Source: Atopobium deltae
GTDB lineage: Bacteria; Actinomycetota; Coriobacteriia; Coriobacteriales; Atopobiaceae
DNA: 64,000 nucleotides
NCBI RefSeq assembly: GCF_001552785.1
Contig: NZ_KQ959507.1
Location: 124,001-188,000, forward strand
Direction of reading: 5' to 3'
Shown: piece after piece, positions 1 to 64,000 of the stretch
How the letters are laid out: every line of letters starts with the position of its first letter
Position numbering within the stretch: the stretch's first letter is position 1
Notes under the pieces: generated by a model
Databases searched by the model: none
What the model was told of the DNA's origin: nothing
Seen by the model: the letters and a program-made list of their open reading frames with translations, nothing else
Made by a program: the position numbers and the translations under genes

Positions 1-42
1 CTCGCTTTGGTCGCTGCTCGCTGTTGTCGATGCGCTCGGTCG

Positions 43-3000
43 TTACTCGCTTTTGATTGCTACTACAACGTCATGGCAACGAGCGCACAGACCGTCATCG
101 CCCAACGTACGCCAGTTCCAGCAACGAGGGCATTTATCGCCCGAAGCGTTGGTCACGACACACACGCTTTCGGCGAGTGTTCCAGCAGATGTAGCGCTGG
201 TCGTCGCAGCGTCAGCGGATTCGGCCTCGTCGATCTTCTCGGCAGCGAGATCGAGCTTGCAAAGCTCTACCTCGGAGCATACGAACGATTCACTCAAGTC
301 AACACCGCTAGCACGAAGCAAGTCGTACAGCTCGGGCGAAACCGTAAGCTCGGTGCGCGTTGCCTGCGTGGTCTTCTCGGCAATAGAGCCCTGTGCCAGC
401 GCCGCATCGTAAGCGCGCGTGAAGCTCGAACGAACGTCCGCTACCGCCTCGTAGGCTTGCAGGAGCGGCTCGTACTGCTCACAGGTCATGGGTGCCTCGA
501 ACCAGTCGAGAAGAGCGGCGTGAGTTTGATTATCGCGCAGCGACTTAGGCAAAAATTGCATGACTTCGTCAGTGGTGTAGACCAAAATGGGCTGGAAATC
601 ATGGACGAGCATGCTCAAGATGTATGACCAAGTCGTCAGGGCACTTCTGCGCTCGAAGCTCGATGGGGCCGAACAATAGGTTCTGTCCTTGGTCGCATTC
701 AAATAATCGTTCGAAAGCTCCGTGATGATGTAATCGTACAGCGTGCGATATACCACGTTGAAGCGGTACTGCTCGTAGGCACGGCTCACGATGTCGTGCA
801 CTTCACACATGCGTGCCAGCGCGAGTTTATCGTTGGGAAGCAAATCCTGCACCGCAATGCCGTCGCGAGCAAGGTCAAACTGCCCCTCAAGCTCGCCGAG
901 CAAGAAGCGCATAGTGTTACGAACCTTGCGATAAGCATCGCCAACATGCGACAAAATGCTGTCATCACACGAAACATCTGTGGAAGTATCGACCGACGCG
1001 ACCCACAGGCGCAACACGTCAGCACCCTGTGTCGCACATACCTTGTTAGGATCAATGACATTGCCCAACGACTTACTCATTTTGCGGCCATTGCCATCCA
1101 GGGTAAATCCTTGCGACACCACGGCTTTGTAGGGAGCAACATCGTAAGCGCCAATGGAGGTCATAAGCGAACTCATAAACCAACCACGGTGCTGATCCGA
1201 CCCCTCCAAGTATATATCCGCAGGAAAATCAAGGTAATCGCGATGCTTGCAAACGGCGGTGTGGCTGACACCCGAATCCCACCACACGTCCAAAATATCG
1301 GTATTCGCAACGAGCTTGGTGCCGCCGCATTCAGTGCATACGCAGGCGTCACCGAGGTAGTTGGCAGGGTCATCCACAAACCACGCGTCAGAACCCTTAG
1401 CATAAAAGAGCTCGATGACCTTATCGAGAGTCTTATCGTTTATGACAGTTGCACCGCAAGAAGCGCAGGTATATGCGGGAATAGGCACACCCCAATTGCG
1501 CTGGCGAGAAATGCACCAGTCGGGCCTGCCCTCAACCATCGAACCAATGCGATTGCGCGCATGGTCGGGATAAAAACGAACCTTCGCTAAGGCCTCGGCC
1601 GCACGTGCGCGCAAACCAGTCTTATCCATCGACACAAACCATTGATCGGTTGCGCGGAAAATGACGGGCTGCTTGCAGCGCCAGCAGTGAGGATACGAGT
1701 GCGTAATGTCCTCGTGTAAAATGAGCGATCCTCGCTGCGTGAGCCATTCGATAATAACAGGATTTGCCTCGTTGACGTGCATGCCGCCGAAGGGGCCACC
1801 GCTGCCAGCGCCTTCGCCTTTATAGAAGTGGCCATCGTTGTCGACAGGCATGGTGATGGGGATATCAAAACGCATACCCGCATTGTAGTCGTCAACACCG
1901 TGACCAGGCGCTGAGTGAACAACACCCGTACCATCGTCAAGGGTGACATAATCGGCATAAATGAAGCGTCCCTGAGCACCCAAATCACCAAAAATAGGCT
2001 GCAGGTAGGTATTACCCTCGAGTTCAACGCCCGTTTTTGACCAAATGCTGCCATCGGGATTGGTGATAAGTTCGACGTTAGTGTAGCCAAAACGCACGGC
2101 GTTCTTCTCGTACAGCGCTTGCGCCATGAGCTCGACGCGTGGGATAGGCGCGGTGCTGGTGGACGCGCCGTCTGCGTTATCGGCGTTGTCGCCACTGTCG
2201 CCGTTGTCGGTAATTTTAAGCGCGACATAGGATGCCTCGGGATGCAAAATCACAGCTTCGTTGGCAGGCAGCGTCCAAGGCGTTGTTGTCCAAATGTCAA
2301 CCCAGATAGAGCCTGCAAAGTCCTCGAGCCCTGCGGGCACAGACGTGAGTTTAAAGCGTACAAAAATAGCGGGCGAAACTTCGTCGGAGTACTCAATCTC
2401 GGCTTCCGAAAGCGCGGTATGACAGTGGTAACACCAATGCACGGGCTTACGGCCACGGTACACGGCGCCTTTATCGAACACTGCTTTGAAGATCTCGATA
2501 TCGGTTGCATCGTAATCATGTGTGTAGGTCAAGTAAGGGTTGTCCCACTCGGCCAACACGCCCAGACGCTTGAAGCCCTGCCGCTGGGTGTCAACCTGCT
2601 CAACGGCCATACGGCGACAAATTTCACGGATCTTCTCGGTAGGTAAGGCATTGAATTTTTGCGTACCAAGCATGCCTTCTACCTTGTGCTCGATGGGCTG
2701 ACCGTGACAGTCCCAGCCAGGAACAAACGGCGTCTGGTAGCCGCGCATGGACCAGTAGCGGTTGATAATATCCTTCGAGATTTTATTTTGTGCATGCCCG
2801 AGGTGAATGGGGCCATTTGCATAAGGAGGGCCATCGTGGAGCACGAATTTTTTGTGTCCTTCATTTTTTTTGAGTAGCAACTCATAGATACCCGCCTCAT
2901 CCCAAGCGCGACGGCGGTCAGGCTCTGTTTGAGCCAAGTTCGCGCGCATGGGAAATGCTGTTTTTGGAAGATTCATTGTTGCTTTAAACTCGTTTGCCAC
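43..3000 (-). CDS. ileS: Isoleucyl-tRNA synthetase
   Basis: Class I aminoacyl-tRNA synthetase that charges tRNA-Ile in the cytoplasm. The HIGH signature appears as HLGH near residue 67, KMSKS as KMSKSLGN near residue 640, and a C-terminal zinc site as CPRC...CARC near residues 950-975. About 985 aa, somewhat longer than usual because of two low-complexity stretches: an Asp/Asn/Ala-rich insert in the editing region (about residues 265-285) and an Ala/Ser/Thr-rich stretch just before the zinc site. I chose the GTG at 3000 because AAAAGGGG lies 6-7 bases upstream and VANEFKATM matches the family N-terminus; the open frame continues to 3051. Transcribed away from fbp. No T-box is recognisable upstream. 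Confidence 0.97.
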   Translation of the reverse strand: MANEFKATMNLPKTAFPMRANLAQTEPDRRRAWDEAGIYELLLKKNEGHKKFVLHDGPPYANGPIHLGHAQNKISKDIINRYWSMRGYQTPFVPGWDCHGQPIEHKVEGMLGTQKFNALPTEKIREICRRMAVEQVDTQRQGFKRLGVLAEWDNPYLTYTHDYDATDIEIFKAVFDKGAVYRGRKPVHWCYHCHTALSEAEIEYSDEVSPAIFVRFKLTSVPAGLEDFAGSIWVDIWTTTPWTLPANEAVILHPEASYVALKITDNGDSGDNADNADGASTSTAPIPRVELMAQALYEKNAVRFGYTNVELITNPDGSIWSKTGVELEGNTYLQPIFGDLGAQGRFIYADYVTLDDGTGVVHSAPGHGVDDYNAGMRFDIPITMPVDNDGHFYKGEGAGSGGPFGGMHVNEANPVIIEWLTQRGSLILHEDITHSYPHCWRCKQPVIFRATDQWFVSMDKTGLRARAAEALAKVRFYPDHARNRIGSMVEGRPDWCISRQRNWGVPIPAYTCASCGATVINDKTLDKVIELFYAKGSDAWFVDDPANYLGDACVCTECGGTKLVANTDILDVWWDSGVSHTAVCKHRDYLDFPADIYLEGSDQHRGWFMSSLMTSIGAYDVAPYKAVVSQGFTLDGNGRKMSKSLGNVIDPNKVCATQGADVLRLWVASVDTSTDVSCDDSILSHVGDAYRKVRNTMRFLLGELEGQFDLARDGIAVQDLLPNDKLALARMCEVHDIVSRAYEQYRFNVVYRTLYDYIITELSNDYLNATKDRTYCSAPSSFERRSALTTWSYILSMLVHDFQPILVYTTDEVMQFLPKSLRDNQTHAALLDWFEAPMTCEQYEPLLQAYEAVADVRSSFTRAYDAALAQGSIAEKTTQATRTELTVSPELYDLLRASGVDLSESFVCSEVELCKLDLAAEKIDEAESADAATTSATSAGTLAESVCVVTNASGDKCPRCWNWRTLGDDGLCARCHDVVVAIKSE

Positions 3001-3312
3001 CAAAAACCCCTTTTCTTTAAGCTGACTTCTCTTTTGAGGCATGCAAGTCATGCCGCAGGCGTGACGTCGTGGACTCGCCAGGCGCGATGCCTAAGCAAGG
3101 CTGCTGGAACGCAACTGCGCGCTTGCATAAACCATAATGATACCATGCAGCTGCAGGCGTTTGTCGCGCGTTTGTGTCGATGATGTTATCGAGCTGTGAA
3201 TATATTTTGACAATACCACGCTGACCTATTTATCGTGCGTGCAGAGCGTATCTTATGAGATCCTCAAAGTGATCGCGCGTGAACGCGGGATGCCACCATC
3301 AAAGGAGCAGCT
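3001..3312. promoter_or_regulatory. Divergent ileS/fbp intergenic region
   Basis: About 310 bases without a gene between two divergent starts. On the plus strand a TTGACA at 3207-3212 is followed at 16-17 bases by a weak T-rich -10, a possible fbp promoter. On the minus strand a TTGTCA/GATAAC pair covers the same area and could serve ileS. AAAGGAG at 3301-3307 is the fbp ribosome binding site. I looked for a T-box (AGGGTGGNACCGCG-like) for ileS and found none in the right place. Confidence 0.35.
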
Positions 3313-5226
3313 GTGTTACCACCATCTGCATCATCGTCCGAACAAACACAACAGTATTTCGATAATGCCTATCTTAAACTCTTGTCGGAGCAGTTTCCGT
3401 GTGCCCAAACTGCCTACACCGAAATCATTAATCTCTCGGCCATTCTAAACCTTCCCAAGGCAACCGAACACTTCATGAGCGACGTGCACGGCGAGGCCGA
3501 GGCCTTTGAACACATTCTCAACAACTGCTCGGGCGTCATCCGCGAACGAGTGCGTTCTATTTTTAGACACGAACTCTCGCCGAGCGAGCAGGACGATCTG
3601 TGCACGCTCATTTATTATCCTAAAGAGAAACTCGCTCTTATTAAGGACAAAGACGCACGCTGGTACTATGACACCCTGCTGTTGCTCGTGCGCATCGCAC
3701 GCAATCTTTCGAGCAGCTATACCCGCTCCAAAGTGCGCAAAGCCTTGCCCGCGCCCTATGCCTACATTATTGATGAGCTTCTGCGCGCTTCGAGCATCGG
3801 AGAGCAAAGCCGCCACGATTACCACGTGCACATCATCGAGTCCATCGTTGACGTAGGTTCGGCCGACGATTTTATCTTCTCGCTAGCTGCCCTTATTAAA
3901 CGCCTGGCCGTAGACCACCTGCACATCATCGGCGACATTTTTGATCGCGGGGCACATCCCGATAAGATCATGGACCGCTTGAGGGCATACCACTCCCTCG
4001 ACATTCAGTGGGGTAACCACGACGTTTGTTGGATGGGTGCTGCAGCGGGCTCGGACGCCTGCATTGCAACCATCATCCGCAACAGCATTCGCTACAACTG
4101 CTATGAGCTGCTCGAACTCGGCTACGGCATCTCTTTGCGTGAACTCGCTCTGTTTGCCGAGAAGACCTATCAGGCTAGTGAGGACATTTTACCCATCAAT
4201 AAGGCTATTGCCGTCATGTTGTTTAAACTTGAGGGCCAAGTCATTATGCGCAACAAGGCCTTTAATATGCAAGATCGCCTCTTTTTGGACAAAATCAACT
4301 TGGACGATGGCAGCGTTGTTATTGGACAAAAGCGCTACGAACTTATGACGCGAGACTTCCCCACCATTGATCCCGCCGATCCATACCACCTCTCCGACGA
4401 AGAGCAACATATCATCGAGGGCTTACGCAAATCATTCAGGGAAAGTCAGCGCCTACGTCGCCACATCGAATTTTTGTATGAGCACGGAAGTCTGTACTTG
4501 GTCTACAACAACAACCTGCTGTTCCACGGTTGCATGCCCCTGCATATGTATGGCAGCTTTAGGCCCGTAAACTGCGCTGGAAGGCATTACGCAGGCAAGC
4601 AATACTTTGATTTTTGCGATCGTATGGCGCGACGCGCCTGGTATACACATGATCAAGAAGCGCTCGACTGGATGTGGTACTTGTGGTGTGGGAGGTACTC
4701 GCCCTTATCGGGACGCATAGTCAAAACCTTTGAGCGGACTTTTATTGCCGATAAGAGCTCGTGGGCAGAACCCGAGGATCCCTACTACACTTTGACGGAA
4801 TCCCCCACGGTATGCGAGCGTATTCTTGCGGAGTTTGGTTTGACACACCCCCACTCGCATATTATTAATGGTCACACGCCCGTTAAGACCATTAAAGGTG
4901 AGACGCCTTTGCGCGGCAACAACAAATTGCTGGTTATCGACGGCGGATTTTGTCGGGCGTATCACAAAAAGACGGGCATCGCGGGCTACACCCTGATTGC
5001 AAACAGCACAGGCATGCGCATTAAAGCACACCGCCCCTTCCAGGGCATTGCCTATGCGCTGGTTAACAATGCCGATATAGAAAGTGACGACGATACCTTC
5101 GAACGAGAAGATCCTCCTTTAAAAATTGCGGACACCGACATTGGTAAACGCATTCGCGAACGCATTGCTGCCCTAAAGGCACTGCTTAACGCCTACCGCA
5201 CGGGTGAGCTTGCCGAACATCGCTAA
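3313..5226 (+). CDS. fbp: Fructose-1,6-bisphosphatase, class III
   Basis: Hydrolyses fructose-1,6-bisphosphate to fructose-6-phosphate in gluconeogenesis. The 637 aa length fits the class III (Bacillus YydE/Fbp) family, which has a calcineurin-like metallophosphatase core. Metal-binding motifs are visible: DVHGE near residue 56, GDIFDRG near 206, GNHD near 234 and INGHTP near 517. The start is GTG with AAAGGAG five bases upstream. The variable C-terminus ends in a charged tail containing FEREDPP, which carries one copy of the CGAGAAG motif out of the usual Glu-Lys frame. A second, unrelated class II enzyme (glpX) sits 25 kb away in the same window. Confidence 0.95.
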   Translation: MLPPSASSSEQTQQYFDNAYLKLLSEQFPCAQTAYTEIINLSAILNLPKATEHFMSDVHGEAEAFEHILNNCSGVIRERVRSIFRHELSPSEQDDLCTLIYYPKEKLALIKDKDARWYYDTLLLLVRIARNLSSSYTRSKVRKALPAPYAYIIDELLRASSIGEQSRHDYHVHIIESIVDVGSADDFIFSLAALIKRLAVDHLHIIGDIFDRGAHPDKIMDRLRAYHSLDIQWGNHDVCWMGAAAGSDACIATIIRNSIRYNCYELLELGYGISLRELALFAEKTYQASEDILPINKAIAVMLFKLEGQVIMRNKAFNMQDRLFLDKINLDDGSVVIGQKRYELMTRDFPTIDPADPYHLSDEEQHIIEGLRKSFRESQRLRRHIEFLYEHGSLYLVYNNNLLFHGCMPLHMYGSFRPVNCAGRHYAGKQYFDFCDRMARRAWYTHDQEALDWMWYLWCGRYSPLSGRIVKTFERTFIADKSSWAEPEDPYYTLTESPTVCERILAEFGLTHPHSHIINGHTPVKTIKGETPLRGNNKLLVIDGGFCRAYHKKTGIAGYTLIANSTGMRIKAHRPFQGIAYALVNNADIESDDDTFEREDPPLKIADTDIGKRIRERIAALKALLNAYRTGELAEHR

Positions 5227-5347
5227 TAGTTGTGCAAAAACCTTGACGGTGTGTTATCGGTATGAAGGAACAGCGCTTAGGGTATTTCTTTTGTGTATAT
5301 ATTTCGACCATATGTGTATACTTTTGGATATTTTGCACGGTATTGCA

Positions 5348-5375
5348 CGCGTTTTGCGCACATAACGCGCGTTTT
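5348..5375 (+). terminator. Weak hairpin downstream of fbp
   Basis: CGCGTT (5348-5353) can pair with AACGCG (5364-5369), followed by CGTTTTT. The stem is short and the loop is about 10 bases, so this may be a weak fbp terminator or chance. Confidence 0.25.
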
Positions 5376-5421
5376 TCGTGTGTGACATGCGCTTTGCACG
5401 GTTTTAGAGAGGACACGTTCC

Positions 5422-7356
5422 ATGAAAAAGAACAGGCGCGACCAAAACAGACGTGATCAACGTCAAAGGATGTTTTTATTTGCGCTTCTGGCTGTGGCGA
5501 TCGTTTTTGTTCTTAATTCCGTTTTTTCGAATTATCGAGCGGGTAATGCCATTCAAACAACGTATAGCGACTTTTCCACGATGCTTGACCGCGGCGTCGT
5601 AAAATCGGTGGAGCTCAATACCAGCACTGGCGAAATCCGCTACACCGCCGAGAAGGACAAGAAACAGCAAGAATTTTATACCACGCGTTTCCCTGGCGAT
5701 ACAAACCTTGTCGAGAAGCTCAATAAAAAAGGTGTGCGCTACTCCGCTATTAGCAAACAGGCAGATCAGAGCGCTGCACTTATCTCGTATCTCATTACCG
5801 CGATTCTGCCCTTTGCCCTTATCATCGGCGCCTTTTTGTGGATCAACCGTCGCATTAAAAAGGCCATGGGCGATGACAACCCTTCAATGACCTTTGGTGG
5901 TGGCTTCGGCTCCCCCTTTGGTGCGGGCCTAGGTAAGTCAGGCGCCAAGGTGGTCAATGGCGAAGAGACAGGCGTGACCTTCAAGGATGTCGCGGGCCAG
6001 GATGAGGCTAAGGAATCTCTTGCCGAGATCGTTAGTTTTCTCGAGAAGCCCGACAAGTATTCTGCTATTGGTGCAAAGCTCCCTCACGGTGCGCTGCTCG
6101 TAGGTCCTCCAGGCACAGGTAAAACCTTGCTTGCCAAGGCCGTTGCGGGCGAAGCACATGTGCCATTTTTCTCCATATCGGGTTCCGAATTTGTCGAGAT
6201 GTTTGTCGGCCGCGGTGCTGCCAAAGTGCGCGACCTCTTTAAACAAGCAAATGAGAAGGCCCCCTGCATTGTCTTTATCGACGAGGTGGATACCATCGGT
6301 AAGCGCCGTGACACGGGCCTTACTACCAACGACGAGCGTGAACAAACCTTAAACCAGCTCTTGAGCGAGATGGACGGTTTCGACAACCACAAGGGTATTG
6401 TCGTATTAGCCGCAACCAACCGTCCCGACTCCCTCGATCCCGCACTGTTGCGCCCTGGTCGCTTTGACAGGCGTATCCCCGTTGAGCTGCCCGATCTTGC
6501 TGGTCGTAAGGCCATCCTTGATCTGCACTCGACTGATGTCAAAATGCAGGCGGGCGTTGATTTGGACATCATTGCACGCTCTACACCAGGTGCCTCGGGC
6601 GCTGACCTTGCTAACATCATCAACGAGGCCGCGCTTCGTGCCGTCCGCCGCGGACGCTCACAGGTGACGCAGGAAGACGTACAAGAGTCCGTCGAAGTTG
6701 TTATTGCTGGCGAGAAGCGCAAGTCAACGGTTCTTTCTGAGCACGAGAAGAAAGTCGTCTCGTATCATGAAATCGGCCACGCCATCGTGGCAGCCGCACA
6801 AAAAGGCACCGCTCCCGTCCAAAAAATTACCATCGTACCGCGCACCTCTGGTGCACTAGGTTACACCATGCAAGTCGAGGAGGACGAGAAGTTCCTCACC
6901 TCGCGCGAAGAAGCCGAAGGAAAGATTGCTGTATTGTGTGGCGGTCGCACGGCCGAGGAACTCATCTTCGATCAAATCACGACAGGCGCTGCCAACGACA
7001 TCGAGAAGGCCACCAAGATCGCACGCAACATGGTCACGCAATACGGCATGTCAGATAAGTTTGGCATGGTCGCGCTCGGCCAGGTCCGCAACCGCTATTT
7101 GGGTGGCGGCACTGAGCTTACCTGCTCGGAAGGCACAGCGCAGCAAATAGATGAAGAGGTCATGCGCCTTATCGAGAAGGGCCACCAAAAAGCCCGCGAA
7201 ATTCTTACCGCCAATCGCTTTAAGCTGCATGAGCTCGCTCGCTACCTGCAGAAAAAAGAAACGATTACCGGAGAAGAGTTTATGCGCATTTTTGAACGTG
7301 AAGATGGCTTTGGTCCTGTTGGCAGTGCTTACGAGAAGACCGACGAGGCCAAGTAG
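5422..7356 (+). CDS. ftsH: ATP-dependent zinc metalloprotease FtsH
   Basis: Membrane-anchored AAA+ protease that degrades damaged or regulated membrane and cytosolic proteins. 644 aa, typical. A basic N-terminus is followed by TM1 (about 17-35), an extracytoplasmic domain and TM2 (about 119-141). The AAA module has Walker A GPPGTGKT near 227 and Walker B IVFIDEVD near 285; the zinc motif HEIGH lies near 450. The ATG at 5422 has AGAGAGGA upstream. The gene carries about ten CGAGAAG motif copies, mostly as Glu-Lys codons, one of them in the variable C-terminal tail (YEKTDEAK). Confidence 0.97.
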   Translation: MKKNRRDQNRRDQRQRMFLFALLAVAIVFVLNSVFSNYRAGNAIQTTYSDFSTMLDRGVVKSVELNTSTGEIRYTAEKDKKQQEFYTTRFPGDTNLVEKLNKKGVRYSAISKQADQSAALISYLITAILPFALIIGAFLWINRRIKKAMGDDNPSMTFGGGFGSPFGAGLGKSGAKVVNGEETGVTFKDVAGQDEAKESLAEIVSFLEKPDKYSAIGAKLPHGALLVGPPGTGKTLLAKAVAGEAHVPFFSISGSEFVEMFVGRGAAKVRDLFKQANEKAPCIVFIDEVDTIGKRRDTGLTTNDEREQTLNQLLSEMDGFDNHKGIVVLAATNRPDSLDPALLRPGRFDRRIPVELPDLAGRKAILDLHSTDVKMQAGVDLDIIARSTPGASGADLANIINEAALRAVRRGRSQVTQEDVQESVEVVIAGEKRKSTVLSEHEKKVVSYHEIGHAIVAAAQKGTAPVQKITIVPRTSGALGYTMQVEEDEKFLTSREEAEGKIAVLCGGRTAEELIFDQITTGAANDIEKATKIARNMVTQYGMSDKFGMVALGQVRNRYLGGGTELTCSEGTAQQIDEEVMRLIEKGHQKAREILTANRFKLHELARYLQKKETITGEEFMRIFEREDGFGPVGSAYEKTDEAK

Positions 7357-7387
7357 TCGCATTCCCTAGCCGGAGTGCTTGCGTTTC

Positions 7388-8212
7388 TTAGCGGCACAGC
7401 TCCCAAAAGACGACAGCTGATGCGGCGGCAACATTTAACGAGTCGACACCCGCTGACATGGGTATTTGTACGATCTCGTCGCAAGCCTCTATAACGGATG
7501 AGCTTAAGCCTGTCCCCTCTGTTCCAAAAAAGAGTGCCAGTTTTGGATACTTTTTGAGCTGTGGAGCATCAAGGGGGCAGGCTTTTTTGTTCAGCGCTAA
7601 AGCCACGCAGGTAAAGCCCTCCGTTTTGAGAAGCTCTACCAGCGTTTGTGGCCACATCTCTTGCGGGGCATACACATGTGGGATGCATAAGGAATTTCCC
7701 ATCGATACTCGTATTGCCCTTCTCGAGAAGGGATCGGCACAGCTCGGTGCGGCGATGATGCCATCAACATTCAACGCGGCGGCGCTACGAAAAATTGCAC
7801 CTATGTTGGTGGTATCAACTACGTCCTCAAGGACGGCAATGTGACGTGCCCCATGCAGGATTTGTTGTGGAGTATTCGGAGCGGGACGCTTAAAGGCACC
7901 AAAAATACCTCGTGTTAAAGGGTAACCCACAAGGGTGCTTGCAAGCTCTTTCGGTATTACAAACACGGGAATCTCGTCAGGAAGCGCCTTAAGGCAATCG
8001 GCTAAGGCCTGTAATTTTTTCTCGTTCAGTAAAAACGAAACGGGTTTCAGACCTCGCGCAAGCGCCACGCGCAGGGCGATTTCGGACTCTACGATCATAT
8101 GCGTCTTTGCGCTGTTGTGTGGTAGGCGAAGTTTATGCTGCGCTAAGCCCGCATAGAGCTGTAAGGCAGGATCATTGAGTTCATCGAGGCTCTGTATGTG
8201 AATGACTGGCAT
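7388..8212 (-). CDS. SpoU/TrmH-family RNA methyltransferase
   Basis: Probable 2'-O-ribose methyltransferase of the SPOUT (trefoil-knot) superfamily acting on rRNA or tRNA; the target nucleotide cannot be told from sequence. SPOUT motif 1 is seen as TTNIGAIFRSA near residue 137, motif 2 as LALFFGTEGTGLS near 230, and motif 3 as the C-terminal SLNVAAASAVVFWEL. The start at 8212 gives MPVIHIQSLDEL, with AGGAG eight bases upstream; the longer open frame to 8386 lacks such a site and has no family resemblance. 274 aa. Convergent with ftsH, with a 31-base gap. It contains a perfect palindromic pair of CGAGAAG motifs at 7717-7732. Confidence 0.88.
   Translation of the reverse strand: MPVIHIQSLDELNDPALQLYAGLAQHKLRLPHNSAKTHMIVESEIALRVALARGLKPVSFLLNEKKLQALADCLKALPDEIPVFVIPKELASTLVGYPLTRGIFGAFKRPAPNTPQQILHGARHIAVLEDVVDTTNIGAIFRSAAALNVDGIIAAPSCADPFSRRAIRVSMGNSLCIPHVYAPQEMWPQTLVELLKTEGFTCVALALNKKACPLDAPQLKKYPKLALFFGTEGTGLSSSVIEACDEIVQIPMSAGVDSLNVAAASAVVFWELCR
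7717..7732. repeat. Palindromic head-to-head pair of the CGAGAAG motif
   Basis: CCCTTCTCGAGAAGGG is a perfect 16-base palindrome formed by two overlapping copies of the abundant 7-mer, inside the RNA methylase gene, where it encodes PFSRR rather than Glu-Lys. Confidence 0.8.
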
Positions 8213-8439
8213 TACTGGTCTCCTGGCGCCTTCTTGTATGTCTGTACGTTTTAGCATAGGTACTTGGCGTTTATCGTGTAAACTTGAGAAGTTCGCAAAA
8301 TGGAATTGTGAAGTAACGCTAGAGGATGTTAAAACGCCTTTAATATCCTCAATTCCGCTCCTATCCTCAGTAAAAGAGGGTATCATACAGATAGCTTATT
8401 CACTAAAAGCCCTCTCGTATAAAGATTGGTTTTTACGAT

Positions 8440-9951
8440 ATGCCACAAGGAAAGCACCTTAGTTCAAACGCCAATATGTCCGCAGCTAACGACAACGCAG
8501 CTACCGCACAAGACACGCATAAAAAGCAAGCATGGTATCACAATAAGCGCACACGCACCGTCGTTCTTATCGCCAGTGTGGCGGTGGTGACGGTCTACTT
8601 TGGTGGCACATTTGCGTTTGCTTCCCGTTTTTATCCGAACACCACCCTGCAGACACATGACATTTCGCTTAAAACAGCTGATGATGTAGCACATCAGCTC
8701 ACAAACTCCTATGACAGCTACCAGATACAGATCACTGGTCAGGGACTGTCCAAAACGCTGAAGGCCGCTGACCTCAAGCTCACGATCGCTACCAAGGCTA
8801 TCGCAAATGCGGCCATCAAGCAACAAAATCAGTGGTTGTGGCCTCTTGCCGTCTGGATGCCCCATAAGCTTAGCTATCAAAACCAGGCAACATTCGATAA
8901 GGAAGCCCTAAAAAAGCTCCTTGATCCCGCGATCAAAAAAATCAACAACAACGCTACTCCCCCAAAAAGTGCCGCCTGCGTCTTTGATAAAGAGCAGCAA
9001 AAATTCGTGATCCAAAAAGAGGTCTACGGTACCATGCTTGATTCCGAGCAAGTCTACAAGGCTGTCGAGAAGGACATCGTCGCGTTAAAGCCTAGCTCGA
9101 TGCTTGGTAATGAGACGCTCAAAAAGCCCGATCTTCTCGATAATGATCCAGCACTTCTCAAAGTGGCCGAGACCGCGAATGGTTTTTTGTGTGGTCCCAT
9201 TAAACTGACCTTTAAGGGTAGCGAGGTCACCACCATAAATAACGATGCGCTCGCCGCATGGATTAGCTTCTCGGGTACGAAAGAGCCCCAGTTTAATACC
9301 GACGGCATCGCCACGTGGATGCAAAAGGAGTTTGCTGGTCAGCTCAACACCGTGGGTACAACACGCAATTATACGCGCCCCGATGGCAAGGCCGTTAAGA
9401 TCTCGGGTGGTACCTATGGTTGGAAAATTGATAGCGAGGGACTGGCCAAAAAACTCATTGAGCACATAGGTGCAAAATCCAAGGACGCGCTCGAGATTCC
9501 CACCAAGCAAACGGCTGCCGTTTGGGGAGCGAAGGGCACGGCCGACTGGGGCGACACCTATTTGGACACCGATTTGTCCGAGCAGTACGCTCGCCTGTAC
9601 GTTGGTGGACAACTCAAGTGGGAAAGCGCTTTTGTCAGTGGAAACATTGCGACGAAGCACGGCACTCCCGAAGGCGTATATGCCATCAATAACTTCAAGT
9701 CGAGAAAACAAACGCTCACGGGAAGAGATGAAGATAAGGACGGCAAGCCCGACTACATTAGTTTTGTAGAATACTGGATGCCCTTCGTACGCAACTCAAT
9801 TGCGTTTCATGATGCTCCATGGCGCTCAGGCTTTGGCGGAAAAATTTATCAGAGCCGCGGAAGTCACGGCTGTGTGAATCTCCCTCCTGCTAAGGCAGCT
9901 GAGCTCTACAATATTTTGCCTGTTGGCACACCTGTGTTGGTGCACTGGTAA
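8440..9951 (+). CDS. L,D-transpeptidase (YkuD domain) with N-terminal membrane anchor
   Basis: Cell-wall enzyme expected to form 3-3 peptidoglycan cross-links or attach proteins to the wall. Residues about 38-61 form a single hydrophobic signal-anchor (VVLIASVAVVTVYF core). A peptidoglycan-binding (PG_binding_4-like) region follows, then the C-terminal YkuD domain with the catalytic motif SHGCVNLP near 474 and an HDAPW motif before it. 503 aa. The ATG at 8440 lacks a clear ribosome binding site; an internal ATG at 8476 (MSAANDNA) is a fair alternative start. It ends one base before the stop of the convergent ffh gene. Confidence 0.9.
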   Translation: MPQGKHLSSNANMSAANDNAATAQDTHKKQAWYHNKRTRTVVLIASVAVVTVYFGGTFAFASRFYPNTTLQTHDISLKTADDVAHQLTNSYDSYQIQITGQGLSKTLKAADLKLTIATKAIANAAIKQQNQWLWPLAVWMPHKLSYQNQATFDKEALKKLLDPAIKKINNNATPPKSAACVFDKEQQKFVIQKEVYGTMLDSEQVYKAVEKDIVALKPSSMLGNETLKKPDLLDNDPALLKVAETANGFLCGPIKLTFKGSEVTTINNDALAAWISFSGTKEPQFNTDGIATWMQKEFAGQLNTVGTTRNYTRPDGKAVKISGGTYGWKIDSEGLAKKLIEHIGAKSKDALEIPTKQTAAVWGAKGTADWGDTYLDTDLSEQYARLYVGGQLKWESAFVSGNIATKHGTPEGVYAINNFKSRKQTLTGRDEDKDGKPDYISFVEYWMPFVRNSIAFHDAPWRSGFGGKIYQSRGSHGCVNLPPAKAAELYNILPVGTPVLVHW

Positions 9952-9952
9952 T

Positions 9953-11341
9953 TTAAAAGCGCATGTTGCGTGGATCCATGCCCATGCGCTTCATCATATC
10001 TTGCATTTGGCGCATGCTCGCTTTTTTACCCTGCTTGTTATTAGTCATCGAGCGCATACGCCCCATCATTTTGTTCATCTCGCCCCATTGACGTAAAAGG
10101 CCATTGACCTCTTGTACGCTGCGGCCACTACCTGCAGCAATACGCTTCCGACGCTGACCGTTAATAATTTTAGGACGAAGGCGCTCTTCTTTAGTCATTG
10201 AATAAATCATCGCCTCGATGCGCGTGATAGCATCATCGTTGAGGGGATTTTTGTTGCCCGCCTGCGCAATGGCACGCTCAACGCCTGGAATCATCGAGGC
10301 AAGCTTGCTAAGGCCGCCCATTTTACGAATTTGCTGCATTTGCAAAAGCATGTCGTCCATGGTAAAGCCTTCGCGCATCATGCGCTCGGCAGCATCCATC
10401 GATTGCTTATCAGCAAGCTGTTGTGCCTGCTCAATGATACCATAGACGTCACCCATGCCCAAAATACGCTTGGCCATACGATCAGGATGGAACACTTCCA
10501 ACGAGTCGGGCTTCTCGCCAAGCGAAATAAATTTGATGGGTTTACCCGTTACCTGACGCACCGAAAGCGCGCCGCCACCACGAGCGTCACCATCGAGTTT
10601 GGACATAATGACGCCGTCAAAGTCGGTGCGCTCGGCAAATTCCGAGACCACGTTGACGATATCCTGACCCGTCATGGCGTCCACAACCATCAGCAGCTGG
10701 TCGGGACGTACGGCATTTTTGATGTCAACGGCCTCCTGCATCATGGTCTCATTGATTTGCAAGCGTCCGGCAGTGTCGACGATCACAATATCGCGCATGT
10801 GGTCGACGGCCTCCTGGATCGACTGCGTAGCGATGGCAACGGGATGCGCTCCATCACCGCGAAAGACAGGAATGTCAATTTCGGTTGCAAGGGTTTCGAG
10901 CTGGTCAGCAGCTGCGGGACGATAGGTGTCGCAGGCCGCCAACAGTGGCTTGTGACCCTGTTTTTGCAGCAAATAGGCCAGTTTCACCGCAGCGGTCGTC
11001 TTACCAGAACCCTGCAAACCAACGAGCATGATGACATTGGGCGTACGATTTTGTGCCAGCACGAGCTTTGACTCGGTGGCACCCAACAGGTCAGTGAGCT
11101 CTTCCAACACGACTGCGATGACGTTTTGCGTCGGATTTAATGCCGATAAGATCTGCGCGGTCAAGCACTTCTCTTTGCACTTAGCCACAAAATCTTTAAC
11201 TACGCGATAGTTAACATCTGCCTCAAGCAGCGCAATGCGAATCTCGCGCATTGCAAGATTAATGTCCTCTTGTGTCAGGCGGCCTTTGCCACGCAGCGTG
11301 TCAAAGGTTGATTGAAGGCGATCGGACAGATTGTTAAACAT
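9953..11341 (-). CDS. ffh: Signal recognition particle protein Ffh
   Basis: SRP54 GTPase that binds signal peptides and 4.5S RNA and delivers ribosomes to FtsY at the membrane. N domain, G domain with GLQGSGKTT near 109, and a methionine-rich M domain in the last 160 residues ending MGMDPRNMRF. 462 aa, normal. The ATG at 11341 has AAGGGATG upstream. Last gene of the long minus-strand cluster and directly downstream of its receptor gene ftsY, so both halves of the targeting pathway are made together. No SRP RNA gene is seen in the window. Confidence 0.97.
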   Translation of the reverse strand: MFNNLSDRLQSTFDTLRGKGRLTQEDINLAMREIRIALLEADVNYRVVKDFVAKCKEKCLTAQILSALNPTQNVIAVVLEELTDLLGATESKLVLAQNRTPNVIMLVGLQGSGKTTAAVKLAYLLQKQGHKPLLAACDTYRPAAADQLETLATEIDIPVFRGDGAHPVAIATQSIQEAVDHMRDIVIVDTAGRLQINETMMQEAVDIKNAVRPDQLLMVVDAMTGQDIVNVVSEFAERTDFDGVIMSKLDGDARGGGALSVRQVTGKPIKFISLGEKPDSLEVFHPDRMAKRILGMGDVYGIIEQAQQLADKQSMDAAERMMREGFTMDDMLLQMQQIRKMGGLSKLASMIPGVERAIAQAGNKNPLNDDAITRIEAMIYSMTKEERLRPKIINGQRRKRIAAGSGRSVQEVNGLLRQWGEMNKMMGRMRSMTNNKQGKKASMRQMQDMMKRMGMDPRNMRF

Positions 11342-11430
11342 ACTTACATCCCTTCAGGGGTTGCGATGAGGGTTCTTACTTTGGGCTGGCGCGAGCGAGA
11401 AGAACACGAGAATGGCCGTGGACCTGCGGC

Positions 11431-12336
11431 TTACACCCCTTCAGAGCTGCCAACAAGGGCTTCGCAGAACTGCTGCGGATCAAAGGCCTGCAGATCCTCG
11501 ATGCTCTCGCCCACCCCAATACGAAAAATGGGAAGCTTGAGCTGGTGAGCAATGGCAAGCGCAATACCGCCTTTTGCCGTGCCATCCAATTTTGTCACAA
11601 TGAGCCCGTCAATGTCCAAGGCGTCGTTAAACTCTTTTGCTTGCGAGAGGCCGTTTTGCCCAGTGGTTGCATCAATAACCAAAACCACGCTGGTGGGCAT
11701 ACCAGAACGTTTCCGGGTCACGTTGACGACTTTTGCGAGCTCGCGCATAAGGTCCTCGGAGGTGTGTAAGCGACCCGCCGTGTCGATAAGAACCAGCGAG
11801 CTTGAGGTCTTCTCGGCATAATCGACGACATCATAGCAAACGCTGGCAGGGTCGCTTCCCCGCTGACGGGTAATCACCTCGACATCGGCGCGCTTGCCCC
11901 AGACTTCGAGCTGCTCGATGGCGGCCGCACGGAAGGTATCAGCGCCGCCGATAAGAACTTTGACGCCATCGGCCTTTGCCTTGCCAGCGAGCTTTCCGAC
12001 TGTGGTGGTTTTACCTGCACCGTTGATGCCTACAAACAAAACGCAGCTAGGCAGGTCATCAAAGGGATCACGATCGGCGGTCGGGAAAAGTGCAGCAAGA
12101 TGCTGGGCTAAGGCGCGACGCAGCTCGGATGCGGTACGTAGATTTTCTCGGGCAGCTTGCTCGCGCAAACCATCGGTGACACGCATTGCAACATCGGCAC
12201 CGACATCGCCCATGACGAGGGTGTCTTCAAGATCCTCCCAAAAATCGTCATCAACGTCGCCACCCAGATAAAAAAGTTCGCTTAATGCTTTTCGAGAACG
12301 CGCGAGGCCTTCGCGCAGGCGCTGTGCAATACCCAT
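11431..12336 (-). CDS. ftsY: Signal recognition particle receptor FtsY
   Basis: SRP receptor GTPase. 301 aa with a short N domain and no long acidic A domain, like gram-positive FtsY. G1 is GINGAGKTT near 105; DTAGRL and TKLDGTAKGG follow. The ATG at 12336 abuts the smc stop codon with no gap, implying translational coupling. An 89-base gap with one CGAGAAG copy at 11396 separates it from ffh. Confidence 0.97.
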   Translation of the reverse strand: MGIAQRLREGLARSRKALSELFYLGGDVDDDFWEDLEDTLVMGDVGADVAMRVTDGLREQAARENLRTASELRRALAQHLAALFPTADRDPFDDLPSCVLFVGINGAGKTTTVGKLAGKAKADGVKVLIGGADTFRAAAIEQLEVWGKRADVEVITRQRGSDPASVCYDVVDYAEKTSSSLVLIDTAGRLHTSEDLMRELAKVVNVTRKRSGMPTSVVLVIDATTGQNGLSQAKEFNDALDIDGLIVTKLDGTAKGGIALAIAHQLKLPIFRIGVGESIEDLQAFDPQQFCEALVGSSEGV

Positions 12337-15300
12337 TTATGCGTCTACCACCTTCCCAGTTTTTTTATCAAGACGCTGCGAAACCACGTGACTGACACCA
12401 TCGGCTTGCATGGAGACGCCGTACAAGACATCGGCTTGCTCCATCGTGCGGCGTTGATGCGAAATGACAATAAGCTGTGTTGTATTCTTTAGATGCTCAA
12501 GCGCGCCCAAAAGCTTGTCGAGATTCGCGTCATCAAGTGCAGCCTCTACCTCGTCAAAGACATAGAACGGCACAGTGCGTGTCTTGTAGACAGCAAACAA
12601 CAAGGCAAGCGCGGTCAGCGACTTTTCGCCACCACTCATGAGCATCATCTTAGTAAGGCGCTTGCCGCGAGGCTGCGCGATGATTTCAATACCCGTCTCG
12701 TTAACGTGGTCGGGATCGGTCATCTCCAAATGCGCCGAGCCGCCCGTAAAGAGCATGGCAAAAATCTCTTGGAAGTTCTTATCGACCAGATCGAAGGTAT
12801 GCAGGAACTGCTTCTTCATTTTGCGCTCGATAGCTGCGGTAATTTTGAGAAGGGCGCTGCGAGCTTGCGTTAGGTCTTCCACCTGGTTGTTGATGTGATC
12901 GGCACGCTGCCTGAGCGTTGCATATTCATCCATGGCAACTTGATTGACAGGACCGATGTCCTCAAGCGCGCGCTTAAGCTGTGCCACTTCGCGTCGCGAC
13001 GCCTCTGCGTCCACAGGTGCGGGCAGCGCAAGCGCATCTTCGAGCGTGTACGCGCCATCAGCTGTGATCGATTGGATGGCCTGGTTGACCATAAGTTCGA
13101 GCTTCGCAAGCTTGACCTTATCGTCAGCAATACGCTGCTGTACCTGGGCTTGAGCTGTTTGCTCTTGCTCTACCTTCTCGCGCGCTGTGGCGATCGTCTT
13201 TTTGAGCGACTCCGAATCGGCTGCCGCAAGGCTTGCTCTATCTTGCAAGCGCGTTGCCCACGCGAGCGCGGCATCGTACAAACCCGCATAACGCTCATGC
13301 AGCGGTTGTACGCGCAGACGCAAAGCCTCGAGCGAACGAGCGGTATAGTGCAGCGCATCAAGGCGGGATCCGATGTTTTTGAGGCGACGAGTTAGCTCTT
13401 CGGATGCTTGTTCAGTGTGGCGTTTGCGCTCACGCACCGTTGCGAGTGAAAGACGCAGCTCAGAAAGCTTCGTCGTGAGTTCTGACTGTTTGGCTGCGGC
13501 GTCACGGTGCTCATCAGCAAGCTCTTGCAGTTGATCGGACAGTGCTTCTGAGCGCGTTGTCGCCGCGGCGGCAGCGTCTTTGTGTTGCCGCAGCTGCGGG
13601 CGTGCCTGTTTAGTTTGCTCTTGCGCCTCAAGGCGTTGCTGCTCGATGGTTTTGTGCTCGCGGCGTACTTGTTCGAGCTGTACCTCAAGTCGTCCCAGTT
13701 CAGATGAAACGCTTGCAAGTTCACCTGCTGTTTGTGCAACAGTGCCTTTTGCCTGTTCGAGTTGATCTTGCTGCAACACGAGTGTTTGGTTGGCTTCGGC
13801 AATGTCGTACTCGAGGGTTTGTAGCTGGTCGGTGGCTTTAGCAATCGAGCTGTTGAGCGTGCGTGCCGAACGCTTGCGCTGAAGGGCACCCGACTGAGTT
13901 GAGTGCTTGCTACCAACCACCACACGACCATCGCTCAACACCATGGTATTGGTTGCGTCAGCGCTTATATAAGTCAAACCAGGATAAATTTGATGTGCGA
14001 GAAGGGCATCGGAAGCGCTCGTGCAGACATAGATGTGCCCAAACAACGTCTCAAAAAGGCCACGCATATCGTCCGAGAAACTCAAGTGCTCAAGCAACAT
14101 GCCCGACGGTGCGATGGCATCGCCTGTGGCAGCAATGCCGCCTGTGGCAGCGGCACTCGGCGTGTGCAGCTTTAAAGCAAGCTCCGCGAGCTGTTTTTTG
14201 CTCGGTGCCGCAAAAGCACTGTGCGTACCTGCAGAGCCTGAGCTGCTTGTTTGTAACTTACTCAAAAACGTAACTTGCCCCTGAGATTGGGCGGCGGGTT
14301 GACTGGCAGATTTCGCGCTGTGTGAGTCAGACGCTGGGCCCGCAGCGCCCACAGCGCCAGCGACAACGCCCTTCTCGACAAATTCGCAACAATTGTGCAC
14401 AAGCTCGACAAGCCCTGCTTGATCGGGTGCCACCAGCGCTGACAGGTCATCAGCAAGCAGACGCTCCACAACTGCTTCGAGCGCAGGCGGCGCTTCAATA
14501 AAATCTTTGAGGCGACCAGCAATATGCTCGTCACCTTTATGCGCTCCGAGCACCTTTTTAAGCAGTGGATTGGCATCCTGCGCTGCAAGATCAAGCGCTT
14601 CGAGTGCTGCAAGAGACGCCTGTGCGCGCGTAAGCTTTTGCTGCGTTTGCTGCTGTTGGGCGCGCAGCGACTGCAGATCCTGCTTGGTATGTTCAATCTT
14701 TTTGGTAAGCTCGGCAACCTCATGCGTTGCCTCGTCGTGCGCCTGCTCAAGTGCCTGCTTTTTGTCCGTTGCCTGCACAGAGGCTTGCTCATAGGACGTC
14801 ATGGCCTCTGCAAGCTGCTGCAAGCGACTTACAAACATACTATCTTCAAGCTCAGCATGCGAGAGCTTCTCTTTAAGACGTACGTACGCCAAGGTTTGCT
14901 CATCGGCAGTTTTTTGTTCCGCACGAGCTTGTTGTGTGAGCTGCGCATTGCGAGAATCCAGATCACGCAGTGCTTCTTTCGACGACGCAAGCTTTGGCTC
15001 AAGCTCAGTGAGGTGCGCTTCGAGCTGCGTGAACTTCTCGGTAAGTTCCACGAGTTCGTGGTTGGTCGACGATAAGTCCCGCGAGCGGTCAGTTTTTTGT
15101 TTTTCGAGCGAGGAGATGTTCATGCGCAGTTCGGAGAGCTTGGCAACCATATTTTTGCCCTTCTCTTCCAACAAGCGCATGTCAGAACTTAAGCGCCCAA
15201 CCGCATCTTGCATGCGGCGGCGTGACTCGGACAAATCACCCACAAAAAGACCTTTTTGCTCGAGCATCGTTTGCAATTTTTCGAGCTCAGCGCGCGCCTC

Positions 15301-16089
15301 GGCGACGCGATACTGCGCCAGCTCATACTCAGCGGTCGACTCCTTATGCGTGGCCGTAAGCGTTGCCCACTGGCTGCGCAAACCTCGGAGCTCATCAATC
15401 GCAAGCATGGTCGAGACCTCGGCTAGGCGTGCCTGAATATCTTGCGCACGCTTGGCCTTATCGACCTGGCGCTCCAAGGGGCGCAGTTGTCTGGTGACTT
15501 CATGGGCGATATCCTTGGCGCGTTGGAGGTTATCGTCCATGTTTTTAAGCTTTTTAGCTGCACGTTCTTTGCGGCGGCGATGCTTGGAGATGCCTGCAGC
15601 CTCTTCGATAAGTTCGCGGCGTTGCTCGGGACGCGATTGCAAAATGGAGTCGAGCTTGCCCTGCGAAATGATGGAGTGCGTATCTTTACCTAGGCCAGAA
15701 TCATGCAAAATGTCCTGGATATCCATGAGGCGCGCGGGCGAACCATTAATGAGGTACTCGCTTTCGCCCGAGCGGTACATGCGGCGCGTGATGCCAACTT
15801 CGTTAAAGTCTACGGGGATGGCATGATCGCTGTTATCGAGCACGAGCGTTACTTCAGCCACACCTACTGCTTTACGGGCGCTTGAGCCCGAGAAGATCAC
15901 ATCTTCCATGGCCTGTCCGCGCAACATACGAGCGCTTTGCTCGCCCAAAACCCACAAGATAGCATCCGAAACGTTCGACTTGCCCGAACCATTGGGGCCG
16001 ACAACAACCGTCAGGCCTGGATCGTACAGCATGTGTGTTTTATCGGCAAAGGATTTAAATCCCTTGAGGGTAAGTGACTTTAAAAACAC
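12337..16089 (-). CDS. smc: Chromosome segregation ATPase SMC
   Basis: Condensin-type ATPase that organises and segregates the chromosome. Walker A GPNGSGKSN near 32, two long coiled-coil arms around a hinge (about 510-690), ABC signature LMSGGEKSLTALAL near 1150 and Walker B YVFDEVEAALDD near 1176. 1250 aa, about 60-80 longer than typical; the excess is an Ala/Ser/Gly-rich stretch (about 580-663) inside the hinge. The start is GTG (VFLKSLTLKGFKSFADK) with AAGGTAG upstream. rnc stops five bases before it and ftsY starts directly at its end. Confidence 0.96.
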   Translation of the reverse strand: MFLKSLTLKGFKSFADKTHMLYDPGLTVVVGPNGSGKSNVSDAILWVLGEQSARMLRGQAMEDVIFSGSSARKAVGVAEVTLVLDNSDHAIPVDFNEVGITRRMYRSGESEYLINGSPARLMDIQDILHDSGLGKDTHSIISQGKLDSILQSRPEQRRELIEEAAGISKHRRRKERAAKKLKNMDDNLQRAKDIAHEVTRQLRPLERQVDKAKRAQDIQARLAEVSTMLAIDELRGLRSQWATLTATHKESTAEYELAQYRVAEARAELEKLQTMLEQKGLFVGDLSESRRRMQDAVGRLSSDMRLLEEKGKNMVAKLSELRMNISSLEKQKTDRSRDLSSTNHELVELTEKFTQLEAHLTELEPKLASSKEALRDLDSRNAQLTQQARAEQKTADEQTLAYVRLKEKLSHAELEDSMFVSRLQQLAEAMTSYEQASVQATDKKQALEQAHDEATHEVAELTKKIEHTKQDLQSLRAQQQQTQQKLTRAQASLAALEALDLAAQDANPLLKKVLGAHKGDEHIAGRLKDFIEAPPALEAVVERLLADDLSALVAPDQAGLVELVHNCCEFVEKGVVAGAVGAAGPASDSHSAKSASQPAAQSQGQVTFLSKLQTSSSGSAGTHSAFAAPSKKQLAELALKLHTPSAAATGGIAATGDAIAPSGMLLEHLSFSDDMRGLFETLFGHIYVCTSASDALLAHQIYPGLTYISADATNTMVLSDGRVVVGSKHSTQSGALQRKRSARTLNSSIAKATDQLQTLEYDIAEANQTLVLQQDQLEQAKGTVAQTAGELASVSSELGRLEVQLEQVRREHKTIEQQRLEAQEQTKQARPQLRQHKDAAAAATTRSEALSDQLQELADEHRDAAAKQSELTTKLSELRLSLATVRERKRHTEQASEELTRRLKNIGSRLDALHYTARSLEALRLRVQPLHERYAGLYDAALAWATRLQDRASLAAADSESLKKTIATAREKVEQEQTAQAQVQQRIADDKVKLAKLELMVNQAIQSITADGAYTLEDALALPAPVDAEASRREVAQLKRALEDIGPVNQVAMDEYATLRQRADHINNQVEDLTQARSALLKITAAIERKMKKQFLHTFDLVDKNFQEIFAMLFTGGSAHLEMTDPDHVNETGIEIIAQPRGKRLTKMMLMSGGEKSLTALALLFAVYKTRTVPFYVFDEVEAALDDANLDKLLGALEHLKNTTQLIVISHQRRTMEQADVLYGVSMQADGVSHVVSQRLDKKTGKVVDA

Positions 16090-16094
16090 CCGCG

Positions 16095-16862
16095 CTACCT
16101 TTCTGCTTCGTGCGACCCTTCGTGCTTCTTAGTCCTTGCCTGCGCCAAAAAAGCCTCGATGGGCGCGTCGCCAATGGACTCAAGAGCTGCTTTCGCGGCT
16201 GCGGCCTCGGCATGCTTTTTGGAATTGCCGCATCCCGTCCCAACAAGGATGTCGCGCACCCTCACTTCGGCAGTAAAGTTGGGCGTGTGAGCGGGGCCAT
16301 CTTGAGACACAATTGCATACTCTGGCTTAATATGGAAGCCCTGCAGCGTCAGGATTTGCAGCTGTGATTTTGGATCGATGGCCACTTGCGACAGGTCGGC
16401 CGACATATAGGGCGCCAAGCTGCGCACCACAAAAGCATGCGCAATCGCAAAACCTGCGTCTAAATACAGGGCGCCTACAATTGCTTCGTACACATTTTCG
16501 AGCGCGGAATGTATGCCACGACCTTCTCCACGACGACGCTCTGAGCTGCCAAAATAAATGCACTGCACAATGCCAAGATCCTGCGCCACGCGAGAAAGCG
16601 TCGCACCCGATACCAACGAGATTTTTATACGCGTTAAACCGCCCTCGTCAATATCGGGAAATCGAGAAAACAGGTCGACTGCCACCATGCCACCCAGAAT
16701 GGAATCACCCAAAAACTCAAGACGCTCATACGAATACGAGCGTCCAACGTATTCGGTTGCGGATGGGTGTGTTAAAGCTCGGCGAATAAGCTCTTTATTT
16801 TTAAATTGATAGCCAATGATCTTCTCGGCTTGCGTAATTTGTGCATTCGTTGCTTGTGCCAC
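16095..16862 (-). CDS. rnc: Ribonuclease III
   Basis: Double-strand-specific endoribonuclease for rRNA and mRNA processing. The signature ERLEFLGDSILG lies near residue 46 and the second catalytic acidic patch ENVYEAIVGALYLDAG near 118. A C-terminal dsRNA-binding domain (about 178-245) ends with the basic/Ala patch GNSKKHAEAAAAKAAL. 255 aa, typical. Starts one base after the acpP stop. The order acpP-rnc-smc-ftsY-ffh is a conserved bacterial arrangement. Confidence 0.96.
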   Translation of the reverse strand: MAQATNAQITQAEKIIGYQFKNKELIRRALTHPSATEYVGRSYSYERLEFLGDSILGGMVAVDLFSRFPDIDEGGLTRIKISLVSGATLSRVAQDLGIVQCIYFGSSERRRGEGRGIHSALENVYEAIVGALYLDAGFAIAHAFVVRSLAPYMSADLSQVAIDPKSQLQILTLQGFHIKPEYAIVSQDGPAHTPNFTAEVRVRDILVGTGCGNSKKHAEAAAAKAALESIGDAPIEAFLAQARTKKHEGSHEAER

Positions 16863-16863
16863 G

Positions 16864-17100
16864 CTACTGCACGCTCTCTATGGCATTGACGGCGTCAGCA
16901 ACGCTTGTAATGCTTGCCAAAGCCTCGTCATCTAAGGTGAGGTCAAACTCTTCCTCAAAAGCGGTGACGAGCTCGAGCTTGTCAAACGAGTCGGCATTGA
17001 GATCATCAAACGAGGTCGACATCGAAATGTCATCGGGATCAACCTCGAGCGTTTCGGCTACAAGCTGTATTACTTTTTCGAGAATGGCTTCGCGATCCAT
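16864..17100 (-). CDS. acpP: Acyl carrier protein
   Basis: Carries growing fatty-acyl chains on a phosphopantetheine arm. 78 aa, strongly acidic, four-helix pattern. The attachment serine is Ser38 in NADSFDKLELV; the usual DSL is DSF here, a conservative change. Lies between plsX and rnc, so phospholipid precursor supply is next to growth and segregation genes. The upstream leader holds a threefold 10-base tandem repeat. Confidence 0.95.
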   Translation of the reverse strand: MDREAILEKVIQLVAETLEVDPDDISMSTSFDDLNADSFDKLELVTAFEEEFDLTLDDEALASITSVADAVNAIESVQ

Positions 17101-17112
17101 CGCTCATCCTTT

Positions 17113-17142
17113 CGTGTATGTGCGTGTATGTGCGTGTATGTG
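17113..17142. repeat. Threefold 10-bp tandem repeat upstream of acpP
   Basis: CGTGTATGTG is repeated three times without a mismatch, ending about a dozen bases before the acpP start codon (reading on the minus strand). It overlaps the expected 5' leader, so copy-number change could affect acpP expression; that role is inference. Confidence 0.85.
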
Positions 17143-17206
17143 GACATCTCAATTGTACCTATAAGTATGAGGCACTATACTGGCGCAGGCGACCTAGTGA
17201 GGATTC

Positions 17207-18208
17207 CTAGGAAATATCCTTAGCAATCTTGGCACATAAATCGGTACGAATGCAACGCACAACGGCGAGCGTTCCATTCATAACGGCCTCGGAACTGGTG
17301 GCCCCATGGCCAATAAGTACAGGCGCCTTCAAGCCCAACAACACCGCACCGCCGTTCTTATCGCCCGAAAGACTTGTCGCAATGGCTTTAAAGCTCGGCA
17401 GCAAAAGGCCTGTACCCAGCTTTGCACGCAGCGAAGCCTCGGTCGAACGCTTCAGGGCATGCATGATGTACTTTGCTGTACCTTCCATCGTTTTGAGCGC
17501 AATATTGCCAGTCAGACCATCAGTGACGATAAGATCATAGTCGCCCGTCAAGATATCATTGCCTTCGCAATTACCCACAAACTGGGCATTGCTTGTTGCA
17601 AACTGTGCCTGTGCTTCTTGCAGCGCGGCAAAAAAGGCCTGCATTGCCGTCGAGCCCTTCGTGTCCTCGGTACCATTCGAAAGTAGCGCAATGCGAAGGC
17701 TTTCCTTATTCAGGGCAGCACGGGCAAAGGCAATGCCCATATGCGCAAATTGAACAATCATGTCGGGGCGCACATCAGCATTGGCGCCCAAATCCAGCAT
17801 GATGGTTTGATGCCCATCGCGGCCAGGCAAAATGCCAGCAATACAAGGCCGCTTAATGCCACGAATGCGGCCGATCGTAAAGGTGGATGCTGCAAAAATG
17901 GCACCCGTTGAGCCTGCCGAGAAGAAGCCGTCGGCTTGACCCTCCTTTACTGCCATGCAACCACGGACAATGCTGGAGTCCTTTTTGTCGCGCACAGCTT
18001 GGGCGGGGTGCTCGTCCATCTCGATCACTTCGGTGGTAAAGAGCGCTCGGGTACGCTCGTGGGTTGCGCAAAAATCGGCAATAGCCTCGCGCTCTCCAGC
18101 CACAACGACGCACAAGTCCTGATCCTGCGCGAGTGCTCGCTCGATACCTTGCAGGACAACCTCGGGTTTCTCGTCACCACCCATAGCGTCAACACATACT
18201 GAAATCAT
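17207..18208 (-). CDS. plsX: Phosphate acyltransferase PlsX
   Basis: Converts acyl-ACP to acyl-phosphate, the first step of phosphatidic acid synthesis with PlsY. The start at 18208 (MISVCVDAMGGDEKP) matches the family, which begins with a conserved DAMGGD motif; the open frame to 18367 is an unrelated extension. 333 aa. Other family stretches are DLGANADV and the Gly-rich GATSSEAVMNG near the end. Followed by acpP, whose product supplies its substrate. A strong terminator separates it from the upstream rpmF. Confidence 0.95.
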   Translation of the reverse strand: MISVCVDAMGGDEKPEVVLQGIERALAQDQDLCVVVAGEREAIADFCATHERTRALFTTEVIEMDEHPAQAVRDKKDSSIVRGCMAVKEGQADGFFSAGSTGAIFAASTFTIGRIRGIKRPCIAGILPGRDGHQTIMLDLGANADVRPDMIVQFAHMGIAFARAALNKESLRIALLSNGTEDTKGSTAMQAFFAALQEAQAQFATSNAQFVGNCEGNDILTGDYDLIVTDGLTGNIALKTMEGTAKYIMHALKRSTEASLRAKLGTGLLLPSFKAIATSLSGDKNGGAVLLGLKAPVLIGHGATSSEAVMNGTLAVVRCIRTDLCAKIAKDIS

Positions 18209-18316
18209 GAAGATCCAATCATTGCAAGCGCGCATTGCATATGTACTCGCTGTACATTTGCAGGTTGCACACGCAAACACATGCCACATACGCAAACATA
18301 CACGCTGCGTAGCTAG

Positions 18317-18354
18317 TAAAAAGGAGGCTAGTCCAGCTGTGGACGAGCCTCCTT
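18317..18354 (-). terminator. Rho-independent terminator of rpmF
   Basis: Long near-perfect hairpin: AAGGAGGCT pairs with AGCCTCCTT and the inner GTCCA pairs with TGGAC around GCTG. On the minus strand it runs into TTTTT. It lies just downstream of rpmF and should end the yceD-rpmF transcript, so plsX probably has its own promoter within about 110 bases. Confidence 0.85.
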
Positions 18355-18375
18355 GCGTCATGCACAAAGTAAGGA

Positions 18376-18555
18376 TTACTCAGTTACGATAACTTCGCGA
18401 TCCTTATAAAAGCCACAATTAGGGCACACGTGATGCGGAAGCTTAACGGCACCACACTGAGGGCACGTAGAACGTGCTGGCGTGGCGAGCTTACTATTAG
18501 CTGAACGGCGAGTGTGCGTAGCGCCGCGGCCTTTTTTCTGTTTGGGTACTGCCAT
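18376..18555 (-). CDS. rpmF: 50S ribosomal protein L32
   Basis: 59 aa protein beginning MAVPKQKKGRGATHTRRS, with two CxxC pairs (CPQC, CPNC) forming the L32 zinc ribbon and ending GFYKDREVIVTE. AGAGAGG lies six bases before the ATG. It follows yceD, its usual partner, in the cluster. Confidence 0.97.
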   Translation of the reverse strand: MAVPKQKKGRGATHTRRSANSKLATPARSTCPQCGAVKLPHHVCPNCGFYKDREVIVTE

Positions 18556-18683
18556 GGTTGCCTCTCTTCAGTCTTACTCTACGAAATATATCGTATTAAA
18601 TCACAAGTGCAGATAGTACCACATATTGTGGCAAAAACAGCAAAGTTTAGCCGTTTGTAGGTATTCAACACAATTTAACGATT

Positions 18684-19319
18684 TTACTCGTCAAAATGCA
18701 ATTTGCCAAGGGCCGAAAAAGGACCTTCTGGTATAGGCTTCGAACGCTCATCCTGGACGATGGGGTCGCCGTTATCGTCGTAGGCGGCGTTGCCAGCGTC
18801 AGCGCCATCGGCGTTGGCACCACGCTCGCACTCGCACGAGCCCTCATTCAGATTGGCGCCGCAACGCGAACACAGACCAAGACAGTCATCGTCGCACAAC
18901 ACAATGTAGGGCACTTCCATCACCAAGGCTGACACAATTGCGGGTGCAAGATCGATGGTATTCTCGGCAGAAACAAGCGAGTAGTCGACGTCTTCTTCCT
19001 CATCGAGATCGGTCAGATGCTGTTTCTCGGGCTTGTTGAACAAATAATACTCATCTACCTCGCAGGAGAGCTGCAACTGTGCAGGCTCGCAGCAGCGATC
19101 GCAGGGGCAGGTAGCATCCGCCTTCACAATGCCCGTCAGCAAAATACCCTCGGCGGTGTTCGTGAGCACCAAGTTGTATGCAATACCATTGTCCAGCACA
19201 AACTCATGATCGCCAAGATCAAACTGTGCCTGTGCAAGGCGTCCGTCCAAGGACAGCGTGGCACCAACACCCTCGAGGCGGTCATCAATTTTGAAAATAA
19301 ACGAATCTAATTGAGTCAC
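18684..19319 (-). CDS. YceD/DUF177 family protein
   Basis: Family associated with 23S rRNA accumulation and almost always adjacent to rpmF, as here. 211 aa with CPCDRC in the middle and a second cysteine cluster (CLGLCSRCG, CEC) toward the C-terminus. An Ala/Asp/Asn-rich loop (GANADGADAGNAAYDDNG) separates the second cysteine cluster from the conserved tail KPIPEGPFSALGKL. The start is GTG at 19319, six bases after the stop of the upstream gene, with only a weak ribosome binding site, suggesting coupling. Confidence 0.9.
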   Translation of the reverse strand: MTQLDSFIFKIDDRLEGVGATLSLDGRLAQAQFDLGDHEFVLDNGIAYNLVLTNTAEGILLTGIVKADATCPCDRCCEPAQLQLSCEVDEYYLFNKPEKQHLTDLDEEEDVDYSLVSAENTIDLAPAIVSALVMEVPYIVLCDDDCLGLCSRCGANLNEGSCECERGANADGADAGNAAYDDNGDPIVQDERSKPIPEGPFSALGKLHFDE

Positions 19320-19325
19320 AACACA

Positions 19326-19823
19326 CTACCAAGAAACCGTGTTAGATGTGTTGCGAGCGCCAGAATTCTCGTCCAAGGTCTGACGAACACGAGACACCGT
19401 GCTGGTCAAAGACTTCAGATTCTCTTCCAGATGCGCCAACACGCTTTCTGCATATTCTTCCGCGTTGTAACGAGTGTCGCGCTCGTACTGCTGCGCCTGA
19501 TCGCGAATGTCGTCGGCCTGCTGTTGCGCCAAGCGAACAATCTCCTGATCGCCAGCAAGAATCATAGCTTGCTGCTGTGCATCGGCGATAATACCGTCGG
19601 CTTGCTGCTGGGCACGAGCGATGAGGTCGGACTCCTCCTTGAGGATACGACGAGCAATTTGGAACTCCTCGGGGAAACGCGCACGGATCTCGTCGAGAAT
19701 TTCCAGCACTTCACCTGCATCGATAATCTTTTTTTGCCCGCCGCCCGTTAAAGGTGAACGCGCGTCAGATACAAGCCCTTCAAGCTCGTCTACCAAGCTT
19801 TCAATTTCCTCACCTGGCTGCAT
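19326..19823 (-). CDS. SepIVA/DivIVA-like coiled-coil protein
   Basis: 165 aa, acidic and largely helical, with a central Gln/Ala-rich coiled coil (repeated AQQQAD/AQQQAM units, about 70-115). The N-terminus EIESLVDELEGLVSDA and the position between coaD and yceD match the actinobacterial SepIVA (DivIVA-like) protein involved in septum and polar growth control. The assignment rests on synteny and coiled-coil character, not on a catalytic motif. AAGGAG precedes the ATG. Confidence 0.75.
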   Translation of the reverse strand: MQPGEEIESLVDELEGLVSDARSPLTGGGQKKIIDAGEVLEILDEIRARFPEEFQIARRILKEESDLIARAQQQADGIIADAQQQAMILAGDQEIVRLAQQQADDIRDQAQQYERDTRYNAEEYAESVLAHLEENLKSLTSTVSRVRQTLDENSGARNTSNTVSW

Positions 19824-19864
19824 ACAAGGTTCTCCTTTCGTGAGGATTGCTAGGATGGCGACGC

Positions 19865-19891
19865 TTCTTAACGTTTCTTAACGTTTCTTAA
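19865..19891. repeat. Short tandem repeat TTTCTTAACG upstream of the SepIVA-like gene
   Basis: About 2.7 copies of a 10-base unit (TTCTTAACGT), 40-70 bases upstream of the SepIVA-like start, a region that would hold its promoter or leader. Confidence 0.75.
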
Positions 19892-20003
19892 AGGAGCGGC
19901 CACATCACGGATTCATATACTTCAACAGCAGTATACACTACATTTGCGGATGACTGCGAGCAAAACGCTCATTGTCGGAAGCAAAACCAACAGCGCTTGA
20001 AGC

Positions 20004-20531
20004 TTAATCCTTCCCAAAACGCTCATATAATTTGAGTGCAACGCTGTGCGGTACCAAAAGATGCACATCCGAACCAAACTGTGCGAGCTCGCGCACTACC
20101 GACGACGAGATATAACCCACCGCTGGAGACGACATCACAAAAATGCTCTCGATATCGGGAGCCAAGTGCGCATTGAGGTTAGCTTGCTGCAGCTCATACT
20201 CAAAATCGGTCGTCGCGCGCAAGCCCTTGACGACTCCCCCAGCACCATGCTCATGGCAAAAATCGACGAGAAGACCGTCGAGTGCGCAGACCTCGACACC
20301 AGTGTCGATCGCTTCTTCGCGCAGTGCTTCTCGCAGCATTTCGATACGCTCGTCAAGCGTAAACACCGTACCTGTGCCGTTTTTATGAACCGAAGCAGCC
20401 ACCGCAACGGTCACGCGTGCAGCCATACGCTTGGTACGACGAATGACGTCCAGATGACCAAAGGTAACTGGATCAAAGGTTCCTGGCACAACCAAGTGTG
20501 AAATAATATCCTCGGTCATGGTTTTAGTCAT
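20004..20531 (-). CDS. coaD: Phosphopantetheine adenylyltransferase
   Basis: Penultimate step of coenzyme A synthesis: 4'-phosphopantetheine plus ATP gives dephospho-CoA. Nucleotidyltransferase motif GTFDPVTFGHLD near residue 16, plus GLRATTDFEYELQ and the C-terminal SSSVVRELA. The start at 20531 has AGGAGG six bases upstream and overlaps the rsmD stop by eight bases; the longer open frame to 20639 is inside rsmD. 175 aa, slightly longer than the usual 160. Confidence 0.95.
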   Translation of the reverse strand: MTKTMTEDIISHLVVPGTFDPVTFGHLDVIRRTKRMAARVTVAVAASVHKNGTGTVFTLDERIEMLREALREEAIDTGVEVCALDGLLVDFCHEHGAGGVVKGLRATTDFEYELQQANLNAHLAPDIESIFVMSSPAVGYISSSVVRELAQFGSDVHLLVPHSVALKLYERFGKD

Positions 20532-21210
20532 CTGAAGCCTCCTGTGAGATTGTGAGCGCGGAATCGGTAACTGCTGCGGAGTTGGTGCTGGTCGCCTCCT
20601 GTAAACCCACGCGAAACAGATCAACGCAGGTCGTGCCATAGCGTTTTGACTTTTGCAGCTCGGCCATACTCAGCGTCAAGCTCGGCGCCTTGCTCGCACA
20701 TTCATAGACGATAAGAGCGTCGCTTGCAAGAGCTTTCGCTGCATGCAAATCTTCCACCAACTTTTGTACCCACTCAGCTGGCATATCATAGGGCGGATCC
20801 AGCAAGACAATATCAAAGGCGGTATGCTTCGTGGCGCCCTGCCGCGCAGCAACACAACGAGTCCCAGCTACAAGCTGTGAAACATAGACCGCAGCGTCAG
20901 CGCACACCACGCTATAGCTGCTCGCTGGAGCCTTGACCTTCTTAAGGTTTTTCTTAATAATGCCGCAAACGCTGTGACTACTATCTACAAACGTAGCCTG
21001 TTGCGCACCACGTGAAAGAAACTCAATGCCCAGAGCCCCGCTGCCAGCAAAGCAATCGAGCACACACTTTTGCGCAAACGATAAACCACTGGCCGAAAGC
21101 ACCATTGACGTCAGAGATTCACGCACGCGATCGGTAGTCGGCCGCGTCGTTTCGCGTCCTTGCGGCGCATCCAAACTAAGACCGCTCCACACGCCTCCTA
21201 TGACTCGCAT
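20524..21210 (-). CDS. rsmD: 16S rRNA (guanine966-N2)-methyltransferase RsmD
   Basis: SAM-dependent rRNA base methyltransferase. The start at 21210 gives MRVIGGVWSGLSL, the conserved N-terminus (compare RIISG in the family). The SAM site is VLDCFAGSGALGIE, and the catalytic motif is DPPYDMP near 138. 228 aa with a Ser/Thr/Ala-rich tail. Ten bases downstream of recG and overlapping coaD, a common arrangement. Confidence 0.94.
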   Translation of the reverse strand: MRVIGGVWSGLSLDAPQGRETTRPTTDRVRESLTSMVLSASGLSFAQKCVLDCFAGSGALGIEFLSRGAQQATFVDSSHSVCGIIKKNLKKVKAPASSYSVVCADAAVYVSQLVAGTRCVAARQGATKHTAFDIVLLDPPYDMPAEWVQKLVEDLHAAKALASDALIVYECASKAPSLTLSMAELQKSKRYGTTCVDLFRVGLQEATSTNSAAVTDSALTISQEASDD

Positions 21211-21220
21211 ACACCACCTC

Positions 21221-23542
21221 TTACTGACATACCTCTCCTCTTTCTTCAAAGTAGGCACCAAAACGGCGGCGTGCCTCCAACGCGAGCGCCTCATGTGCTT
21301 CAAGCGTAGGATCGCTGGCGAGAAGATCGCGTGCATCGAGACGTGCTGCAAAAGCAAGATCTTCATCCTGCGCAAGGTCGACATAGCGCAGGGTAACACC
21401 ACCGCTTTGCTTAAAGCCCAAAATCTCGCCCTCGTGACGCATGCGTAAGTCCATCTCGGATAACTCAAATCCATCAGAGGTAGCTTCAAGTGCGGTAAGG
21501 CGCTTGCGTGCAGGTGTCCCCTTTTTGCTTGTCGTCACAAAATATACCTGCCCCGACACACTGCCTCGTCCCACACGACCACGCAGCTGATGCAAGGTGG
21601 CCAAACCAAAACGATCGGCATCATAGACAAGAAGCACCGTCGCATTGGGAACATCCACACCAACCTCAATGACAGTAGTGCTCACCAAAATGTCGAGCTC
21701 CCCTGCACGAAAAGCCTCCATTACCTGGTCCTTCTCGGCAGCGCTCATACGTCCCGTCAGAAGTCCCACGCGCTTGGTAGCAAAAAGCGTTTCCGAAAAC
21801 TTGGCATAGATGCTGGTGGCAGCATGCAAATAATTCATGGGTTTATCGGTAGCGGGAGTATCGTCGGCCATATCAAGGCCCTCGTCATCAGACTCATCGA
21901 TGCGTGGGCAAACTACATAGGCTTGCCGAGAAGCATCGATCGCTTGACGGATCGCATCCAACGCAAGATCGAAATTTTCTTGCGCAAGCACCGTGGTTGT
22001 AACGCCAGCACCTGCTACGGGGCGCTTTTTGATGCGCGATACGTCCATGTCTCCGTACAAGGATAGCGCAAGGGTGCGCGGAATGGGTGTCGCGGTCATG
22101 CACAAGCAGTCAGCCGTTAGGCCCGCCATCGCACTTTTTGCACGCAAAGCGCTGCGCTGATCGACACCAAAACGATGCTGCTCATCGATAATAACCAGCG
22201 ATAATGTCTTAAACACAACGTCATCCGAAAGCAGTGCCGTGGTACCAAACACAACAGAAATAGCTCCTGAAGCAAGCCCTTCAAGAATGCGATAACGCTC
22301 CTCAGGCACGGTTGTGCTGACCAAACAAGCCCAGCTAATGTGTGCTTTTGTGAGCAGTGGTCCAATTTTTGTTGCATATTGCTGTGCTAACACCGCCGTT
22401 GGTGCCATGATGGCTGCTTGGGTGTGGGTATCGGCCACGCAGGACACAGCCACAGTAGCAACCGCGGTTTTGCCCGTGCCAACATCGCCCAAGAGCAATC
22501 GATTCATGGGGCGCGATGAGGCCATATCAGCAAGAATGTCGTGCACTGCTTGCTGCTGCCCATCGCTTAAAGCAAAGGGTAGCACTGCGAGAGTCGCCTG
22601 CTGGTAAGCTCCGTTAATCGTGTGTGTGCAAACCGTACCCACAGACGTGCTCAACGCCTGGCGCGCCGCAAGGGTGATTTGTAAACACAAAAGCTCATCG
22701 TAGGCAAAACGCCTGCGCGCGGACGGCGCTGTAGCCATATACTGCGGAAAATGTATTTCTCGAAATGCTCGCGCCAAACTCATAAGCGAGTGCTCCACGC
22801 GCAAATGCGCAGGCAGATAATCAAACACATCGCCATAATCGGCCAAGGCAGCCGAGACAATCCGTCGCATCCAAGCGACGCTTATCCCCTCGCTGACGTG
22901 ATGCACAGGCAAGATGCGCGAATAATTCGCTGCGCTTTCGTCTGACGATAAGACCTCGTAAAATGGGCTTTTAATCTGCTTAAAGCCGTAAGCAAAACTT
23001 ACCGTACCCGACAGCGCAATGCGGTCGCCTTTTTTAATTTGCTCAGCAACCCACGGCTGCTTAAAAAAGACCGCCATCACAATGCCCGTCTCGTCAAGAA
23101 CCGAGACTTCGACGATCGATAAAAACGACGAACGTGCACGCCGAATGCGCTTCGCGGTGACCTTATCGACCGTACCAACGATGGTAACGGTCATCCCCAG
23201 GTCGGCATACGCAATGGGTACAGTATGCGAAAAATCAAGATAGCGATACGGAATGGCGCACAAAACGTCGCGTATAGTGTGCAAACCCAGATGCTCCAGC
23301 GCTGCCTGGCGCGCGCCCGAAACATAACGCAGACGCGACAGTGCCTCATCAAGCGCCAAGGTGGAAGCCATGCGATCGGAAACATCCGAAATGGCGGGTA
23401 GGTCTACAGACACGCCGTCCGTAGCAGGCAGGCCATCTTCGGACTGGCTTTCCGCTGGTAGTTGGTTCGGAGGGGACGCGGGCTTCTCGGCAGCCTTTGT
23501 CGACAGCGGATCCGTGGAATGTGGAGAATGCTGGGCAGACAC
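21221..23542 (-). CDS. recG: ATP-dependent DNA helicase RecG
   Basis: Branch-migrating helicase that remodels stalled forks and recombination intermediates. Wedge/OB domain in the N-terminal third, Walker A GDVGTGKT near 355, DEQH box near 452, and the C-terminal QLRGRVGRG and TRG-like motifs. 773 aa against the usual 680-700. The excess is an N-terminal Pro/Ser/Ala-rich extension (about 1-57, including KAAEKPAS, where a CGAGAAG copy lies). Start GTG at 23542 without a clear ribosome binding site; an internal ATG at residue 58 (MASTLALDEAL) is possible. Confidence 0.95.
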   Translation of the reverse strand: MSAQHSPHSTDPLSTKAAEKPASPPNQLPAESQSEDGLPATDGVSVDLPAISDVSDRMASTLALDEALSRLRYVSGARQAALEHLGLHTIRDVLCAIPYRYLDFSHTVPIAYADLGMTVTIVGTVDKVTAKRIRRARSSFLSIVEVSVLDETGIVMAVFFKQPWVAEQIKKGDRIALSGTVSFAYGFKQIKSPFYEVLSSDESAANYSRILPVHHVSEGISVAWMRRIVSAALADYGDVFDYLPAHLRVEHSLMSLARAFREIHFPQYMATAPSARRRFAYDELLCLQITLAARQALSTSVGTVCTHTINGAYQQATLAVLPFALSDGQQQAVHDILADMASSRPMNRLLLGDVGTGKTAVATVAVSCVADTHTQAAIMAPTAVLAQQYATKIGPLLTKAHISWACLVSTTVPEERYRILEGLASGAISVVFGTTALLSDDVVFKTLSLVIIDEQHRFGVDQRSALRAKSAMAGLTADCLCMTATPIPRTLALSLYGDMDVSRIKKRPVAGAGVTTTVLAQENFDLALDAIRQAIDASRQAYVVCPRIDESDDEGLDMADDTPATDKPMNYLHAATSIYAKFSETLFATKRVGLLTGRMSAAEKDQVMEAFRAGELDILVSTTVIEVGVDVPNATVLLVYDADRFGLATLHQLRGRVGRGSVSGQVYFVTTSKKGTPARKRLTALEATSDGFELSEMDLRMRHEGEILGFKQSGGVTLRYVDLAQDEDLAFAARLDARDLLASDPTLEAHEALALEARRRFGAYFEERGEVCQ

Positions 23543-23551
23543 AGCCGACGC

Positions 23552-25315
23552 TTATTCTATCGAGAAGATCACAGGATACAGCGGCTGTTCACCACGTTGT
23601 GCATCGAGCTCCAAGTCGGGTTGCGCAGCCTCAATAGCCGAGCACAAATCAGCAAATGCCTCGTCAGAAAGGTCACTACCAGCAAGAATGGTGAGCGTGT
23701 CGCCCTCTTGCTGCCCCTGCATGCGATTGATGATTTCGACGCAGACGCTCTTGACATCGCTGCCGACCGCTTCGATGACGCCCGATACAATACCGATAAT
23801 ATCGCCCTCGTGAATCGGGGTACCATCAGCGGCAGCAGAATTGCGCACAGCGGTGGTTACTTCACCATCGCGCACCTCGCTTAAGGCTTCGGTCATGGCG
23901 TCGACATTCTCGTCCAAATCTAAGGTCTCGTCCATGGCAAACATAGCGGCAAAAGCCTGGGGCACCGTTTTGGTGGGAACAACAGCGACGCTGTGCTCAG
24001 CAAACGCACCTGTTGCAGCCTCGGCGGTCATGCGGATGTTGGAGTTGTTGGGCAGCACGATGACCTTATCGGCATTCGCTTTTTTAATTGCTGCAATGAT
24101 GTCAGCAGTACTAGGGTTCATCGTTTGTCCGCCCGAGACGACAACGTCAACGCCGAGCGACTTTAAGATGTCAGCTTCACCAGAGCCTGCAGCAACGGCC
24201 ACGAAGCCGAGCTCTTTGTGCGGAAGGGGTGCTTCGGTGTCGACAGCGGATGTTGCAGCGTTGGCGGACGCGACGATGGCGCTACCAGTAGCCCCGTTTG
24301 TAGACGCAGCAGCGCCGGCCTTATCGGCAGCAATTTTTTCGGTACGCTCTTGCGCCTCGAGGTCCATGTTGTGAATGAACACGTTGAAGACCTGACCATA
24401 CTGCAGCATATACTTCAAAATCTGGTCGGGTGTATTGGAGTGCACGTGCACCTTGTAGGTCGGATGCTCGCCTACGATGAGCTCGCAGTCGCCCATCGTC
24501 GATAAAAACTTGAGTGCAGCAGCCTTATCGAAGGAATTGTCAGCATCGGTGGCATCGTTTGCCTGGAATAAAAATTCATTGCAGTAACGAAACTCCGAGC
24601 CCTCCCAATCATCGTTGAGCTCGATGTCGACCTGTTCGTTGACGCGCGCTTTGGCATCCTCATCGGGCAGCGCAACGGTCGTAACAAAATCTTGTGTCGT
24701 GGTAGTGCCAAGTGCCTCGTTCACGAAAGCTTCCATAAAGGTGGCAAAACCGTAAGCGCCTGAGTCTACGACGCCATTCTCTTTAAGCACGGGAAGCAGA
24801 TCGGGGGTTCGAGCGACCGATTCGTATGCCTCAATCACGAGTGCCGTGAGTGTTTCTTTGGTCGAAAGCTTCTGAGACGCGCACTTGTTTGCTTTGGTAG
24901 CAACGTCGCGAAGCACCGTCAGAATCGTGCCCTCGACGGGCTTACGCACCGCTTGAAATGCAACTTTTTGACCAAGCGCAAAAGCGTGTGCAATCTCGGC
25001 AGCATTGGGCTTCTCGTCCTTTACGTCGATAAGACCTTCGGCCACGCCACGCAAAATCTGCGAGGTAATGACACCCGAATTTCCGCGGGCGCCCATGAGC
25101 GAGCCATGGGTGATGGCCTTTGCCACGTCACGCATATCGGCATCAGCGGGCAGCGCTTTGAGCTCAGCCACAACGGTTGCCAGCGTCAACGACATATTGG
25201 TGCCTGTGTCACCGTCAGGCACGGGAAAGACGTTGAGCTTGTTAATCTCTTCGGCTTTTTGAGCGACGACGTCGGCGGCGACGCAAAAACATTTTCTCAC
25301 GACAGTAGAAATCAT
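23552..25315 (-). CDS. DAK2-domain fatty acid kinase catalytic protein (FakA/YloV-like)
   Basis: FakA phosphorylates fatty acids held by a FakB protein, feeding exogenous fatty acids to phospholipid synthesis; no fakB is in the window. The N-terminal DAK2 domain has DGDTGTNM near 34 and GSLMGARGNSGVI. The C-terminal half has NNSNIRMTAEAA and ILAGSDLSDEAF. 587 aa, longer than usual because of an Ala/Ser/Thr-rich linker around residues 325-350. Downstream of an Asp23-family gene and just upstream of recG, the common arrangement of this pair. GAGG lies nine bases before the ATG. Confidence 0.88.
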   Translation of the reverse strand: MISTVVRKCFCVAADVVAQKAEEINKLNVFPVPDGDTGTNMSLTLATVVAELKALPADADMRDVAKAITHGSLMGARGNSGVITSQILRGVAEGLIDVKDEKPNAAEIAHAFALGQKVAFQAVRKPVEGTILTVLRDVATKANKCASQKLSTKETLTALVIEAYESVARTPDLLPVLKENGVVDSGAYGFATFMEAFVNEALGTTTTQDFVTTVALPDEDAKARVNEQVDIELNDDWEGSEFRYCNEFLFQANDATDADNSFDKAAALKFLSTMGDCELIVGEHPTYKVHVHSNTPDQILKYMLQYGQVFNVFIHNMDLEAQERTEKIAADKAGAAASTNGATGSAIVASANAATSAVDTEAPLPHKELGFVAVAAGSGEADILKSLGVDVVVSGGQTMNPSTADIIAAIKKANADKVIVLPNNSNIRMTAEAATGAFAEHSVAVVPTKTVPQAFAAMFAMDETLDLDENVDAMTEALSEVRDGEVTTAVRNSAAADGTPIHEGDIIGIVSGVIEAVGSDVKSVCVEIINRMQGQQEGDTLTILAGSDLSDEAFADLCSAIEAAQPDLELDAQRGEQPLYPVIFSIE

Positions 25316-25462
25316 CTGTTGGATCCTCGGTTCTTGTATATGGGTTCAAGCAGGTGCACAACAAAACAGGTGTTTAATAATTGTCTTGTGCTGGTAGCTG
25401 GTACAGGCAGCAAGCGCGGGTAGCTCGTGCGGCCAACTGGCGCAGGCGATTAGTGCGCATAA

Positions 25463-25807
25463 CTAGTGCGTGCGTATTCCTTCCACATGCACGGTTACAA
25501 CAACACTATCAATCTCGGCAATTTTTTTGATGAGAAAAACAACGTTATCCCGAAGATTATTGGATACCGTTGTGATGTTTACGCCTTCCTCAACAATGAC
25601 GTGCATATCTATATGCAGTTTTCCATCTTGTGATGCAACATCAATGCCTTTGCGCAAACGGTTGTGCGGAAGCAGGCGCGCAACCCCCTCGTTTGCATCA
25701 AGGCAAGCCATACCGACAACACCGTATGCCTCAAGTGCAGCATAACCAGCAAGGTCGGAAATACAATCATTCGAAACCCTCAAGGTACCGGGTAGACGCA
25801 TCGTCAT
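25463..25807 (-). CDS. Asp23/Gls24 family protein (YloU-like)
   Basis: Small (114 aa) envelope-stress-associated protein family that usually precedes the DAK2 gene. Characteristic alternating beta pattern: GKLHIDMHVIVEEGVNI and DSVVVTVHVEGI. The start at 25807 (MTMRLPGTLRVSND) has GAGAGGAGAGG just upstream; the open frame to 25840 is not needed. First gene of the long minus-strand cluster; its promoter should lie between 25808 and the divergent rpmB. Confidence 0.85.
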   Translation of the reverse strand: MTMRLPGTLRVSNDCISDLAGYAALEAYGVVGMACLDANEGVARLLPHNRLRKGIDVASQDGKLHIDMHVIVEEGVNITTVSNNLRDNVVFLIKKIAEIDSVVVTVHVEGIRTH

Positions 25808-25984
25808 GCCCTCTCCTCTCGATAAAACCTTCGTGCTCATATAAGTTCATGTAAGCTTATGTAAGTATAGACCACTCATAGTTCTTACTCACACGCAAGA
25901 ACACACCTCAACAAGTCAAACATACGAGCTTCTCACTATTTTACCGAGTCCACTATGAAACGTACACATCCTGAGATGTACTTT

Positions 25985-26015
25985 TTGCAAAAACGCTTTT
26001 ATGTGCTACTATAAT
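25985..26015 (+). promoter_or_regulatory. Probable rpmB promoter
   Basis: A perfect -10 TATAAT at 26010-26015, preceded by TTGCAA at 25985-25990 with a 19-base spacer. About 75 bases upstream of rpmB. Confidence 0.6.
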
Positions 26016-26089
26016 TCAGTTTTGTGTCACTGCGTGTGTCTTATCACACTCAAAAGGTGTCTTTGCACACTCAAATGGAGGTAATAACC

Positions 26090-26278
26090 ATGTCGAAGGT
26101 TTGTGAAGTATGCGGTAAGCACACCGTTGCTGGTCGCTCTATTAGCCACTCCCACCGCACCGTTAACCGTAAATTTAAAGCAAATATTCAATCCGTGAAT
26201 GTTGTCACTGATGGTCATCGTCAGAAGAAAAACGTCTGCACCACCTGCCTTAAATCTGCTAAGGTTGCTCGTTCATAA
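26090..26278 (+). CDS. rpmB: 50S ribosomal protein L28
   Basis: 62 aa beginning MSKVCEVCGKHTVAG, with a second cysteine pair CTTCLKS near the C-terminus: a zinc-binding L28. The ATG at 26090 has TGGAGG nine bases upstream; an upstream in-frame start at 26024 is not supported. Monocistronic and divergent from the asp23-fakA cluster, with its own promoter and terminator. Confidence 0.96.
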   Translation: MSKVCEVCGKHTVAGRSISHSHRTVNRKFKANIQSVNVVTDGHRQKKNVCTTCLKSAKVARS

Positions 26279-26415
26279 CCTACCTGAGTAATTGATACGA
26301 TTTACCTCGCAGAGAACCCTGCAGGACATGCAAACATGCAGTATGTGCAAACTGCAACCTATGCAAACGCATTTCTCTAGTTTCTTTAAATAAGCTCTTG
26401 TAAAGAACAAACAAT

Positions 26416-26451
26416 AAAGCCTCCCGCGCGATTTCGTTCGGGAGGCTTTTT
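26416..26451 (+). terminator. Rho-independent terminator of rpmB
   Basis: AAAGCCTCCC pairs with GGGAGGCTTT around a CG-rich loop, followed by a T-run. About 140 bases after the rpmB stop. Confidence 0.85.
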
Positions 26452-26485
26452 CGTGCATTCTGACAAATACTACATTAGGACAAAA

Positions 26486-26813
26486 TTATGACAAAAGTTC
26501 TTTAACGAGAATTTCGTTGACGTACGCTGACGTAGTAACACCCTTTTTTTCTTGCTTCACTGGCAATTTTTACTTTAAGAACTTGAGGGACCTTTACCGA
26601 CAGCGTCTCGAGGTGGCTGGTTGGGGTTGGCATGGTATAACTTGGTTTTTGATCTCCTGTCCATTCGGAAGGAATGACGTCCTTACCTAAATCGTCACAC
26701 CATTCCTCAATTGTCTTCTCATTAGCTATCTCATTTATCTCCTGAGCCTCATATATGAATCTATTGATAGACGGTATCATTACGCAACTTGAAGAATTAC
26801 CGTGTATTTCCAC
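26486..26813 (-). pseudogene. Ribbon-helix-helix (antitoxin-like) gene broken by a one-base homopolymer frameshift
   Basis: As written, a 103 aa frame from the GTG at 26813 ends at 26502 with a non-family tail (SVRQRNSR). The stretch ETLSVKVPQVLKVKIASEARKKG has the start of a ribbon-helix-helix fold. It reaches a run of seven A (plus-strand T at 26544-26550). Removing one base gives KKGVTTSAYVNEILVKELLS and a stop at 26486, an excellent second helix of an Arc/HicB-type DNA-binding domain. The N-terminus (FIYEAQEINEIANEKTIEEW) is not recognised. An ATG at 26780 is an alternative start. Local DNA is more AT-rich than its neighbours, suggesting acquired DNA. No toxin partner is evident. Either a true pseudogene, a phase-variable gene or a sequencing error. 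Confidence 0.6.
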
Positions 26814-26932
26814 GCTTTTACTTCATGTAGCGTCAACAAACAGCTTCCTCAGAAGGCTAGGTTTTCGCAGAGAAATAGGCCTTCCACAGAAAAGCGGACC
26901 TTTCCTAAGGTGTGCCATCTAGCAGAAAGTGA

Positions 26933-28393
26933 CTACATTTCTTCATGATGCAAACGCCATGCCTGATCTTGGAAAAAGCGGACCATGATAATGGTCGCTT
27001 TCCAGCTAAGCATGCCCAATACCACAAAGACAGCGCCAAACACAAGGCCAATAAACAACGCAGGAAGCCCTGTTATCTCCTCATGCATAAACACCATAAT
27101 GCGTGCATTTTCGAGCACTGACAGATACACAAACCCTCGCAGAAATCCCAAAAATCCAGCTAACACACTAATTCCTGCCGATAAATACATCGAAAACGAA
27201 AGTATTGCCGTGGTGGGAATAAGAGCCATCCATGAAATCGCCGCTGCAGAATAAAAGCTCACAAGCATCAAAAGGCGTTTAAACGAGAAGCCCTTGTGCT
27301 CGACAACATTTGTACCAAGGTACTGCATCGCCAGCAGCCTGGGTGACCCCATCTCGGCAATGATATCCTGCGGCTTTTGGCCGTGCCTCAGACGCTCATA
27401 AAACGAGCTCTTAAGCTCACTAAAAATATCCGTTTTTTCCGAAACTGGCATATGACGCAAATAATGATCAACCTCAGCTAAGTAGTTTTCTAGCTGTTGG
27501 TCGAGTTTCTCGTCAGCTCCACCGACACCAACGTTTGTGTCATCAAAGTGTGTATTCATATCACTCAATCCCTCTGTATGCTCCAAAATATGCAAAAAAG
27601 CTGCGCATATCCCGCACTCGCAGCGTATGGTCGCCGAGCGCGTCATAACACGATTCGAAATACCACGATCCAACAACACAGGTAGATGTAGGTTATCGAC
27701 GTTCCATTCGAAACCAGATTCACTCACATAGGTATTCTCGGCAAGCGCGACCGCCGAAAACGTATGGCTTTGCGCAGCCTCATCCAAGGCCCAAGCCGCA
27801 CGACCTGTGGGCGATAAGATCCTGCACTCATAAGCGTCATCGAACAAGATAGGACAAAGATGTGCATAGTGCGCCAACACGCCGAAGACACTCAAAAAAT
27901 GATCGGCTCTGCCCGCTGACGCACAACAAACTGACAGATCAATGGTGGTGTTTGTAAAACGCTGTTCCACAAAATCACAAGCAAGACCAAGGTCAGTGTA
28001 ATCCTTTTTTGGCGAGAAGAGCGCGAACTCGACAGGCTTGCCTTCAACATGCTGCCCCTCAACAGGATCCCCCTCAACAGCCGCGGAATTGCGGGCGGAT
28101 TCGACGGATTTATCGACTTCGTCGGACTTGTCGCGAAGCCACTGATAGGCAGCAGATGACACCGTATCGGCATCCCCCACAAAAGCATCGGGGATCTGGT
28201 GGATATCCATAAGCCTGTCGGCACCACGGTCAACAGCGACCACAAAGTCAGCCTTCGCCACCAGTCGGCGCAAAAGAACGGGCGAACAAGAATCGGGCGA
28301 GCCTGCTACCAGTAAAATGCGTGACGTCGAGGCTTGTGATGCGGACTTCGCGGTAGAGAACTGATGATTGTCGGGTTTGTCTGACTTGCACAT
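26933..28393 (-). CDS. Thiamine diphosphokinase fused to a DUF1700/HAAS membrane protein
   Basis: Residues about 25-275 match thiamine pyrophosphokinase (ThiN): VDRGADRLMDIHQIPDAFVG, KDYTDLGLACDF and SAGRADHFLSVFGV correspond to its substrate and ATP motifs. From about 279 the sequence is a DUF1700-type helical domain (SEKTDIFSELKSSFYERL, then DIIAEMGSP), followed by about four membrane segments (about 365-480). The two parts share one uninterrupted frame. An internal ATG (MNTHFDD, about residue 279) preceded by GAGGG could let the second half also be made alone. A charged low-complexity insert (about 95-125) interrupts the ThiN part. Overall 486 aa; the fusion is unusual to my knowledge. Confidence 0.8.
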   Translation of the reverse strand: MCKSDKPDNHQFSTAKSASQASTSRILLVAGSPDSCSPVLLRRLVAKADFVVAVDRGADRLMDIHQIPDAFVGDADTVSSAAYQWLRDKSDEVDKSVESARNSAAVEGDPVEGQHVEGKPVEFALFSPKKDYTDLGLACDFVEQRFTNTTIDLSVCCASAGRADHFLSVFGVLAHYAHLCPILFDDAYECRILSPTGRAAWALDEAAQSHTFSAVALAENTYVSESGFEWNVDNLHLPVLLDRGISNRVMTRSATIRCECGICAAFLHILEHTEGLSDMNTHFDDTNVGVGGADEKLDQQLENYLAEVDHYLRHMPVSEKTDIFSELKSSFYERLRHGQKPQDIIAEMGSPRLLAMQYLGTNVVEHKGFSFKRLLMLVSFYSAAAISWMALIPTTAILSFSMYLSAGISVLAGFLGFLRGFVYLSVLENARIMVFMHEEITGLPALFIGLVFGAVFVVLGMLSWKATIIMVRFFQDQAWRLHHEEM

Positions 28394-28395
28394 GA

Positions 28396-29103
28396 CTACT
28401 CGATGGGTTTCTCGGCAGGAGCAGCAGTAGGATCGGGAAGATTTTGGATCGTGGCAAGTGAGAGATCTTCAAAAATGTGCGTCAACAAGGTCGAATACGG
28501 AAGCATGGCATCTAGGTTGCGTGCGTCGTGATCGTTGTGCACACAAACCGTGGGAAAACCCGAGGCCGCGGCGGTCATCAACCCAAAAGGCGCGTCCTCA
28601 AACACCCAGGTGCTCGCGCGATTGGTCTCCAGCTTTTCGAGAGCATACAAATAAATGTCGGGCTCTTGCTTATTGAAATCCTTCTCTTCTGCGCTAATGA
28701 TGTCGATAAAATACTGCATCATGTCAAGACGCTCGAGACACAGGCGCACCTCGGCCGCCGAGGTGGAAGTAGCAATAATCATGGGAATGTTTGCGTCGGC
28801 AAGCTGTTGCAAAAAAGCCTTGGAGCGCGGCCACGGCTGAATCGTGGTGGAGTAAGCCTTACGAATGCGATGGGTAAGATCACAGAAGAGCTCCTCTTCG
28901 GAAGCGGCGATGGAAAGCTCTTCTTTAAGCGAACGGATTTCGTCGGGCAGGCTCATGGCCTCGCAACGTTTGAGCGCGGCGGCGACCTGCTTGTCGTAAG
29001 CGCGGCCGTGAGCAGCTAAAAGCTCGGGAAACACGCTCCACCACATCGACATCGAGTCGACAATCGTACCGTCACAATCAAAAATTGCTCCTGTAATCGT
29101 CAT
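28396..29103 (-). CDS. HAD-superfamily phosphatase, beta-phosphoglucomutase-like
   Basis: 235 aa soluble hydrolase. Motif I is FDCDGTIVDS near residue 8, motif II IIATSTSAAEV near 110, motif III Lys in EEKDFNKQEPDIY near 145, and motif IV FEDAPFGLMTAAASG near 168. The helical cap lies between motifs I and II, as in subfamily IA (beta-phosphoglucomutase, phosphoglycolate phosphatase). The substrate cannot be assigned. It ends two bases before the thiN fusion gene, so the two are likely co-transcribed. The tail ends PAEKPIE, encoded by a near-match to the CGAGAAG motif. Confidence 0.85.
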   Translation of the reverse strand: MTITGAIFDCDGTIVDSMSMWWSVFPELLAAHGRAYDKQVAAALKRCEAMSLPDEIRSLKEELSIAASEEELFCDLTHRIRKAYSTTIQPWPRSKAFLQQLADANIPMIIATSTSAAEVRLCLERLDMMQYFIDIISAEEKDFNKQEPDIYLYALEKLETNRASTWVFEDAPFGLMTAAASGFPTVCVHNDHDARNLDAMLPYSTLLTHIFEDLSLATIQNLPDPTAAPAEKPIE

Positions 29104-29430
29104 AGCTCATCCCTTTCGAAACATCGTCGCTTGTTTTGTTGCCTTATGGCGCTCATCGTACGCGCCTCGTCGTTGGCGAGAAGATCATCGCTTGCGAGAA
29201 GATCGCCACACCGCAACGCGTGTTGTCCATCGCGGGGCGGTATGGTGTTCGTTGCGTATCTGTATAGTATCAAAGTATGTTGTAATCGTTTGATTGCGTA
29301 CTATCTGTACACTATTTGGGTACAGTAGTAGGTGCTGTTGGCATAAGGCGCTGCTCGCGAGCAAAAACCTGGTGGGCGCGTGGTGATCCACAGTAAATTA
29401 TCGTTCGCTGGGATTTGAAAGGCTTTTAGT
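29104..29430. other. Divergent intergenic region with paired CGAGAAG motifs
   Basis: About 330 bases between the HAD gene (minus) and the fmdB-like gene (plus). It holds two direct copies of GCGAGAAGATC 18 bases apart (29176-29204) and AT-rich TATA-like stretches around 29270-29325 that probably contain both promoters. GAAAGG at about 29417-29422 is the ribosome binding site of the plus-strand gene. No coding potential is seen. Confidence 0.4.
29176..29204 (+). repeat. Direct repeat of the CGAGAAG motif in intergenic DNA
   Basis: GCGAGAAGATC occurs at 29176 and again at 29194, the same 18-base spacing as the triplet in priA. Outside any gene, so not explained by codon use. Confidence 0.8.
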
Positions 29431-29664
29431 ATGGCTCGCTATGATTACAGTTGCTCTTCTTGTGATATTACGTTTGAAGTGGAGCATCCTATGACTGCGC
29501 GGCCTGACATACACTGCCCCCAGTGCGGACGAGAAGCCCAACGCGTGTTTAGCGCTAACGGCATTAAATTTGAAGGATCGGGTTTTTATAACACCGACCA
29601 ACGTCATACCACCACAAAAAGCTCTAAAAAAGCCAGCTCAAAGGCCCCCAAGCTCGAGCGCTAG
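29431..29664 (+). CDS. FmdB-family zinc ribbon protein
   Basis: 77 aa. Starts MARYDYSCSSCDITFEVEHP, with a second pair CPQC and the downstream FxxNGIKFEGSGFYxTD motif typical of the FmdB/CxxC_CxxC_SSSS family. Often called a regulatory protein, but its role is not established. Ser/Lys-rich tail. Monocistronic; the ATG has GAAAGG eight bases upstream. Confidence 0.88.
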   Translation: MARYDYSCSSCDITFEVEHPMTARPDIHCPQCGREAQRVFSANGIKFEGSGFYNTDQRHTTTKSSKKASSKAPKLER

Positions 29665-29754
29665 TAACACGGTGCACGAGCGCTAAAGCACGACGAACAC
29701 GAGTAGTACGGCGGATGCTAGACTACGGCGCAGCGCAAGCCAACGCATCAAGCT

Positions 29755-30828
29755 TTAAAAAATGGAGTCGTGCAGACCAGGCTCCGAAATAGCCGAGCCG
29801 ATCGTTCCTGCTCGATACACCTTGGTAATGTACGACGTAGTATTATCGATAGAACTTACCAGTATCGAATGTGTTTGGATGGAACCGTCGGGATTGTGAC
29901 GAACTCCCTTAAGCATGCTTCCATCCGTAATTCCCGTTGCAACAAAATGAATATCGTTGGTGCGAACCATTTCGTCCATGCTAATGGCCTGATCAACATC
30001 AAAATCGCAGGCCGCAGCCACGGCTTCGCGCTCCCTCGCTTCCGTAAAGTGAAAGCGTGCTTGGAAAAATCCTCCGAGTGCCTTAAGGCCCGCGCACGCT
30101 AGCACGCCTTCGGGGCCGCCACCCTCGCCAAGCATGAGATCAGCGCCCGTATTGGGAATGGCACAAGCCAACGCGGCTTGTACGTCTCCGTCGTAGACCA
30201 ACTTTACGCGCGCACCAAGTGAGCGAACGTGTTCGATAAGATTGGCGTGACGAGGCCTATCCAAAATGCAAACCATGACATCTTTAATGGGCTTGTGCAG
30301 GGCGCGCGCAACAGCAGCAATATTCTCTTCAGGCGTTTGATCGATATCGACCGTTTCGGGAGGAACCGCTGGTCCGCATGCGATTTTTGCCATGCGCTTG
30401 ACGGGTGCATTGAGCAGCGTTGCCCGCGGTGCAAATACGATTGCCGAGATGGCATTGCGCTGGTTGTTAGCAACGAGGTTTGTTCCTTCTATTGGATCAA
30501 CCACGATGTCGAGTGAGTCTCCCCCGCGCCCGAGTGTTTCGCCCGCGACTAAAATGTCGGGATCTTTTTTGTCGGCAGCGGGCGCGAGAACAACGTCGCC
30601 AGTTGACGCGACGGCAGCATTGTCATTTGACGGAGCAGCAGGGCTGGTTAGCGGGCGCTGGCCAATAACCACATGACCCGACATGCTCATATCGCCCAGA
30701 CCTTGTCGCACCTTTTTCATAGCGGCGCTATTCGCCGCGACCTTATCGGCACGCCCTGCCCAGAGGGATGCTTCGATGGCCGTAGCTTCACACACACGCA
30801 AAAAATTGGAGATAAGACTTTGTCGCAC
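29755..30828 (-). CDS. glpX: Fructose-1,6-bisphosphatase, class II (GlpX)
   Basis: Metal-dependent FBPase or sedoheptulose-bisphosphatase. Class II signatures: IEASLWAGRADKVAAN at the N-terminus, VVDPIEGTNL, GEGGGPEGVLACAG, and NDIHFVATGITDG. I start at GTG 30828 because AAAGGAG sits six bases upstream; the open frame to 30846 contains that site within its codons. 357 aa including a Ser/Ala/Asn-rich insert (about 65-85). Last gene of the priA-def-fmt-rsmB-glpX run. The window thus holds class II and class III FBPases. Confidence 0.93.
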   Translation of the reverse strand: MRQSLISNFLRVCEATAIEASLWAGRADKVAANSAAMKKVRQGLGDMSMSGHVVIGQRPLTSPAAPSNDNAAVASTGDVVLAPAADKKDPDILVAGETLGRGGDSLDIVVDPIEGTNLVANNQRNAISAIVFAPRATLLNAPVKRMAKIACGPAVPPETVDIDQTPEENIAAVARALHKPIKDVMVCILDRPRHANLIEHVRSLGARVKLVYDGDVQAALACAIPNTGADLMLGEGGGPEGVLACAGLKALGGFFQARFHFTEAREREAVAAACDFDVDQAISMDEMVRTNDIHFVATGITDGSMLKGVRHNPDGSIQTHSILVSSIDNTTSYITKVYRAGTIGSAISEPGLHDSIF

Positions 30829-30956
30829 GGCAGACTCCTTTAACACAGCTCATTATGCAGTGACGTCGACGTGTGGTGATGCCGACGCACGCTGACGCCG
30901 ACACACAGTAACGTCGAATTTAAGCTCGAGTTCAAGCGTATCGCATTATGCGGCGG

Positions 30957-32675
30957 TTAGCGCACTCTCACAAAACGAGCGCAGAAGTGTCCGTCGAACG
31001 AGCCTGATTGAGGGTATGAACGGAAAAATAGCTCATGCTGGATGCAGTCACTCAGCGTTTGTGCTGCTGCGGGATGCTGCTCGGCAAGCACCCGAAAAGC
31101 GTTCGAATCCGCCACTGGTGCCAACTCAAAATATTTGCCTTGTTCTGTCTGCAAAAATGCCTCGACAACCTGCTCGTTTTCTTGCTGCAACACCGAACAG
31201 GTTGAATACATCAAGTGGCCACCGGGAGCCACTTTAGTTGCCGCCGCACGCAACAGCGCCAACTGCAGTGCTGGCAACGACTCAGGATTGGTTGCATCAA
31301 GATCCTCGGGCTCTAGTTTCCACATAATTTCGGGATGACGGCGCAGCGTCCCTGTACCCGAACAGGGCGCATCTACAAACACGAGGTCAAAGTCACGCTG
31401 CAACGCCTCAGGAAGCTGCGAGGAGGGCGCACCAAGCAAACGTCCATCGTAGGTAACACAGCTGAGGTACGTTTCTGGCGAGAAGACTGGCGAAGCGGGC
31501 ATGAATGCGCTGTTATCTGCACCAGGTTGCGCGACGTTGCCTGCATCGGATTTCGCGCGGTTATCTGCACCTATGCCCAAACGCTTTTGAGCGAGCTTTG
31601 TCTTTGAAGCATGCGTGTCAACGCCGCAAATAGAGGCAGGTCCACCAAGCTGGCAGGCAACGTCTTCAAGTAGCAATGTTTTAGTAGCTCTACCCTGCCC
31701 AATTTCGAGTACATAACTATGCGCAAAAGGACTGGTAATCCAGCAAATCATGCGCGCCGCCAAATCACTCACCACGAGCGTTGAGTTTGCTACAAACGCA
31801 GAGTTCAGAAGCGCGGGCACATCATACACGCGGTAGACGCCAGGCAAAACTGCCTCACCTAGACTCGAAAACAATGCCGTGAGTGCGGCGGTTGTTTGTG
31901 ATGAAGATTTCAAAACATTAGCCGACACCCACACGGGGGCCGCTTCATCAAGGCAGGCTAAGAGCTGACAAACTCGATGAAAACCTACCGAATGATAAAG
32001 CTCTCGCACCAGCCATTGCGGAGCGCCTGAAGCAAGGCTCAATGTGGCGAGAAGATCGTCCGAAAGCTCGGCGGGCATCTGGGCAGCGCTGGAGATTTCG
32101 GGCTCGGCTGGCCTCTCGGCAGTAGAGGGATTTTCGACAACGGCGGGCTTCTCGGCAGCCCAGGACATAAGGTGTGTTCGGGCCTCTGTTACGCGCGGGG
32201 CATCAATGTCGGCTATTTTTCGCAACACTGCATTCGCCATGCCGCAGGCGTACGCGCCGACGCTGCGCACCAGCTCAACCCCTTGATTGATCGCGGCGGG
32301 AGCGGGTGTATCCATATAGCAAAGCTCGTAGGCAGCAATGCGCAAAGCATCGCGCAGCTGCGCTTTGAGGCGAGAAGGTTTTGCAAGATGAGACGCGAGT
32401 AATTCGTCAAGCTGGCCTGTGGTTATGATGACTCCCAAGACAAGGCGTAGCACAAACGCCTTGTCACGCGAGGAAAGCTTTTGCACCTGTGAATCACTGC
32501 GGATAATATCGCGCGCGTAGCCGTCTCGGCGGCGAATTTCACGAAGGAGGCCAAGTGCTATGTGGCGGGCCTGCGTGGCGCGGGACTTTTGATGCGGGCG
32601 GGACGCCTGAGGACTTTTTTGCTGCGCGCGGGCGTGAGGCCGGCACTGTGATGAGGATGTTACAGTTTTTCCCAC
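30957..32675 (-). CDS. rsmB: 16S rRNA (cytosine967-C5)-methyltransferase RsmB
   Basis: N-terminal NusB-like RNA-binding domain (about 35-170) and C-terminal SAM methyltransferase with the two family cysteines in VDAPCSGTGTLRRHP and MYSTCSVLQQEN. 572 aa, over 100 longer than usual. The excess is in two Ala/Pro/Glu-rich loops: about 170-215 (AAEKPAV, AERPAEPE), between the domains, and about 400-425 in the methyltransferase. GTG start at 32675 overlapping fmt by 16 bases, with AGGA upstream, hence translationally coupled. Confidence 0.94.
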   Translation of the reverse strand: MGKTVTSSSQCRPHARAQQKSPQASRPHQKSRATQARHIALGLLREIRRRDGYARDIIRSDSQVQKLSSRDKAFVLRLVLGVIITTGQLDELLASHLAKPSRLKAQLRDALRIAAYELCYMDTPAPAAINQGVELVRSVGAYACGMANAVLRKIADIDAPRVTEARTHLMSWAAEKPAVVENPSTAERPAEPEISSAAQMPAELSDDLLATLSLASGAPQWLVRELYHSVGFHRVCQLLACLDEAAPVWVSANVLKSSSQTTAALTALFSSLGEAVLPGVYRVYDVPALLNSAFVANSTLVVSDLAARMICWITSPFAHSYVLEIGQGRATKTLLLEDVACQLGGPASICGVDTHASKTKLAQKRLGIGADNRAKSDAGNVAQPGADNSAFMPASPVFSPETYLSCVTYDGRLLGAPSSQLPEALQRDFDLVFVDAPCSGTGTLRRHPEIMWKLEPEDLDATNPESLPALQLALLRAAATKVAPGGHLMYSTCSVLQQENEQVVEAFLQTEQGKYFELAPVADSNAFRVLAEQHPAAAQTLSDCIQHELFFRSYPQSGSFDGHFCARFVRVR

Positions 32676-33721
32676 GAGCTGTTCCTGTCACGCATGCCAG
32701 CTGCCCATGCTTTTGCAGACATGGTCTTTTTGCCATCAGGACGAAGCTCCAAGATTTCAAAGGCACCTCGCACACAACCCAAAAAGACGCGGCCCGTATC
32801 GATAAAAACCTCACCTGAATGACCTGCAACAACGCCTGCGGCATACATACCTGCGGACGACGATAAATCGCCCTCATCAACAGCGCGTGCAGCAAATACG
32901 CGCAGGGATTTGCCTGCGATGCATACACGCGCGGGAGCCGCATCAGTGGATGCTTGCACACGCAGGCTATTCTCGACAGCTGCTACCGTGGGATCCAAAA
33001 GCATTTCGGCTTTTTTGATTTTATGGGCATAGGTTACCTGTGTTGAATCTTGCTCAGTCCATTGCACGCAGCCAGCTTCGATGTCATCAAGCGCCTTGAG
33101 AAGCGCGTCAGCTCCGAGCTCAGCGACACGCTGCGTTAACTCGTCTGCCGAAGAAGTACCAATAGCCAGTTCCTTTTGCAGGCAAAACGGACCAGCATCC
33201 AGCTCAGAAACCACGCGCATGATCGAGACACCCGCACGGGTATCGCCAGCAAGGATGGCACGTTGCAAGGGAGCGGCACCTCGCCAGCGCGGCAACAGTG
33301 ACGCATGCACATTGATGCAGCACAAACGTGGGAGCTCCAACACTTCGTCAGGAATAATGGCACCATACGCAGCAACGACAATAATGTCGGGAGCAGCCTC
33401 GTGGATCTGGTCGATCACATCGCGCGGCACCTTGGAGGTTTCGAGCACGGGAAGACCATGCTCCTGCGCACAGAGCTTGACTGGCGACGGCTCACGATGC
33501 TTACCACGCGAACGAACGGCATCGGGGCGCGTAACAACAAGAACGACCTCGTGTTTTGGTGACACGTGGTCGGTCGCAGCCGCCGCAGATGCTGCCGCAG
33601 TGTGGTCGGCCGCAGACGTCGCTGCCTCGTGCTTTGAATTGTGCTTTTCACCACGCAGTCCAAGCAGCACCTCACAAGAAGGAACCGCAAACTGCGGAGT
33701 GCCCATAAATACTATGCGCAT
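32660..33721 (-). CDS. fmt: Methionyl-tRNA formyltransferase
   Basis: Formylates initiator Met-tRNA using 10-formyl-THF. Formyltransferase core with INVHASLLPRWRGAAPLQ near 134 and a C-terminal OB-like domain (KTMSAKAWAAG). 353 aa, longer than the usual 310-320 because of an Ala/Thr/Ser/His-rich insert (about 30-58) after the first beta strand and helix. Lies between def and rsmB, as in many bacteria, so formylation and deformylation enzymes are co-expressed. Confidence 0.95.
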   Translation of the reverse strand: MRIVFMGTPQFAVPSCEVLLGLRGEKHNSKHEAATSAADHTAAASAAAATDHVSPKHEVVLVVTRPDAVRSRGKHREPSPVKLCAQEHGLPVLETSKVPRDVIDQIHEAAPDIIVVAAYGAIIPDEVLELPRLCCINVHASLLPRWRGAAPLQRAILAGDTRAGVSIMRVVSELDAGPFCLQKELAIGTSSADELTQRVAELGADALLKALDDIEAGCVQWTEQDSTQVTYAHKIKKAEMLLDPTVAAVENSLRVQASTDAAPARVCIAGKSLRVFAARAVDEGDLSSSAGMYAAGVVAGHSGEVFIDTGRVFLGCVRGAFEILELRPDGKKTMSAKAWAAGMRDRNSSWEKL

Positions 33722-33780
33722 GCGTTAGCCTCGTTAGTATCGTACGTTTACGATTGCTGGTCTTCTCGGCACGTTAAAAC

Positions 33781-34335
33781 TTAGTAGTCAACGTCACCAG
33801 GTCGTGCGCCATTAGCGCAGGCGATCTTGTACTTTTGCAGGGCGGCAGCGCGCTCGGCGGTCGGCAGATGGTCGACAATGGTTATGCCATGCAAGTGGTC
33901 AATCTCGTGCTGCAAGCAGGTTGCAAGCAGGTTGCCCTCGGCCTCGTACTCAATGAGTTCGCCATCAAGATTAAGCGCATGCACAATCACGTGAGAAGGG
34001 CGCTCGAAGTGTGCGCTAATGCCAGGCCACGAAAGGCAGCCCTCAGTGTACGGCGACGGATCGCCGTCAGCCACAATGAGCTTGGGGTTGATCAACACGT
34101 AAGGATTTTTCTTGCCAATGCCATTGCGGCCGATGCCATAATCCACATCGATAACGACCAACTGAAGATTCAGGCCAATTTGCGGTGCGGCCAAGCCACA
34201 GCCCTCGGCGGCATACATATCGACCAGCATGCGCTCCGCAGTCTTTTTAATCGTATCGTCAATGTGCTCGATCGGAGCAGACTCGCGCTTCAAGCAGGGA
34301 TTGGGCGAGGTAACAATTTCGTCAATGGGGGACAT
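33781..34335 (-). CDS. def: Peptide deformylase
   Basis: Metal hydrolase that removes the N-formyl group from nascent proteins. All three motifs are present: GLAAPQIG near 47, EGCLSWPG near 98 and QHEIDHLHG near 141. 184 aa. AAAGGAG precedes the ATG. Between priA and fmt; the 59-base gap to fmt contains an intergenic GGTCTTCTCGGC (33761-33772), one of the exact 12-base motif copies. Confidence 0.96.
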   Translation of the reverse strand: MSPIDEIVTSPNPCLKRESAPIEHIDDTIKKTAERMLVDMYAAEGCGLAAPQIGLNLQLVVIDVDYGIGRNGIGKKNPYVLINPKLIVADGDPSPYTEGCLSWPGISAHFERPSHVIVHALNLDGELIEYEAEGNLLATCLQHEIDHLHGITIVDHLPTAERAAALQKYKIACANGARPGDVDY

Positions 34336-34411
34336 ATTCCATCTCCTTTATAGCATCTTTACGGCGTTTTACGCTGTCTTTGCGGCAGACCATACGTACG
34401 GCAGGTCGTAC

Positions 34412-36892
34412 TTATAGCAGGTCGTATGTGTCAACATCTATCGCCATTCGTATACCCGTTTTTGTGGCGGAGCGTGCACCAGGACGTGCATCCGAACGTG
34501 CGTCAGCTTTTGCACCAGCACCACCGCTCGTGGGCGCACCCACACTCGATTGCGCCACTTGAGCCACACAGTCGCTGAGCAATGCGGCAGGCTCCGAATC
34601 CAGCGGAGACTTTAACACCACGTGCATACGATAGCGGTCTTGTACTCGTGATTTTACACAATCGGCGGGCCCCAACAAAACCCACCCCTCGCGTCCCTCA
34701 AGTTCTTGACGAATACTGCACGCGAGTTTCTCGACAGCCTGGCGCACCTGGGCCTGATTGCTTCCCCACACGATAACGTTGGACAATCGCGCGTACGGCG
34801 GATAATACGCCTCTTTGCGATCCTGCAATTCCTGCCGAATAAACGCTGCACGATTATGCGTGCACACCGCTTGAATTGCCGGATGAGAAGCCCAATAACT
34901 TTGAATGATCACTCGACCAGCGCAAACGCCTCGTCCTGCTCGACCAGCCACCTGCTCGAGCAGGCTATAGCTGCGCTCGGCGGCTCTAAAATCGGGAAGC
35001 TTGAGCGTCGTGTCGGCATTAATTACACCCACGAGGGTTACCTCGGGAAAGTCGAGACCTTTCGCGATCATCTGCGTGCCGATAAGAACGGCGCAGGGGC
35101 TGGCATCAAACGCTTCAAGCAAGCGCTGGTGGCCATCTTTGGTTTTAGTCGTATCGGCATCCATACGAATGATGTCGACGGCGGAAGCGACGGTAGAGTT
35201 CGGGGCGCCCTTCTCGGCAGGGGCGGGCTTCTCGGCAGTAGAGCCCTTCTCGGCCGCGCTGCAAGCTTCGCCCCCCAACAGTATGCGCAATTCGTCCTCA
35301 ACACGCTGCGTACCCACACCAAACTGCGCCAAATAGCGGCTGCCGCAATTCGGACAGTGCGTCGAAGGGTCGGGCCACGCGCGGATACTCCAGCTGCGCC
35401 CGCAGCTATGACACATCAGGGCATGAGTGCGCTCATGATACGTCAGCGAGGTGGAACAATGCGAGCAGCTCGGCACGCAACCGCACTCTCGGCACATCAA
35501 AAAGTTTGCAAAACCGCGGCGATTAAGCATCAGCACCGCCTTTTGCTTGCGTGCAACGACCTCGTGCAACGCTTGCGTCAGCGGCTCCGAAAAAATAGAG
35601 CGATGACCTGCGGCGAATTGCTCGGTCATATCGACAATCTGCACTTGGGGCATGCAAATGGTGCCTGGACGCGAGCTCATACACACGCGCTCCCAATGCG
35701 AATCTGCAAAGCTACCGCACTGCGTGCGAGCCAGACTTTCAAGCGATGGCGTGGCACTACCCAACACCAGCGCCGCCCCATGCAGCTGTGCCAAGCGCTG
35801 CGCCACCTCGCGGGCGTGATAGCGCGGCGAGGTGTCCTGTTTATAGGAGTACTCGTGCTCCTCGTCGATGACGATAAGACCGAGGTTAGCAAGCGGCGCA
35901 AACAACGCCGAGCGCGCACCCACCACGACCTGTGCAACACCGCGACGAAGCATATCCCACTGGTCATAGCGCTCCCCGACCGAAAGGCGCGAATGCAAGA
36001 CGCAGACCTTCTCGCCAAAGCGACTGCGGAAGCGACCCACCGTTTGAGCCGTGAGGGAAATTTCGGGCACGAGCACGATGGCTTCGCGCCCCTGCTCGAG
36101 CACCTCGGAAATCGCATTGAGGTAGACCTCGGTTTTGCCCGAGCCTGTCACACCGTCGATGAGCACCACGTCACCACAGGCACGCGCGCGAGCTGCGCGA
36201 ATGGTATCCAGCGCGTGCTGCTGCTCGTCGGTGAGCTGCTTGGGCGCAAGGGCAACAGCGCTCGATAAACTCGTGTCTGCAAGATCGCGTATTTGACGCT
36301 TAGTATAAATGTCGACGACGCCCTTTGAGGCAAGCGTTTTGAGGGTGGCGCTCGACGAGCCAAGGGTTGCCGTGAGCTCGCTCACACGCAGCGGACCCTG
36401 CTGCAGCGCCTGAATAATCATGCGCTGACGAGCGGCATTAGCACGGGGTACAAAGTTTTGCGCAGCCTCGTCTGTGTGCAGACGCACCCAACGAGCATCG
36501 ACTGCAGCATCTGCGGCGCCTTGCAGCTCCCACGCGCCGCTGCTGGAATCGCGCACCATTTTGAGCGTCTGACCTGGGGCAATAAAGAGACGCAGGCATT
36601 CGCTTATGGAGGCCGCGTACTCGTCACTCATCCAAAACGCGAGCTCGACGGCCTTCTCGTCAAACGCGGCGGGAGCCAAAATGCGCTCTATAGATTTAAT
36701 GGCATCGGGGCTAATTCCCGCAGGCGGCTGGTCGAGAAGATCGATGACATAACCGACGCATCGACGTCCCGAGAAGGGTACCAACACCGTCGTTCCCACC
36801 TGGCAGCTGTGCTCGAGCTGCTCTGGAACCGCATAATCAAAAGCGGTTGACAGCGCGCGTGTGGGAATATCGACCACCACCGATGCAAACAT
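34412..36892 (-). CDS. priA: Primosomal replication protein N' (PriA helicase)
   Basis: Restarts collapsed replication forks. N-terminal DNA-binding domain (MFASVVVDIPTRALSTAFDY), Walker A GVTGSGKTEVY near 245, DEEHEYSYKQD, and eight zinc-binding cysteines in CREC...CSHC...CHSC...CPNC (about 470-520). 826 aa. A Lys/Pro/Ala insert between the zinc region and the C-terminal helicase half consists of three six-residue units (AEKGST, AEKPAP, AEKGAP) encoded by an 18-base tandem array of the CGAGAAG motif. Heads the priA-def-fmt-rsmB-glpX operon. Confidence 0.95.
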   Translation of the reverse strand: MFASVVVDIPTRALSTAFDYAVPEQLEHSCQVGTTVLVPFSGRRCVGYVIDLLDQPPAGISPDAIKSIERILAPAAFDEKAVELAFWMSDEYAASISECLRLFIAPGQTLKMVRDSSSGAWELQGAADAAVDARWVRLHTDEAAQNFVPRANAARQRMIIQALQQGPLRVSELTATLGSSSATLKTLASKGVVDIYTKRQIRDLADTSLSSAVALAPKQLTDEQQHALDTIRAARARACGDVVLIDGVTGSGKTEVYLNAISEVLEQGREAIVLVPEISLTAQTVGRFRSRFGEKVCVLHSRLSVGERYDQWDMLRRGVAQVVVGARSALFAPLANLGLIVIDEEHEYSYKQDTSPRYHAREVAQRLAQLHGAALVLGSATPSLESLARTQCGSFADSHWERVCMSSRPGTICMPQVQIVDMTEQFAAGHRSIFSEPLTQALHEVVARKQKAVLMLNRRGFANFLMCRECGCVPSCSHCSTSLTYHERTHALMCHSCGRSWSIRAWPDPSTHCPNCGSRYLAQFGVGTQRVEDELRILLGGEACSAAEKGSTAEKPAPAEKGAPNSTVASAVDIIRMDADTTKTKDGHQRLLEAFDASPCAVLIGTQMIAKGLDFPEVTLVGVINADTTLKLPDFRAAERSYSLLEQVAGRAGRGVCAGRVIIQSYWASHPAIQAVCTHNRAAFIRQELQDRKEAYYPPYARLSNVIVWGSNQAQVRQAVEKLACSIRQELEGREGWVLLGPADCVKSRVQDRYRMHVVLKSPLDSEPAALLSDCVAQVAQSSVGAPTSGGAGAKADARSDARPGARSATKTGIRMAIDVDTYDLL
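35210..35263 (-). repeat. Three 18-bp tandem units, each containing the CGAGAAG motif
   Basis: CTTCTCGGC recurs at 35210, 35228 and 35246, exactly 18 bases apart, with diverged remainders. It encodes the six-residue repeats within the PriA insertion. Confidence 0.9.
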
Positions 36893-37080
36893 AGTGTCCC
36901 TTCTCGTGTGATGTCACACAATGTTACAGAAAAGAAAAAACGGACTCGTACTTCTTACAATATCGTAAGACAAGCTTACTCTTGTTTTTATCGCGGACGC
37001 AGATGTATATAATCTTGCTACATACGCGCACGAACGCAGCACGCGCGCACGCAATACTTGCACTACCCTGAGGGATTTTA

Positions 37081-38922
37081 ATGAAAACTATTCGCTACGT
37101 CATCCGTTTAGTAGCACGCAACTTTTGGACCCTGCTCGGGTTTGAAGCACTGCTTCGCCTTGCAACAGCACTGGCCTTAGCTCCGCTTGTCCAGTTTTTT
37201 CTCGATAATCTCATGGCGTTGTACGGCTACTCGTTTATTACCCTCGAGAGCCTTCCCAGCTTTGTGTCACACCCCGGCGTCATCGCAGCCATCATACTGC
37301 TGCTGCTCATCTTGAGTGCCATCTCGATTTTTGACGTCTCGGCCGTTCTTATCATCTTCGATGAATCCCGAGAAGACCAAGACATCAGCATAAAAGAGGC
37401 TGCACACTTTGGTCTTATCCAGGCGCTGCGCACCTTTGCGCCCAGCAATATTTTGCTCCCCCTTTACGCCCTATTTTTGGTGCCGCTGCTCAACTTGGGC
37501 CTCACGTCCAACGTAATAAATTCCATTCCCATTCCCGAATTTGTCATGGACTACATCAACCACAATGACACCTATCTGTCGCTGTACTTCATCGGCATGG
37601 CAGCATTGAGCTGGCTGTTGCTGCGTATCATCTACACCTTCCCCAGCTTTTTGCTCGAGCAAAAGTCGTTTACCGAATCGCTGCGTCGTTCCTTTGCGCT
37701 TACCAAAAGACATTTTTGGGGCGACTTCGGCGCTATTATCGGCCTTAAGCTGATCTTTGACCTACTTTTGATGCTAGTCACGCTGGTCCCCATCGGCTTG
37801 GCGGCACTGGCCTTTATGAGTAATGCCGATAATGTCATCAAGTCGATACTCGTGGGTCTATCGGCGGCTAGTGCTGTGTTTGTCACGCTTATTTCGGTCA
37901 CGCTGGGCTCGGCGTTGAGCTATGCCATTTTGTGTGCTCGCTATTGGAATCGCTTGACGCGCTTGGGCGAAGTCATTCCTAACCCTGAGCCACCGCGTGT
38001 CGAGCGCCATGTCAAAGGCAGGCGTAATCGTGTCATTATGGGCCTGACCTACGCAAGCTTTATCGTCATTTGTACGGCAAGCTCGGTGTTGGCCTACATT
38101 GTGGTGACCGATACCGCTGTTAAAAAGCCTCCCAGAATTCCGCCGCAGCTCGTGGAGGTCACAGCGCATCGCGGTGCGAGTGCATACTATCCCGAAAATA
38201 CGATGGCTGCGTTCCGTGGCGCCAAACTGCAGGGAGCTGACTGGTGCGAGCTCGACGTGCAACAAAGCAAGGACGGCAAGCTCTTTATTAGCCACGACTC
38301 CAACTTTAAGCGCATCTCGGGCGTAAAGAAAAACGCCTGGGAACTCACTTGGGATGAAATCTCGAAGCTCGATGCCAGTGGTGTGAATAGCAAGCAATTT
38401 AAGGGCGAACGCTATCCGCTGCTCTCACAGGTGCTTGCCTGGGCCAAGCGCAACAACATGCGCCTGAACATCGAGATCAAACCCAGCGAGCACTACAAGG
38501 ACATCGAGGCCCAAACGGCAAAGGAAATCCGCGATGCAGGTATGCAAAAACAGGTGATCATGACTTCGCAAAGTTACGACTGCGTCAAAAAGATTGCCCA
38601 GGTCGCACCCGATATTCAGCGCGCGTACGTCATGAGCCTCGTCTATGGCAAGATTGACGAGCTGAGCGCCGCCGACATTTACTCTACCGAGGAAAACTCC
38701 TGCACCGAGCGCTTTGTGAGCTATGCGCACGAGAATAACAAGCAGGTGCTCGCGTGGACCGTTAACGAAGAAGCCAACATGCAGCGTATGATCGATAATG
38801 GCGTCGATAATATCATTACCAATGATGTGCTTACCGCAAAACGCGTGGTTTCGGACAATGCGCATGCGGATAATTCGGTCGAAGGCGTCCTTTCGCAGAT
38901 TTACAACTTCTTCGCAGCGTAG
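37081..38922 (+). CDS. Membrane-anchored glycerophosphodiester phosphodiesterase
   Basis: The N-terminal half (about 1-345) has roughly eight hydrophobic segments and matches the GPDP membrane domain; a last TM at about 320-340 leads to the catalytic domain. GDPD motifs are VTAHRGASAYYPENT near 360, CELDVQQSKDG near 392 and LNIEIKPS near 462. 613 aa. It should release glycerol-3-phosphate from glycerophosphodiesters or act on lipoteichoic-acid-like polymers at the cell surface. ATG at 37081 with GAGGG upstream. Convergent with metK. Confidence 0.92.
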   Translation: MKTIRYVIRLVARNFWTLLGFEALLRLATALALAPLVQFFLDNLMALYGYSFITLESLPSFVSHPGVIAAIILLLLILSAISIFDVSAVLIIFDESREDQDISIKEAAHFGLIQALRTFAPSNILLPLYALFLVPLLNLGLTSNVINSIPIPEFVMDYINHNDTYLSLYFIGMAALSWLLLRIIYTFPSFLLEQKSFTESLRRSFALTKRHFWGDFGAIIGLKLIFDLLLMLVTLVPIGLAALAFMSNADNVIKSILVGLSAASAVFVTLISVTLGSALSYAILCARYWNRLTRLGEVIPNPEPPRVERHVKGRRNRVIMGLTYASFIVICTASSVLAYIVVTDTAVKKPPRIPPQLVEVTAHRGASAYYPENTMAAFRGAKLQGADWCELDVQQSKDGKLFISHDSNFKRISGVKKNAWELTWDEISKLDASGVNSKQFKGERYPLLSQVLAWAKRNNMRLNIEIKPSEHYKDIEAQTAKEIRDAGMQKQVIMTSQSYDCVKKIAQVAPDIQRAYVMSLVYGKIDELSAADIYSTEENSCTERFVSYAHENNKQVLAWTVNEEANMQRMIDNGVDNIITNDVLTAKRVVSDNAHADNSVEGVLSQIYNFFAA

Positions 38923-39012
38923 ACACGTTGCAGGAACGGCGCTGGGCGCGCGGTGTACCAGGCTGTGGCGCGCGGGATTGCTAGCAGCGTAAGCAAACTC
39001 ATGCAACAAAAG

Positions 39013-39044
39013 TGCCGAGTTGCTGGATAATCAGCAGCTCGGCA
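39013..39044. terminator. Bidirectional-looking terminator between the GDPD gene and metK
   Basis: TGCCGAGTTGCTG pairs with CAGCAGCTCGGCA around GATAAT. On the minus strand it is followed by CTTTTGTT, fitting metK termination. A CGAGAAG copy lies six bases away at 39050. Confidence 0.75.
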
Positions 39045-39069
39045 TTGCTCTTCTCGGTGTAATCAAAAG

Positions 39070-40347
39070 CTATTGAAGCACAGCGCGCAACTCCTCAATG
39101 CGGTTGGTCTTCTCCCAAGTAAAGTCCTTATCATCGCGACCAAAGTGACCGTACGCAGCCGTCTTTTTAAAGATGGGGCGGAACAGATCAAGCTCGCGAA
39201 TAATGGCACCAGGACGCAAATCGAAGACCTTCTCGACAGCTGCCTCGATGCGCTGGTCACCGTAAGCGCTTGTACCAAAGGTGTCGACCATAATCGAGAG
39301 TGGCTTCGACACGCCAATGGCATACGCAAGCTGCACTTCGCAGCGCTCGGCAAGACCAGCAGCCACAATGTTTTTAGCAACCCAGCGCGCGGCGTAGGCG
39401 GCAGAGCGGTCAACCTTCGTGCAGTCTTTACCCGAAAACGCGCCGCCACCATGGCGACCCATGCCACCATAGGTATCGACAATAATCTTGCGTCCCGTCA
39501 GACCAGTGTCACCCATCGGGCCGCCGATCACAAAGCGTCCTGTCGGATTCACATAGATGTCGGCTCCCTTCCACTCGATGCCGACTTCGTCCAAAACAGG
39601 GGCAATGACCTGCTCAATCATATCGTTTCGCACAATGTTCATGTCGGTTATGGCAGCGTCGTGCTGCGTCGAAACCACGAGCGCCGTTACCTCGGTAGGC
39701 TTGTTGTCCACATAGCGCACCGTCACCTGCGTCTTGCCGTCGGGGCGCAGATAATCAAGCAGCTTTTGCTTGCGCACAAAGGTCAGGCGCTGCGCGAGGC
39801 GCTGGGCCAAATAGGCGGGCATAGGCATGAGAGAGGGCGTCTCGTTGGAGGAGTAGCCGAACATCATGCCTTGGTCACCCGCGCCAATGCTGTTCAGAAA
39901 ATCGTCGGTTTCGGCGACGCTTTTGCTGTCAGTGTCGGCTGGTTTATCGGCGGCGATCGTACCATCAACACCCTGCGCAATGTCGGGACTCTGGTCGTGA
40001 ATAAGGTTGAGCACGCCACAGGTTTCACAATCGAAACCATACTTTGCACGGTCGTAGCCAATCTCACGCACGGTTTCACGCACAATACTCGGTACATCAA
40101 CGTACGCCTGCGTGCGAACCTCCCCCATCACAATGATGGTTCCCGTGGTGGTAAAGGTCTCGATAGCGCAACGCACGTTTTCGACCTTCGCGGGAACGCC
40201 TGCGGCATCCACATAGCCCTGCGCTTCCAGCTGCGCCTCTTTGGTAAGAATGGCATCAACAATGGCATCCGAAATCTGATCGCACATTTTATCGGGGTGA
40301 CCTTCCGTCACACTTTCCGAGGTAAAGACATATGTTTTTGCGCTCAT
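39070..40347 (-). CDS. metK: S-adenosylmethionine synthetase
   Basis: Makes SAM from methionine and ATP. N-terminal motif [19 protein letters not shown]-binding [11 protein letters not shown], and [16 protein letters not shown]. The start at 40347 ([11 protein letters not shown]) has AAAGG upstream; the open frame to 40434 is leader sequence. 425 aa, longer than the usual 385-400: an Ala/Asp/Lys/Ser-rich insert ([15 protein letters not shown]) lies directly before GAGDQG, in the flexible loop region near the active site. Controlled by the upstream SAM riboswitch and terminator. Confidence 0.96.
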
Positions 40348-40468
40348 GGCACACCAAACCTTTCGCGAAGCTCGCTTCTTGTCGCCTATCGCTTGGTTGC
40401 GCTTGTTCCGCGCGTGAGTAGCAGCGCAACGCAAACACTAGCAGCAAACGCTTTGTAAGCGAGCATAT

Positions 40469-40502
40469 AAAAAGCCCCCGCGTATGACATATACGTGGGG
40501 GC
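40469..40502 (-). terminator. Riboswitch-controlled terminator upstream of metK
   Basis: On the minus strand GCCCCCACGTAT pairs with ATACGCGGGGGC around a short loop, followed by TTTTTATA. It lies between the SAM aptamer and metK and should act as the expression platform. Confidence 0.85.
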
Positions 40503-40514
40503 ACCCGTAACAAG

Positions 40515-40690
40515 TACTATTCCCCCGTCTTTCCGAAACCACCTTCAAGCAGCAGCTCCGCCGAGAGTTGGCACCGCATTTCGCTTTTGAAATCGGTTGC
40601 CGGAGCGTCATCGGGCTCGGTCCCTCGGCTCTATGTCCCCTGCACTTTTGCGGATGCTGACTTTTGGATGTCAGTCGCTTCCGCAGATAA
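40515..40690 (-). promoter_or_regulatory. SAM riboswitch (SAM-I superfamily) controlling metK
   Basis: The minus strand shows the S-box core: AGAGCCGAGGGACCGAGCCC, then GATGACGC, CGGCAACC, and after a hairpin (GATTTC/GAAATG) GGTGCCAA. These correspond to the conserved SAM-I GAGGGA, GGCAACC and GGTGCCAA elements. I cannot separate SAM-I from the SAM-I/IV variants by eye because the outer P1 helix is not clear. The aptamer is followed by a terminator and then metK, so high SAM should switch metK off. Borders are approximate. Confidence 0.85.
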
Positions 40691-40815
40691 TGCGGGTACC
40701 TCTTGACGAGTACTTGTGATTATAAACGACCTCTTCATGCCTGACGAGAAGATCTTGTGGGTACATACGAAAACCTTGTAAGGCAAAACAGTGAACATGT
40801 GCATAAGCTATGCTG

Positions 40816-40840
40816 TTGTCTGTCTGTTTGTTTGTTTGTA
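40816..40840. repeat. Tetranucleotide repeat (TGTC/TGTT)
   Basis: TGTCTGTCTGTTTGTTTGTT-type microsatellite in non-coding DNA upstream of the metK leader. Could be length-variable. Confidence 0.7.
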
Positions 40841-40894
40841 TGACTGCCTGGGAACCGTATCCCATAAAGTTCAAAATAAGATGAGACTCAAACG

Positions 40895-41193
40895 TTAAGC
40901 AAAGCCGCTGTAACCAAAAAAGGCAGCTTTTTTGCCTTCAGTGGGCTGGAAGATGACCTTTTTGGCCCAGCCGCAACGGTTGGATTTTTCGGACATCCAC
41001 AGTTTGCGGCTGAGCTCGCTGTGACCCGTGACGATTAGAATTTTGTACAAGTCGTCCCAGGTGGCGGTGAGATGCTCGCCCACTTTGGTTGTTTGAAGCG
41101 GGGTGGTTACGCGCGATAAGCGCGCGGCAAAACGATAAGAGCTCTGAGCATAAGCGCAGCTGGCTTTTGTACATGCGCTGTTGGTTTCTTCAT
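40895..41193 (-). pseudogene. Possible frameshifted small gene of unknown function
   Basis: An ATG at 41193 with AAAGGA upstream opens MKKPTAHVQKPAALMLRAL, which stops at 41107. A second frame is open from about 41210 to 40895 and encodes a coding-like stretch (EHLTATWDDLYKILIVTGHS, then WAKKVIFQPTEG). Joining the two by one frameshift near 41110, at the GC-rich inverted repeat GCGCGATAAGCGCGC, would give about 95 aa. A shorter alternative is the GTG-started 62 aa frame at 41083. I do not recognise the product. It may be a decayed gene or chance. Confidence 0.3.
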
Positions 41194-41464
41194 AATCGGC
41201 AATCCTTTTGGTCTATTGTGTCAGTATCACGTTCCTTCTCTATAACATGCTGTAATTTATTTTACGTGGTACTCTGCCAAAACGCACGAATTTTTATAAA
41301 AAATTTCTTTTAAGTTTCTTATAGAAGCTGACTGCAGTTTTTATAAAAGATTGTTAGTTGTTTTCAGCCTTACACCGGGCCTCTTCATGCCCTCTTCTAG
41401 CACCTGTTATATACTGTTCTAAATCCACTAAAAGCAGGTGAAATTTTGATAAATGGAGGGCTCC

Positions 41465-41617
41465 ATGCATACGACAACACATTGTGACGACGAGCTTGAT
41501 GAACTTCTCTTCGCAGATGAGATTTTGCAAGCTGTGCAAGTTTATGGAACTGGAAAACTCGAAACCGTAACGTTTGACGAGATGGAAAAATATTATGCTT
41601 TGGACGGTTGCCTTTGA
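41465..41617 (+). CDS. Small acidic ORF, possible antitoxin
   Basis: 50 aa (MHTTTHCDDELDELL...DGCL), strongly acidic, with a very good ribosome binding site (TGGAGGG four bases before the ATG) and a TATACT -10-like box at 41410-41415. The end (LETVTFDEMEKYY) recalls C-termini of RelB/Phd-type antitoxins, but the match is weak. A second frame (ATG at 41595, MLWTVAFDKDMSAARKF, 28 aa) overlaps its end and could be the stump of a RelE-like toxin. The surrounding DNA is AT-rich. Confidence 0.45.
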   Translation: MHTTTHCDDELDELLFADEILQAVQVYGTGKLETVTFDEMEKYYALDGCL

Positions 41618-41715
41618 TAAAGATATGAGTGCCGCTCGGAAGTTTATAATAGCCAACGATAAAACTATTCGCATTTCATAACTGTTCTGTCAAATTCTGC
41701 TCACAAGGAGTGTAC

Positions 41716-43296
41716 ATGTTCTCAACAATGCCCCAATCAAAAACGCAACCTGTGCGCGTCCGCTTCGCGCCTTCCCCCACAGGAAAGCTCCACATCGGTG
41801 GTGCACGTACAGCAATTTATAACTGGGCTTTTGCGCGAGCCAACAACGGTGTGTTTATCCTGCGCATTGACGACACCGATCCCACACGTTCAACTGACGA
41901 GAATACCCAGGTAATCCTACGTGCAATGCGTTGGATGGGACTCAATTGGGACGAAGGCCCCGAGGTTGGCGGAGACTATGGCCCCTACTGGCAAACCGAG
42001 CGCTTGTCGCTCTACCGCGAGGCAGCACTTCGCTTAGTCGCGCAAGACAAATCCTATTTTTGTTTTTGCACTGCCGAGAAGCTCGAGGCCGATCGAAAAG
42101 CCGCGCAACAGCGTCATGACCCCTTCCAGGGATACCAGCGCACCTGCCGCTCACTGGACAAAGCAGCAGCACAAGCACGCGTAGATGCAGGTGAGCCTTA
42201 CACCATTCGCATCAAGGTTCCTGAGGATCGCGGTGATCTTATCGTCCATGACGCAGTGCACGGCGATGTGCGCTTCAACGCAAAAGAGCTCGACGATTTT
42301 ATCCTCTTCCGCTCGGACGGAACGCCCACCTACAATTTTGCAACTGTCGTTGACGATGCTGCCATGCACATTACACACGTTATCCGCGGAGACGATCACC
42401 TGTCCAACACGCCTCGTCAAATCATTGTGTATGAGGCGCTGGGCGCACCCGTACCGACCTTTGCGCACATCTCGATGATTCTGGGCGCCGATGGCAAAAA
42501 GCTTTCGAAGCGCCACGGTGCCACCAGCGTTGAACAGTATCGCGATGCGGGCTACGACCCCGAGGCCTTTATCAACTACCTCGCTTTGCTGGGCTGGGCG
42601 CTCGATGGAGAGACGACCATCATTCCGCGCGATGTCCTTGCCGCAAAGTTCTCGCTCGATCACGTTTCCAAAAATCCTGCCACGTTTGACCAGGCAAAAC
42701 TCGACTGGATCAACGCAAGTTATCTTGCCGAGAAGACCGACGAAGCCTACGCCCGCGAGGTACTGGTTCCTCAGCTTCGCGCGGCGGGACTGGAGGAGGC
42801 TGGCGGCGACCCCGTCGGCAGCGCCAGCAACGATGGCACCAGCCCCGCTGATGCCATCGACGATGACGACGCGGCGGCATTGCTGCACTCCACCGCGTGG
42901 TACGAGCTGCTCGCAGCCATCTTGAAGCCGCGCGTCAAACTCGCACCCGAAGTGGTCGACAAAGCACGCTTTTTGTACGAGAGCACCGATCTTCTCTACG
43001 ATCAAAAAAGTGTCGATAAAAACCTTGCAAAACCTGGTACGCTCGCCTTTGTACAAGGCGCGCTTGATGGACTGAGGCAGCTCGATGACGCGCAATGGAC
43101 TGCACAACACATTGACGAGAAACTCGCGCAGGTACTCGAGGCGCTCGAGACGAACAAGCGTAAATTTTATGCAGCGGTGCGTGTGGCCGTTTGCGGTAAT
43201 CAGGTGTCTCCGCCGCTCGGCGAGTCCATTGAGCTGCTCGGACGCGAGCTGACGCTTGCACGCCTTGCGCAGGCGCGCCAGTATGCACAGGAATAA
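41716..43296 (+). CDS. gltX: Glutamyl-tRNA synthetase
   Basis: Class I synthetase charging tRNA-Glu (and possibly tRNA-Gln if an amidotransferase is present; none is in the window). RFAPSPTGKLHIGGARTA holds the HIGH site near 20; KLSKRHG is the KMSKS loop near 263. The start at 41716 has AAGGAG five bases upstream; a GTG at 41710 overlaps that site. 526 aa with an Asp/Gly/Ala-rich insert (about 362-390) in the anticodon-binding half. tRNA-Glu and tRNA-Gln genes lie 3.4 kb downstream. Confidence 0.96.
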   Translation: MFSTMPQSKTQPVRVRFAPSPTGKLHIGGARTAIYNWAFARANNGVFILRIDDTDPTRSTDENTQVILRAMRWMGLNWDEGPEVGGDYGPYWQTERLSLYREAALRLVAQDKSYFCFCTAEKLEADRKAAQQRHDPFQGYQRTCRSLDKAAAQARVDAGEPYTIRIKVPEDRGDLIVHDAVHGDVRFNAKELDDFILFRSDGTPTYNFATVVDDAAMHITHVIRGDDHLSNTPRQIIVYEALGAPVPTFAHISMILGADGKKLSKRHGATSVEQYRDAGYDPEAFINYLALLGWALDGETTIIPRDVLAAKFSLDHVSKNPATFDQAKLDWINASYLAEKTDEAYAREVLVPQLRAAGLEEAGGDPVGSASNDGTSPADAIDDDDAAALLHSTAWYELLAAILKPRVKLAPEVVDKARFLYESTDLLYDQKSVDKNLAKPGTLAFVQGALDGLRQLDDAQWTAQHIDEKLAQVLEALETNKRKFYAAVRVAVCGNQVSPPLGESIELLGRELTLARLAQARQYAQE

Positions 43297-43373
43297 CACG
43301 AAAGGTATGCGCGAACATAATGCGGGTACCAATACGCTAGTGAGCATAGTCGCGAGTAGTTCGTAGGTAGGTT

Positions 43374-44948
43374 ATGATGACGACATCAGCATTCGAAATT
43401 CTGGGTCCCATTATGGTGGGGCCATCCAGCTCTCATACCGCAGGGGCGGCGCGTTTGGCACTCGTTGCACGATCGCTCGTTAACGATCCGCTCAAGCACG
43501 TGCGCTTCGTCTTGCACAATTCCTTCTCGCACACCTATAAAGGCCACGGATCCGACCGTGCGCTCGTCGCGGGCATCTTGGGTCTTATGCCCGACGACAC
43601 ACGCATGCGTCACTCGTTTGACCTCGCAAAAGAAGCGGGCGTCGAGATCGAATTCGAGGAAGCGGGCGATGACCCTGGCCTTCACCCCAACACCGTTGAT
43701 ATTTGCATGACCACTACCGAGGGCAACACCCTCGAGGTTCGTGGCGAGTCGCTGGGCGGCGGGCGCGTGCGCTTAAGCTCCATCAATGGCGTTGAAGTGG
43801 ATCTTACTGGCGACTACCCCACCCTTTTTGTAGGCCACTGGGACAGACCTGGTGTGTTAGCGTCGATCACCAAGCTCTTCTCGGACATCAAGGCAAACAT
43901 CGCCACCATTCGCACCTATCGAAAAAGTCGTGGCGGACGTGCCTACACGATTGTCGAGACGGACGAGCCACTTGACGCATCATTCATTCAGGCCATTCAC
44001 AAACTTCCGCACATCGTGGAAACCGCAACCGTAAAAGTGCCTGGTACCAGCGACGTTGCTCCCGATGTACAGCTGACCTATGGTTTTGATAATGGCGCGG
44101 AGTTGCTGGCATTATGCGAAAAGACGCATCGCTCCATTGGTCAGATTATGGCAGCACGCGAGGCCGAACTTAACGCCAGCGATGTGCAGACCCAGCATAC
44201 GCGCATGGCGCACGTGGCTCAGGTGATGGAAGAAGAATCGACCAAACCGTTGACGTCTCCGCAAAAATCCTTGGGTGGTTTTTTGTATGGACAGGCACAA
44301 GAGGTTGCCAAACATGCCAATGAGTTTGCCCCCAGCCTTTTGGGAACCACGCTTACACGCGCCGTCGCTCGTGCGATGGCAGTGCTCGAGCGCTCGGCCG
44401 CCATGGGCGTGATTGTAGCTGCACCAACGGCGGGTTCGGCAGGCGTCGTACCCGGTGCCGTGTTAGCCTGCGCTGAATCGCTTGGTTCTTCTGAGCAGGA
44501 CGTCCTCAACGCCCTGTGGTGTTCTGCGGCCATTGGCGCTATTATCACCCGCAACGCGAGCGTGGCAGGCGCCGAGGGCGGATGTCAGGCAGAAGTTGGA
44601 AGCGCTGCAGCTATGGCAGCAGCAGCATTGGTTGAGCTGCATGGTGGCAGCGCAGTGCAGGCACTTGAAGCGGCGTCGATTTCGATCGCAAACCTTTTGG
44701 GCCTGGTGTGCGACCCCGTGCGCGGCCTTGTGGAATTTCCCTGTCAGGATCGTAATGCGATTGGCGTTTCGGATGCGTTTTCGGCAGCGCAGCTCGCGCT
44801 TTCGAACGTGGGATGCCCCGTCACTTTTGATGATGCGGTCAGCGTTATGTACGATGTGGGTAAGGCCATTCCTGCAAGCCTGCGCGAAACCGCACTTGGT
44901 GGGCTGGCAACTGCTCCTTCGTGCCTGAGTTGCCGCGCCTGCGGATAA
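43374..44948 (+). CDS. sdaA: L-serine ammonia-lyase, single-chain iron-sulfur type
   Basis: Converts L-serine to pyruvate and ammonia. The N-terminal beta domain (GPIMVGPSSSHTAGAAR) is followed by an ACT domain (about 155-225, VGHWDRPGVLASITKLFSD), then the catalytic alpha domain with 4Fe-4S cysteines in EGGCQAEVG, LLGLVCDPV and EFPCQDRNA. So SdaAB and SdaAA are fused in one 524 aa chain. AGGTAGG precedes the ATG pair at 43374. Fits an amino-acid-fermenting lifestyle together with the tandem peptidases; that link is inference. Confidence 0.94.
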   Translation: MMTTSAFEILGPIMVGPSSSHTAGAARLALVARSLVNDPLKHVRFVLHNSFSHTYKGHGSDRALVAGILGLMPDDTRMRHSFDLAKEAGVEIEFEEAGDDPGLHPNTVDICMTTTEGNTLEVRGESLGGGRVRLSSINGVEVDLTGDYPTLFVGHWDRPGVLASITKLFSDIKANIATIRTYRKSRGGRAYTIVETDEPLDASFIQAIHKLPHIVETATVKVPGTSDVAPDVQLTYGFDNGAELLALCEKTHRSIGQIMAAREAELNASDVQTQHTRMAHVAQVMEEESTKPLTSPQKSLGGFLYGQAQEVAKHANEFAPSLLGTTLTRAVARAMAVLERSAAMGVIVAAPTAGSAGVVPGAVLACAESLGSSEQDVLNALWCSAAIGAIITRNASVAGAEGGCQAEVGSAAAMAAAALVELHGGSAVQALEAASISIANLLGLVCDPVRGLVEFPCQDRNAIGVSDAFSAAQLALSNVGCPVTFDDAVSVMYDVGKAIPASLRETALGGLATAPSCLSCRACG

Positions 44949-45027
44949 GTTCAACGGCGCGCACGAACAAGCGTCCCACAGCGCTACATGCAGTGCAACA
45001 AACAGAAATAGGTTATTGCAGCGTCGC

Positions 45028-46278
45028 TTACGAGCGGCGCTCTTTTTGTTCTTTGGATTTTTTAGCGGCGAGTGCAGCGGCCTTCTCGCCAGACATGCCA
45101 ACGCCAACGCGGGCGCGACCATGAGAAGCGCTCTTTGGCAAGCGGCCCATCATACGATCCCAGCGATAGCGAATCGACAGCGAGTTATGCGATCGCAGGC
45201 CCAACAATGGTGCCGATAAAATCGTCGGCGCGAAGAAGGTAATGATGCGCCAGACTAAATAGCCCGCCGTTGCCACTGGTCCAAATAAAGGACCGTAGAA
45301 CAGCGCAAAGCCTGACTCGACGCCACCCGTACCCCCTGGAAATGGCACGGCGGTTGCAATCATTTGCACCATCGAACCCGCAGCTAAACAGGCCCAAAAG
45401 TCAGCATCGTCACCAAAGGCACGCAGCACGAACCACGGGATCATATACAACGCAGCTAGCTGCAGCATGGTAACTACCAGCGTTAAGAGCATGCTGGGAA
45501 TATGTACGGCGGCGCGCTTAAACGAATCGGCAAACTCGTCGACCTTCGTGTTGATAAGCTCGTCGAGCTTGGAATTATCTTTGAGGAACTTGTGTTTATG
45601 CGCCCACGCGAGCATAAGGTTGCCAAAGCGCTTCACGAAACCTGGACAAAGGCAAATCACAAACAGAATGAGCAGCTCAAGAAAGTGCACGGCAAAAACA
45701 AAGAGGTTGAGAATAACGATGTTGCCGTAGGTCTGGAAGAAGAATTCCAGCTTTGCTACGAGCGCAAGCGCGGCAAAAAGCACCACGCCTAGCTGGAACA
45801 TAATAAAACGCGTAAACTGTGTCGCCGATGCCTCTGCGGCACCAAGGCCAGTACGCGTCAAACGAACAATCTGCGAAGGAACGGCTCCCGCCATCATGGG
45901 TGTCAGGTTGCCAAAAAAGATGCCTGAAGCCTCAACACTAATAAGGTCACGAATGCCCACGGGCGAATCGGGATCGAGCCACACGGCAATGGCGTATGCA
46001 AGAACGCCAAAGATGAAGTAGAAGATAAAACAGATAACTGCGCCAAAAATCCAGGCCTTATCGACATTCGCAAGAGCCGAAATAAAACTTGCAACCTGGC
46101 CTGTGAACACGAGATATGCAACATACAGCACAACGACGACAGCCAAAAACTTGGCGCCTTTGCGAGCGCTCGAAATACTGTCGTCTTTGACAGCGACACG
46201 CGGCTTTGGTGCGCCTGATGTTATCTTATGCAACGTCGCCTTGTGAATGGGTGGTGTTATCTTATGCTTTGAGGACAT
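45028..46278 (-). CDS. YbhN/UPF0104 flippase-like integral membrane protein
   Basis: 416 aa with about seven to eight membrane segments. The family motif EASGIFFGNLTPMMAGAVPS near 115 and the Pro/Gly-rich AVPFPGGTGGVE near 310 match the lysylphosphatidylglycerol synthase TM / flippase-like superfamily (TIGR00374-like). No synthase domain is attached, so a lipid or polyprenyl flippase role is likely but unproven. The basic C-terminal tail (GEKAAALAAKKSKEQKERRS) carries a CGAGAAG copy. Convergent with sdaA. Confidence 0.85.
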   Translation of the reverse strand: MSSKHKITPPIHKATLHKITSGAPKPRVAVKDDSISSARKGAKFLAVVVVLYVAYLVFTGQVASFISALANVDKAWIFGAVICFIFYFIFGVLAYAIAVWLDPDSPVGIRDLISVEASGIFFGNLTPMMAGAVPSQIVRLTRTGLGAAEASATQFTRFIMFQLGVVLFAALALVAKLEFFFQTYGNIVILNLFVFAVHFLELLILFVICLCPGFVKRFGNLMLAWAHKHKFLKDNSKLDELINTKVDEFADSFKRAAVHIPSMLLTLVVTMLQLAALYMIPWFVLRAFGDDADFWACLAAGSMVQMIATAVPFPGGTGGVESGFALFYGPLFGPVATAGYLVWRIITFFAPTILSAPLLGLRSHNSLSIRYRWDRMMGRLPKSASHGRARVGVGMSGEKAAALAAKKSKEQKERRS

Positions 46279-46664
46279 GTATCTCCAAAACGTTTGTGCT
46301 GCAGGTAGTGCATTGATACCAACCTATGATACAGAACTCACTGTGTAAAGTCAGCTACAGCGTGCTCAAACCATCAGAAGAGCATCATCGTTTTCGTGGA
46401 CGCACAAAGCCGATTTTGCGGTGTCATAAGCACACATCATTAAAATTTTACGCATATTACGCATGTTGAAGAGGACCCCTTATTTAAAAGTGCGAACCCA
46501 AATAAAGCTGTATGAATTATAAAACTTTTCTAAATAGAGAGTAATCTATAGCTGGAAAAATGAAAGCGGAAAATAAGGAATGATTGAATTATGGGTATGG
46601 AGTACACTGGCCCGAAACTTAGGAGCTACCGGGCAAAAATGTGTGTAAAATCACCATGTTATGT
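46279..46664. other. Intergenic region without recognisable gene
   Basis: About 385 AT-rich bases between the ybhN-like start and the tRNA terminator. I see no credible ORF or RNA fold; the promoter of the ybhN-like gene should be here. Confidence 0.4.
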
Positions 46665-46690
46665 AAAAAGGCCAGATAAACTGGCCTTTT
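46665..46690 (-). terminator. Terminator of the tRNA-Gln/tRNA-Glu transcript
   Basis: AAAAGGCCAG pairs with CTGGCCTTTT around a five-base loop, followed on the minus strand by a T-run. Confidence 0.85.
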
Positions 46691-46697
46691 GCATTCA

Positions 46698-46773
46698 TGG
46701 CAGCCCGTACCAGATTCGAACTGGTGATCTCCGCCTTGAGAGGGCGGCGTCCTAACCGCTAGACGAACGGGCC
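46698..46773 (-). tRNA. tRNA-Glu (anticodon CTC)
   Basis: The cloverleaf folds: acceptor GGCCCGT/ACGGGCT, D-arm with AGCGGTTAGGAC, anticodon stem CCGCC/GGCGG with loop CTCTCAA (anticodon CTC, reads GAG), T-arm with GTTCGAATC. The 3' CCA is encoded. 76 nt. Transcribed after tRNA-Gln. The CTC species reads GAG, the codon used in the abundant Glu-Lys motif copies. Confidence 0.95.
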
Positions 46774-46795
46774 ATACTATGTAAGGTAGGACTTG

Positions 46796-46869
46796 TGGCT
46801 GGGACGGAGGGAGTCGAACCCCCACTGACGGAACCAGAATCCGTTGTCCTACCATTAGACGACGTCCCA
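46796..46869 (-). tRNA. tRNA-Gln (anticodon CTG)
   Basis: Cloverleaf with acceptor TGGGACG/CGTCCCA, anticodon stem ACGGA/TCCGT with loop TTCTGGT (anticodon CTG, reads CAG), and T-arm GGTTCGACTCC. CCA is encoded. 74 nt, 22 bases before tRNA-Glu. Confidence 0.95.
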
Positions 46870-47062
46870 ACGGATACGTCCTACACACCTGCGCGAGTAG
46901 ATGCGCAAACAGACCTACACGCTCAAACGCAAGAATGTACTTTACGTTATTCTTATCGCAAGCGCAAGGGCTAAATTAAAAAATCTCGTCGGCTTTTCAC
47001 TTATGCACAAATCACCTACAACTCCTGGCGAGAAGACCGTCCGCGCGCTGGTGGCGCGCAAA

Positions 47063-48637
47063 TCAGTTCCACTCCTCCACCGTTTTTCTCGACAGCCACG
47101 CAAGCTGCGCTTCGACGGTATTCTCGAGACGCCCATAAACCACCTCGCGCAAAATATCTTCGAGCTGCGCGGCAACCCACGGACCAGGGGTATCGTCAAA
47201 GAGCCTGATAATATCGCGACCGCTCACAACCAAATCCTTGATGCGGTAGACGATCGTACCGTCCTGCAGAAGACGACGCAACACCGCCTCGATCTTATCG
47301 ATCTCCAGTGCGTAAGCGCGGTAAGGCTTGGCTTTGCCCAGTGCATCGGAGCGCTTCAAAATGAAGGATTCAAACGCAAGGGGCAGCGCCATGTCGGGAC
47401 AATATTTGTCGAGGTCGGCCATGAAGCGCAGGACCGAATGGCGGGTGGGCTTGACGGGACGATCGTGAAAGCGCACGAGGTCAACGCAGCTATCTACGAG
47501 CGACTTGGGCAGGGCCAATCGGCGCAAAATGGTTTTGACCATCTTAGCACCCGCCTCGGGATGGCCGTAAAAATGACCACGACCGTCAGCATCGTAGATG
47601 GCGCAGCGCGGCTTGGCGATGTCATGAAACATCGATGCCCAACGCAGGCGCTCCGACGCCAGCCCGCCCGAAAACGATTCCGCTGCAGTTGCAACCTGAA
47701 TGGCGTGATTGTAGAGGTCGTAGCAATGATACGGCGTGTGCTGATCAAAGTTGACCATCTCGCCTATTTCGGGAATAGCTGCGACCATAACCTCTTGCTG
47801 GGTGGCAAGCGCCCAGGGCATGCGACCTGCGGCAATAATGCCCCGAAGCTCGGTGCCGATGCGCTCTTGTGCGATGCGCGACAGTTGTGGTGCACAGGAG
47901 CGAACTGCCCGCTGGGTAGTCTTCTCGATAGCAAAATCAAAGCGCGCTGCAAAACGAAGGGCTCGCAAAACGCGCAGGGCATCCTCGCTTAAGCGCTGGT
48001 AGGGATCGCCCACCGCGCGAATGCAGCTAGCGAGAAGATCGGCGTGGCCGTCATAGGGATCGTACAGGCCGCGCCGCGGATGATACGCCATCGCATTGAT
48101 CGTGAAGTCTCGACGCGACAAATCCTGCGTGATGGAATCGACGAAGCGCACTTCATCGGGGTGGCGCGCGTCCGAATAGCCAGACTCCACGCGGTAGGTG
48201 GTGATTTCGACAGGCTTGCGTGCGGCAGGTGTATTGCGACCGCTGGGTTTATTGCGACCATCAGGTGTATTGTGAGCATCGGATTCATTGCGACCGTCAG
48301 GTTCACAGTCGCACACGGCGGTAATGGTACCGTGCTTCGTACCCGTAAGGTGCACCTCGATGTCAGCGTCACGCAGGATCTGCGCAGTAGCTTGCCACGG
48401 TGCATTGCTGCAGATGTCAACATCATGGGACGGATTGCCGAGAAGAGCATCGCGCACCCAGCCTCCCACAACCCAGGCTTCATAGCCAGCGTCTTCGATC
48501 AGCTGCAAGATATACAGCGCATATGAGGGCAACACAAAGAAGTTTTCGCTACTGGCGGTGGTGCACGGCGTTACGCTGGGTTTATCGGTGGGGTGCTTGG
48601 CGGGGTTGTCAGCACGTGCGGTCTTCTCGTCAGACAT
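47063..48637 (-). CDS. cca: CCA-adding tRNA nucleotidyltransferase / polyA polymerase family
   Basis: The head domain (about 55-210) has VGGWVRDALLGNPSHDVDIC, the nucleotidyltransferase GG and DxD motifs. An RNA-binding region and an HD domain follow, with HAIQVATAAE and the metal pair in MFHDIAKPRC. The start at 48637 (MSDEKTARADNP) has a modest AGGG; a TTG-started frame reaches 48751 but looks non-family. 524 aa. An Asn/Arg/Asp/Gly repeat-like insert (PDGRNESD, PDGRNKPSGRN, about 125-155) interrupts the head domain. The tRNA genes next door already encode CCA, so it may serve repair or other tRNAs. Confidence 0.93.
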   Translation of the reverse strand: MSDEKTARADNPAKHPTDKPSVTPCTTASSENFFVLPSYALYILQLIEDAGYEAWVVGGWVRDALLGNPSHDVDICSNAPWQATAQILRDADIEVHLTGTKHGTITAVCDCEPDGRNESDAHNTPDGRNKPSGRNTPAARKPVEITTYRVESGYSDARHPDEVRFVDSITQDLSRRDFTINAMAYHPRRGLYDPYDGHADLLASCIRAVGDPYQRLSEDALRVLRALRFAARFDFAIEKTTQRAVRSCAPQLSRIAQERIGTELRGIIAAGRMPWALATQQEVMVAAIPEIGEMVNFDQHTPYHCYDLYNHAIQVATAAESFSGGLASERLRWASMFHDIAKPRCAIYDADGRGHFYGHPEAGAKMVKTILRRLALPKSLVDSCVDLVRFHDRPVKPTRHSVLRFMADLDKYCPDMALPLAFESFILKRSDALGKAKPYRAYALEIDKIEAVLRRLLQDGTIVYRIKDLVVSGRDIIRLFDDTPGPWVAAQLEDILREVVYGRLENTVEAQLAWLSRKTVEEWN

Positions 48638-48839
48638 CGTCCCTACTTTCTGCTGATGTGTCCCGTATGTGGGCGGGACGTGTGTGTCCTTGGCTGCAGG
48701 ACGCCTGTGCGGGAGCTTCAACAGGAGTTTCTCTTCAAGATTTTTCTTCAAGATATGTACTTAGTATAGCTTGATACTAAAAGCATGTTAACAATTCAGA
48801 TTTTCGCAGGGGTGCATGCTATGCTTTTATACAGCTCAT

Positions 48840-48901
48840 TAACGTGGCTGGACGCTTGGTGGCGCACGCAAACCTAACCGCGCACGGTAACGTGGCTGGA
48901 C
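48840..48901. repeat. 14-bp direct repeat upstream of the pepC pair
   Basis: TAACGTGGCTGGAC occurs at 48840 and 48888, 48 bases apart, each followed by a GGCGCACG element (at about 48860 and 48909). In the 367-base region between cca and the first peptidase, which is otherwise featureless; it may hold a duplicated regulatory site or a decayed tandem duplication. Confidence 0.6.
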
Positions 48902-49004
48902 ACCTAACGGCGCACGTGAAGTGCTTACGCCGATACGCTGACGTCGCATCCGCCCGCGCGTGAGCTCGTAACAAAACCCTACGCACTAGAATGAGGAGAC
49001 CCCC

Positions 49005-50366
49005 ATGCATGAAGCTTTATCAGTAACGTTTAATGATATTGCTGCCGCTCACGAGGATTTTATCGCCGAGCGTGCCAACATTGTTGCTAAAAATGCCGTA
49101 ACTTCAAAGGGCGTGCGCGCTGTGGCTCGCGTTCCCGAAGCCATCGCCAATAACGCCATGATCTTTGACATCGAGGTCAAGCAGGGTGAACGCACCGACC
49201 AAAAGCGAAGTGGTCGTTGCTGGATGTTTGCGTCGCTCAACACCTTCCGCATTCGCATCATGCAAAACTTCAACTTGAAGACCTTTGAGCTTTCGCAGGC
49301 CTACCCGCTGTTCTTCGATAAGCTCGAGAAATGCAACTGGTTCTTGCAGAATATCATCGACACCACCGACGAGCCTTTGAATGGTCGTTTGGTGAGCTAT
49401 TTGCTGACCGACCCCATGTGCGATGGCGGACAGTGGGACATGTTTAAGAGCCTCGTCAAAAAGTACGGTGTGTGCCCCAAAGAGGCCATGCCCGAGACGG
49501 CAAACTCTTCGTGCACCAACGACCTGGACACTTATCTGACCCGTTATTTGCGCGGGGCTGCAAAGCGCCTGCGCGAGACGAAGGCCGCTGGTGCTTCCGA
49601 CGACGATCTTCTGAGCATGAAAAAAGAAATGATGAGCGAGATTTATCGTCTGCTTGTCATCACCTTGGGCGAGCCCCCCGCGAACTTTGAGGTTCGCCTG
49701 CGCGATAAGGACGACAAGCTGGTCCTTTCGGGCAACTTTACGCCACAGGAATTTTTCGAGAAGACCGTCAAGATGAATCTGGACGATTACGTCTCGCTGA
49801 TCTCGGCGCCGACGGCCGATAAGCCCTTTAACAAGGTCTTTACCGTGTCGCGCCTGGGCAACGTCTACGAGTATGGCCAAGTACGCTACCTTAACCTTGA
49901 ACCCGCCGAGCTCAAGCGCGTGGCTATTGCACAGCTCAAGGACAACCTGCCCGTCTGGTTTGGTTGCGACGTTGACCAGTCGTATCTGCGCAATGAGGGC
50001 ATCATGGATACCGCCGCGCTCGACATCGACGGCCTGTTTGGCTTCCCCATTATGGGTGCACTCAACAAAGCCGAGCGCCTGGACTACGGCGAGTCGCTCA
50101 TGACCCACGCTATGGTGCTGGAAGGCGTTCGCTTTGATGCCGACGGCAAGCCCGCTATGTGGAAGGTCGAGAATAGCTGGGGTAAGGATCACGCACGCGA
50201 GGGCTTTAATACCCTGTCGGATCCCTGGTTTGACGAGTATGTCTACCAGGTCGTTGTCGACAAGAAGTATTTGACTGACGCGCAACGTGATGCATACGAG
50301 AACCTCGAGGCCATTGAGCTTGCTCCGTGGGATCCCATGGGTTCGCTCGCACGCGTCAAGGCGTAA
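49005..50366 (+). CDS. pepC: Aminopeptidase C (bleomycin hydrolase family), copy 1
   Basis: Cytosolic papain-fold cysteine aminopeptidase, normally a hexamer. The catalytic triad is visible: Cys in KRSGRCWMFASLN near 67, His in SLMTHAMVLEG near 368, Asn in KVENSWGKDH near 388. 453 aa, typical. The start ATG at 49005 is preceded by GAGGAGACCC. Twenty-five bases before a diverged paralogue, so probably one operon for peptide use. Confidence 0.95.
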   Translation: MHEALSVTFNDIAAAHEDFIAERANIVAKNAVTSKGVRAVARVPEAIANNAMIFDIEVKQGERTDQKRSGRCWMFASLNTFRIRIMQNFNLKTFELSQAYPLFFDKLEKCNWFLQNIIDTTDEPLNGRLVSYLLTDPMCDGGQWDMFKSLVKKYGVCPKEAMPETANSSCTNDLDTYLTRYLRGAAKRLRETKAAGASDDDLLSMKKEMMSEIYRLLVITLGEPPANFEVRLRDKDDKLVLSGNFTPQEFFEKTVKMNLDDYVSLISAPTADKPFNKVFTVSRLGNVYEYGQVRYLNLEPAELKRVAIAQLKDNLPVWFGCDVDQSYLRNEGIMDTAALDIDGLFGFPIMGALNKAERLDYGESLMTHAMVLEGVRFDADGKPAMWKVENSWGKDHAREGFNTLSDPWFDEYVYQVVVDKKYLTDAQRDAYENLEAIELAPWDPMGSLARVKA

Positions 50367-50391
50367 CGTTTAACCGGAAGGATCTATCACC

Positions 50392-51897
50392 ATGAGTAAT
50401 GCCACCACTGTTGATGCTACGTGGGCGCATCAGCAAGCCGCGAACTTCTCGGCAGACCGCGCAAATCGCGTTGCCCGCAACGCCGTCACCTCGATGGACG
50501 TTATGCCCGCCGCACGCGATTACAACCACATGCGCACGTACCACGAGACGTATTCAGTCGAGCTGCCTCACACGGGCGACATCACCAACCAGCGCCATAG
50601 TGGCCGCTGCTGGATGTTTTCGGCCTTTAACGTCGCGCGCGCTGCGACCATCAAGCTGCTCGACGTCGAGACCTTTGAGTTTTCGCAGGCATACGGCATG
50701 TTTTACGACAAGCTCGAAAAGGCCAACGCGTTTTTGGAGAATATTATTCGCCTGGCTGATAAGCCCCTCGATGACCGCGAGCTCATGAGCGTCCTTTCGG
50801 ACGGTATGGGTGATGGCGGCTACTGGGTATTTGCCATGAACCTTATTGCCAAGTGGGGCCTCGTTCCCAAGGACGTTATGCCTGAGACCGCCTGCTCCAA
50901 GGCGTCCGAGCAGATGGATGCCCAGCTTGAGCGTTTGCTTCGCCGTGACGCAGCCATTCTGCGCAAGGCGGCTGCGGCAGGTGCTGGTGTGGAGGAGCTG
51001 CAGGCCAAAAAGCAGGAGCTGCTGTCTGACGTGTACAAGATGCTCTGCATTTGTTTGGGCGAGCCGCCCGCGCATTTTGATTTTGAAGTGCATGTCGGTA
51101 AAAAATGCAAGGTAGACGCCTCGAAGCTCGAGGAGGTCCTGCCTAAGGATAAGAAGGACGAGAAGACCGTCGGCGCGAAGGCTGACTCCGCCGACGACGA
51201 CGCCAAAGACGATGCCACCTCCAAAGTCGACGACGTCAAACGCATCTTGCGCGACCCTCACATCACCCCGCAAGAATTTGCCCAGCGCTACGTTCCTTTT
51301 GATCCGCATGATTATGCCGAGATCGTCTTCATGCCCAGCAGCACAGCAAAGATGAACACGGTATACCACGTTCGCAGCATCGACAGCGTCGAGGGCGGCA
51401 TGAAGAATCGCTTCCTCAACGTGAACCAGACTGTCCTCGAGCAGGCAGCGATTGCCCAGCTCAAAGCAGGTGAGCCCGTCAGCATGGCTTGTGATGTTAT
51501 GCAGGAGTTCCCACGCTGCATCAAGGACTTCAACAATGTGCTTGCCCTTGATGGCCTAGATCTGAACGGCCTGTTTGGTATGGATCTGCGCATGGAGCGC
51601 ACCGATATGCTCGACATGGGCGAAACCTGCCTAACTCACGCAATGACCTTCCAGGGCGTTGAGCTCGATAAGAACGGCGAGCCTGTTGCATGGCGTGTCG
51701 AGAATAGCTGGGGTAAAGACTGCGGTAAGGATGGTTATTTATATATGACGGCCGACTGGTTCCGCACCTACGGCGGCGAGGTTATCGTCCGTCGCGAGTT
51801 CTTGCCTGATGAGATTCGCGATTTGTGGAATAACGCCGAGGCTGTTGACGCAGATCCTTGGAGCAACATTGCTCGGGGCTTAGGCGCTTGCAAGTAG
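50392..51897 (+). CDS. Aminopeptidase C (bleomycin hydrolase family), copy 2
   Basis: Paralogue of the preceding gene with the same catalytic sites: RHSGRCWMFSAFN, CLTHAMTFQG and RVENSWGKDCG. 501 aa; the extra length is a Lys/Asp-rich insert (about 245-285, LPKDKKDEKTVGAKADSADD) that contains a CGAGAAG copy. Only moderately similar to copy 1, so the duplication is old. Followed by a good terminator. Confidence 0.93.
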   Translation: MSNATTVDATWAHQQAANFSADRANRVARNAVTSMDVMPAARDYNHMRTYHETYSVELPHTGDITNQRHSGRCWMFSAFNVARAATIKLLDVETFEFSQAYGMFYDKLEKANAFLENIIRLADKPLDDRELMSVLSDGMGDGGYWVFAMNLIAKWGLVPKDVMPETACSKASEQMDAQLERLLRRDAAILRKAAAAGAGVEELQAKKQELLSDVYKMLCICLGEPPAHFDFEVHVGKKCKVDASKLEEVLPKDKKDEKTVGAKADSADDDAKDDATSKVDDVKRILRDPHITPQEFAQRYVPFDPHDYAEIVFMPSSTAKMNTVYHVRSIDSVEGGMKNRFLNVNQTVLEQAAIAQLKAGEPVSMACDVMQEFPRCIKDFNNVLALDGLDLNGLFGMDLRMERTDMLDMGETCLTHAMTFQGVELDKNGEPVAWRVENSWGKDCGKDGYLYMTADWFRTYGGEVIVRREFLPDEIRDLWNNAEAVDADPWSNIARGLGACK

Positions 51898-51967
51898 CGT
51901 ACGCTTAGGCGCAGCACACGACATTAGCGAGTAAGTAACACTCGCCTACAAACGCCTTTTAATTATG

Positions 51968-52009
51968 AAACGTGCATCAATCAAATGGTTGGTGCACGTT
52001 TTTATTTTT
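51968..52009 (+). terminator. Rho-independent terminator after the pepC pair
   Basis: AAACGTGCATCAA pairs with TTGGTGCACGTTT around an eight-base loop and runs into TTTTATTTTT. Confidence 0.85.
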
Positions 52010-52164
52010 CCCGAAATTATCAGAATATATTAAGTAATTGTAGTTTATTTACCATATGCTTGTATGCGCAGTTTAAAGGTATAGAGTCGTCTATAGATCG
52101 CGTCTACAACGTTTCACGGCGCCTGCGCATAACAACATGTAGCGCCCAGTAAAAGGAGTAAGCC

Positions 52165-52695
52165 ATGCGTGTACTGGTAGTTATCGATATGCAAAATGAC
52201 TTTGTCGATGGTGCGTTGGGAACAAAAGAAGCCGAGGCCATCGTGCAACCCGTTACCGAACGTGTCAAACAGGCGTTGCAAAACGACGAACTTCTCATCT
52301 TCACCCGCGACACGCACACCGAGCGCTACCTCTCAACACAAGAGGGCAAGAATTTGCCCGTCAAGCACTGTATCGTAGGAACACATGGTCGCGAGCTTGT
52401 CGACGCCCTTCTCCCCTTTGCGCAGCAGGCGAAAATTTTTGATAAGCCTGCATTTGGCAGTCTGGCGCTCATGAGCTACCTCAAAGAGCTCGCCGCGACG
52501 CAAACGATTGAGCAGCTCACGATTATTGGTTTGTGCACCGACATTTGTGTCATCTCGAACGCATTTATTATTAAGGCGGGACTTCCAGAGGTGCCCATCG
52601 TGGTGGAAGAGAAGTGCTGCGCGGGGGTGACGCCCGAAAGTCACAAACGTGCACTCGAGACTATGAAAGTTTGCCAGGTACACATCAAGGCGTAG
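52165..52695 (+). CDS. Isochorismatase-family cysteine hydrolase, nicotinamidase-like
   Basis: 176 aa. Catalytic Asp in VVIDMQNDFVDGALG (Asp9), Lys in IFDKPAFGS near 94, Cys in IIGLCTDICVISNA near 130, preceded by the cis-peptide motif. DTH near 51 fits the nicotinamidase metal site (DxHxxxH variant; only part is seen). Nicotinamide deamidation is plausible but not certain. AAAGGAG precedes the ATG. Convergent with the yigZ-like gene. Confidence 0.85.
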   Translation: MRVLVVIDMQNDFVDGALGTKEAEAIVQPVTERVKQALQNDELLIFTRDTHTERYLSTQEGKNLPVKHCIVGTHGRELVDALLPFAQQAKIFDKPAFGSLALMSYLKELAATQTIEQLTIIGLCTDICVISNAFIIKAGLPEVPIVVEEKCCAGVTPESHKRALETMKVCQVHIKA

Positions 52696-52762
52696 TTGGC
52701 CGAGATGGCCATGCACTTGGCCGAGAAGTTCGGCGAGTAAGACCGCATTACATTAAAGCGCG

Positions 52763-53416
52763 CTACACCGACCGCGCCACGAAGACGGGGTCACTTACTT
52801 CGTAGGGCTTCTCGCCAGCAAAAAGATCCTCGAGAGTCTGTAAAAATGCAGCTTGTGTGCCCGCTTCAAACAAAAACGTCACCTCAACGTCGGCGGCGAA
52901 TTGGGCGTCAACTTGACTTGCACCAGCGTCCGTTGCCATACGTGCCACGCGTTCGTATAGCGCATACGAAACCTGACAGCGAACGTACACGCACAAGCCC
53001 ATTATCTGCAGATCTCCAGCCGTGCGAGCTGCTTCGCAAGCCCTTTGCGTCGCGGTAGTATACGCCCGAACAAGCCCTCCAGGACCGAGAAGCGTGCCTC
53101 CAAAATAGCGCGTTACCACACAACATACATCCTGCAAATCTTGGCCTTTGAGCACATCAAGCGTGGGAAAACCCGCCGTGCGCTGAGGCTCTCCATCATC
53201 GGAAGCCTTGCAAAAACCATCCGACAAACGATACGCATACACGTGATGCCGCGCGTCGTAGTGCTGCACGCGAACGCTGTCGATAAACGCTTGCGCCTGC
53301 TCGGGTGTAGTCACCTGCGTGAGCGCCGCAATAAAGCGGCTGCGCTTCTCGACATATTCTGCTGTATGGACGACCTCGGCTTTAAGCGTGGTATAGCTGT
53401 TTTTTCCTGACTGCAT
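52763..53416 (-). CDS. YigZ/IMPACT family protein (UPF0029)
   Basis: 217 aa, two-domain family. N-terminal half: KRSRFIAALTQV, HHVYAYRLSDG, ASDDGEPQRTAG and VTRYFGGTLLGPGGLVRAY are diagnostic; the C-terminal half is the DUF1949-like ferredoxin fold. The start at 53416 (MQSGKNSYTTL) has AAAAGGA upstream, unlike the longer frame to 53503. Cellular role not established; eukaryotic IMPACT regulates GCN2. Confidence 0.9.
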   Translation of the reverse strand: MQSGKNSYTTLKAEVVHTAEYVEKRSRFIAALTQVTTPEQAQAFIDSVRVQHYDARHHVYAYRLSDGFCKASDDGEPQRTAGFPTLDVLKGQDLQDVCCVVTRYFGGTLLGPGGLVRAYTTATQRACEAARTAGDLQIMGLCVYVRCQVSYALYERVARMATDAGASQVDAQFAADVEVTFLFEAGTQAAFLQTLEDLFAGEKPYEVSDPVFVARSV

Positions 53417-53564
53417 GCTTGTTCCTTTTGTGCGGGTGCAGGGCGCAGGGCATAAAGCGCCAAACAGGCGAACGGCGTGCTGCGTGGGGTCCAAAGCGCG
53501 CAAGCGCTAGTGCAATGTGCGGGAGTGTACGACGCAAAGCGCACAAGCGAGCGGCGCAATGTGC

Positions 53565-53570
53565 TACAAT
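53565..53570 (+). promoter_or_regulatory. Probable -10 box of rnpB
   Basis: TACAAT seven bases before the RNase P RNA 5' end; no good -35 is seen. Confidence 0.5.
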
Positions 53571-53577
53571 CTCTCAT

Positions 53578-53997
53578 GCGAAGTGAGCTCGACGATCGCG
53601 GATGCGTGCCTGTAGATAAGTATATATCTGCCGCAGCCATGCATATGAGGAAAGTCCGGGCTCCACAGGGCACGATGCTGGCTAACGACCAGGCGGAGAA
53701 ATCCGACGGAAAGCGCCGCAGAAAAGAAGACTCCCACTGCCTGCGCGACACGCACAACTTGTCTAGGACAGGTCAACGTGGCAAGCGGGTAAGAGAAAAG
53801 CTGAAACGGTAGTGTAAGAGACTACCAGCGTCGTAGCAATACGGCGGCTTGGCAAGCCCCATCTGGAGCAAACGCAAATAGGAGCGCGGCGAAGCTGCCC
53901 GCTGAGCGCTCGGGTTGCGCGCTAGAGCATCGTGGTAACACGGATGCGTAGATAAATGATCGTCCACGACAGAACCCGGCTTATAGGCTCACTTCGC
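53578..53997 (+). ncRNA. rnpB: RNase P RNA (type A)
   Basis: Catalytic RNA that trims tRNA 5' ends. The terminal helix forms from GCGAAGTGAGC (53578) and GCTCACTTCGC (to 53997). Conserved core blocks: GAGGAAAGTCCGGGCTCCAC with CAGGGCA following, GGTAAGAGAAAAGCTGA-like P-region sequence, and AGAACCCGGCTTATAGGC at the 3' end. About 420 nt. Followed by a palindromic terminator. Open frames across it are spurious. Confidence 0.95.
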
Positions 53998-54042
53998 ATT
54001 TTATAATATACATTTCACTGTTTATTGAGACCAACTTTTTTA

Positions 54043-54062
54043 GCTACAATTGTAGCCTTTTT
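54043..54062 (+). terminator. Terminator of rnpB
   Basis: GCTACAATTGTAGC, a perfect 14-base palindrome, followed by CTTTTT, 45 bases after the RNA 3' end. Confidence 0.75.
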
Positions 54063-54230
54063 CAGGCAAAATACAGTATTTTTAAGCTACTGTGGACACA
54101 CACGCTTATACATTTGCTGCAAGCGGACGGTCTTCTCGATAGACGAAAAAACAGCTCGTTTACCTGCTATTTTGTGCCACTTCCCACGGCTGTTAAGTTA
54201 TTTGAAAAATCCATTTTATTGAACCTAAAC

Positions 54231-54260
54231 TTAAAGCCAAAGCGGGTACTTTTTTATACA
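54231..54260 (+). promoter_or_regulatory. Probable promoter of the LPXTG protein gene
   Basis: TTAAAG (54231) and TATACA (54255) with an 18-base spacer, about 50 bases before the start codon. Confidence 0.45.
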
Positions 54261-54312
54261 ATGTATCCCTCATTCGCGTACAGACCGTCTAGATAAAGGA
54301 GAAACGCGTAAC

Positions 54313-56208
54313 ATGAAGCAGGCAAAGAAAGCCCTTGCTGTTGCAACAAGCCTTCTTGTTGCAACTCAAAGTGTCACCCCCGCTTTTGCAGTATCCGCCC
54401 GCAACGCAGCCGCTGGCCTTGACGCAACCAACCCCGCTGGCCCCGCGGCAAACGCGCGGGTTATGCAAGCCAATCAAAAACCCGCCCCCACCAAGGAGGC
54501 TGTTGAGGCTGCTCGCGCCACGATGCAGCAAGCCGAGAAAAAGGCTGCCGAGGCTGCCGAGCACGTCAAACAGGCGACCGAGCACGATGCAGACGCCGCT
54601 GCAACGCTCAAAAAAAAGCAGCAGGCCTTAAACGAGGCGCAGGAAAACCTGAAGAAAACTCCCGCTGTTGATGCCGCCGCCCACAAGACCAAGCTCGAGG
54701 CACAGCAGCTGGCTCAGCAGGATGTCAAGGCTGCCGAGCATAACAAAGAGATCGCCGCGGGCAAGCTGGCCGACGCGGCCAAGGCTTCTGTTGCTGCGCA
54801 TGCCAAGGTAGACGATGCCAAAAAGCAGTTGAGCGAGCTACAGAAACAGCAAGAAGAGCTTAAAGGTAAGCTTTCTGCTGCCGAGAAGACCAAGACGCAG
54901 GCCACCAAAAACCTTGAAGAGGTTAAGCGCGAAGCAGCTCAGCGCCTGCAAAATGCCGAGAAGGCCAAGCGCGAGAAGCACGACGAGCTTGTCGGCAAGC
55001 AAACAGAGGCTGGTCAACAGCAGGCCCTTATCACCAAAACTGAAAAAGAACTCGCGGACGCCACCCAACGCATCGCTGAGCTCGCCAAAACGATCGCCGA
55101 AAAAGACCAAAAGATCCAAGAGCTCAACAAGCAGATTGCCAATCTGAAGACCCAAAAAAAGACGATCGACTCAGCGCTTGCCACCTTTAAGCAGGGCCTT
55201 GATGAGGCCGAAGCTATGAAGAATCGCAACCCTTCCCCGGAAAACATTGCCACATACAACATTGCAAAGAGTTGGTATGACGACAAGAAGAAGGCGCAGG
55301 ACAAGAACATTCAGGACACGCAACGCGCCGAAGAGGAGCTTCGTGCACGCACGGCCGAGCGCGATGCAGCCAACAATGATCTTCCCCAGGCTCGCCTTGA
55401 CGAGAAGACCAAGAAAGAAGGGCTTGCTGCAGCTAAAACAAAACTCAAGAGTTTGCGGCAGCAGGTTGAGCGTTTACAAAAAGAAGAAACAGACCTTAAA
55501 ACCACGCTCGACGATGCCAAAGCTGCCGATGAAGCAAGCATCGAGGAGAGCACTCAAGAGCTTGAAGAGGCCACCGATGCCCTTGACACCATTCGGGAAT
55601 CGCTTCGTGACGTGAACACAAAGGTACAGGACTTAACGCACGATCTGCCCACGCTTATCGCCAAAGCCGAACGCGCTGAGCGTAAGCACAAAGACGATAA
55701 GCGAATCGACACCGAGGCACAGAAGGCTATCAACGAAGCAAAGGTTAGGCTCGCCCAGGCTACCGCTGATTTACAGTCTTTAGAGCTGCAAAAACAAAAG
55801 CATGCTGACGCCCTCAAAGCGGTAGACACCGCTACGGCTGCTGTTACCGAGGCGCAGACGAGAAAGACGCGCGCTGCTGAGGAGCTTGCCGAGACCAAGG
55901 CAGCACTGGCCAACGTGCAAGCAGACCTCACCCGCGCTCGCCAGATTTATACCGAGCTTGAGGCAGCGTATCAGCAGCACCTGCACGATCAGCAGTCTGG
56001 CGATGCTAAAGCCTCACATAAGCGTGCCCATAAAGCACAAAAAGCAGCACCCAAACACATGAAAGCAGCTGCTAAGAAGTCTGGCAAAAACCTGCCCAAG
56101 ACTGGTGACAGCTTTGTTGCTGGAGCCTTTGATCTTATCGCTTTCGCAGGTGCTGGTCTTCTTGGCGCAAGTCGTTTTGCCGCAAAGCGCAACAAGCAAG
56201 ACAATTAA
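54313..56208 (+). CDS. LPXTG-anchored coiled-coil surface protein
   Basis: 631 aa secreted wall protein. The signal peptide (about 1-27) ends TPAFA. About 500 residues (50-585) are almost pure alpha-helical coiled coil rich in Ala, Lys, Glu and Gln with heptad-like spacing. The C-terminus has the sortase signal LPKTG near 597, a hydrophobic segment and the basic tail AAKRNKQDN. It resembles fibrous M-protein-like or adhesin stalks; no ligand domain is recognised. It carries several CGAGAAG copies as Glu-Lys codons. Own promoter and terminator. No sortase gene is in the window. Confidence 0.9.
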   Translation: MKQAKKALAVATSLLVATQSVTPAFAVSARNAAAGLDATNPAGPAANARVMQANQKPAPTKEAVEAARATMQQAEKKAAEAAEHVKQATEHDADAAATLKKKQQALNEAQENLKKTPAVDAAAHKTKLEAQQLAQQDVKAAEHNKEIAAGKLADAAKASVAAHAKVDDAKKQLSELQKQQEELKGKLSAAEKTKTQATKNLEEVKREAAQRLQNAEKAKREKHDELVGKQTEAGQQQALITKTEKELADATQRIAELAKTIAEKDQKIQELNKQIANLKTQKKTIDSALATFKQGLDEAEAMKNRNPSPENIATYNIAKSWYDDKKKAQDKNIQDTQRAEEELRARTAERDAANNDLPQARLDEKTKKEGLAAAKTKLKSLRQQVERLQKEETDLKTTLDDAKAADEASIEESTQELEEATDALDTIRESLRDVNTKVQDLTHDLPTLIAKAERAERKHKDDKRIDTEAQKAINEAKVRLAQATADLQSLELQKQKHADALKAVDTATAAVTEAQTRKTRAAEELAETKAALANVQADLTRARQIYTELEAAYQQHLHDQQSGDAKASHKRAHKAQKAAPKHMKAAAKKSGKNLPKTGDSFVAGAFDLIAFAGAGLLGASRFAAKRNKQDN

Positions 56209-56323
56209 GTTTAGTCGTGGCACACGGCTCGATAAAACCAAAGCTGGCCACCACAGGTCGTCACATGAGTTTTATCTAAATGCTTAAAAGCATTTCTCGC
56301 TCTTATGCATTCACATAATATGT

Positions 56324-56360
56324 AAGCTGGTTCACTTCTACGATGTGGACCAGCTTTTTT
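56324..56360 (+). terminator. Terminator downstream of the LPXTG protein gene
   Basis: AAGCTGGTTCAC pairs with GTGGACCAGCTT across a nine-base loop, then TTTTTT. Confidence 0.8.
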
Positions 56361-56376
56361 GTGGACCAACTTTTTT
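56345..56376 (+). repeat. Tandem duplication of the terminator 3' arm
   Basis: GTGGACCAGCTTTTTT is followed at once by GTGGACCAACTTTTTT (one mismatch). The shorter GACCAACTTTTTT also occurs at about 54029-54042, after rnpB. Confidence 0.8.
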
Positions 56377-56984
56377 GATCACCAATGGTACGAATGGTGG
56401 TGTTCAATTGAGCTAGTTGGGCATACCCATATTGCGAGCAGCCCATTGCATACTGCGCGATATAAGATATCAGTATTTATTTGGTCGCCAACAATCTCAC
56501 TGACGACCATTTTTATCCCCAGAAGGTCTTCACTGGTCAGATAAAACTGAGTTGAACTTATTAAAGGCCATGTGCTTGGTAACTGTAACCTCAAGAACTT
56601 CTCGGCTGTAAAGGAGTAGAGACAGACCTTGCCAATATCATAAAGATCATCCCTCAAGAGTCTGGTCTTGCTAAAAAAAGACAACATCATCTATGACACA
56701 ACCTCAGGGGTTAAAAACTTAAATGGAGCACAAGATTTACCCCGTGCAGGATATTTAGGCGCAAGCTTTAGCTCAAACTTTACCTACGCCCAAAGCTTTG
56801 TTCATTCGTGAGGTCACGATTGATCATCTCCTATCATAAAAAGTTCCTTGGAAGAACATAACGTTCTTCCAGCATCCACTACTTGATAGGAAAGAGATGG
56901 CTATAAAACAAAAATGAAGCAATAAAATGTGTTTGTGGTGCAACAGGCGCGAGGGTTTCTCGGCTAGTTGAGCTTCTCGAACAT
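56377..56984. other. AT-rich region, no confident gene
   Basis: About 600 bases between the surface protein terminator and rmuC. A 103 aa frame on the minus strand (56379-56690, MMLSFFSKTRLLRDDLYDIG) has no recognisable family and no clear ribosome binding site. Two CGAGAAG copies (56598, 56973) are present. GGAAAGAG with ATGGCTATAAAACAAAAATGA near 56895 looks like a truncated start. Probably decayed coding DNA. Confidence 0.35.
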
Positions 56985-58382
56985 TTACGATGGCTGCTCG
57001 GGCGTGCTAAGTTCGGCAGACGTCAGCGCCTTCACGTCGGTAGCGGCGCTATCGAGTTCATGCACCTCGTCGATCGTTTGCGAAAGCTCCACCGCGCTCA
57101 GCTTGCGTGCAGTGGGCAAAATGCCCTGACGGCCTTCCATCGAGGTGACGAGGCTATTGTAGTCTCTCACGGTCGAAACGATACTTTTGCCGAGCTTGGT
57201 CGTGCGGCTCCCGAGCGTTGAGATGCGCTTATACAAATCCTGTACCGTCTTTAAAATGTCCTTCATGTCGCTTGTGATTTGTTGCTGCTGCCAGGCAAAC
57301 GCCACCGACTTAAGCACGCTCCACAGGCTCACAGGCGAGGTAAGCGCCACACGCTTACTAAAGGCGTAGTCCAAAAGCGTCGGATCTGCCTCGAGCGCCG
57401 CACGCAACAGCGCCTCGTTGGGAATAAAGGCGATAACAAACTCGGGCGACTGGTCAAACGCCTCCCAATAAGCTTTGCTGGCAAGGGTATCGATATGCTT
57501 CTTGAGAGCCTGTGCATGCTTTTTGAGAAGATCGGCGCGGGCAGAAAGCTCCAGCTCACTGGCTGTGCCAGAAATCTGCGACGCGCGCATAAAGTCGTTG
57601 TACGGTGCCTTTGAGTCCACGGGTATGGCTTTGTTGCCAGGCAGGTAAATAACCATGTCGGGGCGCTTCGTGTGCTGAGAGCCAAGGCCGCCCATCGTGC
57701 TCACGGAGCTTGCCATGTGGCTTGCGGCAGCCGAGCCCGCATTGCCCACGCCCGCTGCAACACCTGCTCCCCCACCTGTGCCTGCGCCAGTGGCAACCTG
57801 CGTGTCAAAGTCGACGTGTTCGAGAAGACCAGCGGATTCCACAATATTTTTGAGCTGCGCTTCTCCCCAAGCGCCACGCACCTGGTTGTTGTTAAGCACC
57901 TGCGACAGAGAATTGGTCGTTGCGTGCAAATCCTCTTGCTGCTTTTTGAGACCTGCAAGCTGCGTGGCCAACGAACCCATCTCGGTTTTGCGGCCATTCT
58001 CGACCTCGTTGATCTTATCTTGTAGCGCACGAAGGTTTGTTTGAACAGGCGCAAAAGCTTGTAAGACGCGCGAAGTTTGCTGTTCGGCCTTGGTCTGATT
58101 TTGCATCTGCTGCTGCACATAGATCTCGTGAGCGTGCTGCGCCTCGTCGCGGGCCTGCTGTGCTTGCATGAGCTGCTGCTTGAGGTACTCGGCTTGCTGC
58201 TGTGTTTGCTGAGCCGTTGCCTCCATTTGGCTTTTGTACGACTGCGCCTCGAGCTGCAGCTCCGACAGCGCTTGTGCGTCAGCTTGCTTCTGAGACGCCT
58301 TGCCCAAAAAGTTGCCGATAATAACGCCGATGACGAGAAATACTGCTGAGACGAGAAGTGCCAGTACAATGTTGGTGTCCAT
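56985..58382 (-). CDS. rmuC: DNA recombination protein RmuC
   Basis: RmuC-family protein limiting genome rearrangements; predicted nuclease-fold domain behind a membrane anchor. The start at 58382 (MDTNIVLALLVSAVF) has GAAAGG upstream; the longer frame to 58466 lacks this. TM at about 5-22, Gln-rich coiled coil (about 30-165), then VRGAWGEAQLKNIVESAGL, RPDMVIYLPGNKAIPVDSKAPYNDF-type core (positions about 57,600-57,680) and AFIPNEALL. 465 aa including a Gly/Ala-rich insert (about 200-235) between two core strands. Confidence 0.92.
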   Translation of the reverse strand: MDTNIVLALLVSAVFLVIGVIIGNFLGKASQKQADAQALSELQLEAQSYKSQMEATAQQTQQQAEYLKQQLMQAQQARDEAQHAHEIYVQQQMQNQTKAEQQTSRVLQAFAPVQTNLRALQDKINEVENGRKTEMGSLATQLAGLKKQQEDLHATTNSLSQVLNNNQVRGAWGEAQLKNIVESAGLLEHVDFDTQVATGAGTGGGAGVAAGVGNAGSAAASHMASSVSTMGGLGSQHTKRPDMVIYLPGNKAIPVDSKAPYNDFMRASQISGTASELELSARADLLKKHAQALKKHIDTLASKAYWEAFDQSPEFVIAFIPNEALLRAALEADPTLLDYAFSKRVALTSPVSLWSVLKSVAFAWQQQQITSDMKDILKTVQDLYKRISTLGSRTTKLGKSIVSTVRDYNSLVTSMEGRQGILPTARKLSAVELSQTIDEVHELDSAATDVKALTSAELSTPEQPS

Positions 58383-58636
58383 ACAAACCTTTCGATGATA
58401 GTCAACGCTGCTCGCGGGATCGACGCTGCACGAACCGATGCTGCTCGCGGGGTCAGCACTGTGCAAACCAATGATCCCAAAGCACCATTAATGGTATACT
58501 ATGCCAAAGACATAGTTCAACGTTCACCATTCGTTGTTCGTACATAGATGCAAAAAGATTATTACAACGCTCGCACTGCGCACGCGATTTACATATTCGC
58601 TTTGCGAGCGCTCTTTACGAGAAAAGAAAGTTATCT

Positions 58637-59406
58637 ATGGACGACATGAATAGGATGGGCATGCACAATTTTGACGTCAATTCGGCTAATTCGGCTGATG
58701 GCTACGACAACAGCGACACTGTCGCTGTTGCTGATGCCGATGCTGCCGCCGTCGCTAACGCTTCGGTCTTTTGGGCCGTTACCCCCACAAACAGCGTCAT
58801 GAGCGCGCAGGCCTACAAAAAGTGCATCAAGCAGCTACCAGCGCAGCAGACTTCCGAAAAGCACTCACTTTGTGCTCCCCGACTATTCGGGCTATGCCGC
58901 CCCGTCGGAGTATACATCATCGAAGCACGACGACGCTGCTTGGCACGACCTTGCCAAGCGCGATCCTTCTAAGCGCGCGACTGCTAAGCGCTGCCGCGCG
59001 AAACGCCGAACACGACGCCGAGCGCATTGCCGAGAAGACCGACAAAAACAGTACGCCAAGCGTAAGCAATGAGGCCAGACATATAAGACACATAGCAGTG
59101 GAGCTGATGCTCAGCACGACCATAAGCGACGAACTGATGGCGGAAAAGGCGCCAATACCCATGTCGGCTGATGAGCGCTGTAAAGCAAGAAAACGCGTAG
59201 CTCAAAACCTTGCGGCACTGGAGCACTCCCTCAACAACATCATGTCATTTGAGCAATTTTTTGAGGCTCTTGAGAAACGCGGACTCATGTTGGATCAGCG
59301 TTACTTTAAAGCGACCTCCCCCGTCGCGGCAAGCACTCGTATCTCTTGCAATCCATTCTCGGTGCGCCTGACGAGAAGAGCGCTAAGTGATGTCAAGGCG
59401 CTTTGA
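58637..59406 (+). pseudogene. Degenerate coding region in three overlapping frames
   Basis: A start at 58637 (AGAAAAGAAAG upstream) opens MDDMNRMGMHNFDVNS with an Ala/Asp-rich stretch, then stops at 58972. A second frame (to 59072) encodes a Tyr/Ser stretch (FVLPDYSGYAAPSEYTSSK). A third (to 59406) ends with a convincing helical region (ARKRVAQNLAALEHSLNN, MSFEQFFEALEKRGL). None is complete, suggesting one gene with two frameshifts (about 58,850-59,030). I do not recognise the family. Two CGAGAAG copies lie at 59031 and 59372. Confidence 0.4.
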
Positions 59407-59508
59407 GTGCCAGGCACCATGGAATGCCAAGTGCGACTACAGCAGCTAATCCGAGTACATCAGCTCTTCTGACTACATCGACTCCTCCGAGCACCTCACT
59501 CCTTAAGC

Positions 59509-59868
59509 TCACGAGTCAGTCGATAAAAGCCAGTCAATGACATCGACGACCTGGATGCCATCGTATTCATCCTCGAGGGGTGTATTGAGGATAAGTACCA
59601 GTTTTTGGTAGTTGTCGGACACTTTTTGCAAGGGCCTAAGCTCACGCTGTCTGACGGATTCATCGATCATGCTCTCGGTTACTTGCACGTAGATCTTCTC
59701 GGCAGCTTTGGTTGCAACAAAATCTACCTCGAGGGTACCGATCTTGCCGACAGCCACGTCGTATCCACGGCGCAGCAGCTCAAAATGGACAACGTTCTCG
59801 AGGGCGTGACCAGTGTCCGTTCCCTGGACGCTTTGGAAACACCTTTGGGATCTTGCGCGACGAGTTGT
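59509..59868 (-). pseudogene. C-terminal remnant of an AAA ATPase with DUF4143 domain
   Basis: The frame is open from 59868 to 59509. It encodes GTDTGHALENVVHFELLRRG, then VAVGKIGTLEVDFVATK, IYVQVTESMIDESVRQREL and NYQKLVLILNT, a strong match to the C-terminal DUF4143 part of the AAA_14 ATPase family (full length about 400 aa). The ATPase core is absent and no start codon with a ribosome binding site is present; an 82 aa ATG frame begins at 59757. Clearly a truncated leftover. Confidence 0.75.
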
Positions 59869-60005
59869 TTAGACTCGTATGGTTGATTTTCTTTTGCGGG
59901 GTTCAACTTGATGGCGTTTCTGGGTATGGTGGGTTGGGCGGCGCGGGCTGAGTCTGCGGCTGCGGATGATGCAGCTGACGCGGCAAGTACGGCCACGGGT
60001 AGCTC

Positions 60006-61133
60006 TTACAGTGCATGCACATCGTATTTATCAAACGCAAGCCACGCCTGGTCGCCCACCTCATAGATGTGCTTATTTTTGGGATTGAACTCGGTGATCT
60101 TTACCAAGGTTGACTCACATTGCACATGATAGTGCTGGTAGTGACCCATAAAGCGAGATAGAACCACCTCACACGGAAGCACGCCTTCGTCGGCAACGTG
60201 AGCCGACTCGGGGCGCAAGACCAGGGTGATGTCATCCCCCACCACTTTGCCTGCGATCTGCGCTACGGGAATCTTGTGACCTTCGATCTCGGCGACGCCA
60301 GAAATAGCATCGACGGTATTCTCGCCGCCCGCCGCATCGGGGCCGCCCGCCTCATTGTCATCAAGCTCGACCACACGCCCACGCAGGAAGTTGGACTCGC
60401 CAATAAAGTCGGCAACAAACTCGTCACAGGGGCGATGATAAATCGTATGCGGGTCGCCAATCTGGTTGATAATGCCCTTCTTCATGACGATGATCTTATC
60501 GGAAAGGGCCATAGCCTCGGACTGGTCATGTGTGACGTAGATCGCCGTAATGCCCGCTTCCTGCTGAATGCGGCGGATCTCGGTGCGCATGTCAACGCGC
60601 AGCTTTGCGTCCAAGTTCGAAAGCGGCTCGTCAAACAACAGCACACCTGGCTCAATGACCAGCGCGCGGGCCAGAGCAACTCGCTGCTGCTGTCCGCCCG
60701 AAAGCTGATTGGTGCGGCGGTCTTCCATACCCTCGAGGCCAACGAGCGCTAAGATATGCTCAACCTTGGAGCGAATGGTCGCGGCATCCATTTTGCGCAG
60801 CTTAAGGCCGTAGGCAACGTTATCGAAGATGTTGTAATGCGGAAGCAACGCGTAACTCTGAAAGACCATAGCTGTGTCGCGCTTGTTGGGGGTCAGCGCG
60901 TTAATGGGCTCGTCGGCCAAAAAGATTTCGCCTTCGTCGGGAGATTCAAAGCCCGCAATCATGCGCAAAATCGTCGTCTTGCCGCAGCCCGAGGGGCCCA
61001 ACAGCGTGACAAACTCGCCCGGCTCAATCGTGATGTTGGCGTCGTGGACGGCATAAAAATCTTTTTTCGTTTTGGGATCTTGATAAATTTTTGATACGTG
61101 CTCAAGGCGCACGCCCTTCTTTTCTTTTGCCAT
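60006..61133 (-). CDS. ABC transporter ATP-binding protein (ferric/polyamine importer type)
   Basis: Energises the importer encoded next door. Walker A GPSGCGKTT near 44, Q-loop VFQSYALLPH, signature LSGGQQQRVALARAL near 140, Walker B VLLFDEPLSNLD and switch His in YVTHDQSEAMALS. The C-terminal TOBE domain has an Asp/Gly/Ala-rich insert (about 265-285). Start at 61133 (MAKEKKGVRLEHV); the AAAGGAG inside the permease stop region is 12 bases upstream. 375 aa. The family includes PotA and FbpC; the substrate is not set by this subunit. Confidence 0.9.
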   Translation of the reverse strand: MAKEKKGVRLEHVSKIYQDPKTKKDFYAVHDANITIEPGEFVTLLGPSGCGKTTILRMIAGFESPDEGEIFLADEPINALTPNKRDTAMVFQSYALLPHYNIFDNVAYGLKLRKMDAATIRSKVEHILALVGLEGMEDRRTNQLSGGQQQRVALARALVIEPGVLLFDEPLSNLDAKLRVDMRTEIRRIQQEAGITAIYVTHDQSEAMALSDKIIVMKKGIINQIGDPHTIYHRPCDEFVADFIGESNFLRGRVVELDDNEAGGPDAAGGENTVDAISGVAEIEGHKIPVAQIAGKVVGDDITLVLRPESAHVADEGVLPCEVVLSRFMGHYQHYHVQCESTLVKITEFNPKNKHIYEVGDQAWLAFDKYDVHAL

Positions 61134-61143
61134 GACTTGTCGA

Positions 61144-62910
61144 CTACTCCTTTGCGTTGATGGATGCGCTTGTGCCAAAGAACTTAATGGCGATATTCAT
61201 CAGAATAACGGCACCGTAGGTAATAAGAATCAAAATGGTTGCGAAAGCGCAGGCTATGCCATAGGCGCCCTTCTCGGCAAACTCGTTGATCTGAACCGTA
61301 ATGAGCAAAAACTCCGGCGTCACCAACAGAATAATGGCCGAAATCGCGGTAATCGAACGCACAAACGCCGTCACTAAACCACTGAGGAACGAGTCCTTAA
61401 TAAGCGGTAGGGTCACCGTCATAAATACCTGGAAGCTGTTGGCGCCCATGTCGTAGGCCGATTCCTCGATGGATTTATCGATCTGGCGCAGCGCCGAAAT
61501 ACCCGAACGCGTACCCGTGGGCAGCGAACGCACGACAAATACGATGATGAGAAGAGCGGCCGAGCCGTATAACCACTGCAGCGGCCCCTGATGGAACAAA
61601 CCGCCCGAAAAGCCGCGAATGTAGCCGACACCAAGCACCGTTCCAGGAACCGCCATGGCAAGCATGGATACCGCCTCGATAAAACCTTTGCCCACAAAGC
61701 GGCGCTTCACGACCAAGTAGGAAATGATCATCGACAAAAGCGCGCAGATGGGCGACGCAATAAGCGATAAGATAAACGAATCGCGGAAGGCTTGGAAGCC
61801 ATCGTGCAGCTCAAAGACCTGCTCAAACCATTTAAAGGTCAGCGAAAAGTCGTAGCCCCAGGTCTTAAACATCGCACCCAAGGGCACGCATAAATACATC
61901 GTAATGACGAACAGCGCGAGCAAGCCGCACATCACACTTAAGGGGAAACGCACCGAGACATCCGCAATAGGCATGCGCTCGCGGGCGGCTTTACCCGTCA
62001 GCGTCGCCGTGCTCTTTGCCTCGAGTACGTATTTTTGCACCACAAACATGGTAAGCGTAATCGCAAGCAGCACCACGGCCATGGCTGCGGCGCCTTGCTT
62101 ATCGTACGCGCCCGTAATTTGCAAATAAATCGAGGTCGCAAGCGTATCGTACGAGCCACCAATAAGCATGGGGTTGGCAAAGTCGGCAATCGATTCGATG
62201 AAGGTTACCAAAAACGCGTTGCCCAGTCCTGGCAAAATGAGCGGCAGCGTCACCGAGGTAAACACCTTCCAACGAGAAGCCCCCATGTCGCGCGCAGCCT
62301 CCTCGAGGGACGGATCAATATTGCGAAGTAAGCCGCGAAACATCATGTAGCACACGGGGAAAAATGTCATCGTCTGCACCAGTGCAATACCCCAAAAGCC
62401 GTAGACATTGTTGTCGTAGATGCCCAACAGATTGCGCGTAATAATGCCAGCCTTACCAAAAAGCATGATGACCGACAACGACAGCACAAACGGCGGCGAC
62501 ACAACTGGCAGCAGTGAAACCACTTTAAATAGCCCTCGTAGCAGGCGACTCTTGAGGTAGACGTACACCTCGACGTAGGCAAAAAGCAGGCCGATAAGCG
62601 TAGCGAGAATACCGACGAAAAAGCCAACGTATAAAGTGTTGGTAATGGCTGTTTCGAATGACGGCATGGCAAGGACGCGAGCGATAATATCGAGCGTCGG
62701 TCCATGTTCGCCCAAGATGCTGTCCACCATCAAGATGGCAAGTGGATACAGGATAAACAGTGTCAAAAAGGTGATAAGTACAACAATGGTCGAAACCAGA
62801 ATCGGATCACCCATCATTTTTTTGAAGTCAAGATGAGAGCTTTGGCTGCGTCGAGCACGCCCGCTACGCGGGTTGCTTGTGCCGACTATGCTACTTGTGT
62901 CGTGCGCCAT
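61144..62910 (-). CDS. ABC transporter permease, two fused membrane domains (ferric type)
   Basis: 588 aa with about twelve membrane segments. Two binding-protein-dependent transport domains are fused: an EAARDMGASRWKVFTSVTLP EAA loop near 205 and a second ESAYDMGANSFQVFMTVTLP near 485. Fused permeases are typical of FbpB/SfuB-like ferric importers and 2-aminoethylphosphonate systems. AAAAAAGGGG precedes the ATG at 62910. Its stop is ten bases before the ATPase start; the binding protein is upstream across a hairpin. Confidence 0.9.
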   Translation of the reverse strand: MAHDTSSIVGTSNPRSGRARRSQSSHLDFKKMMGDPILVSTIVVLITFLTLFILYPLAILMVDSILGEHGPTLDIIARVLAMPSFETAITNTLYVGFFVGILATLIGLLFAYVEVYVYLKSRLLRGLFKVVSLLPVVSPPFVLSLSVIMLFGKAGIITRNLLGIYDNNVYGFWGIALVQTMTFFPVCYMMFRGLLRNIDPSLEEAARDMGASRWKVFTSVTLPLILPGLGNAFLVTFIESIADFANPMLIGGSYDTLATSIYLQITGAYDKQGAAAMAVVLLAITLTMFVVQKYVLEAKSTATLTGKAARERMPIADVSVRFPLSVMCGLLALFVITMYLCVPLGAMFKTWGYDFSLTFKWFEQVFELHDGFQAFRDSFILSLIASPICALLSMIISYLVVKRRFVGKGFIEAVSMLAMAVPGTVLGVGYIRGFSGGLFHQGPLQWLYGSAALLIIVFVVRSLPTGTRSGISALRQIDKSIEESAYDMGANSFQVFMTVTLPLIKDSFLSGLVTAFVRSITAISAIILLVTPEFLLITVQINEFAEKGAYGIACAFATILILITYGAVILMNIAIKFFGTSASINAKE

Positions 62911-62930
62911 AAGACCCCTTTTTTCATTGG

Positions 62931-62957
62931 TGCATCAAGCGTTCTGGCGTTGATGCA
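62931..62957. promoter_or_regulatory. Inverted repeat upstream of the permease gene
   Basis: TGCATCAA and TTGATGCA flank an 11-base spacer, 20 bases before the permease start. Could be an operator or part of an mRNA fold that affects translation. Confidence 0.45.
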
Positions 62958-62981
62958 TAGACAAACCAAACCAGCAAAATC

Positions 62982-63016
62982 CTTGAGGCACATAAGGTAC
63001 ACTTATGTGCCTCAAG
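62982..63016. terminator. Long perfect hairpin between binding-protein and permease genes
   Basis: CTTGAGGCACATAAG pairs perfectly with CTTATGTGCCTCAAG around a five-base loop, with no strong T-run on the minus strand. It lies between the binding protein and permease genes, where partial terminators or mRNA-protecting hairpins often raise binding-protein levels. Confidence 0.7.
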
Positions 63017-63123
63017 ATTCATCACACAAAGGTTGTTTGCGAGCGCACGCCTTGCACCCATGTCGCACATCGCACTTCATGAAAGCTGGGCTCACCCGCT
63101 GACCTCACACGCAAAAGCGACGA

Positions 63124-64000
63124 TTAGCTCGTCTTAAAACGATCGTCGCCACCATGCAGAGCTGCCATAACATCCTTCACGTACTGCTCGGTGTTCTTCT
63201 TAGCATCCTCGAAGTCGTACTTCATGACCTTCGTTGGGTCTAAGCCGTACTTAGAAGCAATCTCGGGCTGCTTCGCATCATCCAAAACGAGGAACTGATA
63301 GGCGCCGACCTCTTGCGCGCGCTCGACGCACTGAGGAGACAGGGCATATTCAATCCACAGTTTGGCAGCAGCTTGATTCTTGGCACCCTTAAACATGGCG
63401 GTGGCGCCGACCTCAAAGGTGGTACCAGACGAAGGAATGATCATGTTGATGTTGGTATAGCCATTGTCAACAATCTGATAAATGGCATCATGCAAGAAAC
63501 CAATGCCGATGGTGCACTCGCCAGTACCGACATTCTTGGAAGGACCAGAACCACTCTTGGTGTAGACAGCAACGTTCTTATCGAGGTCAGTAAGGTATTT
63601 AATACCCTCATCGTGACCATACTTTTGAATAGCGGTGTTAATAACCAGCTTCGCGGTACCAGCTGTGTTGTAGTTCGACAGCCACACGAGGCCCTTGTAC
63701 TTCGGGTCAGTAAGATCGGCCCAGTCTTTAGGATCTTCAAGACCGCGGCGCTTCATCTCGTCTTTGTTGGTAAAGAAGCCGAGAATACCCATGTAGACGC
63801 CATACCAATGACCGTCCTTATCCATGAACATCTCGTTCTTAATGTGGCTTGCGTTCTTTGCCTTGTAAGGCTCAAGCAAGCCCTTAGTTATTGCTACGTT
63901 GTAAGGATCGGTGGTGCCACCAAACCAGACGTCGGCAGAGGGGTTACCAGCCTCTTCTTCAATCTTGGAAGCAACTTCACCCGTGGACAAGCGCTGATAT
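63124..64000 (-). CDS. ABC transporter substrate-binding protein, ferric/AfuA-like (5' part outside window)
   Basis: Open to the window edge, so the signal peptide and N-terminus are missing; at least 290 aa present. Type II periplasmic-binding fold: ADVWFGGTTDPYNVAITKGL, WADLTDPKYKGLVWLSNYNT and GECTIGIGFLHDAIYQIV fit the AfuA/FutA/aminoethylphosphonate-binding group. Tyr residues that would bind iron cannot be assigned with certainty. First gene of the importer operon with the permease and ATPase downstream. Confidence 0.88.
   Translation of the reverse strand, partial: YQRLSTGEVASKIEEEAGNPSADVWFGGTTDPYNVAITKGLLEPYKAKNASHIKNEMFMDKDGHWYGVYMGILGFFTNKDEMKRRGLEDPKDWADLTDPKYKGLVWLSNYNTAGTAKLVINTAIQKYGHDEGIKYLTDLDKNVAVYTKSGSGPSKNVGTGECTIGIGFLHDAIYQIVDNGYTNINMIIPSSGTTFEVGATAMFKGAKNQAAAKLWIEYALSPQCVERAQEVGAYQFLVLDDAKQPEIASKYGLDPTKVMKYDFEDAKKNTEQYVKDVMAALHGGDDRFKTS

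Follow-up and report, generated by a model that had tools for sequence, protein, structure and literature searches.

A thiamine pyrophosphokinase fused in frame to a HAAS/DUF1700 membrane protein in Atopobium deltae

Results

In the assembled genome of Atopobium deltae the gene for thiamine pyrophosphokinase (TPK, ThiN) reads without interruption into a HAAS/DUF1700 membrane protein, and in the assembly this fusion is real. The fused frame lies at 26933..28393 on the minus strand of the 64,000-nucleotide stretch of DNA analysed here (the window), encodes 486 amino acids, contains no internal stop codon and sits in a stop-to-stop opening of 511 codons. An earlier note on this DNA had described a single unbroken frame running from ThiN into a DUF1700/HAAS membrane protein; its coordinates, strand and length proved exact and the ORF translation, Pfam and NCBIfam bear out the domains, which score above cut-off. 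In Pfam one and the same protein carries TPK_catalytic, TPK_B1_binding and HAAS, each above its cut-off. The evidence for the fusion comes from a single genome in a single draft assembly (1.447 Mb, 35 contigs, 97% complete), in which the frame is found in contig C25. The pairing is a new joining of two known families, recorded from one species. An AlphaFold (AF2) model of the fused protein, built from a nine-sequence input, has a mean pLDDT of 68, with a good TPK core and good HAAS helices (residues 294-366) followed by membrane helices.

In earlier descriptions a HAAS domain is invariably coupled to PadR, while here one without a detected PadR is fused in frame to the sole TPK found. If confirmed, this would mean that a regulator-less sensor can be kept through fusion to an enzyme, and the protein would offer a natural test of HAAS acting on a non-PadR partner.

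The kinase half

By sequence criteria the first half of the protein is a member of the TPK family. Pfam, NCBIfam, alignments and Foldseek place the kinase region at approximately residues 24-268 (27590..28324, minus strand). In the fused protein TPK_catalytic (PF04263) scores 58 bits against a cut-off of 30.7 and TPK_B1_binding (PF04265) scores 23.6 bits against 22, while the first half matches thi_PPkinase (TIGR01378, thiamine diphosphokinase) with 81.1 bits against 76.4 in NCBIfam. The conserved TPK motifs GDxDS/T, KDxTD, GRxDH and SN are present as GDADT, KDYTD, GRADH and GISN, the first of them also being found in the TPKs of genomes G001 and G018. The region aligns with a TPK of solved structure and with ThiN of the same genus, and TPK structures are the top Foldseek matches of the model. 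Membership of the SteA family was rejected, as the protein reaches 22.7 bits with the SteA family model, whose cut-off is 150.

Neither a protein search nor the TPK profile identified a second TPK in the genome, so that the fused copy is the only one found. A ThiT transporter that might explain co-location was likewise not found in the genome, and no TPP riboswitch was found within the window. Channelling from an importer to the kinase is therefore unsupported.

The HAAS and membrane half

The second half belongs, judging from its profile match, to the HAAS superfamily (PF22564, 43.9 bits against a cut-off of 27 for the fused protein in Pfam). The HAAS domain, delimited with Pfam, the HAAS profile and a comparison of invariant residues, occupies residues 303-356 (27326..27487, minus strand) and has its GxP motif as GSP at residues 349-351; it is the only match to the HAAS profile in the genome. 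A membrane region follows at about residues 372-466 (26996..27280, minus strand), as indicated by hydropathy and by AF2 helices at residues 371-421 and 443-485. The earlier note counted four membrane segments; membrane helices are indeed present, but hydropathy and AlphaFold give three or four, and the count of four is not established. This succession of a HAAS domain and three to four hydrophobic helices is homologous to that in padR-paired copies. In GC content the HAAS half, at 45.8%, lies below both the thiN part (52.5%) and the window as a whole (53.1%).

Of the five nearest relatives that turned up for the HAAS half, all at 39-52% identity to it, four are from Bacillota: Peptoniphilus gorbachii (locus L049, 52%), a Peptoniphilaceae MAG (48%), Clostridiales COT-073 (47%) and Fenollaria timonensis (L051, 39%). 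The fifth, from Atopobium sp. Marseille-P4126 (L048, 49%), belongs to the Atopobiaceae. Each of the five stands as a gene of its own immediately 3' of padR and a few bases from its end, and in three of the five loci the next gene encodes an alpha/beta hydrolase. Within the class the HAAS half is patchy, with matches in 7 of 398 genomes and a strong match in one alone (G019). In a phylogenetic tree the Atopobiaceae copy groups with that of the Peptoniphilaceae MAG (99/98), apart from the window copy. Horizontal spread of the HAAS half would be the simplest account, in a direction that we infer.

Two of these loci have features of their own. In P. gorbachii (L049, 2901-9234) the padR-HAAS-hydrolase cassette has a site-specific (serine-recombinase-like) recombinase upstream and a MobA/relaxase-like gene downstream, both labels being read from translations, suggesting a mobile element as the vehicle of this cassette. 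In Marseille-P4126 the frame after the HAAS gene (L048, 5573-6436) begins VTVLFLRQKS, which resembles the hydrolase start MTILFLHGLGQNK of locus L050. No further hydrolase similarity was found there by tblastn, and the frame is probably a truncated hydrolase remnant.

Of the 30 HAAS-domain residues that are invariant in the other five copies, 26 are conserved in the window copy, GxP included, and the pairwise identity of its HAAS domain to the relatives is 60-68%, compared with 63-72% for padR-paired copies at similar distance, close pairs excluded. The membrane part keeps 23 of 34 otherwise invariant residues and has lost 11, fewer being kept than in four of the five relatives; the Fenollaria copy is comparable, with 23 of 37 kept and 14 lost. 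Some relaxation of the membrane part is possible on this comparison. The whole tail might even be a neutral passenger, functionless, decaying and there by the accident of a lost stop codon, which would fit its presence in a single species, the lack of a PadR and a membrane part more diverged than in most relatives. We consider this rather doubtful, as the tail has stayed stop-free over 208 codons and its HAAS residues and helices are retained near the level of PadR-paired copies. The retention of HAAS residues speaks in particular against an old, dead passenger. The HAAS half is thus not obviously decayed in sequence, although a recent fusion could look alike.

Absence of PadR

The genome (97% complete) yielded no PadR, either with the PadR profile or in a protein search with the PadR of the nearest cassette. 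This absence is strong but incomplete, because 3% of the genome may be missing. The remark in the earlier note that no PadR lies nearby was thus an understatement, since both searches came back empty genome-wide. HAAS is common in the class, occurring in 166 of 398 Coriobacteriia genomes. Our PadR survey took in 63 HAAS-bearing genomes, including the window's own, together with G001, a genome that lacks HAAS; PadR is present in 62 of the 63, the one exception being the genome of the window, and is missing from G001 as well. According to a published study HAAS is always accompanied by a PadR-like gene (PMC11237479; the paper is silent on thiamin). We rejected a classification of the fused protein as a HAAS-PadR dyad: it is multi-spanning, as in such dyads, but has no adjacent gene for a PadR-like wHTH protein. 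A tblastn search of the window gave no credible match to remnants of padR or of the alpha/beta hydrolase from downstream of HAAS, a point against the history proposed below.

The thiN locus in relatives

Upstream of the fusion is a HAD-family hydrolase gene (28396..29103, minus strand; from Pfam/NCBIfam and the relatives' loci) whose stop lies 2 nt before the thiN ATG. On the other side is rpmB for ribosomal protein L28 (26024..26278, plus strand), a convergent neighbour conserved in synteny and lying about 70 bp from thiN in G001. Between the fusion and rpmB the DNA is AT-rich and holds a 103-aa ORF (26502-26813, minus strand) with no family above cut-off; it may encode a small protein of RHH/antitoxin type or may not be a gene at all. 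In G002, from the same genus, a gene encoding a 1157-aa protein whose N-terminus resembles a signal sequence is found between thiN and rpmB (L038, 5836-9309, plus strand). Since that gene occupies this spot in G002 and the HAAS part occupies it in the window, the spot appears to tolerate insertions.

HAD and TPK are in one frame at 15 of the 29 relatives' loci examined (L006, L008, L010, L013, L014, L016-L019, L021-L023, L025, L026 and L039). Thiamin monophosphate phosphatases are among the HAD enzymes that occur fused to thiamin genes or in clusters with them. TPK fusions at the thiN locus are not rare; the novelty lies in HAAS as the partner and in the lost regulator.

The same ThiN-HAAS fusion was not found in 60 relatives, and none of 39 HAAS-side loci has a TPK frame; the search for the same domain pair in other Coriobacteriia, which the earlier note had proposed, therefore yielded no second instance. 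Viral contigs and plasmids gave no match either, and a literature search for a TPK-membrane fusion returned no relevant papers. The earlier note had also held that separate genes at this locus in relatives would speak against the fusion. Here thiN does stand alone in relatives, but the HAAS relatives are elsewhere, next to padR. The solitary thiN of relatives would thus place the origin of the fusion in this species or in its recent ancestry, without disproving the fusion.

The junction

The two halves are joined by a linker of 10 residues (269-278, ILEHTEGLSD; 27560..27589, minus strand), defined from the thiN ends of relatives and from the model, which lies past the usual thiN C-terminus and before M279. 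Residues 261-293 are disordered in the model, with a pLDDT of about 30. In G001 and G002, both from the same genus as the window, thiN stops 2-3 residues after AAFLH (ends AAFLHTKP and AAFLHAV are seen), whereas the window reads on. In alignments the ATG of M279 (27557..27559, minus strand) falls at the start codon of the free-standing HAAS genes, and 10 nt before it is a Shine-Dalgarno-like AGAGGG (27570..27575, minus strand), recognised from the sequence and its anti-SD pairing. The internal start with GAGGG before residue 279 that the earlier note had pointed out is therefore there, and it also corresponds to a known kind of gene start. Because M279 is the free-standing start and has AGAGGG upstream, the linker is most simply read as what was once the 5' leader of the HAAS gene, ribosome-binding site included, and is now read through. 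The bases just before M279 also resemble padR 3' ends (AGAGG, and a stop before the ATG in another frame), a similarity too short to support a claim.

It is plausible that a second product starts at M279. The gene may in that case yield both the long fusion of kinase and HAAS and a separate HAAS protein that keeps the original HAAS role, as might be expected from a native start codon placed before a well conserved HAAS domain. The anti-SD pairing at M279 (-6.3 kcal/mol) is stronger than at about 59% of the 39 window gene starts (median -5.9), and the thiN start itself, 2 nt after the HAD stop, pairs weakly (-2.7). By chance, however, an equal score is reached by about 5% of the 279 internal in-frame ATGs of the window genes, and the 10-nt spacing is rather long. 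Initiation would also have to compete with elongating ribosomes, there being no stop before M279, and the searches of the genome did not reveal PadR, the original partner. We hold this two-product reading to be possible, and put it forward tentatively.

The junction is also where a sequence error would matter. With a wrong base in the linker, the real arrangement would be a thiN gene adjacent to, and coupled with, an orphan HAAS gene. One base inserted after AAFLH would let thiN end in FGAYRGIE, with a TGA one base before the ATG, and one base deleted would let it end in FWSIQRD; the genes are separate in every known relative, and the assembly is a draft in 35 contigs. Such an error is nevertheless unlikely in our judgement. 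The neighbouring genes are unbroken in comparison with G001 and G002, the T6 run in AAFLH is equal in length to that of G002, and the sole run in the linker is TTTT. Short-read errors are rare in runs of this type. The loss of PadR would still have to be explained, which is true with or without an error.

Discussion

We think it probable that thiN lost its stop codon and became fused to the HAAS gene of a former padR-HAAS pair, that padR was lost, and that the HAAS part now serves as a membrane anchor. A padR-HAAS cassette moving between anaerobes would have landed between thiN and rpmB, padR would have been lost after the landing, and loss of the thiN stop codon would have led to read-through into the HAAS gene; both the landing site and the order of events are our reconstruction. 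The HAAS part would then form a C-terminal anchor, cytoplasmic and helical at first and then membrane-embedded, and besides the fusion a separate HAAS product may be made from M279. Because HAAS precedes the first membrane helix, we infer that the kinase is cytoplasmic, on the correct side. From this predicted topology the kinase is probably tethered at the membrane, and thiamine diphosphate would be made at its inner face.

Simple anchoring seems to us more likely than regulation. In a regulated, one-component sensor-enzyme the HAAS/membrane half would sense the envelope and tune TPK, and with it thiamine diphosphate synthesis, in place of the PadR output. The GxP groove of HAAS has been proposed to pass membrane signals to a partner (PMC11237479), the motif is retained here as GSP, and the native output partner, PadR, is missing. 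Against this, the pairing is not conserved, as no relative has the same fusion, and the linker is predicted to be disordered. In addition, we know of no reason to couple thiamine diphosphate synthesis to envelope stress. We therefore regard regulation of the kinase as very unlikely, and prefer the anchor.

Comparison with known systems

The fused protein shares its catalytic and B1-binding domains, motifs and fold with standard TPKs (TIGR01378; 3LM8 of B. subtilis and 3L8M of S. saprophyticus), and differs from them in the C-terminal HAAS-membrane extension and in an acidic insertion at residues 96-120. SteA, an actinobacterial division protein that acts at the membrane, has a TPK-like fold and gives weak sequence and fold matches to the fused protein, which, unlike SteA, is a whole TPK including the B1-binding domain. 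The HAD-TPK fusions of Coriobacteriia also have TPK in one frame with another protein of the same operon. In those fusions a soluble HAD hydrolase forms the N-terminal part, whereas in the window the HAD protein is encoded separately and TPK is joined at its C-terminal end to a membrane sensor.

The HAAS-PadR-like wHTH systems (PMC11237479; LltR-Lmo0600 of Listeria, PMC6624303) likewise place membrane helices after a HAAS domain that carries GxP, and the nearest kin of the window's HAAS half adjoin padR as in these systems. The fused protein differs from them in belonging to a genome without a detected PadR, and in having the N-terminus of its HAAS domain joined to a metabolic enzyme.

Follow-up and report, generated by a model that had tools for sequence, protein, structure and literature searches.

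A three-copy array in the priA gene of Atopobium deltae is a local cluster of a genome-wide dispersed motif that may act as a DNA-uptake sequence

The window analyzed here, a stretch of 64,000 nucleotides from Atopobium deltae, carries the gene for the replication restart helicase PriA on its minus strand, and within this gene lies a short tandem array. The features of the array and of a second site outside genes are as follows (positions are those of the window).

34412-36892, minus strand: priA (replication restart helicase PriA), 826 amino acids, identified as PriA by Pfam; the core CTTCTCG/CGAGAAG occurs seven times
35180-35269, minus strand: lineage-specific PriA loop insert, at approximately residues 542-571, flanked by the zinc-binding region and the second helicase lobe (Pfam domains)
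35201-35254, minus strand: three 18-base (six-codon) units encoding AEKGST-AEKPAP-AEKGAP, each of which opens with GCCGAGAAG
35210-35218, plus strand: motif copy 1, CTTCTCGGC
35228-35236, plus strand: motif copy 2, CTTCTCGGC
35246-35254, plus strand: motif copy 3, CTTCTCGGC
29177-29201, minus strand: core pair (two copies of CGAGAAG) 18 bases apart, outside called genes; the two copies show one and two mismatches to the 9-mer

The copies of CTTCTCGGC start at 35210, 35228 and 35246 on the plus strand, that is, antisense within priA, exactly as an earlier note on this DNA had described for three copies spaced 18 bases apart and encoding AEKGST, AEKPAP and AEKGAP. That note placed the array at 35210-35263; the array is real, but this interval is off by 9 bases, the coding units being at 35201-35254. 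TRF calls the array at 35202-35254 with a period of 18, 2.9 copies and 80% matches. All three units share exactly the same 9-base motif part, while the remaining 9 bases agree pairwise at four, five and six of nine positions. The view that the unit is anchored on the motif while the rest diverges is therefore borne out, and the motif is also enriched genome-wide (see below).

The array occupies a loop of about 30 residues that is absent from G001 and G002, the other two genomes of the genus that were compared, with matches breaking at residues 541 and 572, so that the repeat is found in one of three genomes of the genus. A break at this point is also seen when PriA is aligned to the solved PriA chain 8fak_H. 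None of ten aligned relatives (Atopobium fossor, A. minutum, other Atopobiaceae, Collinsella, Slackia and others) carries the EK repeat; L009 has a short unrelated stretch at this position. The loop that harbours the array is permissive and of low complexity, and this lineage has acquired it in PriA. We also considered whether motif-bearing inserts form a mobile or systematic class, and rejected this idea because the motif density of inserts equals the background. Among 107 aligned genes (of 340 called), the 55 inserts of at least 8 amino acids carried 1.43 motif copies per kb, which is the background rate, and 8 of 83 in-frame motif sites fell in inserts, compared with 6 of 85 control Glu-Lys sites.

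The earlier note had also raised the possibility of a genome-wide 18-base peak in the distances between motif copies. In the whole genome, 67 same-orientation CTTCTCG pairs have at most 30 bases between them (spacing 7-37); the spacing is 18 in ten of these pairs, 15 in eight, 30 in seven and 33 in seven. If the ten in-frame classes are taken as equally likely, at least one of them attains a count of 10 with a probability of P=0.48, so the count at 18 is unremarkable, and the 18-base period was rejected as a signal. As many as 57 of the 67 spacings are multiples of 3, because the clusters sit in reading frames. The array thus carries a caution: its 18-base period is merely six codons, and it would have no function of its own. 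The pair at 29177/29195, noted earlier for the same spacing in non-coding DNA, is real, is 18 bases apart and lies outside the called genes. However, it consists of the 7-base core only, and since 18 is not special among in-frame spacings, it provides no evidence for a fixed 18-base unit. As separate observations, of the ten core pairs that are out of frame, four have a spacing of exactly 17 bases (C5:107812, C10:39127, C33:176416 and C33:196313), and positions 48226-48302 of the window hold a TRF array with 36- and 18-base periods, the sequence of which is unrelated to the motif.

The priA array is a real but local cluster of a motif that is dispersed throughout the genome. In the window, CTTCTCGGC occurs 26 times, compared with 0.70 in shuffled sequences; genome-wide it occurs 339 times, compared with 16 for the pattern read backwards, and the corresponding counts for the 13-mer GRYCTTCTCGNCA are 296 and 2. 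The core CGAGAAG/CTTCTCG is found 1,660 times in the 1.447-Mb genome (454 for the reversed pattern), with a density of about 1.3 copies per kb in the sampled part. The consensus, GnCGRTCTTCTCGnCAG or its complement (approximately ctgnCGAGAAGRYCgnc), is much the same in intergenic as in coding sites, and EM fitting of non-coding DNA from A. deltae gave ctgnCGAGAAGatCgnc, with 13.2 bits and approximately 149 sites in 58.7 kb. In a 424-kb sample, the core was observed 490 times in coding DNA, compared with 108.6 after synonymous-codon shuffling, and 76 times between called genes, compared with 6.8 expected (approximately 11-fold); the gene calls come from a custom script that missed some genes, comEC among them. 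When only gaps shorter than 500 bases were counted, 47 core sites remained in 39.8 kb, or 1.18 per kb, which is near the coding density of 1.35. The observed and expected counts over the six frame and orientation classes were 25/2.7, 6/0.3, 290/68.3, 70/23.8, 28/3.1 and 71/9.0, that is, 2.9- to 20-fold. Given that all six classes are enriched, the cause acts on DNA and not on protein or mRNA alone. In the same sample, the variant core CGATAAG was also frequent in coding DNA (290 vs approximately 73-80) and mildly raised in intergenic DNA (20 vs 7.8).

We also analyzed how the copies are distributed among genes and in relation to each other. Core counts per gene are Poisson-like, with a dispersion of 0.84, and low-GC genes have a motif density of 0.82 per kb. 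Genes without a match in the sampled relatives carry 1.33 copies per kb and well-conserved genes 1.45, so that neither a bias towards core genes nor a depletion in foreign DNA was found in this comparison, which is a weak test since the relatives were sampled only partly. Where two sites between genes are neighbours, they share a strand in 38 cases and lie on opposite strands in 33, and inverted intergenic pairs are rare, with two opposite-strand pairs within 60 bases in the 424-kb sample. At 131 aligned orthologous sites, the exact core was present in the relative at 25, and the majority of coding sites are in sequence that aligns. These results indicate that the copies mostly differ from the relative by base substitutions and not by insertion.

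Motif copies are closer together than uniform placement would give: the 424-kb sample contains 46 same-strand core pairs within 60 bases, compared with approximately 22.7 expected, and 16 opposite-strand pairs. Pairs of Glu-Lys dipeptides at most 12 codons apart and both coded by the motif numbered 22, compared with 11.2 for permuted labels (P=0.001), and clustered Glu-Lys dipeptides are motif-coded in 73.5% of cases (n=68), compared with 50.5% of isolated ones (n=475). The earlier suggestion of local duplication of a motif-bearing unit, or selection for several copies, agrees with this excess, although either process predicts it. Neighbouring copies have flanks that match each other only a little better than random ones do (3.86 vs 3.21 of 9 bases), which does not establish either duplication or an independent gain of copies. 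The translated examples of clusters are mostly low-complexity stretches of A, P, E, K and D. A scan of ten cluster proteins besides PriA identified eight and left two without a family; the eight are MazG, an AddB-like nuclease, RsgA, AmaP, an OppF/DppF-type ATPase, an ATP-grasp protein, DNA polymerase I and a RecJ-RecQ fusion. DNA-maintenance genes make up a suggestive share of this hand-picked set. The RecJ-RecQ fusion is itself of note, with both proteins in one open frame of approximately 1,330 amino acids (C1:92787-96767, L017) and a three-copy motif array between the domains. In the window, a gene named by eye as RsmB contains, at 32148, the low-complexity stretch AAEKPAVVENPSTAERPAEPE, which carries one motif copy.

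Related dialects of the motif were found in related genera, as judged from sampled stretches of 12 relatives. The observed/expected counts of intergenic CGAGAAG were 32/4.2 in G015, 29/2.3 in G017, 21/3.6 in G005, 12/3.0 in G018, 8/1.7 in G013, 8/2.6 in G004, 6/2.1 in G007, 5/1.9 in G022 and 3/3.5 in G024, and 4/2.0 in G025, which belongs to another family. The congeners G001 and G002 showed no such intergenic enrichment (0/1.7 and 2/1.3) despite enrichment in coding DNA; intergenic CGAGAAA in G001 stood at 9/2.7. The variant GCGAGAAG was found between genes 24 times in G015 (1.4 expected) and 26 times in G017 (0.9 expected). In G024, a different, TGCCGAGAAACCC-like form dominates between genes (L083-L092), with 17 intergenic occurrences of CCGAGAAA (0.8 expected); the coding DNA of this genome is also enriched in the 7-mers TCTGCCA/CCAAAGA. 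In most of the relatives, the consensus again has a C three bases past the core, and enrichment both between genes and in all frames is present in A. deltae and G015. These motif forms rest on k-mer counts, none of seven EM fits on relatives being usable since they drifted to simple composition, and four of 20 relative stretches were dropped as shorter than 10 kb. Across 120 genomes sampled from the order, counts of CTGNCGAGAAR were high in several genera of Atopobiaceae and low in most others. Two genomes from other families of the order also had high counts, namely G026 (178 vs 25) and G107 (97 vs 6).

Besides the motif, we looked at the machinery for competence and recombination. The comEC gene was found at C25:85118-85930 (L029) with a 549-aa open frame that lacks the C-terminal domain, compared with 814 aa in G001; comEA, read by eye from the sequence, precedes it, and holA, also named by eye, follows directly. 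A dprA gene is located at C2:15780. T2SSE gave only one strong match, which belongs to a Tad-like cluster that also encodes T2SSF and ParA-like proteins; Tad-type pilus ATPase and platform genes are present. Given that comEC was found in 38 of the 40 genomes searched, its presence does not track the motif. On C5, an AddB-like protein of the PD-(D/E)XK type has another PD-(D/E)XK match in its vicinity.

Several explanations other than DNA uptake were weighed. For the array itself, chance would suffice if one 18-base unit had been duplicated by slippage in an Ala/Pro/Glu/Lys-rich PriA loop and the copies merely happened to contain a common codon string; the array would then be functionless and unselected as an array. 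The unremarkable spacing, the background motif density of inserts, the restriction of the repeat to one of three genomes of the genus and the slight likeness of neighbouring flanks are all consistent with this account, whereas the invariance of the motif half of the units against the variation of the other half, the more frequent motif coding of clustered Glu-Lys and the similar clusters at other spacings in unrelated genes argue against it, and we consider it somewhat unlikely. A pure codon or dipeptide preference (Ala-Glu-Lys in favoured codons) would explain why 81 of 129 copies of CTTCTCGGC in the sample encode Ala-Glu-Lys, but it accounts neither for the 76 intergenic cores nor for the enrichment of every other frame. 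Moreover, 290 of the 543 Glu-Lys dipeptides in the 340 called genes are written CGAGAAG, or 53%, compared with approximately 11% from codon usage. Codon preference is therefore contradicted for the motif as a whole and is very improbable, although codon choice still shapes where copies are located. The motif could also be bound by a protein, whether nucleoid-associated, condensin-like or of another DNA-binding kind, or it could result from a mutational process that is sequence-specific. Its frame-independence, its even spread with Poisson-like counts per gene and its lack of strong polarity agree with such an origin; however, the dialects between related genera and the approximately 1,660 cores would fit uptake better than they fit the known site-specific nucleoid proteins, so that we judge this origin unlikely.

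Two further candidates would be expected to show polarity. Counted by strand over uninterrupted stretches of 60-200 kb, the motif is far from being polar in A. deltae and 12 other genomes (for example, 127/101 in G015 and 53/52 in G001). Tilts are greatest in G017 (69/44), G013 (64/44) and G004 (58/34), where the same stretches give intergenic counts of 15/14, 4/4 and 4/4, and large tilts do not consistently track gene direction; G005 has 16/5 between genes but 70/83 overall. Strong replichore polarity of the motif was thus not found, either in these stretches or among neighbouring intergenic sites. An apparent hint of polarity, with plus-strand places alone among the matches listed for G015, G054 and G073, was a listing artefact, since the sequence of G015 has both strands. 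With the same scripts, E. coli Chi gave 38/7 by strand, with two of 45 copies outside called genes, and E. coli KOPS gave 10/1; CTTCTCG in E. coli coding DNA was observed 21 times, compared with approximately 15 expected. The motif resembles Chi sites (of RecBCD/AddAB) in being short, dense and frequent in coding DNA, and the neighbouring AddB-like and PD-(D/E)XK proteins would allow a Chi-like recombination signal for an AddAB-type nuclease. In contrast to E. coli Chi, the motif has no strong strand bias and is nearly as dense between genes as within them, and its conserved stretch of approximately 17 bases, with an internal free position, is longer than known Chi sites. A Chi-like role is accordingly quite doubtful. 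A polar chromosome-segregation signal of the KOPS/SRS type is brought to mind by the purine-rich GAGAAG core, which the SRS of Bacillus subtilis resembles; the strand counts contradict KOPS/SRS function or replication polarity, and this explanation is hardly credible.

The motif fits uptake sequences better than it fits Chi, KOPS or codon bias, and uptake is the function that we infer for it, with natural-transformation bias as the putative pressure behind it. We consider the chances about even that the array is a local cluster of the dispersed motif in a permissive PriA loop and that the motif is driven by such a bias. A surface receptor, perhaps a Tad-pilus component, would prefer motif-bearing DNA, which would raise the frequency with which alleles with more copies are taken up and recombined. 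Where a loop is free to vary, in-frame slippage or repeated point changes would add copies, and Glu-Lys codons (GAG AAG after C) would be the cheapest encoding of one copy. Against uptake stand the comEC without its C-terminal domain, the lack of intergenic enrichment of CGAGAAG in G001 and G002, the absence of a core-gene bias and the rarity of inverted pairs. A Tad locus is reported to be required for transformation in the actinobacterium Micrococcus luteus (PMC6668835). More tentatively, and with the balance leaning against it, the Atopobiaceae may possess a DNA-uptake sequence of their own, with genus-level dialects and Tad-pilus-based competence, the copies of which are stacked in flexible loops of proteins, several of which serve DNA replication and recombination (PriA, RecJ-RecQ, PolA and AddB-like), and would favour these genes in transformation. 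If this speculation is true, uptake sequences would have arisen independently a third time, and for the first time outside Proteobacteria; self-recognition in transformation would then evolve repeatedly and on a different machine, and gene exchange in the Coriobacteriales would be given a testable route. Taken alone, the priA array is a small illustration of how such a motif can shape a protein loop. Among the matches listed, judged by title and the start of the abstract, no paper on an uptake sequence in Coriobacteria was found.

Inverted pairs acting as terminators are typical of the neisserial DUS and are not defining for uptake sequences. Like the DUS of Neisseriaceae, as described in PMC3630211, the motif occurs in thousands of copies per genome, in coding and non-coding DNA and at permissive positions, with a short core and with dialects in related genera. 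It differs from the DUS in its unrelated sequence, its host in the Actinomycetota and its lack of terminator inverted pairs, and its uptake role is putative. The USS of Pasteurellaceae has a core with weaker conserved flanks, as does the motif described here. According to PMC12616744, sequence-specific DNA uptake is known in Neisseriaceae and Pasteurellaceae only, and the receptor of the USS is itself merely predicted. With the USS as presented there, the motif shares a 9-base core and dialects within a family (PMC12616744), whereas its sequence is another one and its host belongs to another phylum.
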